In this document: piece after piece, positions 1 through 64,000 of the stretch
How the letters are laid out: each line of letters starts with the position of its first letter
How positions within the stretch are numbered: the first letter of the stretch is position 1
From: Herbidospora sakaeratensis
GTDB lineage: Bacteria > Actinomycetota > Actinomycetes > Streptosporangiales > Streptosporangiaceae
DNA: 64,000 nucleotides
Direction of reading: 5' to 3'
Assembly (NCBI RefSeq): GCF_001570525.1
Contig: NZ_BBXC01000022.1
Location: 1-64,000 of the forward strand
Translations under genes and position numbers: made by a program
The notes under the pieces: generated by a model
Seen by the model: the letters and a program-made list of their open reading frames with translations, nothing else
Databases searched by the model: none
What the model was told of the DNA's origin: nothing

Positions 1-1075
<1,075 letters not shown>

Positions 1076-1308
1076 TCACCAGATGGCGGGCACCTGAAGG
1101 CCCAGACCGGATTAGGCGAGGCCCCTGGAGTGAAACACCCAGGCAACACGGTGGAAACGGCTATCTGGGCATCTGAAACTTTCAGTGCGAACGTGCTAGA
1201 TCAATCCATCGCACGAAATATCCCGTAACGCAACGTGCCCAAGCGGTTTCGCGAAGTGGCCCGTAGGCCGTACCCTCCCATAGTGACCTCTTGGGGGGTT
1301 TCTCAACG

Positions 1309-3426
1309 ATGACTGCAATTGCGCGCCATCTCATGCCATGTCCTGAGATCGGCGACTCGACCGGACCTACTGACCGCGCCCCCGCGCCGCCCGACACCCG
1401 GGACGCCGGGCCGCGGCCCGGCTCGCCCCTGTGGACCTACTTCGCCGCGATCATCACGATCGGCTTCACCGCCCTCGTCGTGGCGACCGTCCGGCTCGGC
1501 GGGCCCGAGCTGGGGCTGCTCGGCGCCGATCCGCTCTTCTGGGTGCTGGTCGTGCTGGTCGTGCTGGGCGAACTCCGGCCGGTGATGGTGAGCTCGTCCG
1601 CCCTCGTCGGGGGCACCCCCACCTCGACGATGTTCACGTTCGCGGTGCTCATGCACTACGGGTTGTCCGCCGCGGCGATCATGCAGGCCGTCGCGATGCT
1701 GGTCAGCGGGCTGGTGCACAAACGCGCCTGGCACCGGATCGCGTTCAACATCGCCCAGGTCACCCTCGCGTGCCTGGCCGCCGCCGTCACGTTCGGCATG
1801 TTCGGCGTGCACTCGCGGCCCATGAACCCCTGGACGCCCACCGGCGCCGACATCCCCGCCATCCTGCTTGCCGGGCTGGCGTACTTCCTGGTCAGGGGCC
1901 TGCTGGTGTGCGGGGCGGTGGCGCTGCACGAGCGCAAGACCGTGCTGCGCGTGCTGAAGACCTCGCTGGTGCCGCAGGGCCTCGTCTACGGGGCGCTGCT
2001 CGGCCTGTCGCCGCTGGTCGTGGTGGTGATGGAGCACTCCGCCGGGCTGGTGCCGCTGTTCGTGGCGCCCCTGGCGGCCGTCTACTTCACCGCGACGTTG
2101 TCGATGCGCCGCGACCACCAGGCGATGCACGACGGCCTGACCGGGCTGCCGAACCGCAAACTGCTCATCCTCCGTACGGAGGAGGCGCTCGCCGAGGCCC
2201 GCGCCGACGAACGGGTGGGCCTGCTGCTGCTCGACCTCGACCGGTTCAAAGAGGTAAACGACACCCTGGGCCACCCGGTCGGCGACCTGCTGCTGAAGAT
2301 CGTGGCCCATCGGCTGACCCACTCCGTCCGGCCCGGCGACGTCGTCGCGCGGCTCGGCGGCGACGAGTTCGCCGTGCTGCTGCCGCAGATCCGCGACGCC
2401 CAGGCGGCCAGGGAGGTGGCCGCCCGCCTGCGGGTCGCGCTGACCGAGCCGGTCCGGCTCGAAGGCATGACCTTCGACCTCGACGCGTCCATCGGCATCG
2501 CCCTCTACCCCGACCACGCCCCCGACTTCGAGCTGCTGCTCCAGCGGTCCGACGTGGCGATGTACATGGCCAAGGAGGCCCGCTCGGGCGTCGAGTTCTA
2601 CGTCGCCGAACGCGACCGCAACTCCCCCGAGCGCCTCAGCCTGCTCGGCGACCTGCGACGGGCCATCGACGGGGCCGAACTCGACCTCCACTACCAGCCC
2701 AAGGTGGCCCTCCAGGACGGCCGCGTCGAGGGCGTCGAGGCGCTGCTGCGCTGGTGGCACCCGGTACGCGGCCCCGTCTCGCCCGGGGAGTTCATCCCGC
2801 TGGCCGAGCAGTCCTACCTGATGCGCGAGCTCACCCAGTACGTCATCGCCAAGGCCCTCGACCAGGCCGCCCGCTGGTGGCACTCCGGCCTGGAGATCCC
2901 GATCTCGGTCAACGTGTCGGCCCGCGACCTGCTCGACTCGGGCCTGCCCGACCAGCTCTCGGCCGGCCTGGCCCGCTACTCGCTGCCCGCGAACGCCATC
3001 CATCTGGAGGTCACCGAGCGCATCCTGATGACCGACCAGGCCTACTCGGCCGACACCATCCGCACGCTGGCCGAACTGGGCGTACCCCTCGCGCTCGACG
3101 ACTTCGGCACGGGCTACTCGACGCTCGTCCGGCTGCAGCGGCTCCAGGTCGACGAGGTCAAGATCGACGCCTCGTTCGTCCGGAAGCTGGGGGAGTCGGC
3201 CGACGACGAGCGGATCGTGCGCTCGATCATCGATCTGGTCCGGTCGCTCGGATTGCGCGCCGTGGCCGAAGGGGTGGAATCGGCCGACATCGCCGCGCAA
3301 TTGCGGGGCATGGGCTGTCATGCCGGGCAAGGGTGGTGGCTCGCCGAACCCATGCCGGCCGAGGAGGCCGTCGTGTGGTTGCGGTCGCGGCTGCGGCTGC
3401 CGATGGCCACGGTCAGGGTGGAATAG
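1309..3426 (+). CDS. Membrane-bound GGDEF-EAL cyclic-di-GMP enzyme
   Basis: Makes and/or degrades c-di-GMP at the membrane. About six or seven hydrophobic segments occupy residues 42-260. The GGDEF domain follows, with an intact GGDEF at 350-354, then an EAL domain with intact EAL at 477-479, NVSARD, LEVTER, LDDFGTGYS and a late KID and AEGVE. Both catalytic signatures look complete, so a bifunctional enzyme is possible. The start chosen is ATG 1309, because the G-run at 1293-1298 makes a good ribosome site. A TTG at 1291 is in frame but would contain that site. It stands alone before gatC. Similar membrane GGDEF-EAL proteins affect development in Streptomyces, but a role here is inference. 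Confidence 0.9.
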   Translation: MTAIARHLMPCPEIGDSTGPTDRAPAPPDTRDAGPRPGSPLWTYFAAIITIGFTALVVATVRLGGPELGLLGADPLFWVLVVLVVLGELRPVMVSSSALVGGTPTSTMFTFAVLMHYGLSAAAIMQAVAMLVSGLVHKRAWHRIAFNIAQVTLACLAAAVTFGMFGVHSRPMNPWTPTGADIPAILLAGLAYFLVRGLLVCGAVALHERKTVLRVLKTSLVPQGLVYGALLGLSPLVVVVMEHSAGLVPLFVAPLAAVYFTATLSMRRDHQAMHDGLTGLPNRKLLILRTEEALAEARADERVGLLLLDLDRFKEVNDTLGHPVGDLLLKIVAHRLTHSVRPGDVVARLGGDEFAVLLPQIRDAQAAREVAARLRVALTEPVRLEGMTFDLDASIGIALYPDHAPDFELLLQRSDVAMYMAKEARSGVEFYVAERDRNSPERLSLLGDLRRAIDGAELDLHYQPKVALQDGRVEGVEALLRWWHPVRGPVSPGEFIPLAEQSYLMRELTQYVIAKALDQAARWWHSGLEIPISVNVSARDLLDSGLPDQLSAGLARYSLPANAIHLEVTERILMTDQAYSADTIRTLAELGVPLALDDFGTGYSTLVRLQRLQVDEVKIDASFVRKLGESADDERIVRSIIDLVRSLGLRAVAEGVESADIAAQLRGMGCHAGQGWWLAEPMPAEEAVVWLRSRLRLPMATVRVE

Positions 3427-3501
3427 CGCGTCGAGGAGGGGCTGCGGCGCGCCCTAGGATGAGGTGTCCACACTCCACCCAGGAATCGGGTTAAACGACT
3501 T

Positions 3502-3801
3502 ATGTCTGCCATAACCCGCGAAGAGGTCGCTCACCTCGCCCGGCTGTCCCGGCTGGCGCTGGCCGACGAGGAACTCGACCACTTCGCCGCCCAGCTCGAC
3601 CAGATCGTCGGCGCGGTCGCCCGCGTCGCCGAGGTCGCCACCGCCGACATCCCGCCGTCCTCGCACGCGCTTCCGCTGACGAACGTGTTCCGGCCCGATG
3701 TCGTCGCGCCCAGCCTCACGCCCGAGCAGGCCCTCTCCGGCGCGCCCGCCGTCGAGGACGACCGCTTCCGCGTGCCCCGCATCCTCGGGGAGGAGGCGTG
3801 A
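3502..3801 (+). CDS. gatC: Glutamyl-tRNA(Gln) amidotransferase subunit C
   Basis: Small subunit that clamps GatA and GatB in the amidotransferase that converts Glu-tRNA(Gln) to Gln-tRNA(Gln). It has 99 residues, the usual size. The N-terminus [15 protein letters not shown] and the later [13 protein letters not shown] and FRVPRIL are family hallmarks. It starts the gat operon and its stop overlaps the gatA start by 3 nt. The amidotransferase is needed because no glutaminyl-tRNA synthetase is seen here, and gltX plus tRNA-Gln lie further along the same window. Confidence 0.95.
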
Positions 3802-5291
3802 GCGAGCTGATCAAGAAGACGGCCGCCGAGCTGGGGTCCCTGATCGCGTCCGGCGAGGTCTCGGCCGTCGAGGTGACGCAGGCCCACCTCGACCGGATCG
3901 CCGCCGTCGACGACCGCGTCCACGCGTTCCTGCACGTGGGAGCCGAGTCGGCGCTCGCGCAGGCCGCCGCCGTCGACGCCAAGCGCGCCGCCGGCGCGGA
4001 GCTGGGCCCGCTGGCCGGCGTGCCGATCGCCCACAAGGACGTCTTCACCACGACCGACATGCCCACCACGGCCGGGTCGAAGATCCTCGAAGGCTGGCGC
4101 CCGCCCTACGACGCGACGGTGACGCGCCGTCTGCGCGAGGCCGGGCTGGTCATCCTGGGCAAGACCAACCTCGACGAGTTCGCGATGGGCTCCTCGACCG
4201 AGAACTCGGCCTACGGCCCGACCTGCAACCCGTGGGACCTGACCCGCATCCCGGGCGGCTCGTCGGGTGGCGCGTCGGCCTCGGTGGCGGCCTACGAGGC
4301 CCCCCTCTCGACCGGCACCGACACGGGCGGCTCGATCCGCCAGCCCGCCGCCGTGACCGGCATCGTCGGCATGAAGCCGACCTACGGCGGGTCGTCCCGC
4401 TACGGCCTGATCGCCTTCGCGTCGTCGCTCGACACCCCGGGCCCGTTCGCCCGCAACGTGCTCGACGCCGCGCTGCTCCACGAGGCGTTCTCCGGCCACG
4501 ACCCGATGGACTCGACCTCGATCGACCAGCCCGTGCCCTCGGTGGTCGAGGCCGCCCGGCAGGGCGACGTCGCGGGGCTGACCGTCGGCGTGGTCAAGGA
4601 GTTCGGCGGCGACGGCTACCAGCCGGGCGTGCTCGCCCGCTTCCAGGAGGCCGTCGAACTGCTCGAATCCCTCGGCGCCAAGGTCGTCGAGGTGTCGTGT
4701 CCCTCGTTCACCTACGCGCTGCCGGCCTATTACCTGATCGCGCCGTCCGAGTGCTCGTCCAACCTGGCCCGGTTCGACGCCATGCGCTACGGGCTGCGGG
4801 TCGGCGACGACGGCACCCGCTCGGCCGAAGAGGTCATGGCCCTGACCCGGGCGGCCGGCTTCGGCCCCGAGGTCAAGCGGCGCATCATGCTCGGCACCTA
4901 CGCGCTGTCCTCGGGCTACTACGACGCCTACTACGGGTCGGCCCAGAAGGTCCGCACCCTCATCTCGCGTGACTTCGAGGCCGCGTTCCAGCACGTCGAC
5001 GTGCTGATCTCGCCGACGACGCCGACGACGGCGTTCCCGATCGGCGAGCGCGCCGACGACCCGATGGCCATGTACCTGGCCGACCTGTGCACCATCCCGT
5101 CGAACCTGGCCGGCAACGCGGCCCTGTCGGTGCCGTGCGGTCTCGCCGACGAAGACGGGCTGCCCGTCGGCCTGCAGATCATGGCCCCAGTGCTCGGCGA
5201 CGACCGGTGCTACCGGGTGGGCGCCGCGGTCGAGCGGGCGTTCGAGGCCCGCTGGGGCGGGCCGCTGCTGTCCAAGGCCCCGGCCCTGTAG
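3798..5291 (+). CDS. gatA: Glutamyl-tRNA(Gln) amidotransferase subunit A
   Basis: Glutaminase/amidase subunit; it releases ammonia from Gln for GatB. It has 497 residues, with the amidase-signature core: the catalytic Lys in [10 protein letters not shown], the Gly/Ser-rich GGSSGGASA and the Ser-cis-Ser region in [12 protein letters not shown]. The start is GTG 3798, sharing GTGA with the gatC stop, with AGGAGG only 1 nt upstream. The SD spacing is tight, so coupling to gatC is likely. The normal partner gatB does not follow directly; two unrelated genes sit between. Confidence 0.95.
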
Positions 5292-5323
5292 ACGGCCCTG
5301 GAGAAACAGGGAAGGAGGGCGGC

Positions 5324-6472
5324 ATGATCACTCATATTCGGATCGACGGCTTCAAGTCGTTCCTGGATTTCGAGCTGGACGTGCCGCCCCTTCTTGCCTT
5401 GGTGGGCCCCAACTCAAGCGGAAAGTCGAACTTCTTCGACGCACTGGATTTCGTGAAATCCAGCGGGCTCATCAACGGTGAACCACTCAGAGGGCGCTAT
5501 CGGGACCAGTTCCACCATGTGAGCAAGGGGCTCGAGATCGCCGATCTCAGTGTCGGGGTGAAGGCGCTCACCTGGACTCCACTGGGCCTGCTGCCGTTTG
5601 ACTACGCGGCGACGGCGACGGGTGAGCGAGGGCTGGCTCCAGACTCGGAGCTGGTCCTGTCGTCTTTCGACTCTGCGGGACTTGGCCAGTTCGGAGATCT
5701 GAAGTCCCCGCTTCAAGTGGCGGCCGACATGTTCAAGCTGCATAAACGTCATCCCGATTCGCCCCTCTTTGCCATTTTTTTTCCCTATGAATTGCGAACC
5801 TGGCGGCTCTACAAGCCAGATCCCGACCGAATGCGCGGACTCGGTGACGGGGTGGATAGCGGACCCCTTACTTCGGATGGCAGCAACCTTGCGGCTGTCT
5901 TGGGCCGGATTAGACGTACCGGCGTCTTTGAGGACCTGCTCAATGACTTCATCGCGCTGACGCCTGATGTGGTGGATCTTGTGCCCTACCTCGACGAACG
6001 CCGCCATGAATGGGCTTTTGACGTGGTCATCGACGGCCAGGGCGATGTCTCCAGCACATTGCTGTCCGACGGCACGCTTCGGATTCTCGGGCTGCTGGCC
6101 GCAATCCACGACCCTGACCATGCGGGCACCCTCCTCATTGAGGAGGTCGAGAACGGTCTGCACCCCAGCCGGTTGGCTGAGCTACTCCGCCGGATCGAAC
6201 GCAAGATCACTGACATGGATGATCCCGCCACGCTGAACGAGCCGCTGCGTCAGGTCATCATGACCACCCACTCTCCGGTGGTCGTCTCGGAGCTCTATCG
6301 GCTGCGCCGTGAATCGCTGATCTTCCTGAACACGGCTGTTCGCGTCGACCCGGAGAGCGACCGGGTCTCCCGGGTCACCGTCGCCAAGCCCGTCCGCGAT
6401 GAGGGCGAGCCTGGCACCTTCGTTTCACCCCGTCAGGTCCGGGCCTTCCTGAGCACCGTCGGAACGGTCTGA
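5324..6472 (+). CDS. AAA family ATPase (AAA_21/OLD-like) inserted in the gat operon
   Basis: A 382-residue ABC/SMC-type ATPase. Visible motifs are Walker A GPNSSGKS (28-35), a signature-like LLSDGTLR, Walker [11 protein letters not shown] (about 269-278) and the switch His in TTHSP (H316). The start is ATG 5324 behind GAAGGAGGG. Its stop overlaps the next gene (TGATG). ATPases of this class work with a Toprim or HNH partner in phage-defence pairs such as PARIS, AbiL and Septu, and the neighbour fits that pattern. Local GC is low: 30 of 60 bases at 5761-5820, whereas housekeeping genes here sit near 70%. This suggests acquisition. The defence role is inference; a DNA-repair role is the alternative. 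Confidence 0.85.
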
Positions 6473-7059
6473 TGGCTCGACCGCTGGTGCCTGGTTTGGT
6501 GGCGGAAGGTCGCGAGGACGAGGACTTTCTCGGTGCGGTCATCTACCGCCAGCTCCGCGAGCTCACGCTTGCATCCGCCACCAGTGCGGTCGACGTCGAG
6601 CCGACCCAGATCGGCTCCTGCCGGTCCATCCGCGATCACCGAAGCGTGGCGGAGGCGTTGGCCGAACTATCCGGCGACTGCCACGTGTTGTTCGTACACA
6701 ACGACATGAAAGAGCGGCACAAGGCCGAGCAGGTCATCGGCGCCTGCCGGTTACGGGCACCGGTGATCGGTCTCGTCCCCGTCAAAGAGACCGAAGCCCG
6801 GATGCTGGCCGATCGCCGGGCGTGGGCCGACATCAGAAGGGCGAATCTCGACGCGCTTCCGGCGCGGCCAAGAGACGTCGAGGGCGTCGGCGACCCGAAG
6901 CAGGCACTCAAAGACGTCATCCCGCGCAAGAGCGACGCCGCAGACTACGCAAAACGAATCGGACAGACAATCGATCTCGACACGCTGGCCCAGGTTCCCG
7001 CCTACAAGGACTGGGTCACGCGGACGAACACTGTGTTGAAGGGACTCGGTTACCTATGA
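6472..7059 (+). CDS. DUF4276-like (Toprim-fold) protein, partner of the AAA ATPase
   Basis: 195 residues. The N-terminal [10 protein letters not shown] matches the acidic first motif of DUF4276/Toprim proteins. HNDMKER gives a candidate second acidic site, and [11 protein letters not shown] followed by DPKQALKDV matches the EAWLLAD and PK blocks typical of DUF4276. Toprim proteins of this type act as nucleases next to AAA ATPases in abortive-infection systems; that function is inferred here. The start overlaps the ATPase stop by 1 nt, and its stop overlaps the gatB start (ATGA), so it is translated as part of the gat operon. Confidence 0.75.
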
Positions 7060-8561
7060 GCACTCCTACGCTCATGCCGTACGACGAGGCGTTGGAGAGG
7101 TTCGAGCCGGTGCTCGGCCTGGAGACCCACGTCGAACTCGGCACCCGCTCGAAGATGTTCTGCGGCTGCCCGACCACCTTCGGGGCCCCGCCGAACACCC
7201 ACGTCTGCCCGACCTGCCTGGCCTTCCCGGGCGCGCTCCCGGTCGCCAACGCGGCGGCGATCGAGTCGACGATCCGTATCGGCCTGGCCCTCAACTGCTC
7301 GATCGCCGAGTGGTGCAGGTTCGCCCGGAAGAACTACTTCTATCCGGACATGCCGAAGAACTACCAGATCAGCCAGTACGACGAGCCTCTCTGCTTCGAC
7401 GGCTACCTCGACATCACCGTCGAGGGCAAGACCGTGCGGATCGAGATCGAGCGCGTCCACCTGGAGGAGGACACCGGCAAGTCGACCCACGTCGGTGGCG
7501 CGACCGGCCGCATCCAGGGGGCCGACCACTCGATCGTCGACTACAACCGGGCGGGCATCCCGCTGGTCGAGATCGTCACCAAGCCGATCGAGGGCACCGA
7601 CCGGCTCGCGCCCGAGGTCGCCCGCGCCTACGCGACCGAGCTGCGCGAGGTCATGCGGTCGCTGGGCGTCTCCGACGTCCGCATGGACCAGGGCTCGATG
7701 CGCTGCGACGTCAACGTCTCGCTGATGCCGCGCGGCTCGTCCGAGTGGGGCACCCGCACCGAGACCAAGAACGTCAACTCCTTCCGCAGCGTCGAGCGGT
7801 CGGTCCGCGGTGAGATCGAGCGGCAGGCGGCGATCCTGGCCGAGGGCGGCCGGATCATCCAGGAGACCCGCCACTTCCACGAGGACACCGGGCTGACCAC
7901 CTCGGGCCGCTCGAAGGAAGAGGCCCAGGACTACCGCTACTTCCCCGAGCCCGACCTGGTGCCGATCGCGCCCGACCCGGCGTGGGTGGCGCGGCTCAAG
8001 GCCGAGCTGCCCGAGCTGCCGTCGGTGCGCCGCACGCGGCTGCAGGCCGAGTGGGGCGTCAGCGACCTCGACATGGCCGCCATGCACAACGCCGACGCGT
8101 TCGGCCTGGTCGAGGCGACCGTCGAGGCGGGCGCCCCGGCGGCCGACGCGCGCAAGTGGTGGATGGGCGAGCTGGCCCGCCGCGCCAACGAGAACGGCGT
8201 CGCGCTGGCCGAGCTGCCGATCACCCCGGCGCAGATCGCGCGGGTGACCGAGCTGGTGAAGTCGGGCGCGCTGAACGACAAGCTGGCCCGTCAGGTGCTC
8301 GAAGGCGTGCTCGCGGGGGAGGGCTCGCCCGACGAGGTCGTCGAGGCCCGCGGCCTGAAGATCGTCAACGACGAGGGCGAACTGTCGGCCATCATCGACC
8401 AGGTCATCGCCGGCAACGCCGACGCCGCCGACAAGATCCGGGGCGGCAAGATCGCCGCCGTGGGCGCCCTCGTGGGCGGGGTCATGAAGGCCAGCCGAGG
8501 CAAGGCCGACGCCGGCCGCGCCCGCGCCCTCATCCTCGAGAAGCTGGGCGTCAGCGAATAA
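7056..8561 (+). CDS. gatB: Aspartyl/glutamyl-tRNA amidotransferase subunit B
   Basis: Activates Glu-tRNA(Gln) with ATP and transfers ammonia to it. It has 501 residues. Family blocks are [19 protein letters not shown] near the start, [25 protein letters not shown]-type [26 protein letters not shown] and the C-terminal Yqey-like tail. The start ATG 7056 overlaps the stop of the upstream DUF4276 gene by 4 nt, so its translation now probably depends on ribosomes finishing that foreign gene. A strong terminator follows. Confidence 0.96.
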
Positions 8562-8571
8562 GCCGATGTGT

Positions 8572-8607
8572 GCCCGGGCCCGTCCAGGGCCCGGGCATTT
8601 CTTCTTC
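8572..8607 (+). terminator. Intrinsic terminator of the gat operon
   Basis: Ten perfect base pairs, GCCCGGGCCC (8572-8581) with GGGCCCGGGC (8587-8596), around a 5-nt loop. ATTTCTTCTT follows. Confidence 0.85.
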
Positions 8608-8705
8608 CGTTACGGCTCCGCCCGCCCCGGCCCCGACCGCCGTCCCCGCCGCGCGCCGCGTCCGGCGCCGGCCCCCGCTCTCGCGTCCCGCCGCGACGGC
8701 GTTCC
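8605..8705 (+). repeat. Dispersed post-terminator repeat, copy 1
   Basis: Begins with TTCCGTTACGGCTCCGCC (8605-8622), which is exactly repeated at 20060 and 40386. The next ~80 nt are C-rich and align by eye with the sequence after the 40386 copy (shared blocks CCCCGGCCCCG, CCGGCGCC, CGCGACG). No start/stop structure was found that would make it coding. Confidence 0.65.
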
Positions 8706-9016
8706 ACCCGGCGTTTGACACGCCTTCCAACGGCCGCCATGTGACATAGCGCAAAAATTCGCCGGCACAAATCCCTGATCTGTTTCATCCGCACTCCGTC
8801 CAGCGGCGAATGTGTCATGACAGATCCCTGACAGTTCCGGCCCGGCGCTACCTGGCTCTGTTATAAGAAGTCCGACGTCTCGCCCCAGAACCACGTTCCA
8901 CCATCGCTTGACATGACTCCTGACAGGGCGAACCTCATGTTTTCGCGACATATCCAGAAGAGGGTGCTTTAGGGTTAACTGAAGGGAGTTTCCCCTGAGC
9001 CGGAGGAGAGCAAGGC
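8706..9016 (+). promoter_or_regulatory. Upstream region of the VanW gene
   Basis: No gene is seen. It contains a perfect palindrome TGTCATGACA (8813-8822), a near-consensus TTGACA near 8908, three imperfect copies of TCCCTGA(c/t) around 8771, 8826 and 8918, and a possible -10 TAGGGT near 8970. GGAGGAG at 9001-9007 is the ribosome site of the next gene. Which elements are used is not clear. Confidence 0.4.
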
Positions 9017-10966
9017 GTGCGGAACGCCGAAGCGTCCATCGACCCGCCGACGGATCCGTTCGGGACGGACTCTGAGGCGGTCTCCGCACGTAAACACCCG
9101 GTTCGCGCGGGCGGCACACTGCCGCCGGGCGTGACGTCCGACATCTTCGGCAGCGCCCCCCTCGTCAAGTCGCCGCCCCCCGAGACCTCGTTACCGCCGC
9201 CTGCCAAGGTCGAGGTCTGGCCCGTCGCCGCGCCGCGCAAGGTCACCATCGCGCCGCTGCCCGCCGAGGTCGAAGACCTGCCCGACGAAGAGGGGCCGGG
9301 GTTCCGCTGGGTGCGGCCGGCCCTGCTCGTCGTGGCGGGGCTGCTGGTGTTCCTCTACGCCGTGCCCGCCTTCCTCATGGCCGGCAACGTCTACCCGGGC
9401 ACGACCGTGCTCGGCGTCGACGTGGGCGGCCTGAACGCCCGCGAGGCCACCAACCGGCTCACCACCGGGCTGGTCAACGCGGCGACCGACGCCATCGTGG
9501 TGCGCCACGGCACCGAGAGCGAGCGCATCAGCCCCGAGCGGAGCGGCCTGTCGATCGACGTCCCGGCCACCGTGCGGGCCTTGCCCATGGGGTTCCCCAG
9601 CCCGGTCGACATCTGGCGGGCGATGACCGGCGGGCGCGAGGTCGCCCCGGTCGTCCAGGTCGACAACGCGCGGCTCGGCGAGGTGGTCTCGACGCAGGTG
9701 GCGCGGGCCATGGAACAGCCGATGGTCGAGGGCGACGTGAAATTCGACGGCCTGCGGCCCGAGCCGGTCTACCCCAAGGAGGGCACCACCCTCGACGTGC
9801 CCCGTATCGTCGACGCGGTGCGGGACGCCTACCTGAAGCCCGACATCATCGTCGAGGTGAAGCCCGTCGAGTCCGACCCCCGCGCCACCCGCGACGGCGT
9901 GAACCGGGCGGTGGCCTGGGCCCGCCGGGCGGTCGCGGCGCCGGTCACGCTGACGTACGGCGGCACCTCGCTGGAGCTCGCGCCGGTCGACATCGCGGCG
10001 GCGCTGAGCTTCGTGCCCGGCGACACCGGCGGGCTGGAGGCGCGGTTCGACGCGGCCGTGGCGACGCGGGGCATGCGATTCGTGCCCGCCGACGAGTCGC
10101 CCCGCGACGCGACCTTCGTCATCGACGACGGGCAGCCCGAGCTGGTGCCCGGCCGGCCCGGCATCGGCATCGACACCTCCAAGCTGGGCGCCCAGATCAT
10201 CGCCATCCTCGGCCGCCAGAACGACCGCGCGGTGACCGTGCCGATGACCCTGCTCCAGCCCGGCCTCGACGAGAAGGAAGCCGCGTCGATCGGCATCAAG
10301 GACCAGCTGGTCAGGGTCGACATGCGATACAGCTGCTGCCAGCCCCGCGTGACCAACATCAAGGAGACCGCGCGGCGCGTCAACGGCCTGATCATCCGGC
10401 CCGGCGAGACCTTCTCCCTCAACCGGGCGACCGGCCTCCGCGAGGGCCGCCCCGGGTACGCCGGGCCCGCCGAGCCGGTGGAGATCCGGGGACGGCAGGG
10501 CCGCGACGTGCCGGGGGTCTCGGTCGCCGGGACCGTCCTCTACAACGCCGCCCTCGGCAGCGGCATGGAGATCGTCGAGGCGGTGGCGCACGAGTCGTTC
10601 CTGCCGCCCTACCCGGCCGGGATGGAGGTGGCCGTCTCCTACCCGGGGCCCGACCTCGTCTGGCGCAACGACACCGACTACGGCGTGCTCATCCAGGCCA
10701 CCGCCTCCGACACGGAGATGGTCGTGTCGTTGTGGGGCACCAAGACGTACGAGGTCAAGATCACCCAGAGTGAACGCACCCGGTTCACCTCCATGCTGCC
10801 GGTTCAAGGGCCCGAGGCGGGCTGCGTGCCGTCGGCGGGCACCGCCGGGTTCACGATCGTGACCACCCGCGAACGCGTGCGCCTCGACGGCACCGTGGAG
10901 CCCCCGGAGAACTGGAAGACGGTCTACAAGCCGCGCGCCGAGACCGTCTGCCCAGAAGCCGATTGA
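9017..10966 (+). CDS. VanW family membrane-anchored cell-wall protein
   Basis: 649 residues. A cytoplasmic N-terminus of about 95 residues is followed by one transmembrane helix (about 97-117), then extracellular peptidoglycan-binding-type repeats (GVDVGGLNAREA is typical) and a C-terminal VanW domain (CCQPRVTNI, PGETFSLNRATG, LYNAALGSGMEIVE). The usual glycine-rich GGG(I/V)(C/S)Q block before LYNAA is replaced by VPGVSVAGT, so the domain has diverged. VanW function is not established; a role in peptidoglycan is assumed from its domains. The start is GTG 9017, set by GGAGGAG about 9 nt upstream. Confidence 0.85.
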   Translation: MRNAEASIDPPTDPFGTDSEAVSARKHPVRAGGTLPPGVTSDIFGSAPLVKSPPPETSLPPPAKVEVWPVAAPRKVTIAPLPAEVEDLPDEEGPGFRWVRPALLVVAGLLVFLYAVPAFLMAGNVYPGTTVLGVDVGGLNAREATNRLTTGLVNAATDAIVVRHGTESERISPERSGLSIDVPATVRALPMGFPSPVDIWRAMTGGREVAPVVQVDNARLGEVVSTQVARAMEQPMVEGDVKFDGLRPEPVYPKEGTTLDVPRIVDAVRDAYLKPDIIVEVKPVESDPRATRDGVNRAVAWARRAVAAPVTLTYGGTSLELAPVDIAAALSFVPGDTGGLEARFDAAVATRGMRFVPADESPRDATFVIDDGQPELVPGRPGIGIDTSKLGAQIIAILGRQNDRAVTVPMTLLQPGLDEKEAASIGIKDQLVRVDMRYSCCQPRVTNIKETARRVNGLIIRPGETFSLNRATGLREGRPGYAGPAEPVEIRGRQGRDVPGVSVAGTVLYNAALGSGMEIVEAVAHESFLPPYPAGMEVAVSYPGPDLVWRNDTDYGVLIQATASDTEMVVSLWGTKTYEVKITQSERTRFTSMLPVQGPEAGCVPSAGTAGFTIVTTRERVRLDGTVEPPENWKTVYKPRAETVCPEAD

Positions 10967-10972
10967 GACCTG

Positions 10973-12076
10973 CTAACGACCGGGGATGACCAGGACGCGG
11001 TCGTCGCCGTTCTTCGGGTCGCCGCGCCCGTCGCGGTTGCTGGTGCCCACCCACAACGAGCCGTCGGGCGCCGTCGCGACCGACCTCAGGCGGCCGAACT
11101 CGCCCTCGTAGAGCGCCTCGGGGCGGCCCGCCGCGCCGTCGGGGGTCACCGGGACCTTCCACAACCGCTCGCCGCGCAGCGCCGCCGCCCACACCGCGTG
11201 GTCGGCGTAGGCCAGGCCCGAGGGCGACGCCTCGTCGGTCGACCACGTCACCAGCGGGTTGACGAAGCGGTCGTCGGCGGCGACGCCCTCGACCTCGGGC
11301 CAGCCGTAGTTGCCGCCCGCGCGGATCAGGTTGAGCTCGTCGAAGGTGTTCTGGCCGAACTCGGTGGCGTACATGTTGCCGCTCTCGTCCCAGGCCAGGC
11401 CCTGGACGTTGCGGTGGCCCATGCTCCAGACCAGGGTGCCGAACGGGTTCTCGGGGGCCGGTTCGCCGTCGACCGTCATGCGCAGGATCTTCCCGGCGAG
11501 GGAGTCGCGATCCTGCGACAGGCCGCGGTCGCCGATCTCGCCGGTGGACGCGTAGAGGTAGCCGTCGGGGCCGAAGGCCAGCCGGCCGCCGTTGTGGATG
11601 CCGCCCTTGGGGATGCCGGTCACGATCGGCTCGGGGTCGGACAGGGCGCCGTCGAAGCGGTAGCGGACGATGCGGTTGTCCTGGGCCGAGGTGAAGTAGA
11701 CGAAGACCTGCTTGTCCCGCTCGAACTCGGGGGAGACCGCGATGCCCATGAGGCCGCCCTCTCCCGACGCGGCGACCCCGGCGACGGTGCCGATCTCGGT
11801 CTTCCGGCCCGACGCGGCCACCTGGACGATCTGCCCCGAGTCGCGCTCGGTCACCAGGGCCTCGCCCGTGGGCAGGAACGCGATGGCCCAGGGCACCTCC
11901 AGGCCCTCGACCAGCGTGCGCGGGCCGTCGGCGGGAGCGGGGCTCGCCGTCGCCGTCGCGGCCAGCGGGGTGGGCGTCACGCCCGTGCCCACTCCGGTCT
12001 CCGTCGTGCAGGCGGCGGTGCAGCCCACCGTCAGTGCCGCCGCCAGCGTGAGCAGCCCGGTCCGGCCTACGCCCAT
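10973..12076 (-). CDS. PQQ-dependent sugar dehydrogenase family lipoprotein
   Basis: 367 residues of the glucose/sorbosone dehydrogenase (YliI-like) beta-propeller family. Blocks are VPWAIAFLPTGEALVTER, GGLMGIAVSPEF, IHNGGRLAFGPDGYLY with the expected catalytic His, and GHRNVQGLAWD. The N-terminus is a signal sequence with LTVGC as a possible lipobox, then a Thr/Ala/Pro linker, so it is probably anchored outside the membrane. AAGAAGGG precedes the ATG. It ends 6 bp from the convergent VanW gene and is divergent, by 40 bp, from the dehydrogenase at 12117. The substrate is unknown. Confidence 0.88.
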   Translation of the reverse strand: MGVGRTGLLTLAAALTVGCTAACTTETGVGTGVTPTPLAATATASPAPADGPRTLVEGLEVPWAIAFLPTGEALVTERDSGQIVQVAASGRKTEIGTVAGVAASGEGGLMGIAVSPEFERDKQVFVYFTSAQDNRIVRYRFDGALSDPEPIVTGIPKGGIHNGGRLAFGPDGYLYASTGEIGDRGLSQDRDSLAGKILRMTVDGEPAPENPFGTLVWSMGHRNVQGLAWDESGNMYATEFGQNTFDELNLIRAGGNYGWPEVEGVAADDRFVNPLVTWSTDEASPSGLAYADHAVWAAALRGERLWKVPVTPDGAAGRPEALYEGEFGRLRSVATAPDGSLWVGTSNRDGRGDPKNGDDRVLVIPGR

Positions 12077-12102
12077 CAGTCACACCCTTCTTTACCGGTC
12101 AT

Positions 12103-12108
12103 TAGGGT
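12103..12108 (+). promoter_or_regulatory. -10 element of a leaderless promoter
   Basis: TAGGGT ends 8 nt before the GTG start of the dehydrogenase, the spacing expected for a transcript that begins at its start codon. Confidence 0.55.
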
Positions 12109-12116
12109 TGTCCCCT

Positions 12117-13028
12117 GTGAAGATCTGGGTGGCCCCGCAGGCCGAGTCCGCTGTCCCGACTGACCTGGCCGACGTCGAATACACGCTCTTCGACGGACGC
12201 GACCATCCCGAGCCGTCCGGTGCGGGGGACGTCGAGGTGTGGGTTCCCCCGCTCATCCCGGTGCCGGACATCTCGGAACTGCTGTCGCGGATGACACGTT
12301 TGCGGCTCATCCAGACGGTTACCGCCGGGGTCGAACCCTACCTGCCCCACGTCCCCGATGGCGTGTTGCTGTGCAACGCCAGGGGCGTCCACGACGCCGG
12401 AACCGCCGAGTGGGCGGTCGGCGCGATGATCGCGATGCAGCGCGAGTTCCCCGCGTTCGTGCGCGCCCAGGAACAGGGCCGCTGGGCCTATCAGCACACC
12501 GGTGTCCTGGCCGACTCCACGGTGCTCATTCTCGGGTACGGATCCATCGGCGCCGCCCTCGAACGGCGGCTGGCCGGGTTCGAGGTCGACGTGATCAGGG
12601 TGGCCAGGAGCGCCCGCGACGGCGTCCACGCCGAATCGGAACTGCCCGGCCTGCTGCCCCGGGCCGACGTCGTGGTGCTGCTGGTGCCGGCCACGGCCGC
12701 CACCAAGGGCCTGGTCGACGCCGCGTTCCTGGCCCGGATGAAAGACGGCGCGCTGCTGGTCAACGCGGCCCGCGGGCCCGTCGTCGACACCGGCGCGCTG
12801 CTGGCCGAGCTCGAATCGGGCCGGCTCCGGGCGGCGCTCGACGTGACCGACCCCGAGCCGCTGCCCGAAGATCATCCGCTCTGGAAGGCGCCCCACCTGC
12901 TCATCACCCCTCACGTCGCGGGCAGCACTCCCGCCTCGACCAGGCGCGCACTCGTCTATGTCGAGGCACAGCTGCGAAGGCTGCACGACGGCCGTCCGCT
13001 GACCAATATCATCAGCGGGGGCTACTGA
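12117..13028 (+). CDS. D-isomer-specific 2-hydroxyacid dehydrogenase
   Basis: NAD(P)-dependent reduction of a 2-keto acid. 303 residues from GTG 12117. The Rossmann motif GYGSIG lies in the middle, followed by the catalytic set: Arg in NAARGPVVD, Glu in DPEPLPEDHPLW and His in TPHVAGS. The product is close to the glyoxylate/hydroxypyruvate reductase branch but the substrate cannot be read from the sequence. The start is preferred because a -10 box sits 8 nt upstream and no ribosome site is seen, so the mRNA is probably leaderless. Confidence 0.88.
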   Translation: MKIWVAPQAESAVPTDLADVEYTLFDGRDHPEPSGAGDVEVWVPPLIPVPDISELLSRMTRLRLIQTVTAGVEPYLPHVPDGVLLCNARGVHDAGTAEWAVGAMIAMQREFPAFVRAQEQGRWAYQHTGVLADSTVLILGYGSIGAALERRLAGFEVDVIRVARSARDGVHAESELPGLLPRADVVVLLVPATAATKGLVDAAFLARMKDGALLVNAARGPVVDTGALLAELESGRLRAALDVTDPEPLPEDHPLWKAPHLLITPHVAGSTPASTRRALVYVEAQLRRLHDGRPLTNIISGGY

Positions 13029-13178
13029 ATCTGGTTCCGGACCGTAGCGAGGCCGTGACCTCGGGTCCGTACCGTGAATTCCTGTTTATCAGATCGGTGA
13101 CGACTGGGCCGATGTCCCCATCAGGGGCGGCACCGGCGCGCAAACTGACGATGTGACCGGAAGTAAAGGGCGACGAGC

Positions 13179-15848
13179 GTGAACGGCACGCGTGACCCCA
13201 GGGTCTCGCTCATCGCCGCTGCCGGGCTCGGCGCGGCGGTCATCGCCGCTGCCCTGATAGCGGGGGGATCGGCCTCCGCGGTGACGGCGGTGGCGGGCCT
13301 GGTGACCGGCCTGCTCGCGGCGGTCTCCCTGGTGGTGGCCTCGGGCCGGATCCTGTCGGGCGACCGCGGGGCCGGCGACGGCGCCGACGACCGCCGCGAG
13401 GCCGTGGGCTGGCGCTGGCTGGCCGGCGGCGCGCTCACCTGGCTGGCCGGGACCGGCGTGCGGCCGGTGGCCGAGGGCACCGCCTTCGTGCTCACCTTCG
13501 CCGACCTGATGCTGCTGGTCGGGGCGCTGCTGATGATGATCGGCTGCTGGCTGACCTCGCTGCCGCCGCCCCAGAGCCGCGGCCTGTTCCGCCAGATCGG
13601 CGACGGTTACCTGTCGGCCGCCTCCCTCTTCGCGATCACCTGGGCGCTGCTGCTCGCGCCGATGTTCGCCGAGGCCGAGGAGACGGGCGCCTTCTACACC
13701 ACCCTCGCGCTGCCTCTGCTGTGCCTGCTGGCGACCTGCGCGGCGGCCCCGTTCGTCGCGGTCTCGCGGGCGGCCAACCGCTCGGTCGGGCTGGCCGGCC
13801 TCGGGGTGCTGTTCGCGGTCACCGTGGCCGAACTGGCCACGGCCGTCTCCCGTCTCAACGGCGTCGACCCGGCCGTCCCGGCCGGGCTGGTCGCGCCCCT
13901 GGGATTCGTCGCGCTCGCGATCGCTCCGTGGATCGAGGAGGCCGGACGCCGCCGGGTGCCCTCGGATCAGCGCAACGCCGCGACGCCTCCCGTGGTGGTC
14001 ACCGTCGCCCCCTACGCGCTCGTGCTCGCGGCCGTGGTCGTGGTGGCCGTCAAGGCCGTCGGCGCCACCGGCGACGTGCTGATGCCGGTCGTGACCGTGT
14101 CGGCGGTGGCCGTGCTGCTGGCCCGGCTGCTGATCGTGATGCTCTCGGCCGACGGCATGCGGCGGCAGATGGTCGTCAGCGAGCGGCAACTGCGGCAGCT
14201 CGCCGAGAACACCGGCGACGTCGTGCTGATGGTCGACCTCGAGGGGGTCGTCCAGGAGATCAGCGACGGCGTCGAGACCACCTACGGCTACCCGCCCGCG
14301 AGCCTGCTCGGCCAGCCGATCGTCGACTACGTCCACCCCGAGGACGTGCCCGTCATCCAGGCGCTGCTGCGCCAGGTCGCCGAAGACGACGGCAACATCG
14401 AGCGCTACGGCACCTGCCGGCTGGCCTGCCGGGTCCGCGCCGCCGACGGCACCTGGCGGCCCACCGAGTCGGTGGCGACCCGCGACGTCCGCCGCGAAGA
14501 CCTGATCCTGGTGACCACCCGCGACGTCTCCGACCAGGTGGCGCTGCGCAACCAGGTCACCCACCTGACCTTCCACGACGGCGTGACCGGCCTGCCCAAC
14601 CGGGCCTACTTCGAGGAGCGCACCCGCGAGGTGCTCGCCCGCTCGGCCGGCACCGCCGTGATCTTCCTCGACCTCGACGGCTTCACCGGCGTCAACGACT
14701 CCGTCGGCCACGCGAGCGGCGACTACCTGCTCGGCCAGGCCGCCCGGCGGCTGCGCCAGGCCCTGCGGGCCGACGACACGCTCGCCCGGTGGGGCGGCGA
14801 CGAGTTCGCCGTCCTGCTGGAGGCGGGAGCCGACGCCCAGATGGTCGTCGACCTGGCCGAACGGCTGGTCCGGGCCGTCTCCCAGGAGCCGTTCCGGGTC
14901 GCCGACCGCGACATCGCGCTGACCGCGTCGGTCGGCGTGGCCTTCACCGAAGACGACACCTCGGCCGCCGACCTGCTGCGCAACGCCGACGTGGCGATGG
15001 CGCGGGCCAAGGGCCTGGGCGGCCGCCGCGTCGAGGTCTTCGCCGCCCACATGCACGCCGAGGCCGTACGCCGCCTCGAAACCGCCGCCGACCTCCAGCG
15101 GGCCCTGCTCGACCAGCAGTTCGCGATCGAATACCAGCCCGTGGTCGACCTGGCCACCTCACGCGTCACCGCCGTCGAGGCCCTGGTGCGCTGGTGCCGG
15201 GGCAACGGCGTCTTCACCCCGCCCGAGCAGTTCCTCGGCACGGCCGAGGACACCGGCCTGATCGTCCCGCTGAGCGAGTGGATACTGCGCGAGGCCTGCC
15301 GCGAGGTCGCCGAATGGCGCGCCGCCAACTGGGACATCGGCCTGTCGGTCAACCTGTCGAAGCGCCAGATCATGGCGGCCGGCTTCGTCGAGACGGTCTC
15401 GGAGGCCCTGTCCGACAGCGGCCTCCCCCCGAGCGCCCTCACCCTCGAAGTGATCGAGGAGATGCTCGTCGAAGACGCCGAGGACACCATCGGCAAGCTG
15501 TCCGACCTGCGCGCGCTGGGCGTGCGCCTGGCGATCGACGACTTCGGCACGGGCTACGCCTCCCTGGCGCTGCTGCGCCAGCTCCCGGTCGACATCATCA
15601 AGATCGACCCCTCCTTCGTCAGCGGCCTGGGCCGCGATGAAACGCTCAGCCTGCTGACCCGCACGATCGTGCGCCTGGGGCATGACCTCGGGCTGATCGT
15701 GGTGGCCGAGGGCATCGAGCGCCCGGAGCAGCTCGATCTGCTGCGCGAGATGGGCTGCAGCCGGGGCCAGGGCTACCTGGTGGGCCGCCCGATGGCCGCC
15801 CAGGGCGTGAGCTCCCTGATCCGAACCAGCCTGACGGCCTCGGCGTAG
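13179..15848 (+). CDS. Membrane PAS-GGDEF-EAL cyclic-di-GMP enzyme
   Basis: 889 residues from GTG 13179 (AAAGGG upstream). The first ~320 residues hold eight or more hydrophobic helices. A PAS sensor follows (about 337-450; GYPPASLLGQPIVDYVHPED is typical), then GGDEF with an intact motif at 539-543, then EAL with intact EAL at 667-669, SVNLSKRQ, LEVIEE, IDDFGTGYAS and IKIDPSFV. Both enzyme signatures look complete. Its stop overlaps the start of the next gene by one base, so the two are coupled. The signal sensed is unknown. Confidence 0.9.
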   Translation: MNGTRDPRVSLIAAAGLGAAVIAAALIAGGSASAVTAVAGLVTGLLAAVSLVVASGRILSGDRGAGDGADDRREAVGWRWLAGGALTWLAGTGVRPVAEGTAFVLTFADLMLLVGALLMMIGCWLTSLPPPQSRGLFRQIGDGYLSAASLFAITWALLLAPMFAEAEETGAFYTTLALPLLCLLATCAAAPFVAVSRAANRSVGLAGLGVLFAVTVAELATAVSRLNGVDPAVPAGLVAPLGFVALAIAPWIEEAGRRRVPSDQRNAATPPVVVTVAPYALVLAAVVVVAVKAVGATGDVLMPVVTVSAVAVLLARLLIVMLSADGMRRQMVVSERQLRQLAENTGDVVLMVDLEGVVQEISDGVETTYGYPPASLLGQPIVDYVHPEDVPVIQALLRQVAEDDGNIERYGTCRLACRVRAADGTWRPTESVATRDVRREDLILVTTRDVSDQVALRNQVTHLTFHDGVTGLPNRAYFEERTREVLARSAGTAVIFLDLDGFTGVNDSVGHASGDYLLGQAARRLRQALRADDTLARWGGDEFAVLLEAGADAQMVVDLAERLVRAVSQEPFRVADRDIALTASVGVAFTEDDTSAADLLRNADVAMARAKGLGGRRVEVFAAHMHAEAVRRLETAADLQRALLDQQFAIEYQPVVDLATSRVTAVEALVRWCRGNGVFTPPEQFLGTAEDTGLIVPLSEWILREACREVAEWRAANWDIGLSVNLSKRQIMAAGFVETVSEALSDSGLPPSALTLEVIEEMLVEDAEDTIGKLSDLRALGVRLAIDDFGTGYASLALLRQLPVDIIKIDPSFVSGLGRDETLSLLTRTIVRLGHDLGLIVVAEGIERPEQLDLLREMGCSRGQGYLVGRPMAAQGVSSLIRTSLTASA

Positions 15849-16492
15849 TGCACTCCTGGCAGGCCGAGGTCCGGAAACGGGCCCTGCTCACCCTCGCCGA
15901 CTACGAGAAGCCGCGCCCTTCCGACGACGAGGACGAGGGCCCCCGGTTACGCCCGTTCAAGATGGAGCGGTGGAATCTGCCTCTCCGGAGCATGGGCGGC
16001 GCGGGCCCCCGTGCCCGTGACGCGGCCAACCGTTTCAACGACGCGTTCTCCGGGGTCGAGAACAACGGGTTGTGGAAATCCAATCCGCAGGCCGCCGCCC
16101 ACCACGTCTTCAGCTGCGATCACCACTCCACGCGCCGCATCATGTCCGCCGCCGCCCTCGTCGCCACCCACTGCGACGGTGTGACCGGCCCGGATGACGA
16201 CTACGCCTTCCGCGCCGTCGAGGCGCCCGCGTTGCTGGAGGAGATCCACGCCTTCGAGGTCCGCGCCCCCGGCTGCTCGATCGACGACCCGGACATGGTG
16301 GTCGAGTACGTCGTGATGGCGTACCGGAACATGGTGGTCGTCTACCGAGGCCACACGACGCCGGCGCGGTCGACCTGGCCGGAGACCTTCCGCTTCGCGG
16401 AGCTGGCCGCCGACCGCCTAAAGCGGGCCCATGCCCGGCGGCACCTGATTCGGATGTCTCATTTGTTGAGACGTCCGTCCCACAGGATTTGA
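15848..16492 (+). CDS. Hypothetical protein coupled to the PAS-GGDEF-EAL gene
   Basis: 214 residues starting at GTG 15848 inside the upstream stop codon (TAGTG). No family is recognised. The middle holds a His/Asp-rich stretch ([13 protein letters not shown], then [14 protein letters not shown]), and the C-terminal third ([21 protein letters not shown]) looks like beta-strands, and the tail is Arg-rich. No signal peptide or membrane helix is seen, so it is probably cytosolic. Its last 40 nt overlap the ilvB operator and -35 box, so the end of the gene is under double constraint. A link to c-di-GMP is suggested only by the coupling. Confidence 0.6.
16452..16476. promoter_or_regulatory. Palindromic operator upstream of ilvB (GTCTC-N7-GAGAC)
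   Basis: GTCTCA-tttgt-TGAGAC, flanked by GGAT and GTCC, makes a 25-bp inverted repeat with one mismatch. The same GTCTC-N7-GAGAY pattern stands at the leuB leader and twice between ndgR and leuC. NdgR (IclR family) is the obvious candidate protein. It lies just upstream of the ilvB -35 box. Confidence 0.65.
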
Positions 16493-16518
16493 CGACTGCC
16501 CGTTTCATCGGACAAGGT
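16489..16518 (+). promoter_or_regulatory. Promoter of the ilvB leader
   Basis: -35 TTGACG (16489-16494), 18-bp spacer, -10 CAAGGT (16513-16518). The leader ATG is 6 nt further on, so the leader peptide is probably translated from a leaderless mRNA. Confidence 0.55.
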
Positions 16519-16524
16519 GGGTCC

Positions 16525-16572
16525 ATGCATCGCGGTGGGATCCTCCTCGTAGTACTTCGCAGGCGCGCCTGA
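16525..16572 (+). CDS. ilvB leader peptide (attenuator)
   Basis: The 15-residue peptide [15 protein letters not shown] contains Ile-Leu-Leu-Val-Val-Leu in a row, all products of the pathway it precedes. Stalling on these codons would let the downstream RNA avoid the terminator at 16598. The element GCAGGCGCGCC (16559-16569) at its 3' end can pair with GCGCGCC at 16591-16597. The same 11 bases occur in the cimA leader. This is the classic leader-peptide attenuation design; the sequence supports it but it is not tested. Confidence 0.8.
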
Positions 16573-16597
16573 CGAAGTCCGAAGTCCTGCGCGCGCC

Positions 16598-16633
16598 GCC
16601 CCAGTCCCGCTCTCTGCGGATGGGGCATTTTTT
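16598..16633 (+). terminator. ilvB attenuator terminator
   Basis: GCCCCAgTCCcGC (16598-16610) pairs with GCGGATGGGGC (16616-16626) with two single-base bulges, then ATTTTTT. It lies between the leader peptide and ilvB. Confidence 0.75.
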
Positions 16634-16673
16634 ATGCCGGAACACGCCCAGCTCAGCCTCAAGGAACGAGCCG

Positions 16674-18410
16674 ATGACCGAACAGATGACAGGTGCTCAG
16701 GCCCTCGTGCGGGCCCTGGAGCAGGTCGGGGTCGACACCGTGTTCGGGATCCCCGGCGGTGCGATCCTCCCCGCCTACGATCCCCTCTACGACTCCAAGA
16801 AGGTCCGGCACGTGCTCGTGCGTCACGAGCAGGGCGCCGGGCACGCCGCCGAGGGCTATGCCCAGGCCACCGGCCGGGTCGGCGTCTGCATGGCCACGAG
16901 CGGCCCGGGCGCGACCAACCTGGTGACCCCGATCGCCGACGCCTACATGGACTCGGTGCCGATCGTGGCGATCACCGGCCAGGTCGCGTCGGCCGCCATC
17001 GGCACCGACGCCTTCCAGGAGGCCGACATCTCCGGCATCACGATGCCGATCACCAAGCACAACTTCCTCGTCACCGACGCGGCCGACATCCCCCGCACGA
17101 TCGTCGAGGCGTTCCACATCGCGGCGAGCGGGCGTCCCGGCCCCGTTCTCGTCGACATCTCCAAGGACGCGCTCCAGGCGACCACCACGTTCTCCTGGCC
17201 CGTCCAGATGCAGCTTCCGGGCTACCGCCCGGTCACCCGCCCGCATTCCAAGCAGATCAGGGAGGCGGCCCGGCTCATCGCCGAGTCGAAGCGCCCTGTC
17301 CTGTACGTCGGCGGCGGCGTCCACAAGGCGCAGGCGTCGGCAGAGCTGTTCGAACTGGCCGAGCTGACCGGGATCCCGGTCATCACGACCCTGATGGCCC
17401 GGGGCACCTTCCCCGACAGCCACCGGCAGCACCTCGGAATGCCCGGCATGCACGGCACGGTCGCGGCGGTCGGCGCGCTCCAGCGCACTGATCTCATCAT
17501 TGCGCTGGGCGCCCGCTTCGACGACCGGGTCACCGGCCGGCTCGACACCTTCGCCCCGTACGCGAAGGTCGTGCACGCCGACATCGACCCGGCCGAGATC
17601 TCCAAGAACCGCCACGCCGACGTGCCGATCGTCGGTGACTGCAAGGAGGTCATCGCCGACCTGGTCGCGGCGATCAAGGCGAACGGCCAGAAGGGCGACT
17701 ACGCCGAATGGTGGCGTCACCTCGACGCCTACCGCGAGACCTACGCCCTGGGCTACGAGACCTACGAAGACGGCTCGCTCGCGCCGCAGTACATCATGGA
17801 GCGCATCGGCGCCCTGGTCGGGCCCGACGCGATCTACACCGCGGGCGTCGGCCAGCACCAGATGTGGGCCTCGCAGTTCATCGGCTACGAGAACCCGGGC
17901 TCGTTCATCAACTCGGGCGGCGCGGGCACGATGGGCTTCGCCGTCCCGGCCGCGATGGGCGCCAAGATGGGCCGTCCCGACAAGGACGTGTGGGCCATCG
18001 ACGGCGACGGCTGCTTCCAGATGACCAACCAGGAGCTCGCGACCTGCGCGCTCGAAGGCGTCCCGATCAAGGTCGCGGTCATCAACAACGGCAACCTCGG
18101 CATGGTGCGCCAGTGGCAGACGCTCTTCTACGAGGAGCGCTACAGCAACACCGACCTGCAGTCGGCCCGCCGCATCCCCGACTTCGTCAAGCTGGCCGAG
18201 GCCTACGGCTGCGTCGGCCTGCGCTGCGAGCGGCCGGAAGACGTCGACGACACCATCCGCAAGGCGATGGAGATCACCGACATGCCCGTCGTGATCGACT
18301 TCGTGGTGCACCAGGACGCCATGGTCTGGCCGATGGTCGCCGCCGGCACCAGCAACGACGACATCAAGTACGCCCGTGACATGGCGCCGAAGTGGGAGCA
18401 CGAAGACTGA
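16674..18410 (+). CDS. ilvB: Acetolactate synthase large subunit
   Basis: First common step of Val/Leu/Ile synthesis: TPP-dependent condensation of pyruvate with pyruvate or 2-ketobutyrate. 578 residues. [13 protein letters not shown] opens the enzyme, the catalytic Glu is in [14 protein letters not shown], and the TPP motif runs from GDGCFQM to VINNGNLGM. The ATG at 16674 has AAGGAACGAG upstream; an earlier in-frame ATG at 16620 lies inside the attenuator hairpin and is rejected. It leads an ilvB-ilvN-ilvC operon and is controlled by the leader and the palindrome upstream. Confidence 0.97.
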
Positions 18411-18934
18411 TGAGCAGGCACACCCTGTCCGTTCTGGTCGAGAACAAGCCTGGCGTGCTCGCCCGGGTCTCGGCCCTGTTCAGCCGCCGCGGATTCAACA
18501 TCGACTCGCTCGCGGTCGGCCCGACGGAACACGCCGACGTCTCCCGCATGACGATCGTCGTCAACGTCGAGGACCTGCCGCTGGAGCAGGTCACCAAGCA
18601 GCTCAACAAGCTGGTGAACGTCCTCAAGATCGTCGAGCTCGACACCGCCCAGTCGGTGCAGCGCGAACTCATGCTGATCAAGGTGCGGGCCGACGCCGAC
18701 TCCCGCAGCCACGTCCTGGAACTGGTCAACCTGTTCCGGGCGCGCTGCGTCGACGTCGCCCCCGACGCGGTCACCATCGAGGTCACCGGTACGGTCGACA
18801 AGCTGGAGGCGTTCGTGCGCGTCCTTGAGCCGTTCGGCATCAAGGAACTCGTGCAGTCGGGCATGGTGGCCATCGGCCGCGGTGCCCGGTCGATCACCGA
18901 CCGCTCGCTCCGGGCCCTGGACCGGACCGCATAG
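18410..18934 (+). CDS. ilvN: Acetolactate synthase small (regulatory) subunit
   Basis: Regulatory ACT-domain subunit that confers valine feedback inhibition on IlvB. It has 174 residues. The N-terminal ACT domain reads [21 protein letters not shown] and a second half carries [20 protein letters not shown]. Its ATG overlaps the ilvB stop by one base (TGATG), so the subunits are made together. Confidence 0.96.
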
Positions 18935-18956
18935 AAACCCCGAAAGGTTTATCGAA

Positions 18957-19955
18957 GTGACTGAGATCTACTACGACAACGACGCCGACCTGTCGATCAT
19001 CCAGGGCCGCCACGTCGCCGTCCTGGGTTACGGCAGCCAGGGCCACGCGCACGCCCTGAGCCTGCGCGACTCCGGCGTCGACGTCCGTGTCGGACTCCCC
19101 GAGGGCTCCAAGAGCCGGGAGAAGGCCGAGGCCGACGGCCTGCGGGTGCTCAACCCGTCCGAAGCGGTCGAAGAGGCCGACCTGACCATGATCCTGGCGC
19201 CCGACCACATCCAGCGCCACCTCTACGCCGAGCACGTGGCCCCGAACCTGGTCGAGGGCGACGCGCTGTTCTTCGGCCACGGCCTCAACATCCGCTACGG
19301 CCTGATCGAGGCCCCCGCGGGCGTCGACGTCGCCATGGTCGCCCCGAAGGGCCCGGGCCACCTGGTCCGCCGCCAGTACGCGGCCGGCCGCGGCGTCCCG
19401 TGTCTCGTCGCGGTCGAGAAGGACCAGACGGGCAACGCCTGGCCGCTCGCGCTGTCGTACGCGAAGGGCATCGGCGGCACCCGCGCCGGCGCGCTCAAGA
19501 CCACCTTCACCGAGGAGACCGAGACCGACCTGTTCGGCGAGCAGGCCGTGCTCTGCGGCGGCGTGTCCGAGCTCATCAAGGCGGGCTTCGAGACCCTGAT
19601 CGAGGCCGGCTACCAGCCGGAGGTCGCCTACTTCGAGTGCCTCCACGAGATGAAGCTGATCGTCGACCTCATGTACGAGGGCGGCATCCACAAGATGTAC
19701 TGGTCGGTCTCCGACACCGCCGAGTACGGCGGCTACTCGCGTGGCCCGCGCCTCATCAACGACGAGACCAAGAAGGAGATGCGCCGCATCCTCGACGAGG
19801 TCCAGTCGGGCGAGTTCGCCCGCGAGCTCGTGGCCGAGTTCGACGGCGGCCAGAAGCGCTTCCAGCAGTACCGCGACGAGCTGGCCGAGCACCCGATCGA
19901 GAAGACCGGCGCCAAGCTCCGCCCGATGATGAGCTGGCTCCAGAACCAGGCGTAG
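18957..19955 (+). CDS. ilvC: Ketol-acid reductoisomerase (class I)
   Basis: NADPH-dependent isomeroreduction of acetolactate, the second common step. 332 residues from GTG 18957, 22 nt after ilvN. The cofactor loop is [17 protein letters not shown]. Metal ligands are in the C-terminal knot ([12 protein letters not shown] and [19 protein letters not shown]). Length is normal for the short class I form. It ends the operon before a GC-rich hairpin. Confidence 0.97.
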
Positions 19956-19964
19956 TCACCGGTC

Positions 19965-20016
19965 ACGGCCCCTTCCCTCCGCAGGCGACTCCGGGGGTGA
20001 GGGGCCGTTCCGCGTT
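19965..20016 (+). terminator. Probable terminator after ilvC
   Basis: ACGGCCCCT (19965-19973) pairs with AGGGGCCGT (20000-20008). The T-run is poor, so termination may be partial. Confidence 0.55.
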
Positions 20017-20059
20017 CTCGCCGCGACCGAACGTCTCGCCGTCGCGGCGAAAGATCGAT

Positions 20060-20077
20060 TTCCGTTACGGCTCCGCC
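20060..20077 (+). repeat. Dispersed post-terminator repeat, copy 2 (core only)
   Basis: TTCCGTTACGGCTCCGCC, identical to the cores at 8605 and 40386. Only the core is shared. Like the others it follows the terminator-like hairpin of a housekeeping operon in the same orientation. Confidence 0.6.
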
Positions 20078-20133
20078 TGGCCGGCCATATGAGCGACTCT
20101 GACCTCATCGACTGTCGAGCCGAAGGAGGGCCG

Positions 20134-20364
20134 GTGAGCACCTTCAACGTGACGGCGCGGAAGTCCGGGGATTGGTGGGCACTGACGGTGGAGGGGCCCG
20201 GCCTGTCCCGGCCCGCGCATACTCAGGTCCACCACCTCGATCAGGCCGAGGACATGGTGCGGGACCTGCTGGTGTTGCTCGGCGTGCCGCTGCCCTGCGA
20301 CTTCATCGTGGCAGCGCACCCGGACTCAGGGCCACGCCCACCCGGCCGGAACCGGCTCCCGTAG
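20134..20364 (+). CDS. Orphan HicB-like small protein
   Basis: 76 residues with the short beta-strand/helix plan of HicB-type antitoxins: FNVTARKSGDWWALTVEGPGLS, then HHLDQAEDMVRDLLVLLGVP. GTG 20134 is chosen because AAGGAGGG lies 5 nt upstream; an ATG at 20089 would put that site inside the gene. No HicA toxin is beside it and no DNA-binding tail is seen, so toxin-antitoxin function is doubtful. Its 3' end overlaps the convergent ClpN-like gene by 39 nt. Confidence 0.65.
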   Translation: MSTFNVTARKSGDWWALTVEGPGLSRPAHTQVHHLDQAEDMVRDLLVLLGVPLPCDFIVAAHPDSGPRPPGRNRLP

Positions 20365-20628
20365 CACACTGACCACCTGCCGCCGGAGCGTGCCCGGATC
20401 AGCCCCGAGGCCGGGGAGCAGGTCTGGGGCCACCTCCGCCAAGGCGAGCAAGAGGTGTTCGGTGCCGATGTACCGGTGGCCGAGAAGGCGGGCCTGACGC
20501 CGGGCCTGCTCCAGGACCGTGGTGATCCCGGTGGCCGTGGGCGGATCGTCGGCCAGTGCGAGCACTCGTCGGGCGTTGGTGGTGAGGAAGCGCTCGACCG
20601 GCCCTCTCAGCACTCCGCGCCGGAACAT
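20326..20628 (-). CDS. Stand-alone Clp N-terminal domain protein
   Basis: 100 residues. TTVLEQARRQARLLGHRYIGTEHLLLAL is the repeat of the ClpC/ClpA N-domain that binds substrates and adaptors; no ATPase domain follows. It may act as an adaptor or decoy for ClpC, which is inference. ATG 20628 has GAGGAGT upstream and replaces an earlier ATG at 20661 that lies in the terminator. Confidence 0.8.
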   Translation of the reverse strand: MFRRGVLRGPVERFLTTNARRVLALADDPPTATGITTVLEQARRQARLLGHRYIGTEHLLLALAEVAPDLLPGLGADPGTLRRQVVSVLREPVPAGWAWP

Positions 20629-20659
20629 GGGGACTCCTCTCCCAACGGCGGAAATCAAC

Positions 20660-20696
20660 AAGGCCCGGCTCCCTTGATCAGGGGGAGCCGGGCCTT
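20660..20696 (-). terminator. Terminator of the FHA gene
   Basis: A 14-bp perfect stem, AAGGCCCGGCTCCC with GGGAGCCGGGCCTT, around a short loop. On the minus strand it is followed by TTGTTGATTT. Confidence 0.8.
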
Positions 20697-20703
20697 GGTG
20701 CGA

Positions 20704-21240
20704 TCAAAGGGGGACCGACACCAGGAAGGCGCAGTCGCCGAAGCTGATCTCATCACCGCTGCGGACTCGGGCCGGGCCCACCAGCCGCCACCCGTTCAGG
20801 CGGGTGCCGTTCAGTGAGCCGAGGTCGACCAGCAGCCAGTGGTCTTCTTCTCGTCGCAGTTCCGCGTGGATCCGCGAGACGGTCAGGTCGGCCAGCACCA
20901 GGTCACAAGCCGATCCTCGCCCCACGACGTACCGGATCCGCGTGTCTGCCGGCAGTGCGAGGCGGGGGAGCTTGGGGCGGCGCCAGGCCGCCCGTAGCCG
21001 GGTGCTGAAGTCGGACACCGATCCGACCAGGTCGGTGGCCCGCCGCCGGAACCTGCCCCGCTGGGGCAGGTCGGCGACGAGTTGTTCGAGCTCTGCGGCG
21101 CTGCGGGCGCGCAGGGCCTGGTCGACCCTGCCGACGAACGTCTCCATCGAGAGGTGGCCTTCGGCCGCCCGTTCACGTAGCTCGTTGAGCGCACGCTCGC
21201 GGTCCTCGTCAGAGGCGCGCACGTGTGGCTCGGAGCTCAT
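20704..21240 (-). CDS. DUF1707 and FHA domain protein
   Basis: 178 residues. The DUF1707 domain covers about 7-58 (VRASDEDRERALNELRERAAEGHLS is characteristic). A linker with many Arg/Leu residues follows, then a C-terminal FHA domain (about 105-178; YVVGRGSACDLVLADLTVSRIHAELR, LGSLNGTRLNG). FHA domains bind phosphothreonine, so it is probably a Ser/Thr kinase target reader. There is no membrane helix. It is a single gene with its own terminator. Confidence 0.92.
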   Translation of the reverse strand: MSSEPHVRASDEDRERALNELRERAAEGHLSMETFVGRVDQALRARSAAELEQLVADLPQRGRFRRRATDLVGSVSDFSTRLRAAWRRPKLPRLALPADTRIRYVVGRGSACDLVLADLTVSRIHAELRREEDHWLLVDLGSLNGTRLNGWRLVGPARVRSGDEISFGDCAFLVSVPL

Positions 21241-21290
21241 GTCTGGAGTATCCGCTTTCCGTCAGGCCGGTGTCCAGATAGCCCCTAACG

Positions 21291-22181
21291 TCAGGGCTTC
21301 GCGAAGTCTTGGGTCCAGTATGGCCCACCCGCGACCACGTGACCCACGCCAATGTGCGTGTAGGTGCAATTCATGATGTTCGCCTTGTGGCCGGGGCTGT
21401 TCATCCAGCCCTGAACGACCTGGGCGGCCGTCTGGTAGCCCTTGGCGATGTTCTCGCCGGCGGCCCGGAAGCTGAAGCCGGCCTGCCGGAGGCGGTCGCC
21501 GAAGTCGCGGCCGTCGGCCGAGTCGTGGCTGAAGTAGTTCTTCGCCGACATGTCCGCCGAGTGGTTGAAGGCGGCGGTGCGGAGCTTGGCGTCGTGCGTC
21601 AGGGGGCCGCAGCCGCCCTTGGCGCGCTCGGCGTTGGTGAGCCGCACGACCTCGTTCTCGACGGCGGTGCCGACGGCGCCGCCGGTGGGCGGGGTCGACG
21701 GGGTGGCGCTGGGCGAGGCGCTCGGCGACGCGCTGGGCGAGGCCGAGGGCGACGGCGAGGGGGACGGCGCGGGGGCCGGGGTGCACGTGGTGATGTTGAC
21801 CCGGCGCGAGTTGACGACCTGGCCGAAGCGGCCGGTCACCTGGGTGTAGTAGACGCCGGGGGTGCAGGTCGCGCGGACCCGCAGCTTCGCGGTGCGGACG
21901 AACTTGGAGCCGCTCTTCAGCGTGGTGTCCGGACCGGCGACCGACTGCTTGATCCGCACCCGGACCCTGGTCTTGCCGAAGCAGCGGCCGGTGCGGGAGC
22001 CGACGGCGGTGAGCTGGCCGAGCTGGTTGACGGCGGGCTTCGAGGCGACGATGCGGCAACGCGCGGCCTGTGCCTGCGCGGCCTGCGCCTGTGCGGTCGC
22101 CGCCGAGGCAGAGCCGACCGCAGGGAGAGTGGCGGCCAGCAGCACACCGGCGCAGAAGAGCGCGCGGAGTGAAGTCTTCAT
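21291..22181 (-). CDS. Secreted CAP/SCP domain protein
   Basis: 296 residues. The signal peptide ends near AVGSASAA. A beta-rich domain of unknown type follows (about 40-135, with four Cys), then a Pro/Ser/Ala linker of PSPSAS repeats, then the CAP domain (about 175-296: LTNAERAKGGCGPL, FNHSADMSAKNYFSHDSADG, AGENIAKGY, MNSPGHKANIMN). The CAP cavity His and Glu residues are present. Such proteins in actinobacteria act at the cell surface, with function mostly unknown. A Crp-type site lies about 160 bp upstream. Confidence 0.9.
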   Translation of the reverse strand: MKTSLRALFCAGVLLAATLPAVGSASAATAQAQAAQAQAARCRIVASKPAVNQLGQLTAVGSRTGRCFGKTRVRVRIKQSVAGPDTTLKSGSKFVRTAKLRVRATCTPGVYYTQVTGRFGQVVNSRRVNITTCTPAPAPSPSPSPSASPSASPSASPSATPSTPPTGGAVGTAVENEVVRLTNAERAKGGCGPLTHDAKLRTAAFNHSADMSAKNYFSHDSADGRDFGDRLRQAGFSFRAAGENIAKGYQTAAQVVQGWMNSPGHKANIMNCTYTHIGVGHVVAGGPYWTQDFAKP

Positions 22182-22337
22182 GAACTTCCTTCCAGGGGTG
22201 GGGTTCCGAAGCTCTGGAATGGAACCGAAGTATGGCCTGGTCGGAAGCGCTGTGGGAGGAAAACCGTCATATTCGGTGACCTGGCCGAGATCTTCCCGTT
22301 ACGGAATCCCTGATGGCCACGTTCCAACCGAGGTTCA

Positions 22338-22353
22338 TGTGATTTACGTCACA
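22338..22353. promoter_or_regulatory. Crp/GlxR-type binding site
   Basis: TGTGATTTACGTCACA is a perfect match to TGTGAnnTAnnTCACA, the consensus of actinobacterial cAMP-receptor proteins (GlxR, Rv3676). It lies about 157 bp upstream of the CAP gene and covers the last codons of the MFS gene, so the CAP gene is the likelier target. Confidence 0.6.
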
Positions 22354-23669
22354 TCGTGTGAAACCTGGGACATCTTGGCACTCGTGAGGTCGTATTTGAA
22401 GGTCATCAGGACCCCCAGGAGGATGATCGCCGCGGGCACCACCGTGATGCCGATGAGCACCGCGAACTCCGCGCTCTCGGGCTGGGTGACCGGGTTGGCC
22501 GGGTCCGACTCGCGGAAGCCGCCGATGGCCAGCGTCGCGCCGTAGATGGTCGCGCCGAAGGCGGCCACCGCGCTCTCCACCGCCGTCCACAGCCCGGTGA
22601 ACACGCCGCCGCGCCGCTTGCCGCTCACCTGGCCGTCGTACGCGATCACGTCGGCCAGCATCGAGAACTGGAGCAGCTGGAGACCGGCGTACCCGACGCC
22701 GACCACGACGATCACCGCGTGGGCGTAGAGCGGGCCGAACAGGGGGGTGGCGACGGCCGCGACCGCCCCGCTCATGAACAGCACCCCCGACAGGATCATG
22801 GCGCCGCGCTTGTCGAGCTTCCTGGCCAGCCACACCCACAGCGGCATCGTCACGAGCATCGGGCCGACCAGCGCCGCGAACAGGGTCGTCGTCGCGCCGG
22901 TGCTGCCGACCGTGTACGCCGCGAAGTAGGGCGCGCCGGCGAGCATGACGTACGCGCCGAGGGTCTGGGCACTGCTCAGGCCCAGCAGCCACATGAACGG
23001 CCGGGAGGTGCGCGCGGCCCTGAGCTGGGCCCTCAGGCTGACCTCCGGCTCGGCCTGGCCGGTGTAGGGCGCGCCCGCGGTGCCGAAGAACGAGGCCAGC
23101 ATCGCGAGCAGCAGGATCACGCCGAAGACCAGGCCCATCAGGCGGTAGCCCTCGACGGTGTCGCCCGCGAGGATCGGCGCCAGGATGCCGCTCATGCCGA
23201 TGCCGATGGCGATGAAGATCATGCGCCACTGCAGCAGCGACGTGCGCTCGTGGTAGTCGTGGGTCATCTCGGCGGGCATCGCCTTGTAGGGGACCTCGTA
23301 GAGGGCGTACCCGCTGGCCGCCACCAGGAAGGCGAGCCCGACGAAGAGCGCGGCCGCGCCGCCGGTGAGCGGCGGGCCGATGAACATGACGACGAACGCG
23401 ATGGGCAGGATCGCCGCGCCGCCGAGCAGCCACGGCCGCCGGGGGCCCCACCGCGACACGGTCCGGTCGGACCACTGGCCGACGAGCGTGTTGGCGACCA
23501 GGTCCCACGCCTTCGGCAGGAACACCACGACACCGGCCAGCAGCGGATCGACGGCCAGCACGTTGGTCATGTAGATGAGCAGCAGGAGGCCGGGGATCGT
23601 GGTGAAGTTCGCCGTGCAGAACGAGCCGACGGCATAGCCGAGGCGCACTCGGGTGGGGACCGTGACCAT
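22344..23669 (-). CDS. MFS transporter, GPH sugar:cation symporter family
   Basis: 441 residues with about 12 hydrophobic helices. The loop VGQWSDRTVSRWGPRRPWLL after helix 2 is the signature of the MelB/XylP-type glycoside-pentoside-hexuronide symporters, and KAMPAEMTHDYHERT is another typical loop. It probably imports a glycoside with a cation; the substrate is unknown. No regulator or hydrolase is adjacent. ATG 23669 is the only good start. Confidence 0.88.
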   Translation of the reverse strand: MVTVPTRVRLGYAVGSFCTANFTTIPGLLLLIYMTNVLAVDPLLAGVVVFLPKAWDLVANTLVGQWSDRTVSRWGPRRPWLLGGAAILPIAFVVMFIGPPLTGGAAALFVGLAFLVAASGYALYEVPYKAMPAEMTHDYHERTSLLQWRMIFIAIGIGMSGILAPILAGDTVEGYRLMGLVFGVILLLAMLASFFGTAGAPYTGQAEPEVSLRAQLRAARTSRPFMWLLGLSSAQTLGAYVMLAGAPYFAAYTVGSTGATTTLFAALVGPMLVTMPLWVWLARKLDKRGAMILSGVLFMSGAVAAVATPLFGPLYAHAVIVVVGVGYAGLQLLQFSMLADVIAYDGQVSGKRRGGVFTGLWTAVESAVAAFGATIYGATLAIGGFRESDPANPVTQPESAEFAVLIGITVVPAAIILLGVLMTFKYDLTSAKMSQVSHDVT

Positions 23670-23714
23670 GGCCGCAATTCAAGCCCAATCACGGCAAATG
23701 GGGTAGGGAATCGA

Positions 23715-24611
23715 TCAGTCCGTTACGTCCGCACAGACGACGTGCGCGCCCAGTTCGATCATGCGCCGTTCGGTGAACGCGTCGGCCACCCTCGCCATCA
23801 GCACCGGAGCCTCGCTGGCGGCCAGTTGCGGCAGCCTGGCGCGCACCCCGCGATGGAGGTCGCGGACGATGTCCTCGGCGTTGGCGGTGTGCACCTTCAC
23901 ATGCAGCATGATCCCCTGCGACCCCGAGACCGTGCGCGCGGCCGAGATCCACACGTGGTGGACGACCGGCATGTCGCGCAGCAACTCGGCGATGGCCACC
24001 CGCAACGCGGGCAGTATCGGATGGTTCGTGCGCTGGTATCCGGGATCGACGACCTGCATCGCGCCCGACAGGTGCTGGCGCGGCTGGGGGATCCACGGCG
24101 CCGGCGCGGCGGGGGCGTGCTGCTGCACCGGCGGGACCGGCGCGCCCAGCGGCATCGGGGCCGCGGTGCGGACCGGCGGCTTGGGGATCCGGTCCATGCT
24201 GCCGGTCGCGTAGGCGTTCGGCGTGGCGCCCGACAGGACGGGATGCGGCCCGCTGCGGGTCTGGCGGAGGTGCCGCTGGAGGTCGTCGATCGGCACGGCC
24301 GCGGCGGCCGGCCCGGCGGCGTCGATGACGATCTCGCGGACCCCGGTCACCCGCTGGATGTCCAGGATCGTGTCGGCGTCGCACACCGACAACGAGTGGC
24401 TGCCCCGGTGGCGCGCGTACGTCGCCGGACCGGTGTAGCCGAGCAGCACCCGTTCGCCACTCTGCGTGGTGCCGAGCACCACGGAACGATCGGGCCGGAC
24501 GGCGACCAGGATGCCCCAATCCGCCAAAGCGGCGAGAAGTTGGTGCGGACTGCCGTGCTGGGCGAGCACTTCGCCGAGAGCGGGATTCCCGATGCTCATA
24601 TGCTGAACCAT
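23715..24611 (-). CDS. SseB N-terminal domain-like protein
   Basis: 298 residues from ATG 24611; a TTG at 24647 and an ATG at 24599 are alternatives and no clear ribosome site decides. The N-terminal ~90 residues (ALGEVLAQHGSPHQLLAALADW) resemble the SseB-type domain found in small regulatory or type III-related proteins. A Pro/Ala-rich linker (about 150-190) and a C-terminal domain similar to SseB C-terminal regions follow. It is divergent from serA. SseB was named for serine sensitivity in E. coli; any functional link to serA is guesswork. Confidence 0.6.
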   Translation of the reverse strand: MVQHMSIGNPALGEVLAQHGSPHQLLAALADWGILVAVRPDRSVVLGTTQSGERVLLGYTGPATYARHRGSHSLSVCDADTILDIQRVTGVREIVIDAAGPAAAAVPIDDLQRHLRQTRSGPHPVLSGATPNAYATGSMDRIPKPPVRTAAPMPLGAPVPPVQQHAPAAPAPWIPQPRQHLSGAMQVVDPGYQRTNHPILPALRVAIAELLRDMPVVHHVWISAARTVSGSQGIMLHVKVHTANAEDIVRDLHRGVRARLPQLAASEAPVLMARVADAFTERRMIELGAHVVCADVTD

Positions 24612-24767
24612 AGGTACCGAACCACGATTTAGCAGGCTAATCGCCAAGATTAGGTGCGATCAATACCAACTTGGCGGCTGTGGGGATTGGCTCGGTCCAA
24701 CCCGGGTATGCCGTCAAATCCGCTGTTTACGTGAAGGATTCTCACGACTCCCCTGAGTAACAGGCGT

Positions 24768-24815
24768 CTCGGATGGCGGATCCTCCGAGGGCACTCCGAC
24801 GAGCGTGGATAGACT
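24768..24815 (+). promoter_or_regulatory. serA promoter with inverted repeat
   Basis: CTCGGA-N10-TCCGAG (24768-24789) lies upstream of a good -10, TAGACT (24810-24815). The start codon is about 40 nt beyond, so this gene has a normal leader. Confidence 0.45.
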
Positions 24816-24858
24816 CGACGGCGGCCATTGAAGTCGTCACGTTCGAAGGAAATCACCA

Positions 24859-26448
24859 GTGAACAAGCCCGTCGTGCTGGTCGCAGAGGAGCTCTCCCAG
24901 GCCGGTCTCGCCGTCCTCGGAGCGGACTTCGAGGTCCGTCAGGTCGACGGAGCCGACAGGTCCGCGTTCCTTCCGGCTCTCTCCGACGTCGACGCTCTGA
25001 TCGTGCGCAGCGCCACCCAGGTCGACGCCGAGGCCGTGGCCCACGCGCCGAAGCTGCGGGTCGTGGCCCGCGCGGGCGTCGGCCTCGACAACGTCGACGT
25101 CGATGCGGCCACCAAGGCCGGCATCATGGTCGTCAACGCGCCCACCTCGAACATCACCAGCGCCGCCGAGCACACCGTGGCGCTCATCCTCGCCTCGGCC
25201 CGCAACGTCGCCCAGGCCCACACCGCCCTCAAGGGCGGCGAGTGGAAGCGGTCCAAGTACACCGGCGTCGAGCTCGACGAGAAGGTCGTCGGCATCCTCG
25301 GCCTCGGCAAGATCGGTCAGCTCGTCGCGCAGCGCCTCGCGCCGTTCGGGGTCGAACTGATCGCGTACGACCCCTACCTCCCGGCGGCCCGCGCGGCGGC
25401 CATGGGCGTCCAGCTGCTGTCGCTCGAAGAGGTGCTGGCCAAGGCCGACTTCATCACCGTCCACCTGCCGAAGTCCAAGGAGACCATCGGCCTCATCGGC
25501 GAGCGCGAGCTGCACCAGGTGAAGCCCAACGTGCGCCTGATCAACGTCGCGCGCGGCGGCATCATCGACGAGAACGCCCTCTACTCCGCCATCAAGGAGG
25601 GCCGCGTCGCCGGCGCCGGCATCGACGTGTTCCCCAAGGAGCCCGTCACCGACAGCCCGCTGTTCGAGCTCGACCAGGTCGTCGTCACGCCCCACCTCGG
25701 CGCCTCCACCCACGAGGCCCAGGAGAAGGCCGGCACCCAGGTCGCCCGCAGCGTGAAGCTCGCCCTCGGCGGCGAGTTCGTGCCCGACGCGGTGAACGTC
25801 CAGGGCGGCGCGGTGGCCGAGGAGGTCAAGCCGGGCCTGCCGCTGACCGAGCGTCTCGGCCGGGTCTTCACCGCCCTCGCGGGCGAGGTCGCCACCCGCC
25901 TGGTCGTCGAGGTCCGGGGCGAGATCGCCGCGCAGGACGTGCGGGTGCTGGAGCTGGCCGCGCTCAAGGGCGTCTTCACCGACGTCGTGGAGAACGGCGT
26001 CACCTACGTGAACGCGCCGCTGCTGGCCCAGGACCGGGGCACCGTCGTCGAGCTGGTCACCAGCCCCGACAGCCCCGACTGGCGCAACGTGATCACTGTC
26101 CGCGGCGTGCTGGCCGACGGCCGCACCGTCTCGGTCTCGGGCACGCTCTCGGGCCCGCGCCAGATCACCAAGATCGTCGAGGTCAACGGCTTCACGATGG
26201 AGATCGAGCCGACCGACCACCTGGCGTTCTTCACCTACACCGACCGTCCCGGCATCGTCGGCATCGTCGGCCGCCTGCTCGGCGAGCAGAGCGTCAACAT
26301 CGCCTCCATGCAGGTCGCCCGTGGCGCCAAGGGCGGCAAGGCCCTGATCGCGCTGACCCTCGACTCGGCGGCCCCGGCCGACGTGGTCGACCAGATCGCC
26401 AGCGAGATCGGCGCCGACAGCGGCCGGGTCGTCGACCTGGAGGGCTAG
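24859..26448 (+). CDS. serA: D-3-phosphoglycerate dehydrogenase (long form)
   Basis: First step of serine synthesis: NAD-dependent oxidation of 3-phosphoglycerate. 529 residues, the long type with catalytic, NAD (GLGKIGQLVAQRL), intervening ASB and C-terminal ACT domains (DRPGIVGIVGRLLGEQSVNIASMQV). Catalytic residues are seen in NVARGGIIDE (Arg), DVFPKEPVTDS (Glu) and PHLGAST (His). GTG 24859 has AAGGAA upstream. The ACT domain points to serine feedback. Confidence 0.96.
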   Translation: MNKPVVLVAEELSQAGLAVLGADFEVRQVDGADRSAFLPALSDVDALIVRSATQVDAEAVAHAPKLRVVARAGVGLDNVDVDAATKAGIMVVNAPTSNITSAAEHTVALILASARNVAQAHTALKGGEWKRSKYTGVELDEKVVGILGLGKIGQLVAQRLAPFGVELIAYDPYLPAARAAAMGVQLLSLEEVLAKADFITVHLPKSKETIGLIGERELHQVKPNVRLINVARGGIIDENALYSAIKEGRVAGAGIDVFPKEPVTDSPLFELDQVVVTPHLGASTHEAQEKAGTQVARSVKLALGGEFVPDAVNVQGGAVAEEVKPGLPLTERLGRVFTALAGEVATRLVVEVRGEIAAQDVRVLELAALKGVFTDVVENGVTYVNAPLLAQDRGTVVELVTSPDSPDWRNVITVRGVLADGRTVSVSGTLSGPRQITKIVEVNGFTMEIEPTDHLAFFTYTDRPGIVGIVGRLLGEQSVNIASMQVARGAKGGKALIALTLDSAAPADVVDQIASEIGADSGRVVDLEG

Positions 26449-26463
26449 TCTCCGCGCCTCGGA

Positions 26464-26496
26464 AAGCCGTCCCCGCCCACCGCGGGGGCGGCTTTT
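26464..26496 (+). terminator. serA terminator
   Basis: AAGCCG-t-CCCCGC pairs with GCGGGG-g-CGGCTT, followed by TTTTG. Confidence 0.8.
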
Positions 26497-26499
26497 GCC

Positions 26500-26516
26500 G
26501 TCTCATGGGATGAGAT
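26500..26516. promoter_or_regulatory. Palindromic operator at the leuB leader (GTCTC-N7-GAGAT)
   Basis: GTCTC-atgggat-GAGAT; the inner TCTCAT-ggg-ATGAGA is a perfect inverted repeat. It sits upstream of the leader peptide's -10 and matches the ilvB and ndgR/leuC sites in sequence and spacing. A second inverted repeat, GTAGG-tcgt-CCTAC, follows. Confidence 0.6.
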
Positions 26517-26557
26517 GGTAGGTCGTCCTACGAGACGGCTGGGGTACTGTGACAGGG

Positions 26558-26599
26558 ATGCGTCGGGTTCTCGTAATTACCTGCCGCGGCGGGGTCTGA
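26558..26599 (+). CDS. Leader peptide upstream of leuB
   Basis: MRRVLVITCRGGV, with Val-Leu-Val-Ile together. The -10 TACTGT (26545-26550) ends 7 nt before its ATG, so the mRNA begins at the start codon. The codons at the end of the peptide form one arm of a strong hairpin (26583-26625), so ribosome position would control folding. It may sense branched-chain amino acid supply for leuB; Cys and Thr codons are also present. No clear T-run terminator follows, so control may be on translation or on Rho. Confidence 0.6.
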   Translation: MRRVLVITCRGGV

Positions 26600-26625
26600 T
26601 CCAGCAGGCCGGCGACCCGCCGCGG
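26583..26625 (+). promoter_or_regulatory. Hairpin overlapping the leuB leader peptide
   Basis: CCGCGGCGGGgTC pairs with GACCCGCCGCGG, 12 bp with one bulge. The left arm contains the last codons of the leader peptide. A pyrimidine-rich stretch follows before the microprotein. Confidence 0.55.
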
Positions 26626-26674
26626 AGTCGTGGCGTGCCGACCTCCCTTTCTCCTCCCAGAGCTGGAGACCCTC

Positions 26675-26785
26675 ATGTACGACATGTATCCGTGGAACCG
26701 TCCCGAAGACACCGACGACGAGGTCGCCGAGGCCCTGCAGACGGCCCTCGACCGGCGCGACAACGGCGGCTCGCCCGAGCGCTGA
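26675..26785 (+). CDS. 36-residue acidic microprotein between leader and leuB
   Basis: MYDMYPWNRPEDTDDEVAEA opens it, then LQTALDRRDNGGSPER. GGAG (26664-26667) is 7 nt upstream of the ATG, and the coding bias is good, so it is probably translated. It is acidic at the N-terminus and helical by eye. It is unrecognised. It lies between the leader and leuB, which has its own promoter just after it. Confidence 0.6.
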   Translation: MYDMYPWNRPEDTDDEVAEALQTALDRRDNGGSPER

Positions 26786-26803
26786 CGCGACATTCCGTAT
26801 GGT

Positions 26804-26841
26804 GAGATCGTTGTTCGATCTCCGAGACAGCCCGCTAAGGT
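26804..26841 (+). promoter_or_regulatory. leuB promoter and inverted repeat
   Basis: -35-like TTGTTC (26811-26816) and -10 TAAGGT (26836-26841), 6 nt before the leuB ATG: a leaderless arrangement. The -35 is embedded in GAGATC-N7-GATCTC (26804-26822), a possible operator different in orientation from the GTCTC-N7-GAGAY sites. Confidence 0.55.
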
Positions 26842-26847
26842 ACCCCC

Positions 26848-27894
26848 ATGGATTCGAGCAACATCCGCCTGGCAGTGATCCCGGGCGACGGGATCGGCAC
26901 CGAGGTCGTCGCGGAGGGCCTCAAAGTTCTCGACGCGGTCGGCGTCAAGGTGGAGTCCACCCACTACGACCTGGGTGCGGCGCGCTACCACGCCACGGGT
27001 GAGACCCTGCCCGACTCGGTCCTCGCCGAGCTGCGCGGGTTCGACGCGATCCTGCTCGGCGCGGTGGGCGACCCGAGCGTGCCGCCGGGGGTGCTGGAGC
27101 GCGACCTGCTGCTCCGCCTGCGCTTCGAGCTCGACCACTACGTCAACCTGCGCCCGGTGAAGCTCTTCCCGGGCGTGGAGACCCCGCTCGGCAAGGCCCG
27201 CCCCGAAGACATCGACATGGTCGTCGTCCGCGAGGGCACCGAGGGCCCCTACGCCGGCGCGGGCGGCGTGCTCCGCAAGGGCACCCCCCACGAGATCGCC
27301 ACGCAGGACTCGGTGAACACCGCCTACGGTGTCGAGCGGGTCGTGCGCTACGCCTTCGAGAAGGCCGCCGGCCGCGAGCGCCGCCACCTCACGCTGGTCC
27401 ACAAGACCAACGTGCTGACCTTCGCCGGCGACCTGTGGTCGCGTACCGTCAAGCGGGTCGCCGAGGAGTACCCGCAGGTCACCACCGACTACTGCCACGT
27501 CGACGCCGCGTCGATGTTCTTCGTCTCGCAGCCGCAGCGGTTCGACGTGATCGTCACCGACAACCTGTTCGGCGACATCATCACCGACATCGGCGCCGCC
27601 ATCGCCGGCGGCATCGGCCTGTCGGCCAGCGGCAACGTCAACCCCGACCGCACCGCGCCGAGCATGTTCGAGCCGGTCCACGGCTCGGCCCCCGACATCG
27701 CCGGGCAGGGCAAGGCCGACCCGAGCGCGACCATCCTGTCGGTCGCGATGCTGCTCGACCACATCGGCCAGGCCGAGGCCGCCGCCCGCGTCGAGCAGGC
27801 CGTCGCCGACGACCTGGTCGAGCGCGCCGGTGCCTGGCAGGCCCGCACCACCAGGGAGATCGGCGACGACATCGCCGCCCGAGTAGCCGGCTGA
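26848..27894 (+). CDS. leuB: 3-isopropylmalate dehydrogenase
   Basis: NAD-dependent oxidative decarboxylation of 3-isopropylmalate in leucine synthesis. 348 residues. [11 protein letters not shown] opens it, [13 protein letters not shown] holds substrate-binding Arg, [11 protein letters not shown] is typical, and metal Asp residues occur in [13 protein letters not shown]. This is the short actinobacterial type. Start ATG 26848 has a -10 box 6 nt upstream and no ribosome site, so it is probably leaderless. It is followed by a strong terminator. Confidence 0.96.
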
Positions 27895-27920
27895 TCGCCG
27901 GCCACCTCCGTCGTTCCACC

Positions 27921-27959
27921 GCGCACAGTGGCCCGTGTTGGGTCACTGTGCGCTTTTTT
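27921..27959 (+). terminator. leuB terminator
   Basis: A perfect 10-bp stem GCGCACAGTG / CACTGTGCGC followed by TTTTTT. Confidence 0.92.
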
Positions 27960-28011
27960 GTGCCCCGCGACATGCCCTAGGTTTTCATCAGTAGCGTAGA
28001 GAGGAACCCGC

Positions 28012-29103
28012 ATGACCAGCCAGCTCAGCTTTGAGGTGCGCGCCAACCCCCAGGCGCGCAGCGCGTCGGACCGAGAGCGGGTGCTGGAGGCGCCCGGCTT
28101 CGGGCAGACGTTCACCGACCACATGGTCTCGATCGACTTCACCGAGGGCCAGGGCTGGCACGACGCCCGCCTCGAGCCCTACGGCCCCCTCGTGCTCGAC
28201 CCCGCGACCTCGGTGTTCCACTACGCCCAGGAACTGTTCGAGGGTCTGAAGGCCTACCGCCAGGCCAACGGCTCGATCGTGGCGTTCCGCCCCTATGCCA
28301 ACGCGGCCCGGTTCAACGCCTCGGCCGCCCGCATGGCGATGCCCGAGCTGCCCGAGGACACGTTCGTCGAGTCGCTCGAACTGCTCGTGCAGACCGACCG
28401 CGAGTGGGTGCCCACGACCGAGGGCCACAGCCTCTACCTGCGCCCCTTCATGATCGCCACGCAGGCCGGGCTGGGGGTCAACTACCCCTCGAAGACCTAC
28501 CGCTACATGGTGATCGCCTCACCGGCGGCCTCCTACTTCGCAGGCGGCGTGCAGCCGGTCTCGGTGTGGTTGTCGACCGAGTACACCCGCGCCGCCCCCG
28601 GCGGGACCGGCTTCGCCAAGTGCGGCGGCAACTACGCGGCCGCCTTCGTGGCCCAGCGCCAGGCCGTCGCCGAGGGGTGCGACCAGGTGGTCTGGCTCGA
28701 CGCCGTGGAGCACCGCTACGTCGAGGAGATGGGCGGGATGAACCTGTTCTTCGTCTTCGGCGACCGCCTGCTCACCCCGGCGCTCACCGGCACCCTGCTG
28801 CCGGGCATCACCCGCGACTCGATCCTCACCTTCGCGGCCGACCTCGGCCTCACCGCCGAGGAGGGCCGCCTCTCGATCGAGGAGTGGCAGGCCGGGTGTG
28901 AGTCGGGCGAGCTCACCGAGGTCTTCGCCTGCGGCACCGCCGCCGTGGTCACCCCGGTCGGCTCGGTGAAGGGCGCCGACCGCGCCTGGACCGTCGGCGA
29001 CGGCACCCCGGGCCCGGTCACCCTGAAGATCAGGGAAGAGCTCATGGGCATCCAGTACGGCAGCCGTCCCGACCCCCACAACTGGGTGCACAAGATCGCT
29101 TAA
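28012..29103 (+). CDS. ilvE: Branched-chain amino acid aminotransferase
   Basis: PLP enzyme that performs the last step to Val, Leu and Ile. 363 residues of aminotransferase class IV. The PLP Lys is expected in TGFAKCGGNYAAAF, and YVEEMGGMNLFFV is the class IV signature Glu region. GAGAGGAA precedes ATG 28012. Its stop codon shares TTAA with the convergent O-methyltransferase gene. Confidence 0.95.
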   Translation: MTSQLSFEVRANPQARSASDRERVLEAPGFGQTFTDHMVSIDFTEGQGWHDARLEPYGPLVLDPATSVFHYAQELFEGLKAYRQANGSIVAFRPYANAARFNASAARMAMPELPEDTFVESLELLVQTDREWVPTTEGHSLYLRPFMIATQAGLGVNYPSKTYRYMVIASPAASYFAGGVQPVSVWLSTEYTRAAPGGTGFAKCGGNYAAAFVAQRQAVAEGCDQVVWLDAVEHRYVEEMGGMNLFFVFGDRLLTPALTGTLLPGITRDSILTFAADLGLTAEEGRLSIEEWQAGCESGELTEVFACGTAAVVTPVGSVKGADRAWTVGDGTPGPVTLKIREELMGIQYGSRPDPHNWVHKIA

Positions 29104-29750
29104 CGCTTGCGCGCCAGCGTCAGACCGTCGGCCACCGGGAGCAGCACGGAATCGACCCGGGGGTCGGCGGTCACCAGGTCGTTGAACTCGCGCATCACCG
29201 GCACGTTGCCCTCGGCGGCGGGGTCGGTGATGCGGCCGCCCTGGATCGTGTTGTCGCAGACGATCAGGCCGCCCGGGCGCATGCGCGGGAGCAGCGCCTC
29301 GTAGTAGGCCGGGTAGCCGGCCTTGTCGGCGTCGATGAACGCGAAGTCGATCTCCTCCTCGGCGGGCAGCGCCCCGAGGGTCTCGACGGCGTCGCCGAGC
29401 CGCAGTTCGATGCGGTCGGTGAGCCCGGCGCGCTCCCAGTACTTCCGGGCCATCGACGTCCATTCCTCGCTGACGTCGCAGGCGATCAGCCGCCCGCCGG
29501 GAACCAGCCCCCGGGCGATGCAGATCGAGGAGTATCCGGTGAAGGTGCCGACCTCGACCGCCAGCCGCGCGCCGGTGAGCTGCACCAGCATGGTCATGAA
29601 GGTGCCCTGCTCGGGTGCGATCTGCATGCCGGCGTGGTCGGAGTGGAGCGCCGCGGTCTCGACGGCGAGATCACGAAGTACCTGGTCGGGCGGGGTGGCG
29701 TGGGCGGACAGGTAGTCGGGCAGTGCTTCGCCCAGATAGGAACCCTTCAT
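29100..29750 (-). CDS. Class I SAM-dependent O-methyltransferase
   Basis: 216 residues of the caffeoyl-CoA/catechol O-methyltransferase type. The SAM loop is VEVGTFTGYSSICIA and the metal-site block DFAFIDADKAGYPAYYE; RPGGLIVCDNTIQGG follows. Substrate unknown. On the minus strand a -10 TAAGAT ends 7 nt before the ATG, so the mRNA is probably leaderless. It is divergent from the cimA leader. Confidence 0.9.
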   Translation of the reverse strand: MKGSYLGEALPDYLSAHATPPDQVLRDLAVETAALHSDHAGMQIAPEQGTFMTMLVQLTGARLAVEVGTFTGYSSICIARGLVPGGRLIACDVSEEWTSMARKYWERAGLTDRIELRLGDAVETLGALPAEEEIDFAFIDADKAGYPAYYEALLPRMRPGGLIVCDNTIQGGRITDPAAEGNVPVMREFNDLVTADPRVDSVLLPVADGLTLARKR

Positions 29751-29817
29751 GATCTCTATCTTACTTCGTGAGATCGATGTGCCAGATCGTGAATCGTATG
29801 GTTAACTCGCAAGCACC

Positions 29818-29859
29818 ATGTTCAACGGTCTGCTCATTATTGGCAGGCGCGCCGGCTGA
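29818..29859 (+). CDS. cimA leader peptide (attenuator)
   Basis: MFNGLLIIGRRAG, with Leu-Leu-Ile-Ile in a row. The product of CimA leads to isoleucine. The 3' half contains GCAGGCGCGCC (29843-29853), identical to the ilvB leader. Downstream, GGCTG/CAGCC and a second GGCGCGC (29876-29882) can form an alternative structure next to the terminator at 29883. A possible -10 TATGGT lies at 29797-29802. Confidence 0.8.
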   Translation: MFNGLLIIGRRAG

Positions 29860-29882
29860 CGGATCATTCCAGCCAGGCGCGC

Positions 29883-29912
29883 AGACCTCTCACGCCCGTG
29901 AGGGGTCTTTTT
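29883..29912 (+). terminator. cimA attenuator terminator
   Basis: AGACCTCTCAC / GTGAGGGGTCT, 11 pairs with one G-U, loop GCCC, then TTTTT. It lies between the leader peptide and cimA. Confidence 0.9.
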
Positions 29913-29943
29913 GTTTGTCTCGCAATCACCCCAAGGAACCGAG

Positions 29944-31518
29944 ATGGCCGACGACCGCTTCCACGTGTACGACACCACGCTCCGCGACGGCGCCCAGCAG
30001 GAGGGCCTCAACCTCTCCGTCGCCGACAAGCTCGCCGTCGCCCGTCACCTGGACGCCCTGGGGGTCGGTTTCATCGAGGGCGGTTGGCCGGGGGCCAACC
30101 CCAAGGACACGGAGTTCTTCCGGCGCGCTCAAACAGAGCTCGACCTGAAGCACGCGCAACTCGCCGCGTTCGGCGCGACCCGCCGGGCCGGAGTGAAGGC
30201 CGCCGACGACCCACTGGTGGCCGCCCTGCGCGACTCCGGCGCGCCCGTCGTGACCCTTGTCGCCAAGAGTCATGACCGGCACGTCGAGCTGGCCCTCCGC
30301 ACGACCCTGGAGGAGAACCTCGCGATGATCCGCGACACGGTCTCCCACCTGCGTGCGGAGGGTCAGCGGGTGTTCCTGGACGCCGAACACTTCTTCGACG
30401 GCTACAAGTCCAACCCGGCCTACGCCCTTGAGGTGCTCCGGACGGCCGCCGAGGCCGGGGCGTCGGTGATCGCCCTGTGCGACACCAACGGCGGCATGTT
30501 GCCCGACGAGCTCGCCGACGTCGTCCACGACGCGGTTGCGACCAGCGCCCGGATCGGCATCCACTGCCACGACGACACCGGCTGCGCGGTGGCCAACAGC
30601 CTCGCCGCGGTGAAGGCCGGGGCGACCCACGTGCAGGGCTGCGCCAACGGCTACGGCGAGCGCTCGGGCAACGCGAACCTGTTCACCGTGGTGGCCAACC
30701 TCCAGCTCAAGCGGGGCTTCGACCTCGTGCCGCCGGAGGCGCTGCGTGACATGACCCGCATCGCCCACGCCATCACCGAGGTCACCAACGTGACCCCCAA
30801 CTCCCACGCCCCCTACGTCGGCGCCTCCGCCTTCGCCCACAAGGCCGGCCTGCACGCCTCGGCGATCAAGGTCGACCCCAACCTCTACCAGCACATCGAC
30901 CCGGCCGAGGTCGGCAACGACATGCGCATGCTGGTCTCCGACATGGCCGGCCGCGCCTCGGTCGAGCTGAAGGGCCGCGAGCTCGGCTACGACCTGACGG
31001 GCGAGCAGTCGCGCGAACTGGTCGACCGGGTCAAGGACCTGGAGTCGCGCGGCCACACCTTCGAGGCCGCCGACGCGTCGTTCGAGCTGCTGCTCCGCGA
31101 CACCCTCCACGGCGAGCGCCGCCGCCACTTCACGGTCGAGTCGTGGCGCGTGATCGTCGAACGCCGCCCGACGGGCGAGGTCGTCAGCGAGGCGACCGTG
31201 AAGGTGCACGCCAAGGGCGAGCGCATCGTCGCGACCGGCGAGGGCAACGGCCCGGTGAACGCCCTCGACCGCGCGGTCCGGCTGGCGCTGGAGAAGCTCT
31301 ACCCCGAGCTGGCGACCGTCGAGCTGATCGACTTCAAGGTCCGCATCCTGGAGGGCACCCACGGCACCGACGCGGTGACCCGCGTCCTGGTGACCTCCAG
31401 CGACCCGAAGGGCGACTGGAGCACGGTCGGCGTCGACGAGAACATCATCGAGGCGTCCTGGCACGCCCTGGAGCAGGCGGTGACGTTCGGCCTGTTGAGG
31501 GCCGGCTACGAGATCTGA
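29944..31518 (+). CDS. cimA: Citramalate synthase
   Basis: Condenses acetyl-CoA with pyruvate to (R)-citramalate, a threonine-independent route to 2-ketobutyrate and isoleucine. 524 residues. The catalytic barrel carries YDTTLRDGAQQEG, GGWPGANPKD, and metal His in GIHCHDDTGCAVANS; a C-terminal LeuA-type dimer/allosteric domain follows (about 400-520). CimA rather than LeuA is called from the length, the GWPGANPKD motif and the actinobacterial form. ATG 29944 has AAGGAACC upstream. It is controlled by the attenuator before it. Confidence 0.9.
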   Translation: MADDRFHVYDTTLRDGAQQEGLNLSVADKLAVARHLDALGVGFIEGGWPGANPKDTEFFRRAQTELDLKHAQLAAFGATRRAGVKAADDPLVAALRDSGAPVVTLVAKSHDRHVELALRTTLEENLAMIRDTVSHLRAEGQRVFLDAEHFFDGYKSNPAYALEVLRTAAEAGASVIALCDTNGGMLPDELADVVHDAVATSARIGIHCHDDTGCAVANSLAAVKAGATHVQGCANGYGERSGNANLFTVVANLQLKRGFDLVPPEALRDMTRIAHAITEVTNVTPNSHAPYVGASAFAHKAGLHASAIKVDPNLYQHIDPAEVGNDMRMLVSDMAGRASVELKGRELGYDLTGEQSRELVDRVKDLESRGHTFEAADASFELLLRDTLHGERRRHFTVESWRVIVERRPTGEVVSEATVKVHAKGERIVATGEGNGPVNALDRAVRLALEKLYPELATVELIDFKVRILEGTHGTDAVTRVLVTSSDPKGDWSTVGVDENIIEASWHALEQAVTFGLLRAGYEI

Positions 31519-31533
31519 CCTCAGACCACTTGC

Positions 31534-31562
31534 AGTGCCCAGCGCCTCCGGCCCTGGGCACT
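31534..31562 (+). terminator. Probable cimA terminator
   Basis: AGTGCCCAG / CTGGGCACT, 9 bp, followed by a T-containing tail TGTCGTTT. Confidence 0.65.
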
Positions 31563-31877
31563 TGTCGTTTCTGCGGGTTGTTGACTGGAAGTTCTTGATC
31601 CAACCTTATAGCCGATCGATCGCACGTTCGATTGTGAGACGGCGCTCTAGATCCATTTCACCCATTGGAGCAAAACGCCCCATATCTCCAAATTGAGTGA
31701 AATGTACGCATATGGTAACCAATTTGCGTTTCATATTTCCGATGGGCGGAGCTTGAATTGATCACCGAAGGGGCATGTGCGGGTTTTCGGTTGTGCCAGA
31801 TATGGTTCTTTTCGTGTCTCTTTCGGGTAATTGTGGAATTGTAGAGAATGTCGTGCGGGGAGTGTACTCTCTTCGCC
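31563..31877 (+). other. AT-richer intergenic region before the unknown cassette
   Basis: No gene is supported. The base composition drops sharply compared with cimA. It holds CGATCGATCG, several nested inverted repeats (31655-31726, listed separately) and the -10 box TACTCT (31865-31870) of the next gene. It is the likely left boundary of an acquired segment. Confidence 0.55.
31655..31726 (+). repeat. Nested and competing inverted repeats
   Basis: ATTTCAC (31655-31661) pairs with GTGAAAT (31697-31703), and inside it TTGGAG (31665-31670) pairs with CTCCAA (31686-31691). CAAATTG (31689-31695) can instead pair with CAATTTG (31720-31726). The two folds exclude each other. It could be a structured RNA, a protein site or a mobile-element scar. 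Confidence 0.5.
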
Positions 31878-32492
31878 ATGACCTGGTGGCAGGCGGTTCT
31901 GGTGGCGACTGTGAGTGGGTTGTTTGCCGTTGCTGGAATCTTGATAGGGGTCCTGGTCAACCGGAACAAGCTCACCGCCGAGGTCAATAAGATTCGCGCA
32001 GAAGTGGGCAAGGCGCCCTTGGAAGTCGAGAAAATCCAAGCCGACATAGCCAAGACGCTGAGGGAGACGGAAAAGATAAGCCTTGAGGCCGAAAAGCTTC
32101 GTCAAGAACTCGGTGCTGTCAAAAACTTCGTGTCAGATGGAAATAGGGTCCACGGCGCCAGGCTGGATCAAATACATCTAGCGGTTTCCGAGACTGTCGA
32201 GGAGGTCAGGCAGCTCGATGCCGCTGTGAAGACCCAACTTCATTGGCAAATTTCACCTGAGATGGTGAATGCCTTGCGTGTCATAGCGAAAATGGCAAGC
32301 CAAGAGGTCGGAGGTCGGCTGAGTCGACAAAAAGCCTTGGACGCGTTGAGCAACCTGGTGCCGACTGATCAGGCTAATTCTCTGCTTGGGGAAATGGTCA
32401 ATCGCAAGTATCTCAATCAAACCCCGAGCGGAAATGTCGAAGTGACCTCGGCGGGTAGGCAATCCATCTCCAGGGGAGGATCCAGTCAATGA
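31878..32492 (+). CDS. Membrane-anchored coiled-coil protein of unknown function
   Basis: 204 residues. One transmembrane helix (about 5-27), a heptad-rich, charged coiled coil (about 28-80), then a C-terminal helical domain that reads like a winged helix (about 130-190). No family is recognised. Start ATG 31878 is chosen over ATG 31848 because the -10 TACTCT ends 7 nt before it, giving a leaderless mRNA. GC is lower than in the neighbours. Its stop overlaps the next start (ATGA), so the two proteins probably work together, perhaps with this one tethering the other to the membrane. Confidence 0.7.
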   Translation: MTWWQAVLVATVSGLFAVAGILIGVLVNRNKLTAEVNKIRAEVGKAPLEVEKIQADIAKTLRETEKISLEAEKLRQELGAVKNFVSDGNRVHGARLDQIHLAVSETVEEVRQLDAAVKTQLHWQISPEMVNALRVIAKMASQEVGGRLSRQKALDALSNLVPTDQANSLLGEMVNRKYLNQTPSGNVEVTSAGRQSISRGGSSQ

Positions 32493-33940
32493 CAAGACGC
32501 ACGTGGGCAATCGCCAAGGTGAAGGAGAACGCGGGAGACGGCGTTCTAGAAGTACCGAGCATGGCTGTCCTGCGCTATCGGACGCCGGCGCAATTAGTCT
32601 CAAACTTCAGGCGTCTCTGGGGGGTGGATCCCAAACTTGTCTGCCTGCCCGTGGTCGAACATGACGGTCCATTGTTCGAAGTAGACGGGCTGGGAGGAAT
32701 TCCACTCTCGACCTACGCGCCGATCTCTAACGTGCTGAGAGGTTTCGAGGACGCAATCCAGCAGTTTGCGTCAATGGGCATCGGGATCATCCTGTCTCTG
32801 AGCCCGAACCTCTCGTTCATCCCCGGAGACGGAATCAATGTAAGAGATATCTTGGGCTCCGCCACGCCTCAGTTGTGTGTGGCAAACCCGCGTAGCGGTG
32901 AAGTCTTAGCCGCAATCCTGGGTACGGGCATTGATATCGTTCGCGAGGTATGCGCTAAGCAGCCGGGCAAGTTGCAAGGTGCAGCAATCGACGCGACAAC
33001 CCTCTGGCCCATGGGCGGAAGCCCCGGCAGGGTGGAGGCAACCTGCTTCTGCGCATTCTGCACGGAGCATTTTGAAGAGATGGCGCCAGGTCTCCTGAAG
33101 AAATTCAGGACGTTTCCCAACCCGTGGAGCCTGCTTCTGAAGCCAAGCGACACGGGAATAGCTTACATAGATGAGTTGGGGCCGCTGGCGACCCCTGAGG
33201 AGCTCGTCGGACTTTCGCGTCAGCGCGGATATGTGGATCAATTCCAGTCGGCGAACGAAGCTGTGATGCTCGAAAACGCCAACTCTCTGCTTCGATACAT
33301 TCGCATCAGGCATGAACAAACGATGGGTTCGCTGGCGGCGATCTTCGATCAAGCGTACCATGGGCTAGACGACATGCCGCGCCGGATTCTGTTCTTAGAA
33401 GGCGAAAGATACAATTGGACATCTGGCGTGTGGATGGAGGAGCTGGATCTCTCTTATCCGGACACCAAGGGGGCGTACGACGAGGTATGGCTGAACTCTA
33501 ATCCCAGCCTCCTCCTGCGGAACATTCCATTTCGAGTGTATATGTGGCGCAGGTCGAGATATCTCATCTCTAGCTTCTTTGATCTCGCGGCAAGCGCGAC
33601 CGACCCGTCAAGACGAGCGATCTCTGGTATCGCGCGGATTTCGGAAGCCCACCTGAAGCGCATGCTTGATCAGCGCTTCCACCAAATGCTGGGCTATGGC
33701 CTCAACAGCGAAGGCGCATTGCTATCACTTCCTGGGCGTATCGATCACCAGGATAGTCAGATGCGGCTGGGCTTCGTAGCGGTCAGCCTGGACAGCGACT
33801 TCGGGGAACGATTCATCAATCAACTAAACATCGTTCCAGGCAGAGCCGATTCAGATCTTCAGTCGAGTGCCGGTGGCATCGATCCGCGGCTCCTCCAGAT
33901 ATTGATGGAGCAGTTTCAAAACACGTCGGACGACAATTGA
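32489..33940 (+). CDS. Unknown protein, possibly a glycoside-hydrolase-like TIM barrel
   Basis: 483 residues with no recognised family. Alternating hydrophobic strands such as LVCLPVVEH, GIGIILSLSPN and GAAIDATTLWP, then ATCFCAFCTEHFEE, recall the barrel strands and the Cys-x-Cys-x2-Cys block found in several uncharacterised glycoside-hydrolase-like barrels. There is no signal peptide, so it is cytosolic or held by the upstream membrane protein. The C-terminus is acidic and Gln-rich. GC is visibly lower (36 of 60 bases at 32521-32580; 42 of 60 in ilvE at 28381-28440). It starts inside the stop of the previous gene. A defence role is possible but not shown. Confidence 0.65.
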   Translation: MTRRTWAIAKVKENAGDGVLEVPSMAVLRYRTPAQLVSNFRRLWGVDPKLVCLPVVEHDGPLFEVDGLGGIPLSTYAPISNVLRGFEDAIQQFASMGIGIILSLSPNLSFIPGDGINVRDILGSATPQLCVANPRSGEVLAAILGTGIDIVREVCAKQPGKLQGAAIDATTLWPMGGSPGRVEATCFCAFCTEHFEEMAPGLLKKFRTFPNPWSLLLKPSDTGIAYIDELGPLATPEELVGLSRQRGYVDQFQSANEAVMLENANSLLRYIRIRHEQTMGSLAAIFDQAYHGLDDMPRRILFLEGERYNWTSGVWMEELDLSYPDTKGAYDEVWLNSNPSLLLRNIPFRVYMWRRSRYLISSFFDLAASATDPSRRAISGIARISEAHLKRMLDQRFHQMLGYGLNSEGALLSLPGRIDHQDSQMRLGFVAVSLDSDFGERFINQLNIVPGRADSDLQSSAGGIDPRLLQILMEQFQNTSDDN

Positions 33941-33990
33941 TCCCCCGATCTTCCACTCATTTTTCTCCGAAGAGCTTTGCTCGAGCGCGC

Positions 33991-34009
33991 CTAGGTTGTG
34001 TTTCGAAGT
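33991..34009. repeat. Left terminal inverted repeat of the IS
   Basis: CTAGGTTGTGTTTCGAAGT; pairs with the right end at 17 of 19 positions. Confidence 0.85.
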
Positions 34010-34940
34010 CGGGTTAGCCAGTCGTTGATGGCGGCGATCTGGACGGAGGCTTCTTAGCGGACCGCGAGCTTGTCGTAGCGAGTGGCGATGGCGCGGTCGC
34101 GTTTGAGCCGGTTGATCCCGCATTCAACTGCTGATCGGGGCCTGATAGTCGGCCGGGTCAAAGGCGGGTGGGCGCCCGCCTCGGCTGCCGCGCCGGAGTC
34201 GGCCGGCGATGCGATCGGCGGGTTCGGGAATCGTGGCCTTGATCCTGTGGGCGCGTAAGTGCGCGCGGATGGCGCGGGAGGGGTAGGGCATTGTCCGCCC
34301 GGACCCCCTCCCGCCAGGTGCGAGGGCGTCCCGCACCTGGGCGGGGAACCTTGATGGTGTTCATGACCAGGATGAACTGAGGGGTGCGTCCCCGCGCTGG
34401 CCGGCGGTCACCACCAACGCGAGCAGGCCTTGGCCGCTGTCGCGGGCCAGGTGGAGCTTGGTCGAGCAGCCGCCGCGGGAGCGGCCCAGAGCGTGAACGG
34501 CCGGCTCCGTGGTGATCCCGCCGGGTGGTTCGGCCTGCCGGTCGCCTGACCTGCGGGCTCCGGCCGCGTGCTGGTGAGCCCGGCAGACAGTGGAGTCCAC
34601 GCCGATCTCCTAACCGATCAGCCCGGCGGCGTCGGCTCCCGTCTGCGATGCGGTCATGATCTGCCGCCAGACATCGGCGCGTTGCCAGCGGCGGAACAAC
34701 GCGTACACCGCCTGCCAGGAGCGGTAGCAGTTAGGGCGCTCCGCCCCTTACGCGCCAGCAGATGCCGTCGATGAGCTGTCGTCTGGTCCACTGCGCGGGC
34801 CTGCCTGGTTTCACGGGCGTGGGGAGCACGGCTTTGAGCCGGGCCCAGTGCGCATCGCTCAGGCCGAACCGCCGCGCCACCGCTAAGGGTGCCACGAGGT
34901 CTCCGGTGGTCAGGTCTTTCTCGGTCGATCAACCCACTTA
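33992..34940 (-). pseudogene. IS5-family DDE transposase, frameshifted
   Basis: On the minus strand the order of conserved pieces is LTTGDLVAPLAVARRFGLSD, RRQLIDGICWRVRGGAP, WQAVYALFRRWQRADVW, VDSTVCRAHQHAAGARR (first catalytic Asp), RSRGGCSTKLHLARDSG, VPRPGAGRPRTW, SRAIRAHLRAHRIKATIPEP, ECGINRLKRDRAIATRYDKL and IAAINDWLTRLRNTT. They fall in different frames: a deletion removes the residues after RVRGGAP, a TAG stops the frame before the VDST block, another frameshift lies near 34340, and there is a stop before EASVQIAA. The last codon is the TAG of the terminal CTAG. It cannot make an active enzyme. Confidence 0.85.
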
Positions 34941-34989
34941 CCGGAGACCTTCTTCATTTCCCGGCCACGACACGCCAGCACGTCACGGC

Positions 34990-35008
34990 ACTTCGAAACA
35001 CGTCCTAG
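34990..35008. repeat. Right terminal inverted repeat of the IS
   Basis: Read on the minus strand: CTAGGACGTGTTTCGAAGT. Confidence 0.85.
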
Positions 35009-36672
35009 ACCAACTGTTTGCCCGAGATCTTAAAAGTGACCGGTCCGTTCGGGGTGTGCGCGATGACCGTGCTCCCCGAACAGGTCACCGAGCCCTCGGC
35101 GGTGCCCGGCACGACCACGGTCAACAGGCCCTTGGCCGACGGCGAGACGATCACCGGGGCGGCGGTCTTCTGCATGTAGGTCTGCGAGATCCAGCCCTGG
35201 AAGGGCTTCGGCCGCCCGGTCACGATCTTCTGGCCCTTGACCGGCTTGCAGCCCGGCAGCGCGAACTGCACGACCGAGGCCCGCCAGTCGTTGTCCTTGA
35301 CCACGACCCGGCCGCCGCTGTTCTCGACGACCGACATGCGCGGGTCGAGGTGCCAGAGGTTGGCCACCTTGCCCGACGCCACCGTGTCGAGGACCGCCAT
35401 GACGTCCTTCTTGTCATGGTTGACCAGCACCGCCCGGGTCCGGCTGACGCCATAGGCCTTGTCGCTCAGCGTGTACGACTGGCGGTCGCTCCCGAGAGTC
35501 TTCTGCACCAGTGACGACGGGGTGCTCGGCCGCAGCTTGCGGCCCTGCGGGATCGGCACGTTGTGGGCCTCGGGGCTGAGGGTCCAGTTCCGGTAGGGGC
35601 TCGGCTCGTAGGAGTGGAACCCCGCCTCGGTCAGGATCGGCCGGCCCTGGGCGTAGTAGGTGACGCCGAGGTGGTCTTCGTGGCCGTGGAACTTCATGCC
35701 GGGGCCGTACCGGATGGAGTAGTAGGAGGCGTCCTTGGCGTCCCAGGCCGACCGGCCGAAGACGTACCCGGCCTTGTAGATCTGCACCTTCGAGTCGGGC
35801 CGGGCGTAGGCCGAGGGCTGGACGTCGGCCGCGCCGTCGCCGATCGGCACCAGGTAGCCGTTGGGCATCGTGGCCGCCGAGATGTGCTCGGGCATCAGGT
35901 CGAACCGCGCGGCGAGCTCGGCGGGCACCATCTGGCCGCACTCGCGGATGCGGTCCATGGCGACCTTGAGCCGCTCGTGGAAGTAGATCGCGTACCGCGG
36001 CGACTGCTCGCGCAGCACACCCTGGGAGTCGACGTCCATCTTGGTGGTGGTGGTCATCCGGCTCAGCGCCTTGGACCGCCAGGCCGCGTTCCCCATCCGG
36101 CAGCCGACGCCCAGCAGGGCGATGTCGGCGTCGAGCCCGTGGTTGTGGCCCCACTTGTAGTGGCGGTTGTCGTTGAGGAAGGCCGCGTGGGCGTTCAGGC
36201 TGTCGGTCAGCCACTTGTCCGAGACATGCTTCGACAGGCACACCAGCACCGGCGTCCGCAACGAGACGGTGTGCTCGGCCCACGCCAGCTTGGGGGTGTT
36301 CCGCCCGTGATAGGGGTTCTTCGCCACCCAGTCCTTGATCACGGCGGTGCCGCGGGCCAGGTAGGAGGCCTTGCCGGTGGTCTCGTAGTCGGCCACCAGC
36401 CGCCCGGCCCAGCGCAGCGACTGGAACACCATGACCCACGACCGGTTCTTGTACGGGTCGAGCCGCCAGTTCACCCTGTCGCCGATCTTGACCGGGTCGA
36501 GGTCGAGGAAGCCCAGCTCACCGTCCATGACCTCGGGGGAGGTCGGCGTCGAGGGCAGCCACTCGCCCTGACACTCGGGCGTCTTCGCCACGGCATGGGC
36601 GGGCCCGGCCTGAATCAGGCTGCCTAACACGACAAGAACGGCGAACACGCCGATTCGGATACGGCGCGTCAC
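35005..36672 (-). CDS. Secreted heparinase II/III-type polysaccharide lyase
   Basis: 555 residues. A signal peptide ends near AGPAHA. An alpha/alpha toroid of the alginate-lyase type follows (NPYHGRNTPKLAWAEH, HYKWGHNHGLDADIALL), then a heparinase II/III beta domain (YYSIRYGPGMKFHGHEDHLGVTYYAQGRPIL). GHNHG and HGHEDH hold likely catalytic His/Tyr-region residues. It probably cleaves a uronic-acid polysaccharide outside the cell. Start GTG 36672 has GAAGGAA upstream; earlier ATGs lack one. The TAG stop is part of the CTAG at the end of the IS, so the coding region is complete. Confidence 0.85.
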   Translation of the reverse strand: MTRRIRIGVFAVLVVLGSLIQAGPAHAVAKTPECQGEWLPSTPTSPEVMDGELGFLDLDPVKIGDRVNWRLDPYKNRSWVMVFQSLRWAGRLVADYETTGKASYLARGTAVIKDWVAKNPYHGRNTPKLAWAEHTVSLRTPVLVCLSKHVSDKWLTDSLNAHAAFLNDNRHYKWGHNHGLDADIALLGVGCRMGNAAWRSKALSRMTTTTKMDVDSQGVLREQSPRYAIYFHERLKVAMDRIRECGQMVPAELAARFDLMPEHISAATMPNGYLVPIGDGAADVQPSAYARPDSKVQIYKAGYVFGRSAWDAKDASYYSIRYGPGMKFHGHEDHLGVTYYAQGRPILTEAGFHSYEPSPYRNWTLSPEAHNVPIPQGRKLRPSTPSSLVQKTLGSDRQSYTLSDKAYGVSRTRAVLVNHDKKDVMAVLDTVASGKVANLWHLDPRMSVVENSGGRVVVKDNDWRASVVQFALPGCKPVKGQKIVTGRPKPFQGWISQTYMQKTAAPVIVSPSAKGLLTVVVPGTAEGSVTCSGSTVIAHTPNGPVTFKISGKQLV

Positions 36673-36776
36673 GCCTGTTCCTTCCATACGGGGGGCGCGG
36701 CTCATGCTGGCCGACGGTGCGTTGCAGGTCAAGTCGGTCAGCGGAGCCTGAGAAACCCCTGGGAACCGGGAACGCG

Positions 36777-37439
36777 CTAATCGGCGATCTCGTGCTGGGC
36801 CAACCTGAGAGAAAGATCGTTATACCAGTCCAACGCGAACTGCCTGATGGTTGCCAGATGCTCGTCGCTCAGGTCGTACTGCGCGAAGATCTGATCGTCG
36901 AGATACGTCGCGGTCTCCAGGCGCTCGACGAGGTTGACCAGACTGAAGCGGTCTTCGAAGAGCGACCCGAGGCGCTCCAGCTCACCGAAACTGTAGAACT
37001 CCCGAACCGAGGCGACGTCGATGAGGTCACGGGCGACGCTGCGGCCATGGAGTGCCGCCACCTTCATGCCCACCATGTCGTCGAGGCTCGCCACGGGAAG
37101 GTCGTGCTTTCTGACGGGTGCCCTCTGGAGCGGTTCCTTCATGAGGTCTACCGCGCAGGTCTGTTCGGTGACCGGGTCGATGACGATCAGGCGGCCGAGG
37201 AGCGGGGTGCCGCGAACCTCTTCGACGGTGAAGCCGTGCCGGCGGAAGGTCTCGGCCATCGCCCCCGTGGCCGCTGGGATGGACGGCGCGTCGAACGTGG
37301 CGAAATCGAGGTCCTGGCTGGGCCGGTCGACGAGGCCGTGGGCTCGCATCGCGTAGCCGCCCGCCAGGACCAGACGATGTTCGTCGCAGACTTCGAGAGC
37401 GATCGAGAGAACGCGTCGATGGAAGTCCGGCATCTCCAT
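36777..37439 (-). CDS. AbiEii-like nucleotidyltransferase
   Basis: 220 residues of the AbiEii/AbiGii nucleotidyltransferase superfamily. LVLAGGYAMRAHGL followed by RPSQDLDFATF is the GG...DxD catalytic core; VDLMKEP gives the third acidic position. AbiEii proteins are toxins of type IV abortive-infection pairs that modify tRNA or other targets. The start ATG overlaps the stop of the upstream gene (TGATG). The partner is not a recognisable AbiEi, so a toxin-antitoxin pair is inferred from the arrangement only. Confidence 0.8.
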   Translation of the reverse strand: MEMPDFHRRVLSIALEVCDEHRLVLAGGYAMRAHGLVDRPSQDLDFATFDAPSIPAATGAMAETFRRHGFTVEEVRGTPLLGRLIVIDPVTEQTCAVDLMKEPLQRAPVRKHDLPVASLDDMVGMKVAALHGRSVARDLIDVASVREFYSFGELERLGSLFEDRFSLVNLVERLETATYLDDQIFAQYDLSDEHLATIRQFALDWYNDLSLRLAQHEIAD

Positions 37440-37831
37440 CAGGCGGAACGTCTCGCCTCGATCGCCTCACGGGCGCGGCGCATCTCGGCCTTGAGCGCGG
37501 GCGCCGCCTGCTCGGCCACCTCACGCAGGACCGGGAAGCGCCCCTCCCACGTCTCGATGTACGCGGGCCCGAGCATCCGGTGCAGCAGGGGCCAGACTTC
37601 CAGCAGGTGGTCGGCCGTCAGGAAGTGCTCGACATCGGCCCGCACGCCCTCGGTGATGACGATCTGGTACATCATCAGGCACTGCGTGGGGTCGCTCAGG
37701 TCGAAACTGCGGAGACCTGACCAGCAGAGCTTCAAAGGGAGATCGACGACTCCCGTGGCAGGGCCGCGCAGCGCCTCCAATGAACTGGGCGCGCGGTCCG
37801 GGACATCCGCGTAGCGACTCGGCAGGGCCAT
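37439..37831 (-). CDS. Partner of the AbiEii-like protein, unknown
   Basis: 130 residues, no family recognised. VEHFLTADHLLEVWPLLHRMLGP is helical, and the C-terminus (ALKAEMRRAREAIEARR) is a charged helix. It is the first gene of a two-gene unit whose second member begins inside its stop. A -10 GATACT ends 6 nt before its ATG, so the mRNA is probably leaderless. By position it could be the antitoxin, but it has no clear HTH. Confidence 0.65.
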   Translation of the reverse strand: MALPSRYADVPDRAPSSLEALRGPATGVVDLPLKLCWSGLRSFDLSDPTQCLMMYQIVITEGVRADVEHFLTADHLLEVWPLLHRMLGPAYIETWEGRFPVLREVAEQAAPALKAEMRRAREAIEARRSA

Positions 37832-37892
37832 GGCCTCAGTATCCCCCGCCCCATCTCCTCGCGCAGGCCTTTGGTCCAGATCCTGTACAGGA

Positions 37893-38168
37893 CTAGGCGG
37901 GCCCCGCGCTCTGGACCACGTCGAACGTCCGCACCTCCGCCTGCCCCTGGCCGTGCCCCTGGCCGGCCCACCGCTGGAAGTCCTCCTCGCTGCGCCAGCG
38001 GGTGTAGACCAGGTATCGGTCGGTCCCCTCGACCGGGCGCAGCAGTTCGAACCACTCGAAGCCGTCGGCCGTCTCCACCGTTCCCGCCCGTCCGGCGAAC
38101 CGCTTCTCGAGGTCGTCCCGCATCTCGGCCGGGACGGTCAGGACGTTGATCTTCACTACCGATGCCAT
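37893..38168 (-). CDS. Antibiotic biosynthesis monooxygenase (ABM) domain protein
   Basis: 91 residues. NVLTVPAEMRDDLEKRFAGRAG, DGFEWFELLRPVEGTDRYLVYTRW and SEEDFQRWAG follow the ferredoxin-like ABM/IsdG/HmoA fold. It may be a heme-degrading or quinone-type oxygenase; single-domain members are often of unknown role. On its strand TAAGGT lies 6 nt before the ATG, so the mRNA is probably leaderless. It is divergent from the FAH gene by 32 bp. Confidence 0.82.
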   Translation of the reverse strand: MASVVKINVLTVPAEMRDDLEKRFAGRAGTVETADGFEWFELLRPVEGTDRYLVYTRWRSEEDFQRWAGQGHGQGQAEVRTFDVVQSAGPA

Positions 38169-38174
38169 GGCGCC

Positions 38175-38194
38175 ACCTTACGAGGCACTAGCCT
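38175..38194. promoter_or_regulatory. Back-to-back leaderless promoters
   Basis: The minus-strand -10 TAAGGT (38175-38180) serves the ABM gene and the plus-strand -10 TAGCCT (38189-38194) serves the FAH gene. Both are 6 nt from their start codons. The whole intergenic gap is 32 bp. Confidence 0.55.
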
Positions 38195-38200
38195 GGGACG

Positions 38201-38971
38201 GTGCGTATCGCGAGGTTCTCCACTGGTGGCGGGGTCGCCTTCGGTGTGGTCGAAGAGGGCGAGCAGGTGCTCGCGAGGATCGACGGTCATCCCTTCGGCG
38301 GGGTGTCGCTGACGGGGGAGCGGTTCCCCGTCGCCGAGGTCCGCATGGTGGCGCCCATGTTGCCGTCCAAGGTCGTGGCGATCGGGCGCAACTACGCCGA
38401 CCACGCCAGGGAGATGGGCAACGACGTACCGGAAGAGCCGATGATCTTCCTGAAGCCGTCGACGTCGGTGATCGGCCACAACGAGCCGATCGCCTATCCC
38501 GAGAACCTCACCCAGCACGTCGACTACGAGGGCGAGCTCGCCGTCGTCATCGGGCGGCTGTGCCGCGACGTGTCGGCCGAGCGGGCTGACGACGTCATCC
38601 TCGGTTACACCTGCGCCAACGACGTGACCGCGCGTGACCTGCAGCGTAAGGACGTCCAGTTCACCCGGGCCAAGGGGTTCGACACGTTCTGCCCCCTCGG
38701 GCCGTGGATCGAGACCGACCTCGACGCGTCCGACCTCGCGCTGACCACCACGGTCAACGGCGAGTTGCGGCAGAGCGGGCGCACCTCGCAGCTGATCTTC
38801 GACATCCCGGCGCTCATCGCCCACGTGACCGCCGTCATGACCCTCCTGCCGGGTGACGTCATCCTCACCGGCACTCCCGCCGGCGTCGGGCCGGTCAAGC
38901 CCGGTGACGAGGTCTCCGTGGGCATCGAAGGCATTGGAACTCTCACCAACAGGGTTGTCTCTCGTGACTGA
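38201..38971 (+). CDS. Fumarylacetoacetate hydrolase family protein
   Basis: 256 residues. [28 protein letters not shown] and [12 protein letters not shown] carry the metal-binding Glu residues of the FAH fold, and [15 protein letters not shown] is the C-terminal signature. Members hydrolyse C-C bonds in diketo acids or decarboxylate oxaloacetate; the substrate is not known. Start GTG 38201 is set by the -10 box 6 nt upstream. It overlaps the gltX start by 8 nt, so it is the first gene of a two-gene unit. Confidence 0.9.
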
Positions 38972-40331
38972 GGTACGTGTTCGCTTCGCGCCGTCCCCCA
39001 CCGGCATGTTCCACGTGGGCGGCGCCCGCTCGGCCCTCTTCAACTGGGCGGTCGCCGAGCAGACCGGCGGGAAGTTCGTGCTCCGCATCGAGGACACCGA
39101 CGCCGCCCGCAACCGCCCCGAGTGGACCGACGGCATCATCTCGGCCCTGGCGTGGATCGGCATCAACAAGGACTCGCCGCTCTTCGAGGGCCCCTACTTC
39201 CAGTCGTCCTACGCCGACCAGCACCGCGAGACGGCCGCCCGCCTCCACAAGGAGGGCCGCGCCTACCACTGCACGTGCACCCGCGACGACGTCAAGGCCC
39301 GCACGGGCTCGGAGCACAAGGGCTACGACGGCCACTGCCGCGACCGCGGCCTGACCGAGGGCGCGTTGCGGTTCCGCACCCCCGACACCGGCGTCACCGT
39401 GGTCGAAGACCTGGTCAGGGGCGCGGTCGAGTTCCCCAACGACGCGATGGAAGACTTCGTGATCTCCCGCGCCGACGGATCGCCGCTGTTCGTGCTGGCC
39501 AACGTGGTCGACGACGTCGAGATGGGCATCACCGAGGTCGTCCGGGCCGAGGAGCACCTGTCGAACACGCCGAAGCAGCAGCTGTTGTGGGAGGCGCTCG
39601 GCCACACCCCGCCCGTGTGGGCGCACCTGCCGGTGATCGTCAACGAGAAGCGGCAGAAGTTGTCGAAGCGGCGCGACAAGGTCGCCCTGGAGTCCTACCG
39701 CGACGAGGGTTACCTGGCCGAGGCCATGGTCAACTACCTGATGCTGCTCGGCTGGGGCCCCGGCGACGACCGCGAGATCATGCCGTGGTCGGAGATGGCG
39801 CCCCTGTTCGACCTGCGCAAGGTGAACCTGTCGTCGGCCTTCTTCGACGAGAAGAAGCTGCGCGCCTTCAACGGCGAGTACATCCGCAAGCTCTCTCTGG
39901 CCGAGTTCGTCGAGCACTGCGAGCCGTTCCTCGACCCGTCGTGGGACCGCGAGGTCTTCCTGAAGGTCGCCGAGCTGGCCCAGACCCGCGTGGCGGTGCT
40001 GTCGGAGATCGCGCCCAACGTCGACTTCCTCTTCCTCGACGAGCCCGTCCACGACCAGCAGTCGTGGGACAAGGCGATGAAGGCCGGCGCGACCGAGATC
40101 CTCACCGGCTACGCCGAGCGCCTCGCCATCGCCGACTGGACCCCCGACGCCCTGAAGACCGCCCTTGAGGAGGTCGGCGCCGAACACGGCCTCAAGCTCG
40201 GCAAGGCCCAGGCCCCGGTCCGCGTGGCGATCACCGGCCGCACGGTCGGCCTCCCGCTGTTCGAGTCCATCGAGGTCCTCGGCCGCGAGAAGTCGATCGA
40301 GCGCGTCAACGCGGCCCTGTCCAAGCTCTGA
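38964..40331 (+). CDS. gltX: Glutamyl-tRNA synthetase
   Basis: Charges tRNA-Glu and, in organisms with GatCAB, also tRNA-Gln. 455 residues, a little shorter than many relatives. The class I HIGH region is [12 protein letters not shown] (H-V-G-G) and the KMSKS equivalent is KLSKRRDK. The start chosen is GTG 38964, giving [13 protein letters not shown], and it overlaps the FAH stop by 8 nt. The Cys/His zinc insert is intact (CTCTRDD and HCRDRG regions). tRNA-Gln and two tRNA-Glu genes lie about 3 kb downstream. Confidence 0.94.
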
Positions 40332-40338
40332 CACCGCT

Positions 40339-40375
40339 CGGCCGCCTGCCCCGCGAGAGGCAGGCGGCCGTTCTC
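40339..40375 (+). terminator. gltX terminator
   Basis: CGGCCGCCTGCC / GGCAGGCGGCCG, 12 perfect pairs, then TTCTC. Confidence 0.82.
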
Positions 40376-40385
40376 AAAAAGCTTT

Positions 40386-40495
40386 TTCCGTTACGGCTCC
40401 GCCCACCCCGGCCCCGCCCGCCGCCTCCGCCCCTCGCCGTGACCGGCGCCCACCACCGGTTCCCGGCTCGCGCCGCGACGCCCGCACCCCAGGGT
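40386..40495 (+). repeat. Dispersed post-terminator repeat, copy 3
   Basis: Core TTCCGTTACGGCTCCGCC (40386-40403) followed by a C-rich ~90 nt that aligns with copy 1 at 8605. It follows the gltX terminator in the same orientation. Confidence 0.65.
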
Positions 40496-40551
40496 CGCGG
40501 CCGGAAAAGACCAGGGTCCACAGGGCGTCACCCCGCCTCCACACTGAGCGC

Positions 40552-41130
40552 ATGTCCTTAAGTGCGAAGATCTCGCGCGCGTTCATCGCCGTCACCGTCG
40601 CCGCCACGGTCGTGGTGGCCCCGGCCGGGCCGGCGTCCGCCGGGGTCTGGCAGCTCACCGACGGGTTCGAACCCGCCACCAATCCGGAGTCCCGGTGGAC
40701 GCCCACGGTCGTCGACCAGTGCTGGGGGCCCTACTACACCGGCGGTCTCGGGCCGCCCCGCTCCGGCACCGGCTTCGCCCACTGGCGGGTGCTCTACCGG
40801 CCCGACTGGTGCGCGATCGGGCGCACCATCACCCTCACGCCGTTCATCACCCGCCCGGGGCCCATCAGGTGCACCGCGGGCGTCTGGGCGCGGCTGCGCG
40901 GCCAGGGTCCCCAACTGAACGTCGAAGTGATCGATCCCGACACCTGGACGTACATCGCCCTGAAGACGGTGCCGTATCCCGGCTGGCGGGCCGACTACAC
41001 CCTCCACACGGTGAGCTGGACCGCGCAGCGCGCCGACGTCGTGCTGCGGTTCGCCATGGCGGCCACGGACAACGGGCCCTACGCCGCCGAGATCGAGCTC
41101 GACGACGTCACCGTGCAGTGCACCTACTGA
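40552..41130 (+). CDS. Secreted protein with a carbohydrate-binding-like fold, unknown
   Basis: 192 residues. The signal peptide ends near GPASAG. The mature part has four Cys and a beta-rich plan (WQLTDGFEPATNPESRW, LNVEVIDPDTWTY, YAAEIELDDVTVQC) like a small jelly-roll carbohydrate-binding module. No catalytic motif is seen. It is an extracellular protein of unknown function. There is no strong ribosome site. It ends 3 bp from the convergent peptidase gene. Confidence 0.7.
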   Translation: MSLSAKISRAFIAVTVAATVVVAPAGPASAGVWQLTDGFEPATNPESRWTPTVVDQCWGPYYTGGLGPPRSGTGFAHWRVLYRPDWCAIGRTITLTPFITRPGPIRCTAGVWARLRGQGPQLNVEVIDPDTWTYIALKTVPYPGWRADYTLHTVSWTAQRADVVLRFAMAATDNGPYAAEIELDDVTVQCTY

Positions 41131-41133
41131 TCG

Positions 41134-43104
41134 TCAGAGCAGCCCGCGCCTCTCCAGGAGCGGTTCGATGCGCGGGTCGCGGCCGCGGAAGGCGCGGAAG
41201 GCGGCCATCGGGTCGGCGCTGCCGCCCTTCGACAGCAGCCGCGACCGGAAGAGGTCGCCGTTCTCCCTGGTCAGGCCGCCGTTCTCGGTGAACCAGTCGA
41301 CCGTGTCGGCGTCGAGGACCTCGCTCCAGATGTAGGAGTAGTAGCCCGCCGCGTAACCGCTGGCCCAGATGTGCGCGAAGTAGGTGCTCCGGTAGCGCGG
41401 CGGCACGGCCGGCAGGTCGAGCCCGGCCGCGCGCAGGGCGGCGACCTCGAAGGTCTCGGCGTCGCCGCCCTCGTAGTCGGTGTGCCAGGCCCAGTCGAGC
41501 AGAGTCGCGGCCAGGTATTCGACCGTCGCGAAGCCCTGGTTGAACTTCTGCGCCTCCAGCATGCGGTCGACCAGGTCGCGGGGCATCGGCTCGCCGGTCT
41601 CGTGGTGCTTGGCGTAGTTGGCCAGGATCTCGGGGTGGGTCGCCCACATCTCGTTGACCTGGGAGGGGTACTCGACGAAGTCGCGCGGCACCGACGTGCC
41701 GGAGAAACGCGGGAAGCGCACGTCGGAGAACAGGCCGTGCAGGGCGTGGCCGAACTCGTGGAACATCGTGTTGACCTCGTCGAAGGTCATCAGGGTCGGC
41801 TCGCCCTTGACGATGTTGAGGTTGTTGACCACCACCGGCCGGTAACCCGTCAGCCCCGACTGGTGCACGAGGCTGTTCATCCAGGCCCCGCCGCGCTTGG
41901 ACGCCCGCGCGTGGAAGTCGCCCAGGAACAGGCCCAGCGGCGAGCCGTCCTCGTTGGCGACCTCCCAGATCCGCACGTCGGGGTGGTAGCCGACGAGGTC
42001 GGCGCGTTCGGTGAACGAGAGGCCGTAGAGGCGGTGGGCGGCGTGGAAGACGCCGTCGACCAGCACGCGGTTGAGCTCGAAGTAGGGGCGCATGGCGGCG
42101 CTGTCGATGTCGTAGCGGGCCTGGCGCACCTTCTCGGCGTAGAACGACCAGTCCCAGGCCTCGATCGGGAAGCCGGCCTGCTCTTCGAGGGCCGCCTGCT
42201 CACGCCGGGCGTTGGCGACGGCGGGGGTGACGAGCTTGTCGAGCATCTCGGTGACCGCGCCGGTGGTGCCGGCGGTCTGGTCGGCCAGCGCGTATTCGGC
42301 GTGGTCGCGGTAGCCGAGCAGGTTGGCCCGCTCGCGGCGGAGCGCGGCGATCCGGGTGATCAGGTCGGCGTTGGCCGCCCCTCGGCCGGTGGAGGCGCGG
42401 TGGACGCGCTCGCGCAGCGACCGGTCGGTCAGCGACGACAGGGCGGGCTGCCCGGTCGGCAGGACCAGGGTGATCAGGTGTTTCCCGTCGAGGCCCCGCT
42501 CGTTCGCGGTCTCGCGCAGCCCGGCGATCTCGTCGGCGGTCAGGCCGTCGAGGGCCGCCGCGTCGTCGACCGCGACGGCCCGCGCGTTGGTGTCGTTGAG
42601 CAGGTTGAACTGGAAGGTCGCGGCCAGGCCGGACAGCTCCTCGTTGATCGCGCGCAGCCGGGCCTGCTGGTCGTCGTCGAGCTCGGCGCCCGCCCGGACG
42701 AAGTCGGTCAGGTAGCGCTGGAGCAGCCACCGCTCGTCCGGCACGTCGGTCTGCACGGCCTTGATCCGCGCGTAGAGCGCCGGATTGAGGGCGACGGCGT
42801 CGTTGTGGGCCGCCAGCTTCGGGGTGATCTCCTGCTGGATCTCCTGGATGCGGGGGGTGGTGTCGCTGCCCGCCTGGTTGAAGAAGGCGATGGAGACCCG
42901 CTGGAGCATGTCGCCGGCCCGTTCGAGCGCTTCGAGGGTGTTGGCGAAGGTCGCGGGCTCGGTCTGCGTCGCGATGGCGTCGATCTCGGCGAGGTGGTCG
43001 GCCATGGCCCGTTCGAACGCCGGAACGTAGTGTTCCTCCCTGATCTCCGCGAACGGCGGCAGCCGGTAGGGGAGGGCGCTGGGCGTGAGGAACGGGTTGG
43101 TCAT
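41134..43104 (-). CDS. M3 family metallopeptidase (Dcp-like)
   Basis: 656 residues, full length for a peptidyl-dipeptidase. The zinc motif is FHEFGHALHG (HExxH), with the third ligand Glu following in the FVEYPSQVNEMWA region. LTGYRPVVVNNLN and GAWMNSLV are M3 blocks. It is cytosolic by the absence of a signal peptide and would degrade oligopeptides. It is divergent from the tRNA cluster. Confidence 0.94.
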   Translation of the reverse strand: MTNPFLTPSALPYRLPPFAEIREEHYVPAFERAMADHLAEIDAIATQTEPATFANTLEALERAGDMLQRVSIAFFNQAGSDTTPRIQEIQQEITPKLAAHNDAVALNPALYARIKAVQTDVPDERWLLQRYLTDFVRAGAELDDDQQARLRAINEELSGLAATFQFNLLNDTNARAVAVDDAAALDGLTADEIAGLRETANERGLDGKHLITLVLPTGQPALSSLTDRSLRERVHRASTGRGAANADLITRIAALRRERANLLGYRDHAEYALADQTAGTTGAVTEMLDKLVTPAVANARREQAALEEQAGFPIEAWDWSFYAEKVRQARYDIDSAAMRPYFELNRVLVDGVFHAAHRLYGLSFTERADLVGYHPDVRIWEVANEDGSPLGLFLGDFHARASKRGGAWMNSLVHQSGLTGYRPVVVNNLNIVKGEPTLMTFDEVNTMFHEFGHALHGLFSDVRFPRFSGTSVPRDFVEYPSQVNEMWATHPEILANYAKHHETGEPMPRDLVDRMLEAQKFNQGFATVEYLAATLLDWAWHTDYEGGDAETFEVAALRAAGLDLPAVPPRYRSTYFAHIWASGYAAGYYSYIWSEVLDADTVDWFTENGGLTRENGDLFRSRLLSKGGSADPMAAFRAFRGRDPRIEPLLERRGLL

Positions 43105-43177
43105 CGGCCGGACTCCTTCGCGAAACGGGACTTTCAGCTTGTCACACCGCTCGTCGGCGAGGCGATCGGCTTTCGTT

Positions 43178-43207
43178 TTGGCAGTGGGCCCGGAGCTGGG
43201 CTATTCT
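43178..43207 (+). promoter_or_regulatory. tRNA cluster promoter
   Basis: -35 TTGGCA (43178-43183), 18-bp spacer, -10 TATTCT (43202-43207), about 45 nt upstream of tRNA-Gln. Confidence 0.6.
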
Positions 43208-43252
43208 TTCGGAGTCGCGAGCGATAAGCCCCCCGGGGAACAAGTTCGCTGA

Positions 43253-43324
43253 TGGGGTATGGTGTAATTGGCAACACGACTGATTCTGGTTCAGTTATTC
43301 TAGGTTCGAGTCCTGGTACCCCAG
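43253..43324 (+). tRNA. tRNA-Gln (CTG anticodon)
   Basis: 72 nt. Acceptor TGGGGTA pairs with TACCCCA, giving the weak U1-A72 pair typical of tRNA-Gln. Anticodon loop GATT-CTG-GT. T-loop GTTCGAGTC. Discriminator G; no CCA encoded. Confidence 0.93.
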
Positions 43325-43342
43325 CGCACGTAGTGCAGCTTT

Positions 43343-43415
43343 GCTCCCGTCGTCTAGTGGCCTAGGACGCCGCCCTCTCAAGGCGGTAACGGCGGTTCGA
43401 ATCCGCTCGGGAGTA
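43343..43415 (+). tRNA. tRNA-Glu (CTC anticodon), copy 1
   Basis: 73 nt. Acceptor GCTCCCG/CGGGAGT with a terminal G-U pair; anticodon stem CCGCC/GGCGG around CTCTCAA (anticodon CTC). TTCGAATC T-loop. No CCA encoded. Confidence 0.94.
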
Positions 43416-43444
43416 CGAGATTTCCCTCTCACCAGCAGTTCTAG

Positions 43445-43517
43445 GGCTCCGTCGTCTAGCGGCCTAGGACGCCGCCCTCTCAAGGCGGTAGCGGCGGTTC
43501 GAATCCGCTCGGGGCTA
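43445..43517 (+). tRNA. tRNA-Glu (CTC anticodon), copy 2
   Basis: 73 nt, nearly identical to copy 1 in the D, anticodon and T arms but with a different acceptor stem (GGCTCCG/CGGGGCT, two G-U pairs). Probably functional, with a weaker acceptor stem. Confidence 0.9.
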
Positions 43518-43522
43518 CCTCG

Positions 43523-43554
43523 AAAACGGACTTCCACCTGGAAGTCCGTTTTTT
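43523..43554 (+). terminator. tRNA operon terminator
   Basis: AACGGACTTCC / GGAAGTCCGTT, 11 perfect pairs, followed by TTTT. Confidence 0.92.
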
Positions 43555-43569
43555 GTTGCCCTCAGATTA

Positions 43570-43584
43570 GATAGTGCTACTATC
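43570..43584. promoter_or_regulatory. Operator overlapping the redoxin promoter
   Basis: GATAGT-gct-ACTATC, a perfect inverted repeat that covers the -10 TACTAT (43578-43583). TTGTTG at 43553 is a candidate -35. The ATG is 6 nt after the -10. A bound repressor would block RNA polymerase. The regulator is unknown. Confidence 0.65.
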
Positions 43585-43589
43585 GATAC

Positions 43590-44525
43590 ATGAGCTATCT
43601 ACTGGTGGACGGACGCGTGGAGACCATCCCCGGGGCCGTGGTGCCCCACGGCGTCCCGCTGATGGGCTGGGAGCGCAAGCCGCACGGGTGGTGCCGGGGA
43701 GACGCCTGCATCCCGGCCTTCCGGGCCGCCGCGGCCGAATCGGCCGAGGGCGTCGACGTGGTGAAGTTCGCCGAGCTCCTCGGGCGTCCCGTGGTGGCGG
43801 GCGAGGGGGTCGTCGCGGTCGGCGAGCCCGTCACGGCCGATCTGGGCGTCGCGCCCGGTTTCACCCTCGACGGGTTCACCCTGTCGTCGCTGCGGGGCCG
43901 CAAGGTCGTGCTGGTCTTCTGGGCGTCGTGGTGCGGGTGCCGCTACGACCTGCCGGCCTGGCTGGCCCTCGGCGAGGAGCTGCCCGTGGAGATCGTGCCG
44001 ATCTCCCTCGACCGGTCCCGCGCCGACGCCGCCGAGTGGCACGACGGGCCCGTCGACGCCGAGGGCGTCGTGGCCGAGCTCTACAACGTCGTCAACGTGC
44101 CGACCGTGGTCTGGATCGACGAGGAGGGCCGCGTCGCCCGTCCTCAAGACACCATGACCGCGACCGACGCCTTCCGCGCCATGAACGGCCTGTCGTCGGA
44201 GGCGGCCGTCGCGGCGCTGCGCCACTGGGCGCTGACCGGCGAGTCGGGCGCCTCGGGCCGGAGCCTGCGCCGGGCCACCGAGGGGGAACGGACCGCCCGC
44301 CTGCACGCCCGGATCGCCGCCTGGGCCTTCCGCGAGGGCCGTCCCGGCCAGGCCCGCCACCACCTGGCGGTCGCGGCCGAACTGGCCCCCCACGACGTCG
44401 CGATCAGGCGCGGGCTGATGCCGCTCGACGGCGTCGACCCGTTCGGCGACGCCTACTTCGCCCTCAGGGGCGAACTGGAGGACGCGGGCATCGCGATCTA
44501 CCGTCCGCTGCCCGACTGGAGCTGA
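43590..44525 (+). CDS. Thioredoxin-fold (redoxin/TlpA-like) protein
   Basis: 311 residues. The thioredoxin-like domain (about 90-205) has WASWCGCRYDLPAW, with WCGC in place of the usual WCxxC resolving pair, and NVVNVPTVVWIDEEG with the cis-Pro. An N-terminal ~85-residue domain (PHGWCRGDACIPAF, two Cys) and a C-terminal helical domain flank it. There is no signal peptide, so it is cytosolic. It is probably leaderless and controlled by the operator over its -10. It may be a peroxide- or thiol-linked oxidoreductase; the partner is unknown. Confidence 0.78.
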   Translation: MSYLLVDGRVETIPGAVVPHGVPLMGWERKPHGWCRGDACIPAFRAAAAESAEGVDVVKFAELLGRPVVAGEGVVAVGEPVTADLGVAPGFTLDGFTLSSLRGRKVVLVFWASWCGCRYDLPAWLALGEELPVEIVPISLDRSRADAAEWHDGPVDAEGVVAELYNVVNVPTVVWIDEEGRVARPQDTMTATDAFRAMNGLSSEAAVAALRHWALTGESGASGRSLRRATEGERTARLHARIAAWAFREGRPGQARHHLAVAAELAPHDVAIRRGLMPLDGVDPFGDAYFALRGELEDAGIAIYRPLPDWS

Positions 44526-44566
44526 CGATTTGCCTCCGGCCAGCCCTGGGTTCCAAAATTAGACTC

Positions 44567-45064
44567 ATGACGACCACGATGCAGAGCCGGACCCACTCCT
44601 GGGCGCCCCCGACGATCCCCGCCGACGCCGCAGAGATGTCGGGGCTGGAGTTCCTCCAGGCCATGCTCGACGGGACGATTCCGGCCCCGCCCATCGCGGG
44701 CACCCTGGGCTTCACCATGCTCCGGGTCGAGAAGGGGCTGGCCGTCTTCGAGGGGGAGACCGGTGAGCATCAGTACAACCCGATGGGCACCGTGCACGGC
44801 GGCTACTTCGCCACCCTGCTCGACTCGGCCCTCGGGTGCGCGGTCATGACCGCCCTGCCGGCGGGGCGGGCGTACACGACCGTGCAGCTCAACGTGAACA
44901 TGATCAGGCCCGCGTTCGCGCACACCGGGCCGCTGCGTTGCGAGGCGAAGACCCTGCACGTCGGCCGGACCACCGCCACCGCCGAAGGGGCGCTCGTGGG
45001 CGTGAACGACGGCAAGCTCTACGCCCACGGCACCACGACCTGCGCGGTCTTCGCCCTGCGTTAG
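44567..45064 (+). CDS. PaaI family hotdog thioesterase
   Basis: 165 residues. GTVHGGYFATLLDSALG is the PaaI hotdog active-site helix, with the Asp acid in LLDSALG, and YTTVQLNVNMIRPA follows. It hydrolyses acyl-CoA esters; specificity is not known. ATG 44567 is chosen as the first in frame after the redoxin stop; the same frame is open further upstream but that part is antisense-type read-through of the redoxin gene. Its stop shares bases with the convergent acidic protein gene. Confidence 0.85.
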   Translation: MTTTMQSRTHSWAPPTIPADAAEMSGLEFLQAMLDGTIPAPPIAGTLGFTMLRVEKGLAVFEGETGEHQYNPMGTVHGGYFATLLDSALGCAVMTALPAGRAYTTVQLNVNMIRPAFAHTGPLRCEAKTLHVGRTTATAEGALVGVNDGKLYAHGTTTCAVFALR

Positions 45065-46752
45065 TCGCCTGAGCGGGCCTTGAACAGGGCCCGCTTGGCG
45101 GCCTTGCCGACGTTGCGGTCGGGGTGGGCCTCGGCGATGGCCTCCAGCAGCTCGTCGAGGTGGGGGTGGCGGACCTTCCAGATCACCTCGAGGAGGCTGA
45201 TCAGGTCGGTCGCCGGGCCGATGTCCTCGAGGCTGCTGACGAACTCGGCGCGGCCCAGGCCCGCCGAGATGGTCCACATGTCGAGGATCAGCCAGTGGGT
45301 GTCGGCCTGGGTCGGCTCGGGCGCGTCGTCGACCTCGAGCTGGGTCAGGTGGGTCGCGGCGTAGGAGCGCAGCGACTCCTCGGCCAGGGCCTTCTTCCAG
45401 GCCGGGATCGCCACCTCGCCGAGCTGGCCGACCAGGGAGGCGGCCTGCACGCGGACGAGCGCGTCGGACTCGTCTTCGACGGCCGCGCCGAGCAGTTCCT
45501 CGGCGGCCTGGGCCGGCTCGCGCAGGCGCATCCAGGCGGCGAACTCGGCGTCGGCCTCCTCTTCGGACATGTCGGCGCTGAGCGACAGCAGGTCGTGGGC
45601 GGTCATGGCGTCGATGGCCGGGCGGGCGTCGATGTCGAGGTCGGCCTCGTCGACCAGGTGGACGACGCCCTCGGTGCCCAGGGAGGTCAGCCGGACCGTC
45701 TCACCGTCGACCTCGGCCATGCCGTAGCCGGTCAGCCAGTCGAGGACCGGGGCCAGCGGGTCGCCGGCCGCCTCCCACGCGGCGTCGCCCAGGTCGTCGT
45801 AGTCGCGGACCGCCTCGGCCAGCTCCTCGCGCAGCTCGTCGAGCGCCTTCTGGCCGCCGCTCAGCAGCACCCGGATCAGGGTCTCGCGGGTCAGCCCCGA
45901 CAGGGCCAGGGTCAGGTCGTCGTCGTCGAGCTCGGGGTCGCCGTAGTCGATCGAGCCGAGGCCGAGCATCCAGGCGTCGAGGACGTCCTCGTCGTCGTCG
46001 AACGGCCAGGCGGCGGTGTCGGAGTCGATGCTCACGGTGTCGTCGCCCGAGGGGGTGACGAACTCGAGGTCGATCGCCAGGTTCCACAGGTTCCACAACT
46101 TCTGCGGACCGGGCAGGGCCAGGGCCGTCACGGCCTCGTCGACCTCGGCGTCGGTCAGCAGGGTCGACTGGCCGACCTTGCGGTCGGTGCCGATCCAGAC
46201 CGACAGGTCGCGGGCCGAGGTGATCAGCGGCACCCGGCGGGCCTCGGCGGCCAGCTCGGCGTCGGGGCGCAGCCGCAGGGTCGGCAGCTCGGCCAGTTCG
46301 TCGGCGAAGGGCTCGAAGTCGCCGAGGCCCTCGTCTTCGTCGCCTTCGTCCTCGTCGTCCCACTCGGTCTCGCCGATCGCGTCCTCCATGCGGTCGACGA
46401 AGTCGTCTTCGAGCGCGTCGAGCTCGTTGAGCAGGAGTTCGAGGCGGTCGGAGCCGGCCGTCAGGCGGCCGGTCTCGTGGAGGAAGGTCAGGTAGGACCG
46501 CAGCGAGGGCACCATCGCGTCGGCGGCGGCGTCGGGGTCTTCGACCACCTGCGGCAGGCGCTCGAGCATGAGGGGGCGCAGATCGTCGCGGCGCCAGTGG
46601 CCCACGTCGGAACGCTGGCTCAGGCGGTGCCACAGGGCGGCCGAGCCGACCAGGTCGGGGTCGCTTTCGGGTGCGTTGGCGGGCACCCAGAGAAGGAATT
46701 CCTGGAGCAGGGGACGCAGTTCAGCGGCGGCTGCCTCAATGCGATCTGTCAC
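45061..46752 (-). CDS. Large acidic protein of unknown function, HEAT-like C-terminus
   Basis: 563 residues, very acidic (an Asp/Glu run in WDDEDEGDEDEG). No enzymatic motif or membrane helix is seen. The C-terminal 180 residues form helix pairs like HEAT repeats (VQAASLVGQLGEVAIPAWKKAL, SLRSYAATHLTQLE). The middle contains several WxLWN-type hydrophobic helices and a run of DDDDLTLAL. Probably cytosolic scaffold-like. The start ATG 46752 is in a region without a good ribosome site. Its end overlaps the thioesterase stop by 4 nt. Confidence 0.6.
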   Translation of the reverse strand: MTDRIEAAAAELRPLLQEFLLWVPANAPESDPDLVGSAALWHRLSQRSDVGHWRRDDLRPLMLERLPQVVEDPDAAADAMVPSLRSYLTFLHETGRLTAGSDRLELLLNELDALEDDFVDRMEDAIGETEWDDEDEGDEDEGLGDFEPFADELAELPTLRLRPDAELAAEARRVPLITSARDLSVWIGTDRKVGQSTLLTDAEVDEAVTALALPGPQKLWNLWNLAIDLEFVTPSGDDTVSIDSDTAAWPFDDDEDVLDAWMLGLGSIDYGDPELDDDDLTLALSGLTRETLIRVLLSGGQKALDELREELAEAVRDYDDLGDAAWEAAGDPLAPVLDWLTGYGMAEVDGETVRLTSLGTEGVVHLVDEADLDIDARPAIDAMTAHDLLSLSADMSEEEADAEFAAWMRLREPAQAAEELLGAAVEDESDALVRVQAASLVGQLGEVAIPAWKKALAEESLRSYAATHLTQLEVDDAPEPTQADTHWLILDMWTISAGLGRAEFVSSLEDIGPATDLISLLEVIWKVRHPHLDELLEAIAEAHPDRNVGKAAKRALFKARSGD

Positions 46753-46815
46753 CCCGCCAGCCTAGGGCCAAGAGGCGAGGCCATCTAACCGGTTGGCCCT
46801 CCTTCGGCAGACCGT

Positions 46816-47544
46816 TCAGGCCCCGTTCGCACCGGCTCTGCGCATCGCCTCGGTGATGCGGTCGGCGGCGCTCACGACGGGCGCGGCGTGGAGGCGGCCC
46901 GGGGTGCGGGTGAGACGCTCTATCGGGCCCGAGACCGACACGGCGGCGATCACCTTGCCGCCCACGCCGCGGATGGGCGCCGACACCGAGGCGACGCCCT
47001 GCTCGCGCTCGCCGACGCTGTGGGCCCAGCCCCGCCGCCGGACGCTGGCCAGGGTCGCGGCGGTGAACTTGGCGCCGCGCAGGCCCCGGTGGAGCCGGTC
47101 GGGCTCCTCCCACGCGAGCAGGATCTGGGCGGCGGAACCGGCGCTCATCGGCAGCGCCGACCCGACGGGAACGGTGTCGCGCAGGCCGCTGGCGCGTTCC
47201 GCCGCCGCGACGCACACCCGCTCGTCGCCCTGACGGCGGTAGAGCTGGGCGCTCTCGCCGGTCAGATCACGCAACTGGGTCAGGACGGGACCCGCGACCG
47301 CGAGCAGGCGATCTTCGCCCGCAGCGGTGGACAACTCGGACAAACGGGGGCCCAATATGAAGCGACCCTGTGTGTCGCGGGACACGATCCGGTGATGCTC
47401 CAGGGCCACCGCGAGACGGTGAGCAGTGGGTCGGGCCAGCCCGGTGGCCTGGACCAACTGCGCGAGCGACGCCGGTCCGGCCTCCAGGGCGTTGAGCACG
47501 AGGACGGCCTTGTCGAGTACGCCGACTCCGCTAGAGTTGTCCAT
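46816..47544 (-). CDS. ndgR: IclR-family regulator NdgR/LtbR
   Basis: 242 residues. The N-terminal winged helix-turn-helix (about 10-70: ALEAGPASLAQLVQATGLARPTAHRLAVALE) and C-terminal ligand domain (SAQLYRRQGDERVCVAAAE, GSALPMSAGSAAQ) match the NdgR/LtbR regulators, which stand divergent from leuCD in actinobacteria and control leucine and other branched-chain genes. A -10 CAGTAT ends 6 nt before the ATG, so it is leaderless. A GTCTC-N7-GAGAT palindrome lies over its promoter, so autoregulation is likely. Confidence 0.9.
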   Translation of the reverse strand: MDNSSGVGVLDKAVLVLNALEAGPASLAQLVQATGLARPTAHRLAVALEHHRIVSRDTQGRFILGPRLSELSTAAGEDRLLAVAGPVLTQLRDLTGESAQLYRRQGDERVCVAAAERASGLRDTVPVGSALPMSAGSAAQILLAWEEPDRLHRGLRGAKFTAATLASVRRRGWAHSVGEREQGVASVSAPIRGVGGKVIAAVSVSGPIERLTRTPGRLHAAPVVSAADRITEAMRRAGANGA

Positions 47545-47558
47545 ACCCCGATACTGCC

Positions 47559-47575
47559 GTCTCGCTATCCGAGAT
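47559..47575. promoter_or_regulatory. Palindromic operator near ndgR (GTCTC-N7-GAGAT)
   Basis: GTCTC-gctatcc-GAGAT in the -35 region of ndgR. It belongs to a ~40-bp direct repeat with the site at 47629. Confidence 0.65.
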
Positions 47576-47628
47576 GCAACCGAAGCAGTGGCGGTTAGAA
47601 GATACAGTGTCCATATCCCGATATTTCA

Positions 47629-47645
47629 GTCTCATGATGAGAGAC
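47629..47645. promoter_or_regulatory. Palindromic operator upstream of leuC (GTCTC-N7-GAGAC)
   Basis: GTCTC-atgatga-GAGAC, about 30 bp before the leuC ATG. A -10-like GATATT lies just upstream at 47620-47625. Confidence 0.7.
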
Positions 47646-47676
47646 GGGACGATAACGCGAGGAGGCGTTGGAGACC

Positions 47677-49065
47677 ATGGGACGCACACTGGCCGAGAAA
47701 GTATGGGAGCAGCACGTCGTCAGGCGCGCCGACGGTGAGCCCGACCTGCTCTTCATCGACCTCCACCTCATCCACGAGGTGACCAGCCCGCAGGCGTTCG
47801 ACGGGCTCCGCATGGCCGGGCGGCCGGTCCGCCGGCCCGACCTGACCATCGCCACCGAAGACCACAACGTGCCGACGGTCCGCGGCCCGATCGCCGACCC
47901 GGTGTCCCGCACCCAGGTCGAGACGCTGCGCAAGAACGCCGCCGAGTTCGGCATCCGGCTCCACCCCATGGGCGACGCCGGCCAGGGCGTGGTGCACATC
48001 ATCGGCCCGCAGTTCGGGCTCACCCAGCCGGGCATGACGATCGTCTGCGGCGACAGCCACACCTCGACCCACGGCGCCTTCGGCGGCATCGCGTTCGGCA
48101 TCGGCACCTCCGAGGTGGAGCACGTGCTGGCCACCCAGACGCTGCCGGCCTACCGCCCGAAGACGATGGCGATCGAGGTCAAGGGCGCGCTGCCCTTCGG
48201 CGTCACGGCCAAGGACCTGATCCTGGCGATCATCGCCGAGATCGGCACCGGCGGCGGCCAGGGCTACATCGTCGAATACCGGGGCGAGGCGATCCGGAAC
48301 CTCTCGATGGAGGGCCGGATGACGGTCTGCAACATGTCCATCGAGGCGGGCGCCCGCGCGGGCCTGATCGCCCCCGACGAGACCACCTTCGCCTACCTGA
48401 AGGGCCGCCCCCACGCTCCCGAGGGCGAGGCGTGGGACGCCGCGGTCGACTACTGGAAGACCCTGCGCACCGACGACGACGCCGTCTTCGACAAGGTCGT
48501 GGAGATCGACGCCGCGACGCTCACCCCGTTCGTCACCTGGGGCACGAACCCGGGCCAGGGCGCGCCGCTGAGCTCGGTCGTCCCGGCGCCGGAGCAGTTC
48601 GGCGACCCGATCGAGCGGTCGGCCGCCGAGCGGGCGCTGGAGTACATGGGGCTGACCGCCGGCACCCGGCTCACCGACGTCGAGGTCGACACGGTGTTCG
48701 TCGGCTCGTGCACCAACGGCCGGCTCGAAGACCTGCGGGCCGCCGCCGAGATCCTCCAGGGCCGTCAGGTGCGCACCCGCACGCTGATCGTGCCGGGCTC
48801 GATGATGGTCAAGCTCCAGGCCGAGGCCGAGGGGCTCCACGAGGTGTTCAAGGCCGCCGGGGCCGAGTGGCGGGAGGCCGGGTGCTCGATGTGCCTGGGC
48901 ATGAACCCCGACACCCTCGCGCCGGGGGAGCGCAGCGCCTCCACGTCCAACCGCAACTTCGAGGGCCGGCAGGGCAAGGGTGGCCGCACCCACCTGGTGT
49001 CGCCGCAGGTCGCCGCGGCGACCGCCGTCACCGGCAAGCTGACCGCCCCCGCCGACCTCGTCTGA
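47677..49065 (+). CDS. leuC: 3-isopropylmalate dehydratase large subunit
   Basis: Isomerises 2-isopropylmalate to 3-isopropylmalate with LeuD. 462 residues. FeS cluster Cys residues occur in VGSCTNGR and [13 protein letters not shown] 47677 is chosen over TTG 47668 because GAGGAGG sits about 12 nt before the ATG and only 2-3 nt before the TTG. It lies downstream of the two palindromes shared with ndgR. leuD follows 14 nt later. Confidence 0.96.
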
Positions 49066-49079
49066 CCCGGAGAGCTCTG

Positions 49080-49667
49080 ATGGACGCCTTCGTCACCCAC
49101 ACCGGCACCGCCGTCCCGCTGCGGCGCAGCAACGTCGACACCGACCAGATCATCCCGGCCGTCTGGCTCAAGCAGGTCAGCCGCACCGGCTTCGAGAGGG
49201 GCCTGTTCGCCGCCTGGCGCGAAGACCCCTCGTTCGTGCTGAACGACCCGGCCTACGCCGGCGCCTCGGTCCTGGTCTCCGGGCCCGACTTCGGCACCGG
49301 CTCCTCGCGCGAGCACGCCGTCTGGGCCCTGCAGCAGTACGGCTTCCGCGTCGTCATCGCCGCCCGCTTCGGCGACATCTTCCGCAACAACTCCACCAAG
49401 ATGGGCCTGCTCCCGGTCATCCTGTCGCCCGAGGCGGTCGAGACGCTGCAGAAGGCCGTCGAGGCCGACCCCGCGACCGAGATCACCGTCGACCTGGCCG
49501 AGCGCCAGGTGCGCGCGGCGGGCGAGACGTGGTCGTTCGAGATCGACGACTACACCCGCTGGCGGCTGATGGAGGGCCTCGACGACATCGGCCTGACCCT
49601 CCGGCACGCCGACGCGATCGCGGCGTACGAGAGCGAGCGGCAGCCGTGGCTGCCGAAGACGGCCTGA
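49080..49667 (+). CDS. leuD: 3-isopropylmalate dehydratase small subunit
   Basis: Swivel subunit of LeuCD. 195 residues. [13 protein letters not shown] and [21 protein letters not shown] are signatures, and [13 protein letters not shown] is typical. The ATG shares a base with the end of the spacer TGA and is preceded by GGAGAG. Its 3' end overlaps the next small gene by 22 nt. Confidence 0.95.
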
Positions 49668-49888
49668 CCGGCCCCGAAGAAGAACTGGCGCGGCGGCTGC
49701 GCGACGCGCAGCGCCGCGTTCGGGACCTACCCTTGACAGGGGAGGAGCGGGAACGTGTCGCTCGGAGGCTGCTCGCGATCTGTGATGCGGCAAAGCGCGA
49801 CATTCCCCATGCAACCACCCGGCTGGAGGGCTTCATCGCCTTCCTGGACGGCGAATTCGACACGCCGAGTGGCGGCGAATTCACGTAA
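49646..49888 (+). CDS. Small helical protein between leuD and hup, unknown
   Basis: 80 residues from GTG 49646, inside the end of leuD. It is a heptad-like, charged helix ([21 protein letters not shown], then [20 protein letters not shown]). No family is recognised. Its position after leuD and the overlap suggest it is co-translated. The start is uncertain. Confidence 0.6.
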
Positions 49889-49948
49889 GGTGATTGAGTA
49901 ACGCGCGTTCCTCCCCTACTTTCAAAGCGCGTAAGGGGGAGGAACCAC

Positions 49949-50248
49949 ATGAACAAGAAGGAACTCGTCGACGCCATCGCCGACCGAGTCGGCGACAAGA
50001 AGACGGCGACCGAAGCGATCAACGCCGTCATCGACGCCATTCAGCAGGCCGTCGCCAGCGGTGACAAGGTCTCGATCACCGGCTTCGGCGCTTTCGAAAT
50101 GGCCCACAAGCCGGCCCGCACCGCGCGCAACCCTTCCACGGGTGAGCCGATCAAGGTCGCCGAGAGCTGGGCGCCGAAGTTCCGTCCGGGGGCCGATTTC
50201 AAGGAACTGGTCAACGCGGGCGGTAAGAAGGCGCACAAGAAGAAGTAG
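49949..50248 (+). CDS. hup: Histone-like DNA-binding protein HU
   Basis: 99 residues. MNKKELVDAIADRVGDKKTATEAINAVIDAI starts it and the arm block FGAFEMAHKPARTARNPSTGEPI is the HU DNA-intercalating region; the tail is Lys-rich (GGKKAHKKK). It bends and packages DNA. GGGGGAGG precedes ATG 49949. It is followed by a strong terminator. Confidence 0.97.
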   Translation: MNKKELVDAIADRVGDKKTATEAINAVIDAIQQAVASGDKVSITGFGAFEMAHKPARTARNPSTGEPIKVAESWAPKFRPGADFKELVNAGGKKAHKKK

Positions 50249-50263
50249 CCACAGCACGCGGAA

Positions 50264-50309
50264 AACGGCGCACCCGATCCATTTCGGTTTCGGGGGCGCC
50301 GTTCCTGTT
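50264..50309 (+). terminator. hup terminator
   Basis: AACGGCGC...CCCGA pairs with TCGGG...GCGCCGTT, about 13 pairs with one mismatched base, then CCTGTTT. It also lies at the end of the convergent TetR gene. Confidence 0.8.
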
Positions 50310-51223
50310 TACGGCACCGGAAATGTGCTGAGCGTGATGAACGAGATCACGCCGTCGGCCAGCACGACGTTCACCCGCTGGCCCGGCCGGAGCAGCCGCA
50401 GCGGGCCCGCGTCGAAGGCCGCGGCCGGGAACGGCACCTCGGTGCCGTCGTCGAGGTAGACCGACCCTGAACGGGTCTCGTCGTCGAAGGTCTTCACCGT
50501 CGCCTGCACGCCGTCAGGGTAGTCGATGTAGGACGCCAGGCCCCTGAGGATGATGTCGAGCCCGAGCTCGAACCGGTAGTCGTTGGTCTCGCCGGTCATG
50601 TAGCGCGCCATCGCCGTCAGGTTCGGGTAGTCGTCGGCCGGCAGGTCGCGGAAGTAGCCCTCCATCTGCTCCATGACCTCGGCCCACTTCTCCGGCGTGG
50701 ACGCCTTGAAGCGCTGCTCCCACATGCCCTCCTCCAGGGTGAACCCTTCGAGGAAGGTCGACAGCAGGTCGCCGGCGATGGCGGCGACCCGGTCGGGCAG
50801 GCCGGAGCGCAGGATCGCCATCAGCCGCTCGACGTTGGGCATCAGCTCGGGCGTGAACGGCACGTGCTGCATGGAGATCCAGGCCAGGTCGCGGTGGGCG
50901 CGCAGTCGGGTCCGGCCGGCCCGCGCGAAGTCCTTGATCTGCTCCATCCAGTTGGCCGGGTCGGGCTCGGGCAGGCCGTCGCCGACGAACATGCGTTCGT
51001 ACATGAGCTTGAACAGCTCTTCCTTGTTCTCCACGTGGGCGTAGAGCGCCGAGACCGCGACGCCGAGCTCGGCGGCGACCTGGCGCATGCTCAGGCGGTG
51101 GTAGCCCTCGCGGTCGAGCACGACGTAGGCCGCGTCGACGATGCGGTCGCGGGTGAGCGGGACCTTCGCCGGACGCTTGGGCTCCTGATCGTTCTTCTCC
51201 CACGGGGGCGTCGGCATGGTCAT
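50309..51223 (-). CDS. TetR-family repressor with a C-terminal cold-shock-like domain
   Basis: 304 residues from ATG 51223. The HTH domain (about 22-70: RDRIVDAAYVVLDREGYHRLSMRQVAAELGV, ALYAHVENKEELF) is a normal TetR head. A ligand domain follows. The last ~60 residues read like a cold-shock OB fold: ATVKTFDDETRSGSVYLDD, F..AAF, LRLLRPGQRVNV, the spacing of CspA's VKWFN...DDG...GQ.V. This fusion is unusual. The divergent MFS gene and the four operator copies between them identify it as a drug-efflux repressor by context. Confidence 0.85.
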   Translation of the reverse strand: MTMPTPPWEKNDQEPKRPAKVPLTRDRIVDAAYVVLDREGYHRLSMRQVAAELGVAVSALYAHVENKEELFKLMYERMFVGDGLPEPDPANWMEQIKDFARAGRTRLRAHRDLAWISMQHVPFTPELMPNVERLMAILRSGLPDRVAAIAGDLLSTFLEGFTLEEGMWEQRFKASTPEKWAEVMEQMEGYFRDLPADDYPNLTAMARYMTGETNDYRFELGLDIILRGLASYIDYPDGVQATVKTFDDETRSGSVYLDDGTEVPFPAAAFDAGPLRLLRPGQRVNVVLADGVISFITLSTFPVP

Positions 51224-51242
51224 GCAGCCAAGCCTTTCAGAT

Positions 51243-51311
51243 GAACAGTGTTCTTGCTTACTGAACACTGTTCATGCTAGAACAGTGTTCACTTCATTAT
51301 GAACACTGTTC
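51243..51311. promoter_or_regulatory. Four-copy TetR operator array
   Basis: GAACA(G/C)TGTTC occurs at 51243-51253, 51263-51273, 51280-51290 and 51301-51311, with the centre base alternating G, C, G, C. Start-to-start spacing is 20, 17 and 21 bp. The array covers almost all of the TetR/MFS intergenic region. Confidence 0.85.
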
Positions 51312-51330
51312 TCCTCCCGGGGGTAATCGT

Positions 51331-52773
51331 ATGTCCCAGACGACCGTCACGGGGGTGACCGAGGGCTACCGGTGGCGCTGGCCGGCCCTCTTCGTCATCC
51401 TCGGCGCCGAGATCATGGACCTGATCGACGCCATGGTCACCAACATCGCCGGCCCGCACATCCAGGCCGAGCTGGGCGGATCCGAGACGCTGCTCCAGTG
51501 GCTCGGCGCCGCCTACACCCTGGCCATGGCCACCGGCCTGCTCACCGGCGGCCGCCTCGGCGACGTCTTCGGCCGGCGCCGGATGTTCATCGTCGGCGCC
51601 GTCGGCTTCACCGTCAGCTCGCTGCTCTGCGGCCTGGCGATGTCGCCCGAGATGCTCGTCGCCTCCCGCGCCCTTCAGGGCCTGTTCGCCGCCGTCATGC
51701 TGCCACAGGGGCTCGGCATGCTGCGCGAGATGTTCCCCCCGTCGGAGGTCGGCAAGGCGTTCGGCCTGTTCGGGCCGGTCATGGGTCTGGCGGCGGTCGG
51801 GGGGCCGATCCTGGCCGGGTGGCTGGTCGACGCCGACTTCTTCGGCACCGGCTGGCGCATGATCTTCCTGATCAACCTGCCCGTCGGCCTGCTGGCCATC
51901 GCGGGCGGGCTGCGCTACCTGCCCGAGTCGAAGTCGCCCAGCCCGCCCTCGCTCGACCTGCTCGGCGTCGTGCTGGCCTCGGTCGCCGGGCTGCTCGTGG
52001 TGTTCCCGCTGGTCCAGGGCCGCGAGCACGACTGGCCCGCGTGGGCGTTCGTGATGCTGGCCGCCTCGCTCGCGGTGTTCGGGCTGTTCGGCTGGTATCA
52101 GGGCCGGCGCACCCGCGCGGGCCGCGACCCGCTGATCGAGGGCAGCCTGTTCCGCAAGCGGGCCTTCAACGGCGGCCTGGTCACCGGGCTCGTCTTCTTC
52201 TCCGGCATGTCGGGCTTCATGCTGGTCTTCAACCTCTACACCCAGATCGGGCTGCACTACTCGCCGCTCAAGGCCGGTCTGGCGGGCGTCCCGTGGTCGA
52301 TCGGCATGATCGTCGGCTTCGGGCTGGTCCAGCCGCTCATGAAGTACGGCCGCGCGTGCCTCCAGGGCGGCACGCTGATGATGACGGTCGGCGTCGTGCT
52401 GGTCTGGGTGACCCTCCAGCTCGCCGGGCTGAGCGTCACCCCCTGGCAGCTCGCCCCCGCGCTGGTCCTCACCGGCATCGGCATGGGCTTCCTGATGGCG
52501 CCCTTCTTCAACCTGGTGCTCGCCGGGGTGGAGCCCCACGAGACCGGCTCGGCCTCCGGCACGCTCACCGCCGTGCAGCAGCTCGGCGGCGCGTTCGGGG
52601 TGGCGCTGCTCGGCACCGTCTTCTTCGACCTGCTGGGCGAGGTGCCCAGCCCGGAGACCTTCGAGACCGCGATGGAGACCACGCTCTGGGTGGTCGCCGG
52701 GATGCTGCTGCTCACCTTCGTGGTGTCGTTCCTGCTCCCCAAGCACGTCAGGGAAGAGGACCTACAGCACTAG
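51331..52773 (+). CDS. MFS drug transporter, DHA2 (14-helix) family
   Basis: 480 residues with about 14 hydrophobic segments. LIDAMVTNIAGPHIQAELG (helix 1), TGGRLGDVFGRRRMFIVG (the loop 2-3 motif A) and the MGLAAVGGPILAGWLVD motif C are typical of EmrB/QacA-type proton antiporters. ATG 51331 is preceded by a G-run. It is divergent from its probable TetR repressor and separated only by the operator array. Its end overlaps fbiD by 12 nt. Confidence 0.92.
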   Translation: MSQTTVTGVTEGYRWRWPALFVILGAEIMDLIDAMVTNIAGPHIQAELGGSETLLQWLGAAYTLAMATGLLTGGRLGDVFGRRRMFIVGAVGFTVSSLLCGLAMSPEMLVASRALQGLFAAVMLPQGLGMLREMFPPSEVGKAFGLFGPVMGLAAVGGPILAGWLVDADFFGTGWRMIFLINLPVGLLAIAGGLRYLPESKSPSPPSLDLLGVVLASVAGLLVVFPLVQGREHDWPAWAFVMLAASLAVFGLFGWYQGRRTRAGRDPLIEGSLFRKRAFNGGLVTGLVFFSGMSGFMLVFNLYTQIGLHYSPLKAGLAGVPWSIGMIVGFGLVQPLMKYGRACLQGGTLMMTVGVVLVWVTLQLAGLSVTPWQLAPALVLTGIGMGFLMAPFFNLVLAGVEPHETGSASGTLTAVQQLGGAFGVALLGTVFFDLLGEVPSPETFETAMETTLWVVAGMLLLTFVVSFLLPKHVREEDLQH

Positions 52774-53376
52774 GCGCGCCACGGCGGCGGTGTGGGGCCC
52801 CAGGCCCAGCGCCGCCGCCGCGGCCAGGTCCTCGATCGTGTCGACGTCACGGCGGACCGAGTCGACGTCGGCCAGGCAGAGCTCCTTCGCGCCGCCCGAC
52901 AGGTGCCGCGCCCGCGACTCGCCGCCGAACCTCGGCCGGAAGGGCACGCCGGGGCGCACGGCGTACAAGACGGTGCCCACGTCGGCGGCGTCGGGCAGGA
53001 ACGCCTGGTCGAACTCGGCCGCCGCCGCCAGCACCCGCGCCAGCTCGCCGGGGCGCAGCGCGGGCAGGTCGGCCTGGAGGGCGGCCACCGCTCCGGTGGC
53101 GCTCGCCGCCCCCGCGCGCAGCGCCGCGTTCAGCCCGACGTCCGGGTCGTGGACGACCTCCGCCCCCAGCCCCGCCAGCACGGCCGCCGGCCTCGGGTCG
53201 GCCGTCACCACGATCACCCGCGCGACCCCCTCGGCCGACGACGCGGCCGTCACCGTGTCGGCGGCCACCGCCACCGCCAGGTCCTCCCGATGGGGCCCCA
53301 CGGCGGCGGCCAGCCGGGTCTTGGCCCTGATCAGGGTCTTGACGGGGACGACGATCGTCCATCCGAGCCGTTGCAT
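52762..53376 (-). CDS. fbiD: Phosphoenolpyruvate guanylyltransferase (CofC/FbiD)
   Basis: Makes the activated lactyl/enolpyruvyl donor for coenzyme F420. 204 residues. WTIVVPVKTLIRAKTRLA is the nucleotide-binding N-terminus and AALQADLPALRPGEL the metal region; FGGESRARHLSGGAKEL is a signature. The start chosen is ATG 53376; ATG 53388 is possible. F420 is general in actinobacteria; the other fbi genes are not in the window. Confidence 0.9.
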   Translation of the reverse strand: MQRLGWTIVVPVKTLIRAKTRLAAAVGPHREDLAVAVAADTVTAASSAEGVARVIVVTADPRPAAVLAGLGAEVVHDPDVGLNAALRAGAASATGAVAALQADLPALRPGELARVLAAAAEFDQAFLPDAADVGTVLYAVRPGVPFRPRFGGESRARHLSGGAKELCLADVDSVRRDVDTIEDLAAAAALGLGPHTAAVARLVL

Positions 53377-53430
53377 GACACCAAGCATCGCGCCTCGACA
53401 TCGGCTCGGGCCAACCGGGACACTTGGGTG

Positions 53431-54105
53431 ATGAGCCGCCGCCCCGGGCGACCGTCCCGTTTCTGGGAGACGGTCGCCGTCGTGATCATCAAGCCGCTAT
53501 CGCTGCTGCTCGTGAAGCACGACTGGCGCCGGCTCGACCGCATCCCCCGGACCGGCGGCGTGATCGTCGTCGCCAACCACCTGTCGTGGACCGACCCGGT
53601 GCTGCTCGGCCACCTGCTCTACGCCTCCGGGCGCTGGCCGGTCGTGCTGGCCAAGTCGGGCGTCTTCGGGGTGCCGGTCCTGGGAAAGGTGATCGCCGCG
53701 CTGCGCGCGATCCCGGTCTACCGGGGCAGCTCCGACGCCAACCGCTCGCTGAACGACGCGGAGGAGCGCCTGGCCGAGGGCGGCGCCATCCTGTTCTATC
53801 CCGAGGGCACGATCACCCGCGACCCCGAGCTGTGGCCGATGGCCGGCAAGACCGGCGCGGCCCGCCTGGCCCTGGCGACGGGCGCCCCGGTGATCCCGAT
53901 CGCCCACTGGGGGGCGCAGGAACTGCTGCCGTACGGCGAGAAGAAGCCCCGGATCCTCCCGCGCAAGACCTTCAAGGCGGTCGTCGGCGAACCGGTCGAC
54001 CTGTCGGGGTTCGCCGACCGCCCGGCCGAGGCGACCGCCGAGATCATGCGCGCCCTCACCCTGCTCGTCGCGGAGCTACGGGGTGAGAAGGCGCCTGACG
54101 CCTAA
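53431..54105 (+). CDS. plsC: 1-acyl-sn-glycerol-3-phosphate acyltransferase
   Basis: Phosphatidic-acid synthesis at the inner face of the membrane. 224 residues. The catalytic NHxxxxD block is NHLSWTD and the second block is FYPEGTITRDPEL; a hydrophobic N-terminus anchors it. ATG 53431 is the start because the upstream sequence is antisense to fbiD. gpsA follows 21 nt later, and both serve glycerophospholipid synthesis. Confidence 0.92.
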   Translation: MSRRPGRPSRFWETVAVVIIKPLSLLLVKHDWRRLDRIPRTGGVIVVANHLSWTDPVLLGHLLYASGRWPVVLAKSGVFGVPVLGKVIAALRAIPVYRGSSDANRSLNDAEERLAEGGAILFYPEGTITRDPELWPMAGKTGAARLALATGAPVIPIAHWGAQELLPYGEKKPRILPRKTFKAVVGEPVDLSGFADRPAEATAEIMRALTLLVAELRGEKAPDA

Positions 54106-54113
54106 TCACCGCG

Positions 54114-54119
54114 TACGGT
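54114..54119 (+). promoter_or_regulatory. -10 element of a leaderless gpsA promoter
   Basis: TACGGT ends 7 nt before ATG 54127. The alternative start GTG 54118 would lie inside it. Confidence 0.55.
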
Positions 54120-54126
54120 GAGCACC

Positions 54127-55131
54127 ATGACCAAGGCTGCCGTTTTCGGGTCCGGTTCGTGGGGCACCATGTTCGCGCTCATTCTCGCCGAGGCGGGCAC
54201 GAAGACCACGCTGTGGGGCCGCCGGCCCGATCTCATCGAGGCGATCGACCAGCGCCACGAGAACCCCGACTACCTGCCCGGACTGCGGCTGCCCGACTCG
54301 GTGCGCGCGACCACCGACCCGGCCGAGGCGATGGACGGCGCCGACTACGTCGTGCTGGCCGTGCCCTCGCAGACGCTGCGCGAGAACCTGGAGCGGTGGC
54401 GGCCGTGGTTGCCGCCCCGGGCGGTGCTGGTCAGCCTGATGAAGGGCATCGAGTTGTCGACGACCAAGCGCATGAGCGAGGTCATCGAAGAGGTCGGCGG
54501 GGTGCCCCGGGAGCGGATCGCGGTCGTGTCCGGCCCCAACCTGGTGGGCGAGCTGGCCCAGCGGCAGCCGGGGTCGACGGTCGTGGCGTGCTCCGACGAG
54601 GCGGTGGCCGCCCGGTTGCAGGAGGCGATCCACCTGCCCTGGTTCCGCACCTACACCAACACCGACGTCGTCGGGGTCGAGGTCGGCGGCGCGGTCAAGA
54701 ACGTGATCGCGCTCGCGGTCGGGGTGTCGGCCGGCATGGGCATGGGCGACAACCTCGCCGCGACGCTGATGACCCGGGGCCTGGCCGAGATCTCCCGGCT
54801 GGGCGTGGTGCTCGGGGCCGACCAGCACACCTTCGCCGGACTCGCCGGGATGGGCGATCTCATAGCGACATGTACGTCTCCATTGTCCCGTAACCGTACT
54901 TTCGGTGAGAATCTTGGGCGCGGCATGACCTTCGAGGAGGTCGTCTCCGTGACCAAGCAGACCGCCGAGGGGGTCAAGTCGTGCGAGTCGGTGCTGGAGC
55001 TCGCCAGGAAGCACGACGTCGAGATGCCCATCACCGAGGTGGTCGTCGGGGTGGTGCACGACGGCATGACCCCCGGCGAGGCCGCGATGCTGCTGATGTC
55101 CCGCACCCCGAAACCAGAGCGCTACGTGTGA
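54127..55131 (+). CDS. gpsA: Glycerol-3-phosphate dehydrogenase (NAD(P)+)
   Basis: Makes sn-glycerol 3-phosphate for phospholipids. 334 residues. The Rossmann motif GSGSWGT starts the enzyme, SGPNLVGELAQ and VGGAVKNVIALAVGVSAGM are the catalytic blocks with the conserved Lys in AVKN. ATG 54127 is chosen over GTG 54118 because of the -10 box. It follows plsC, which supports a lipid pair. Confidence 0.95.
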   Translation: MTKAAVFGSGSWGTMFALILAEAGTKTTLWGRRPDLIEAIDQRHENPDYLPGLRLPDSVRATTDPAEAMDGADYVVLAVPSQTLRENLERWRPWLPPRAVLVSLMKGIELSTTKRMSEVIEEVGGVPRERIAVVSGPNLVGELAQRQPGSTVVACSDEAVAARLQEAIHLPWFRTYTNTDVVGVEVGGAVKNVIALAVGVSAGMGMGDNLAATLMTRGLAEISRLGVVLGADQHTFAGLAGMGDLIATCTSPLSRNRTFGENLGRGMTFEEVVSVTKQTAEGVKSCESVLELARKHDVEMPITEVVVGVVHDGMTPGEAAMLLMSRTPKPERYV

Positions 55132-55147
55132 GAGCGGGTGACGCCCG

Positions 55148-56434
55148 GTGAGACGAGCTCGGCCCGAGGGCCCGGCGGACGCGCGGCGGGAGCCGCAACC
55201 GGGCTCCGGCCGGTCGGGTCCGGCACTCGGCGAGAACACCCGGGCGGTGCACCTGCCCCAACCGCCGCCGCCCCGGCAGGAGCCCATCGGGCTGCCCGTC
55301 TGGCGGTCGGCCTCGTGGGCCTTCGACTCCTCGGGCGACCACGCCGACGTGATCGCCGAGCACCGGCCGGGATACGCGTACAGCCGCATCGACAACCCGA
55401 CCGTCGACGCGTTCGCCGCGGCGGTGGCCGCCCTCGAAGGGGCCGCCGCGCCCGAGGACGTCGCCGGTCAGGCCTTCTCCTCCGGGATGGCGGCGATCAC
55501 CGGCACCCTGCTCACCTTCCTGGGCAACGGCTCCCACGTCGTCGCCCCGGCCCCGGTGAACGGCGCCACCTACCAGCTGCTGGCCAACGTGTTGTCCCGC
55601 TTCGGGGTCTCGGCCGACTTCGTCGACCACTCCGACCTGCGCAGGGTGCGGGCCGCGATCCGGCCCACCACCAAGATCGTGTACGCGGAGACGCTCGCCA
55701 ACCCCACCCTGGCGGTGGCCGACATCCGGGGCCTCTACCAGGTCGCCCGGGAGGCGGGCGCGCTGCTGGTGGTCGACTCGACCTTCGCCACCCCGGTCGT
55801 CTGCCGCCCGCTCGAACACGGCGCCGACCTGGTCATCCACTCGGCGACCAAGTACATGGGCGGCCACGACGACTGCGTCGGCGGCGTCGTGGTGGGCCGT
55901 CCCGACCTGGTCGCCAAGGTGCGCCAGACCCGCATCGACACCGGCTCGGCGCTCTCGCCCGACGACGCCTACCTGCTGCGCCGCGGCCTGGAGACCCTGC
56001 CGCTGCGGGTCCGCCGCATGTGCTCGACCGCCATGGTCTTCGCCGCCGCCCTCGCCAGGCACCCGCACGTCCGGCGGGTCGACTACCCGGGCCTGCCCAC
56101 CCACCCGGGCCACCGGACCGCCCGGCACCTGTTCGACTCCGGCCCCGAGGGCACCCGCTTCGGCGCGGTCGTCACCCTCACCCCCCACGGCGGGTTCGAG
56201 GCCGGGGTGGCGCTGACCGACCGGCTGCGCACCGCCGCCATCGCGCCGTCGATGGGCGGCACCCACACCAAGGCCGTCCACCTGGCGTCGGTGGCCCGTT
56301 CCGACGAGGCCCTGTCGGGGGTCGACGCGGGGGCCGTGCGGTTCGCCATCGGGCTCGAAGACGCCGAGGACCTGATCGCCGACGTCACCCGGGCGCTCGA
56401 CGCATTGGGCTCTTTGCCCCGAGCTCGGACCTGA
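55148..56434 (+). CDS. Cys/Met metabolism PLP-dependent enzyme
   Basis: 428 residues of the trans-sulfuration (cystathionine gamma-synthase/lyase) fold. YAYSRIDNPTVDAF is the N-terminal block, SSGMAAITGTLLTF binds PLP phosphate, VVDSTFATPVVCRPL holds the Asp, and the Schiff-base Lys is in SATKYMGGHDD. The N-terminal 30 residues are Arg/Pro-rich and not part of the fold. gamma-Synthase, gamma-lyase or O-acetylhomoserine sulfhydrylase cannot be separated from the sequence. It starts 16 nt after gpsA. Confidence 0.85.
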   Translation: MRRARPEGPADARREPQPGSGRSGPALGENTRAVHLPQPPPPRQEPIGLPVWRSASWAFDSSGDHADVIAEHRPGYAYSRIDNPTVDAFAAAVAALEGAAAPEDVAGQAFSSGMAAITGTLLTFLGNGSHVVAPAPVNGATYQLLANVLSRFGVSADFVDHSDLRRVRAAIRPTTKIVYAETLANPTLAVADIRGLYQVAREAGALLVVDSTFATPVVCRPLEHGADLVIHSATKYMGGHDDCVGGVVVGRPDLVAKVRQTRIDTGSALSPDDAYLLRRGLETLPLRVRRMCSTAMVFAAALARHPHVRRVDYPGLPTHPGHRTARHLFDSGPEGTRFGAVVTLTPHGGFEAGVALTDRLRTAAIAPSMGGTHTKAVHLASVARSDEALSGVDAGAVRFAIGLEDAEDLIADVTRALDALGSLPRART

Positions 56435-56474
56435 CGAGGCGTTTTTCCACCTCGACAGGATAGATTCGGACCTC

Positions 56475-57569
56475 ATGAACCGGATTCGAGTCGCCGTCGT
56501 CTTCGGCGGGCGCAACTCCGAGCACGCGGTGTCGCTGATGGGTGCCGGGAGCGTCCTGTCGGTGATCGACCGTGCGCGATATGAGGTCGTGCCGATCGGC
56601 ATCGCACCGGACGGCCGCTGGGTCATCGCGGCCGACACCCAGAGCTTCGCGATCGAGGACGGCGCCCTGCCGGTCGTCGACACCAGCGGATCCGCGCTGG
56701 CCATCCCGCCCGGCGACGGTTCGCTGGTCGCCCTCGACCCGGGCGACGTCCCGCGCTCGCTCGGCGCGGTCGACGTCGTCTTCCCGGTCATGCACGGCCC
56801 CTTCGCGGAGGACGGCACCATCCAGGGCCTGCTCGAGATGGCCGGGGTGCGCTACGTCGGCTCAGGGGTGCTCGCGAGTGCCGTTGGTATGGACAAGGCG
56901 TACATGAAGGCCGTCCTCAATTCGGCCGGGCTGCCCGTCGGGCCGTACGTCGTGGTGGCCGACCGGACCTGGCGCACCGACCGCCACCGGGTGCTCAAGG
57001 AGATCGAGGAGCTCGGCTGGCCGGTCTTCGTCAAGCCCGCGCGGGCCGGGTCGTCGCAGGGCATCTCCAAGGCGTCGACGCCCGAGGAGCTGGAGACGGC
57101 GATCGAGTTCGCCCGCGAGCACGACCCGAAGGTCCTCGTCGAGGCGGCCATTCCCGGCCGCGAGATCGAGTGCGCGGTGTTGCAGGGCCTCGGCGACGAG
57201 CCGCCGGCCGCCAGCGTGCCCGGCGAGGTGCTGGTCACGGGCGGCCAGGAGTTCTTCGACTTCGAGGCCAAGTACTACCCCGACCAGATGGCACTGCGGG
57301 TGCCCGCCGACCTCCCCGAGGAGGTGGCCGAGGAGATCAGGGCCATGGCGGTACGCGCCTACGAGGCCCTCGGCTGCGAGGGGTTGTCACGGGTGGACTT
57401 CTTCTACACGCCCGACGGCCGGCTGGTCCTCAACGAGATCAACACGATGCCCGGCTTCACGTCGCTCTCGGTGGCGCCCCAGTTGTGGGCGGCGACCGGG
57501 CTGCCCTATCCGGAGCTCGTCGACCGGCTGATCCAGCTCGCCCTGCAGCGCCCGCTGGGCCTGCGCTAG
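56475..57569 (+). CDS. ddl: D-alanine-D-alanine ligase
   Basis: Joins two D-Ala for the peptidoglycan stem. 364 residues of the ATP-grasp family. VVFGGRNSEHAVSLMG opens it, the ATP block is PVFVKPARAGSSQGISKA, the omega-loop EAKYYPDQ has the Tyr expected of a D-Ala-D-Ala enzyme rather than D-Ala-D-Lac, and EINTMPGFTSLS is the metal end. Start ATG 56475 has TAGATT 8 nt upstream, so the mRNA may be leaderless. Its stop overlaps the convergent DUF3515 gene in CTAG. Confidence 0.95.
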   Translation: MNRIRVAVVFGGRNSEHAVSLMGAGSVLSVIDRARYEVVPIGIAPDGRWVIAADTQSFAIEDGALPVVDTSGSALAIPPGDGSLVALDPGDVPRSLGAVDVVFPVMHGPFAEDGTIQGLLEMAGVRYVGSGVLASAVGMDKAYMKAVLNSAGLPVGPYVVVADRTWRTDRHRVLKEIEELGWPVFVKPARAGSSQGISKASTPEELETAIEFAREHDPKVLVEAAIPGREIECAVLQGLGDEPPAASVPGEVLVTGGQEFFDFEAKYYPDQMALRVPADLPEEVAEEIRAMAVRAYEALGCEGLSRVDFFYTPDGRLVLNEINTMPGFTSLSVAPQLWAATGLPYPELVDRLIQLALQRPLGLR

Positions 57570-57985
57570 GGGATCGTGGCCTTGATCGGGTCGGCCAGGT
57601 CGACCAGGACGCTGCCCGGCTGATGGTTCGCCGAGATCGTCACCTCGACGTACGCCTCGCGGTTGACCGAGGTGAACAGGGTCGGCCGGGCGGGGTCGGC
57701 GAACCAGCCGACCCCGTTCACGTCGCTGACCTCGGCGGTCGCCTCCATCGAGGCCGGCCGGGCGACGCCGCAACGCAGTGCGATCTCACCGGGCCCCCAC
57801 ACCGCGGTGTAGGGGGAGACCGGATCGGTTTCGGTTCGGGCCAGCCCCTCGATGGTGGCCGGCAGCCGTCCGGCCAGGGCCTGGCAGGCGGTCGCGGCGG
57901 CCCCTTCGGGAGCCGGCGGGTCGAGGCTCACCGCCTGGGCACACCCGGCCGCCAAGACCGCCACGATCAGCCAGCCACGCTTCAT
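57566..57985 (-). CDS. DUF3515 lipoprotein
   Basis: 139 residues. The lipobox VLAAGC is at the end of a short signal sequence. CQALAGRLPATIEGLARTE, AVWGPGEIALRCGVARP and GWFADP match DUF3515, an actinobacterial family of unknown role. It is an envelope protein. The ATG overlaps the stop of the upstream RAM-domain gene (ATGA), so the two are co-translated. Confidence 0.9.
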   Translation of the reverse strand: MKRGWLIVAVLAAGCAQAVSLDPPAPEGAAATACQALAGRLPATIEGLARTETDPVSPYTAVWGPGEIALRCGVARPASMEATAEVSDVNGVGWFADPARPTLFTSVNREAYVEVTISANHQPGSVLVDLADPIKATIP

Positions 57986-58215
57986 ATGTGGACGATAGGG
58001 CAGGTCAGCGTGCGGGTGATGCCTCTGACCCCCTGGATCTGGGCGACCACCAGTTTGCCGAGCTCGTCGACGTTGTTGGCCTCGGCCCGGACGATCACGT
58101 CATAGGGGCCGGTCACGTCTTCTGCTTGGGTGACCCCAGGGATCTCCGAGATGGCCTCGGCCACAGCCGCCGCCTTGCCGACCTCGGTCTGGATAAGGAT
58201 GTAGGCCTGCACCAT
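57982..58215 (-). CDS. Stand-alone Lrp/AsnC RAM-domain protein
   Basis: 77 residues. AYILIQTEVGKAAAVAEAISEIPGV and EDVTGPYDVIVRAEA are the ligand-binding (RAM) fold of Lrp/AsnC regulators without the DNA-binding domain. Such proteins bind amino acids and form rings; function is not known. It is divergent from thiL by 64 bp. Confidence 0.92.
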   Translation of the reverse strand: MVQAYILIQTEVGKAAAVAEAISEIPGVTQAEDVTGPYDVIVRAEANNVDELGKLVVAQIQGVRGITRTLTCPIVHI

Positions 58216-58267
58216 CAGGTCCTCCCGGGATTGATCACCACCGAAAGGTCAAGGTACCCCGAACACC

Positions 58268-58273
58268 AGGAGG
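58268..58273 (+). promoter_or_regulatory. Shine-Dalgarno that decides the thiL start
   Basis: A perfect AGGAGG lies 6 nt before ATC 58280. No ATG, GTG or TTG follows it in the thiL frame until 58424. Confidence 0.7.
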
Positions 58274-58279
58274 TGTGAC

Positions 58280-59212
58280 ATCACAGTCGGAGAACTCGGC
58301 GAATTCGGTGTTGTTAGCCGGATATCGGGGCGTCTGCCCCAAGGCGCGACAGTCCTCCTCGGCCCAGGCGACGACGCGGCGATCCTGCGCGCTCCGGACG
58401 GCAGGGTCGTCGTCACGACGGACATGCTCCTTGAGGGTAGACACTTTCGCCGTGATTGGTCCAGCCCGTACGAAATAGGTCGAAAAGCGGCAGCGCAGAA
58501 TCTTTCCGACATTTCGGCCATGGGGGCGGTGGGGACGGGGCTTTTCGTGGGCCTCGGCATACCCGCCGACCTGCCGGTCGACTGGCTCGACGCGCTGATC
58601 GACGGCCTCCGCGACGAGTGCGACCTCGTGGGGGCGAGCCTGGCCGGGGGAGACGTGACGCGCTCCTCCTCCGTGGTGCTGGGCGTGACCGCCCTGGGAG
58701 ATCTCCAGGGCCGCTCGGCCGTGTTGCGATCGGGAGCCCGGCCGGGGGACGTCGTGGCCGTGGCGGGCTCTCTGGGGCGTTCTGAGGCCGGTTTGCGACT
58801 GCTTCTGGCGGGATTGTCAGGTTTTGACGATCTGGTGGAGGCGCATCGGCGGCCTCGGCCGCCCTATCCGGAAGGCCCCCGGGCCGCCGCGCTGGGCGCC
58901 ACGGCGATGCTCGACGTCAGCGACGGCCTCCTGCAGGACCTCGGCCATGTCTGCGCCGCCAGCGGCGTGGCGATCGTGCTCGACCCGGTCGAGGTGCCCG
59001 GCGACCTCGCGGCGGCGGCCAAGGCCCTCGGGGCCGACCCCGTCGACTGGATCCTCACCGGGGGAGAGGACCACGCGCTCGCGGCGACCTTCCCATCGGG
59101 GGTTCTCCTGCCTTCCGAGTGGCGGATTGTAGGAAATGTGGCCGAAGGGGATGGAGTACAGGCCGGAGGGCGCGAGAATGTTCCGGGGGGTTGGGACCAC
59201 TTCCGAGGATGA
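58280..59212 (+). CDS. thiL: Thiamine-monophosphate kinase with an apparent ATC start codon
   Basis: Phosphorylates TMP to thiamine diphosphate. 310 residues, the normal length. TVGELGEFGVVSRI is the family's N-terminus, followed by LGPGDDAAIL, TTDMLLEGRHF, NLSDISAMGA, DVSDGLLQDLGH and GGEDHALAAT, which are the ATP and metal blocks. The N-terminus requires translation to begin at ATC 58280, placed 6 nt from AGGAGG. Starting at ATG 58424 would delete the first 48 residues, including the GDD block, so that is rejected. A sequencing error is the other explanation. Confidence 0.88.
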   Translation: MTVGELGEFGVVSRISGRLPQGATVLLGPGDDAAILRAPDGRVVVTTDMLLEGRHFRRDWSSPYEIGRKAAAQNLSDISAMGAVGTGLFVGLGIPADLPVDWLDALIDGLRDECDLVGASLAGGDVTRSSSVVLGVTALGDLQGRSAVLRSGARPGDVVAVAGSLGRSEAGLRLLLAGLSGFDDLVEAHRRPRPPYPEGPRAAALGATAMLDVSDGLLQDLGHVCAASGVAIVLDPVEVPGDLAAAAKALGADPVDWILTGGEDHALAATFPSGVLLPSEWRIVGNVAEGDGVQAGGRENVPGGWDHFRG

Positions 59213-59283
59213 CGGGAACTTTGTGACAGCGGCAGCGTGACCTGTTAAGAAGGTTGGCGGGTGCAGATCAGGAAGGACCAGCA

Positions 59284-60705
59284 ATGGGGCGCCACCGGGC
59301 CGGACGGACGGCCACGACCCCGGCCAAGAAGAACAAGCCGAAGGTCGAAGAGACCGGCGATCCCCTAGCGGGCCCGGTCCCACCTGCACCGATCCCGAAC
59401 CCGGGAGACCCGCAGCCCACCGGCCCCCTCGCCGCCCCGGTCCAGGCCCCGGCCGACCCCACCACCGGCCCGCCTTCGACAGGCGCCTTCGCGGCCCAGG
59501 TCCAGGCCCCGGGCCGCCCGACGGCCGACCTGCTGGCCCCCGGCATGGCTCCGCCTCCCGGCGGCCCGCCCTCGACGGGCGCCTTCGCAGCTCAGGGCGG
59601 CCCCGCAGCCGACCCGTTCGCCTTCGCGGATCCCCTCGGGCCGCCTCCCGGAGGCCCGGGCCCCTTCACGGGTCCAACCGGCCCGGTTCCGGGCGGTCCC
59701 TTCACCGGTCCCATCGGGGCCCCTCCGGCGGGTCCTTTCACAGGTCCTGCCGGGCCGCCTCCTGCTGATCCTTCGACGGGACCCTTCACGGGTCCGGTCG
59801 GTCCGCCTGCGGGCGGTCCTTCGACAGGGCCGTTCACGGGACCGGTCGGCCCGCCTGCCGGTGGTCCTGCAACGGGGCCGTTCACGGGACCGGTCGGCCC
59901 GCCTGCGGGCGGTTCGTCAACAGGGCCGTTCACAGGACCGGTCGGCCCGCCTGCGGGCGGTCCTGCAACGGGGCCCTTCACCGGGCCCGTCGGGGTGCCT
60001 CCCGGTGGTCCCTCGACCGGGCCGTTCACGGGTCCGGTCGGCTCGCCCGCGGGTGGTCCTTCGACCGGGCCGTTCACCGGGCCCGTCGGGCCGCCTCTCG
60101 ATCACGATCTTCTTGCACCTCAGGCCCCGGGGGCCGATGATCCGGCCACCGGGCCGATCACCGCGCCCGTGCGGGCGGCGCTCGCCGACGGGGCGCCGGT
60201 GCCGCAGGGGACGGCTCAGCTGACCTACCGGTGGCCCGACGACGACGAGGCCACCACGGGCGAGATGCCCGAGTCGACCACCGAGGCGCCGCTGCCCCCC
60301 GGCGGTCCGCAGCCGGGGCGCCGGCGGCGGAACCGGGAGGCGGTGCCGATCGCGCGGTCGCGGCGGATGGCGGTGATCTCCGGGGTGGCCGTCGTCGCGG
60401 CGGTGTGCCTGACCCTGCTGGGGATCCGGCTGGCCTCCGGCGGGACCGAGCTGGTCGTGGTGCCCACGCCCAGTGAGAGCGCGCCGCCCTCGCCGTCGCC
60501 GACCCCCAGGAAGGCCTCGCCGAGCCCGACCCCCAAGGCGTCCGAGACGGCGCAGGCCACCTCGCGGCCGCATCCGCAGCCGGTGGTCACCAAGCCCAAG
60601 CCGAGTCCGAAACCCAAGCCGACCACGCCCACGCCCGAGCCGCCTCCCGTCGAGGTCGACCTCGACACCGGGCCGGGGCAGAACCAGCCGGGGTTCGGGT
60701 TCTGA
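59284..60705 (+). CDS. Single-pass membrane protein with collagen-like repeats, unknown
   Basis: 473 residues. Residues 1-350 are Pro/Gly/Thr-rich; residues 163-274 are seven copies of a 16-residue unit close to [17 protein letters not shown] positively charged stretch precedes one transmembrane helix (about 362-384). The outside tail is about 90 residues of Pro/Ser/Lys/Thr. By the charge rule the repeats are cytoplasmic. No family is recognised. AGGAAGGA precedes ATG 59284. It lies between thiL and thiD but has no visible thiamine role. Confidence 0.7.
59770..60105 (+). repeat. 48-bp tandem repeat, seven units (in-frame)
   Basis: 336 bp encoding 7 x 16 residues. The third-base differences between units (acggga, acaggg, accggg) show that the repeat is old or under coding selection, not a fresh expansion. 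Confidence 0.85.
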
Positions 60706-60729
60706 CCGGGCGACTGATTGGATGTCAGC

Positions 60730-61533
60730 ATGACCCCACCGCGCGTGCTGACGATCGCGGGCTCGGATTCCGGCGGTGGCGCCGGGATCCAGGCCGACCT
60801 GAAGACGATGCTGGCCAACGGTGTCCACGGCATGAGCGTGATCGCCGCCGTGACCGCCCAGAACTCCCTGGGAGTGCAGGGCTACTGGGAGCTGCCGCCC
60901 GAGGCGGTGAAGGCCCAGCTCGACTCGGTGCTGGGCGACATCGGCGTCGACGCGGTGAAGACCGGCATGCTGGCCTCGCCGGTCCTGGTCGAGACCGTCG
61001 CCGAGGTGCTGGCGGGCGTCGCGGCGCCGATCGTGATCGACCCGGTCGGGGTGTCGAAGCACGGCGACCCGCTGCTCGAACCGGCGGCGGTCGACGTCGT
61101 GAGAGCCAGGCTGTTGCCGCTGGCCACCGTCGTGACCCCCAACCTGTATGAGGTCGAGCAGCTCACCGGCGTGAAGGTCGAGGCCGAGGAGCAGATGATG
61201 GAGGCCGCCGAGGCGGTGCTCGCGCTCGGGCCGAAGTGGGCGCTGATCAAGGGCGGCCACCTGCCGGGCGAGCCGGTCGACCTGCTGACCGACGGCGCGA
61301 CCGAATATCGCTACAGCGCCGAACGTCACGACAACGACCACACCCACGGCACCGGCTGCACCCTGGCCTCGGCCATCGCCTCCCACCTCGCCCACGGCGA
61401 AGACGTGCCCGACGCGGTCAGGATCGCCAAAGACTACGTGACCGGCGCGATCGCCCACGGGTTCGCCCTGGGGGCGGGCATCGGCCCGGTCGACCACGCC
61501 TGGCAGTGGCGGCCCCTCGACGTCGTGCAGTGA
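60730..61533 (+). CDS. thiD: Hydroxymethylpyrimidine/phosphomethylpyrimidine kinase
   Basis: Phosphorylates HMP and HMP-P in thiamine synthesis. 267 residues. [20 protein letters not shown] is the start of ThiD-type ribokinases, VKTGMLAS and [12 protein letters not shown] are substrate blocks, and [15 protein letters not shown] is the catalytic Asp/anion-hole region. ATG 60730 is chosen; a -10 TTGGAT ends 6 nt before it, so it may be leaderless. Confidence 0.95.
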
Positions 61534-61542
61534 GCGAACACG

Positions 61543-61572
61543 AAAAGGCCCGCCTCGCGAGGCGGGCCTTTT
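61543..61572. terminator. Bidirectional terminator between thiD and rpmB
   Basis: AAAAGGCCCGCCT / AGGCGGGCCTTTT, 13 perfect pairs with a 4-nt loop and T-runs on both strands. Confidence 0.92.
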
Positions 61573-61582
61573 CGGAACAGCT

Positions 61583-61768
61583 CTAGCGGGTGACCTTCCC
61601 GGCCTTGATGCAGGAGGTGCACACGTTCAGCCGCTTCGGCGTCCCGTTGACCGTCGCGCGCACGGTCTGGATGTTGGGCTTCCAGTTGCGGCGGGTTCGG
61701 CGGTGCGAGTGGGAGACGTTGTTGCCGAAAATCGGCTTCTTAGCGCAGACGTCGCAGACGGAAGCCAC
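61583..61768 (-). CDS. rpmB: 50S ribosomal protein L28 (zinc-binding form)
   Basis: 61 residues. [28 protein letters not shown], then [12 protein letters not shown]. Both CxxC pairs are present, so it is the zinc-ribbon form. GTG 61768 gives the standard length and an 8-nt gap after AAGGAG; the ATG at 61774 would leave a gap of 2 nt. Confidence 0.93.
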
Positions 61769-61891
61769 GGTCATCGCTCCTTCGGAGAATCAGAGAGCCC
61801 GGTTCGCAACGGGCAGAAAGGCCAGGCCGAACGGCTGGCCATATGAGGATAGCCGATGTCGGCCAATGCATGTTAAACGAAGGGATCACCC

Positions 61892-63442
61892 ATGCTGGAC
61901 GTCCTCGATCCTCCCGCGGTGCGGGAGTGGGCCAGGCGGTCGGCGCAGGCGCTCGGCGCGGCCCGCGCCCAGATCGACGCGCTGAACGTCTTCCCGATCC
62001 CCGACGGCGACACCGGCACCAACCTCCACCTCACGCTGCTCGCGGCGGCCGACGCCCTCGACGCGCTGCCCGACACGGCCGACCACGACGCGACCTGGCG
62101 GGCCCTCGCCCACGGCGCGCTCCTGGGGGCCAGGGGGAACTCGGGGGTGATCGTCAGCCAGGCGCTGCGCGGGCTGGCCGAGGTCCTGCGCACGGCCGAG
62201 GGACGCGCCGACGACCTGCGGACCGGCCTGGCCAGGGCGGCCGAGCTCGCCACGGCGGCGGTGTCGCGGCCGGTCGAGGGCACCGTGCTGAGCGTGCTGA
62301 CCACGGCCGCCTCGGCGGTGCGCGACCTGCCCGGCGACCTCGCGGCCATCGCGGCGAAGGCCGCCGAGGAGGCGCGCGGGGCGCTCGCCCGCACGACCGC
62401 CCAGCTCGACGTGCTGGCCAGGAACGGGGTCGTCGACGCGGGCGCGGCCGGGCTGGTGATCATCCTCGAAACGCTCGTGGACGTCGTCACGGGCGTCCAC
62501 GGCCGGCACGAGGTGCCCGCGCCGGCGCGGCCGGTGATCCGCGCCGAAGACGACGACGCCCACGGCTACGAGGTCATGTACCTCCTGGACGCCCCCTCGG
62601 TCGACCGCCTGCGCGAGGAGCTCGACGCCCTCGGCGACTCGCTGGTGATCGTGGGCGGCGACGGGCTCTGGAACGTGCACGTCCACGTCGCCGACGCCGG
62701 GGCCGCCGTCGAGGCCGGGCTGGCGGCCGGGCGGCCGCACCGGATCAGGATCACCTACCTGGGCGGGCGGGCCCACGTCCAGGGCGGACGCGGGGTCGTC
62801 GCGGTCGCCGCCGGAGACGGGCTCGCGGCGCTGTTCCGCGAGTCGGGGGCCGTGGTGGTCACCCGCGAACCGGGCTCGTCGCCGCCGCTGGCGGCGGTGC
62901 TCGCGGCGATCAGGGAGTCCGGGTCGGAGGTCGCGGTGCTGCCCAACGACGCGGCGGTCCGCTCGGTCGCCGCCGCCGCGGCCGAGATCGCCCGGGAGGA
63001 GGGCTCGGCCGTCGCCGTGTTGCCGACGCTCGCGTCGGTGCAGGGCCTGGCGGCGCTCGCGGTGCACGACCCGGCCCGGCGGTTCGACGACGACGTGCTG
63101 GCCATGGCCGAGGCCGCCGCGCACACCCGGCACGGGCACGTCTGGGTGGCCAACCGGGAGGCGATGACCTCGGCGGGGTTGTGCCGGCCGGGCGACGTGC
63201 TGGGCGTGGTCGACGGCGACGTCGCGCTCATCGGGTCCGAGTTGCGGGAGGTGACCGAGGACGTCGTGCGGCGGCTGGTGTCGGCCTCCAGCGAGCTGGT
63301 GACCCTGGTGACCGGGAGCGAGACGGGGGAGGGGCTGGCGAAGGCCGTACAGGACCTGCTGGCCCTGGAGAGGCCCGACGTCGAGGTGGCCGTCCACGCC
63401 GGCGGGCAGGGCGGTTACCCGTTGCTCATCGGCGTCGAGTGA
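61892..63442 (+). CDS. DhaL/DAK2 domain kinase, FakA-like
   Basis: 516 residues. The N-terminal DhaL domain (about 10-205) has NVFPIPDGDTGTN, which binds ADP and metal, GARGNSGVIVSQALRG, and NGVVDAGAAGLVII. The C-terminal half resembles the FakA/YloV middle and C-terminal domains (DDDAHGYEVMYLLDAPS, PDVEVAVHAGGQGGYPLLIGVE). FakA phosphorylates fatty acids with a FakB partner; no FakB is in view. It lies between rpmB and recG, a usual place for this gene. Confidence 0.9.
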   Translation: MLDVLDPPAVREWARRSAQALGAARAQIDALNVFPIPDGDTGTNLHLTLLAAADALDALPDTADHDATWRALAHGALLGARGNSGVIVSQALRGLAEVLRTAEGRADDLRTGLARAAELATAAVSRPVEGTVLSVLTTAASAVRDLPGDLAAIAAKAAEEARGALARTTAQLDVLARNGVVDAGAAGLVIILETLVDVVTGVHGRHEVPAPARPVIRAEDDDAHGYEVMYLLDAPSVDRLREELDALGDSLVIVGGDGLWNVHVHVADAGAAVEAGLAAGRPHRIRITYLGGRAHVQGGRGVVAVAAGDGLAALFRESGAVVVTREPGSSPPLAAVLAAIRESGSEVAVLPNDAAVRSVAAAAAEIAREEGSAVAVLPTLASVQGLAALAVHDPARRFDDDVLAMAEAAAHTRHGHVWVANREAMTSAGLCRPGDVLGVVDGDVALIGSELREVTEDVVRRLVSASSELVTLVTGSETGEGLAKAVQDLLALERPDVEVAVHAGGQGGYPLLIGVE

Positions 63443-63476
63443 TTTCTGTCGGCCGGTCGCGGTAGAACTGGGTGTC

Positions 63477-64000
63477 GTGACCAGGTTCGACGAGCCGTTG
63501 AAGCGGGTGGTCGGCGCCAAGACCGCCGCGCCGCTCGAAAGCGCCCTCGGCGTCGCCACCGTCGGCGAGCTGCTGCGCCACTATCCGCGCCGCTACGCCG
63601 AGCGCGGTGAGCTGACCTCGATCGCCTCGCTGGAGCACGACGAGATCGCCACCGTGCGGGGGCGCGTGTCGGCGGTGCAGCGGCGGCCGATGAAGAACCG
63701 CCAGGGCACCTGGCTCGACGTCGAGGTCACCGACGGCAAAGACCGCATCCACCTGGCCTTCTTCGGCAAGGGCGCGTTCGTGGCCGAGCAGCGGCTGCTG
63801 CCGGGCACCGAGGCGACCTTCTCCGGCAAGGTCAACGTGTTCGTCTCGCCGAAGGGCGCGAAACGCCGCTCGCTCACCCATCCCGACTACGTCACCGACG
63901 ATGAGGAGACCAGCGAGGAGTTCGCCACCGCGCCGGTGCCGATCTACCCGTCGGCGCAGAACCTGGCGAGCTGGAAGATCGGCCGCGCGGTCCGGCTGAT
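63477..64000 (+). CDS. recG: ATP-dependent DNA helicase RecG, N-terminal part (runs off window)
   Basis: Remodels replication forks and Holliday junctions. The first 174 codons are visible from GTG 63477. The N-terminal helices and OB-fold wedge domain (VGELLRHYPRRYAERGELTSI, ATVRGRVSAVQRRP, LDVEVTDGKDRIHLAFFGKGAF) match RecG. The helicase motifs lie beyond the window. The gene is 35 bp downstream of the kinase. Confidence 0.92.
   Translation, partial: MTRFDEPLKRVVGAKTAAPLESALGVATVGELLRHYPRRYAERGELTSIASLEHDEIATVRGRVSAVQRRPMKNRQGTWLDVEVTDGKDRIHLAFFGKGAFVAEQRLLPGTEATFSGKVNVFVSPKGAKRRSLTHPDYVTDDEETSEEFATAPVPIYPSAQNLASWKIGRAVRL

Follow-up and report, generated by a model that had tools for sequence, protein, structure and literature searches.

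A hypervariable HEC-01-like gene pair, a candidate defence cassette, recurs between gatA and gatB and carries the likely gatB ribosome-binding site

The window, i.e. the entire analysed stretch of 64,000 nt of the soil actinomycete Herbidospora sakaeratensis (contig NZ_BBXC01000022.1), contains a gat operon in which two further genes are placed between gatA and gatB (Table 1). The name gatC is our assignment, taken from its place upstream of gatA and from its family. Directly 5' of it, positions 1291-3426 encode a protein which we take, from its motifs, to be of the GGDEF/EAL type. A previous reading of the letters alone (below, the sequence-only reading) had described a two-gene cassette with overlapping frames, seamless junctions and lowered GC content. 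The ORF coordinates agree with this description, both overlaps are present, and the count of 30 G or C among the 60 nt at 5761-5820 is exact. The GC content of the cassette is 0.622, compared to 0.726 for gatA, 0.705 for gatB and 0.696 for the window; GC3 is 0.74 and 0.78 for the two cassette genes versus 0.97. The two cassette genes also overlap in most relatives (-1 or -4). The GGAGG in front of the ATPase gene probably serves this gene as ribosome-binding site, and the spacer in which the motif lies has little room for a promoter. The cassette is the sole copy found in its own genome at E ≤ 0.001, the second DNA match being a 27-bp stretch.

Table 1. Features of the gat locus in the window
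Feature	Position	Strand	Basis
gatC	3502..3801	+	ORF, 99 aa
gatA	3798..5291	+	ORF, 497 aa; matches in 192/200 family genomes
gatA-ATPase spacer, 32 nt, with GGAGG	5292..5323	+	sequence
HEC-01A-like ATPase gene, 382 aa	5324..6472	+	Pfam, PADLOC, structure model
Hypervariable ATPase middle, about residues 45-155	5456..5788	+	window identities, dS
TGATG stop/start overlap of ATPase gene and second gene	6470..6474	+	sequence
HEC-01B-like DUF4276-type gene (B), 195 aa	6472..7059	+	PADLOC HEC-01B, E = 1.6e-31
GAAGGGA, likely gatB Shine-Dalgarno, within codons of the B tail (...LKGLGYL)	7038..7044	+	sequence, anti-Shine-Dalgarno pairing energies
ATGA overlap of gatB start and B stop	7056..7059	+	sequence
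gatB	7056..8561	+	ORF, 501 aa; matches in 195/200 family genomes

The first cassette protein matched AAA_21 of Pfam (E = 3.5e-32), which bears out its earlier description as an AAA_21-type ATPase, and HEC-01A (PDLC04184, E = 1e-71) was the top of 117 PADLOC families. It has a Walker motif and a Walker B motif (LLIEEVEN). The structure model (pLDDT 88.5) had retron/Septu PtuA complexes and SMC heads as its top PDB neighbours (E between 1e-14 and 1e-12). The AriA model of the PARIS system also matched the ATPase (6e-32), and matches to GajA (2.4e-16) and the OLD chain 6p74 (6.4e-5) were weak. In G010 (L063:1576-3612) the ATPase and B are fused into a single reading frame, and this fusion suggests that the two proteins may act as a complex.

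The second protein, B, matched HEC-01B (PDLC04210), as did all 42 aligned B proteins. By these profile matches, the pair corresponds to the candidate defence pair HEC-01A/B of PADLOC; what had been called a two-gene defence pair in the gat operon stands as a candidate, with a presumptive defence role. DUF4276 (PF14103) was matched by 40 of the 42 aligned B proteins (best E = 3.9e-12). The window's protein is part of this set of 42, but a search with it alone returned no Pfam model at E ≤ 1, and the earlier DUF4276 label is probable by way of the group. Residues E12, G13, D16, H76, D78, E108, E137 and K143 are near-invariant. So are the EGxxD, HxD and ETEAW positions, whose acidic residues are mostly kept outside one clade; EGxxD and HxD are taken by us to be Toprim-type motifs. 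B is a probable Toprim-like nuclease, judging from these residues. Its structure model is confident (pLDDT 91.6) and had no structural match in the PDB at E ≤ 0.001, for which reason the Toprim fold stays putative; a profile search of the PDB gave none below 0.07. Codon CGG at 6799-6801 places Arg at position 110 of the window's B. In a 95-row alignment, all other B proteins that are not gapped at this position have Trp; W110R may impair the window's B.

Positions of gatA and gatB were collected from 200 family genomes, in 136 of which both genes were among the matches listed, closer relatives being over-represented. The gatA-gatB gap was below 300 bp in 71 of the 136, 300-1200 bp in 3, 1200-2600 bp in 49 and larger in 13. 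All 49 gaps of 1.2-2.6 kb contain the pair in identical order and strand. Two of the 13 gaps above 2.6 kb hold cassettes, namely two in tandem in G039 and one plus other sequence in G065, and 11 are without. In this first survey the cassette was present in 51 of 136 genomes and 20 of 47 genera, damaged copies such as those of G141 (deletion in B) and G101 (fusing deletion) included. A wider search, in which 142 of 341 genomes passed the strict E limit, newly listed 55 genomes, 43 of them belonging to g4 (Nonomuraea), and added 18 cassettes. The comparison of gatA-gatB spacing which the sequence-only reading had proposed therefore yields 69 cassette-bearing genomes among 191 of the family. The pair does lie between gatA and gatB as that reading had it; the word "spliced" fits less well, for the slot is recurrent across genera and orders and not the site of a single splice. 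A general insertion hotspot was considered and finds no support in this set of genomes, as the same pair filled every one of the 49 gaps. Four of the 11 cassette-free large gaps were inspected (L074, L079, L082, L083), and each has at least one minus-strand gene presumably encoding a TQXA-type thioester surface protein; such a gene is also found beside the cassette of G065. The gaps of 3-3.8 kb without the pair occur in a different group of genera.

Named loci found with the ATPase alignment, the best 80 of 368 confirmed and partly from the same genomes as the survey, had a B partner by HMM in 48 cases. The pair is located between gatA and gatB in 22 of 24 named actinomycete pairs, including Micromonosporaceae and a Kitasatospora; of the 24 pairs belonging to other phyla, none had a gat gene in the fetched stretch (flanks ≤ 5 kb). 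Among 131 Micromonosporaceae genomes, 11 had a B match with E < 1e-20. Nine of these matches share the strand of gatB and precede it by 82 bp to 5.5 kb (one, in G573, with an internal stop), and the other two are a fragment about 10 kb upstream of gatB (G673) and a match 200 kb away (G562). Seven further Micromonosporaceae genomes had solely weaker B matches, elsewhere. At four Micromonosporaceae loci (L100, L109, L111, L159), at least 1.4 kb of extra sequence separates B from gatB, with gene-like frames in the case of L100 and L159. A class-wide search matched B in 21 of 394 genomes, 14 in the family and 7 outside, the latter with 5e-18 as their best E. No gat genes were present within 1.5 kb on either side of these seven; either the matches are located elsewhere or flanks of this size are too short. 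G091 (L190) has a second, distant ATPase and B pair on another contig, with no gat matches in its 1.5-kb flanks, and two Streptomyces pairs (L095:5001-6786, L096:5001-6693) occupy a shared non-gat site with similar genes on both sides. On a tree of 64 B proteins chosen from all, the gat-embedded ones need 2 label changes, and just two Streptomyces sequences are nested among them; the Kitasatospora protein groups with that of G075 (g5), and a weak branch leads to other phyla. Regarding a phage, plasmid or viral origin, no mobile vector was found: the phage search gave one ATPase match, the plasmid search two distant Streptomyces B matches (31%), and IMG/VR four ATPases, none with B.

Trees of the ATPase and of B were computed for 49 cassettes, omitting fused or start-less ones, and both resolve the same two deep types with 33 and 16 members. 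Types I and II are about 30% identical and interchange among close species with near-identical gat genes. The gatA+gatB tree of 50 genomes requires at least 12 changes between types. The scatter of type II over it, with 13 changes, is nearly that of shuffled data, for which the mean was 15.2 and 38 of 500 shuffles were as low. Herbidospora alone comprises three type I cassettes, three type II cassettes and one scar, and in g65 (Microbispora) the type I genome G070 and the type II genome G141 have gatA and gatB genes that are 96-100% identical along their length. Between type I Herbidospora, identity in windows of the ATPase middle is 14-40%, the ends reach 98%, and B is 82-97% identical. dS and omega were calculated for 19 chosen pairs. 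For the ATPase middle, all three type I pairs of Herbidospora gave a dS that was either saturated or between 1.2 and 2.4 (gatA, 0.13-0.24), and three of the four type I pairs of Microbispora gave 1.2-1.3; gatA was at 0.11-0.24 over both sets. The middle has been exchanged in addition to any selection, since its dS is far above that of gatA. Pure positive selection is an insufficient explanation, as dS there is very high too. In the fourth Microbispora pair (G122/G177), cassette dS (0.17) is lower than gatA dS (0.345), a sign of recent transfer. In the variable lineages, the middle part of the ATPase is both hypervariable and recombined.

One clade behaves differently. In g6 (Streptosporangium), g16 and g58 (Planomonospora) and g44, the cassette is present in 23 of 23 genomes. 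The 16 genomes from which both genes were extracted have ATPases of 362-363 aa and a normal GC content (0.70-0.77). Nine pairs tested from the clade gave omega values of 0.12-0.37 (ATPase) and 0.09-0.30 (B); the ratio of cassette dS to gatA dS was about 1 to 2.3, which is consistent with mainly vertical descent. All 16 aligned B proteins of the clade are without Lys143, and several are without D78, H76, E12 or D16. These losses point to a role that has changed or is fading in this clade and, together with the normal GC content, look like housekeeping or a relic. The sequence-only reading had named a cassette fixed in most relatives with normal base composition as evidence against itself; this pattern was found in the one clade (23 genomes, GC in 16), but not in Herbidospora, which has cassettes of both types next to a scar.

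Leaving the scar G088 aside, gatB begins within the end of B, with overlapping start and stop codons, in 34 of the 51 first-survey cassettes. Overlap coupling is not universal, because a leader intervenes between B and gatB in the other 17. A likely Shine-Dalgarno of gatB was located within the last codons of B (encoding LKGLGYL or LEGLGYQHG) or in the leader. If gatA directly adjoins gatB, the Shine-Dalgarno is usually in the gatA tail (KEAPAL or KEAPSL, AAGGAGG). Counting only sites with fetched sequence and ignoring relatedness, AAGGAGG is present in the gatA tail at 30 of 41 sites with a gap below 45 nt, in 0 of 69 cassette genomes, the window's included, and in 0 of 22 scars; five of the 11 short gaps without it are g4 genomes with a short leader. 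The contrast, likewise uncorrected for relatedness, also appears inside one genus: for the 43 newly fetched g4 genomes, AAGGAGG was found in 22 of 22 direct overlaps versus 0 of 21 others. Median Shine-Dalgarno pairing energies are alike across arrangements (-12.7, -12.2 and -12.4), single sites ranging from -14.6 to -2.7. The cassette seems hard to lose cleanly, because the likely ribosome-binding site of the next essential gene lies inside. The proposal that gatB translation is tied to the cassette gains from this site and from scars which keep the junction; translational dependence itself is what we infer from them.

That the wiring would prevent loss, as had also been proposed, does not hold, as 22 genomes look like deletion scars, two of them (G747 and G724) weakly recognisable. 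The remnants occupy short gaps in several genera, and nine of them stay in frame up to the gatB start. A mini-ORF that begins at the start codon of the ATPase gene and closes with the stop codon of B, in overlap with gatB, was found in G003 (Herbidospora), in four species of g23, and in G015, G140 and G687 (Microbispora). In G043 (L266), gatA is fused in frame to the eight-residue B tail EGLGYQHG, the stop of which overlaps the gatB start. The scars of G100, G684 and G088 are out of frame, that of G182 has no recognisable start and that of G044 has a new start. Counting the g23 species as one event, 6 of 9 events are in frame (P = 0.042 against one third; a small post hoc test), or 6 of 11 (P = 0.12) when G182 and G044 are counted as failures. 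None of the eight leader-type scars has a frame overlapping the gatB start; in one of them, G751, a frame that begins with the start codon of the ATPase gene stays open for 25 codons and ends 13 nt before gatB. Depending on how G751, G044 and G182 are counted, Fisher's test of the contrast with the leader-type scars gives values from 0.009 to 0.15. In-frame scars were considered as strong proof of the wiring and, given the small post hoc test and the leader-type control, were reduced to suggestive.

Our main reading, to which we assign a probability of about 0.65, is that the window carries a lineage of HEC-01, a candidate anti-phage system, which is specific to the gat slot. An essential operon would thereby house a hypervariable immune cassette that is firmly tied to it by the ribosome-binding site of gatB. 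The SMC/PtuA-like ATPase with its swappable middle would probably sense an infection trigger, hold the DUF4276 Toprim-like nuclease and then release or activate it, and B would cut DNA or RNA. The pair is probably co-transcribed with the gat operon from the fixed gatA-gatB slot, and strains would exchange it by recombination in near-identical gat flanks. Clean removal should leave gatB poorly translated, because the B tail holds the likely Shine-Dalgarno and the gatA-encoded one is absent with cassette or scar. For the same reasons, losses would tend toward junction-keeping scars. An ATPase sensor with a swappable domain that controls a nuclease, as in PARIS, is the best-supported working model.

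The wiring is the part of this reading with the most probable alternative. The gat flanks could merely be convenient homology for exchange and expression, the ribosome-binding site in B then being a by-product without a retention effect. The leader-type cassettes, the full losses, the uniform median pairing energies and the weak scar statistics speak for such a safe harbour, which is possible in our view, though we tend to doubt it: AAGGAGG is missing from the gatA tail in 91 of 91 cassette or scar genomes examined, and the coupled scars retain the B tail, in G043 even fused to gatA.

The function of the pair could be another one as well. It might be a toxin-antitoxin or selfish addiction pair instead of a phage defence system, as Pfam describes AAA_21 as a putative AbiEii toxin of type IV TA, and the overlapping two-gene structure and slot-specific persistence would suit it. 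We consider this unlikely, considering that the closest curated models are HEC-01 defence candidates and that repeated deletion has left scars in live genomes; a hypervariable sensor-like domain is also not known to be typical of toxin-antitoxin systems. Alternatively, the pair might be a housekeeping accessory of GatCAB which regulates or protects tRNA-dependent amidation, ancestral to the operon and lost in many lineages. Its fixation in one clade with normal GC and purifying selection, its association with gat genes in Streptosporangiaceae, in Micromonosporaceae and in a Kitasatospora, and the mere two label changes on the B tree speak in favour. A housekeeping accessory is nevertheless quite improbable given that the roughly 30% identical types swap between near-identical gat loci, that the ATPase middle is hypervariable and recombined and GC3 low in the variable lineages, that the pair is confined to a minority of genomes and often deleted, and that none of the 24 pairs in other phyla was near gat within the fetched flanks.

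In a far-reaching extension of the defence reading, which we regard as a long shot, the tie to GatCAB would be functional, with the nuclease acting on, or the ATPase sensing, tRNA-Gln/Asn amidation needed by phages; the Streptosporangium/Planomonospora pair would be domesticated and nuclease-dead, and the cassette would keep itself by the captured ribosome-binding site. If true, immune alleles would belong in the gat operon because of that action or sensing. Defence genes are usually found in islands, prophages or plasmids and are easily lost. Here, an essential translation operon is the exchange locus for a hypervariable, probable immune cassette which holds the likely ribosome-binding site of gatB. 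This is a possible route for accessory immunity to become hard to lose and, in one clade, possibly to be domesticated. The gatA-gatB gap is also a simple place to mine actinomycete immune alleles.

The ATPase model shares its best PDB neighbours, PtuA complexes and retron I-A among them, with Septu and retron systems. The Septu partner is the HNH nuclease PtuB, whereas the partner in the window is of the DUF4276 type without an HNH or PtuB match, and the operon genes seen here are gatC, gatA, the pair and gatB. OLD and Gabija follow an ATPase plus Toprim-like logic, and GajA and an OLD chain are weakly matched; in the window pair, however, ATPase and effector are separate proteins. The helicase partner GajB of Gabija was not matched by the window's B and weakly (0.00036) by 1 of 42 aligned B proteins. 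PARIS (AriA/AriB) also combines an ATPase with a small effector, and AriB is described as a Toprim tRNA nuclease (PMC12409363). B had 6 matches at E ≤ 1, none of them to an AriB model. The sequence-only reading had likened the pair to PARIS and AbiL; in the PADLOC search the pair is closer to HEC-01 than to either.

HEC-01 (Hma-embedded candidate 1 of PADLOC-DB) is the closest relative: both window proteins match its models, and the genes are adjacent on the same strand. Its gene models are not known to require an Hma context. HEC-01 is already known, and no printed description of the gat slot was found in the literature covered, which was incomplete; neither a defence pair in a gat operon nor a DUF4276 paper was met with in a search that mostly left subscription papers and preprints outside. 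Several HECs, including HEC-06, were shown to be antiviral in a study whose accessible part does not name HEC-01 (PMC12988326). HEC-01 was named for the Hma context; the window pair is instead flanked by gatA and gatB and, compared to HEC-01, constitutes a slot-specific lineage with the likely ribosome-binding site of gatB in its tail.
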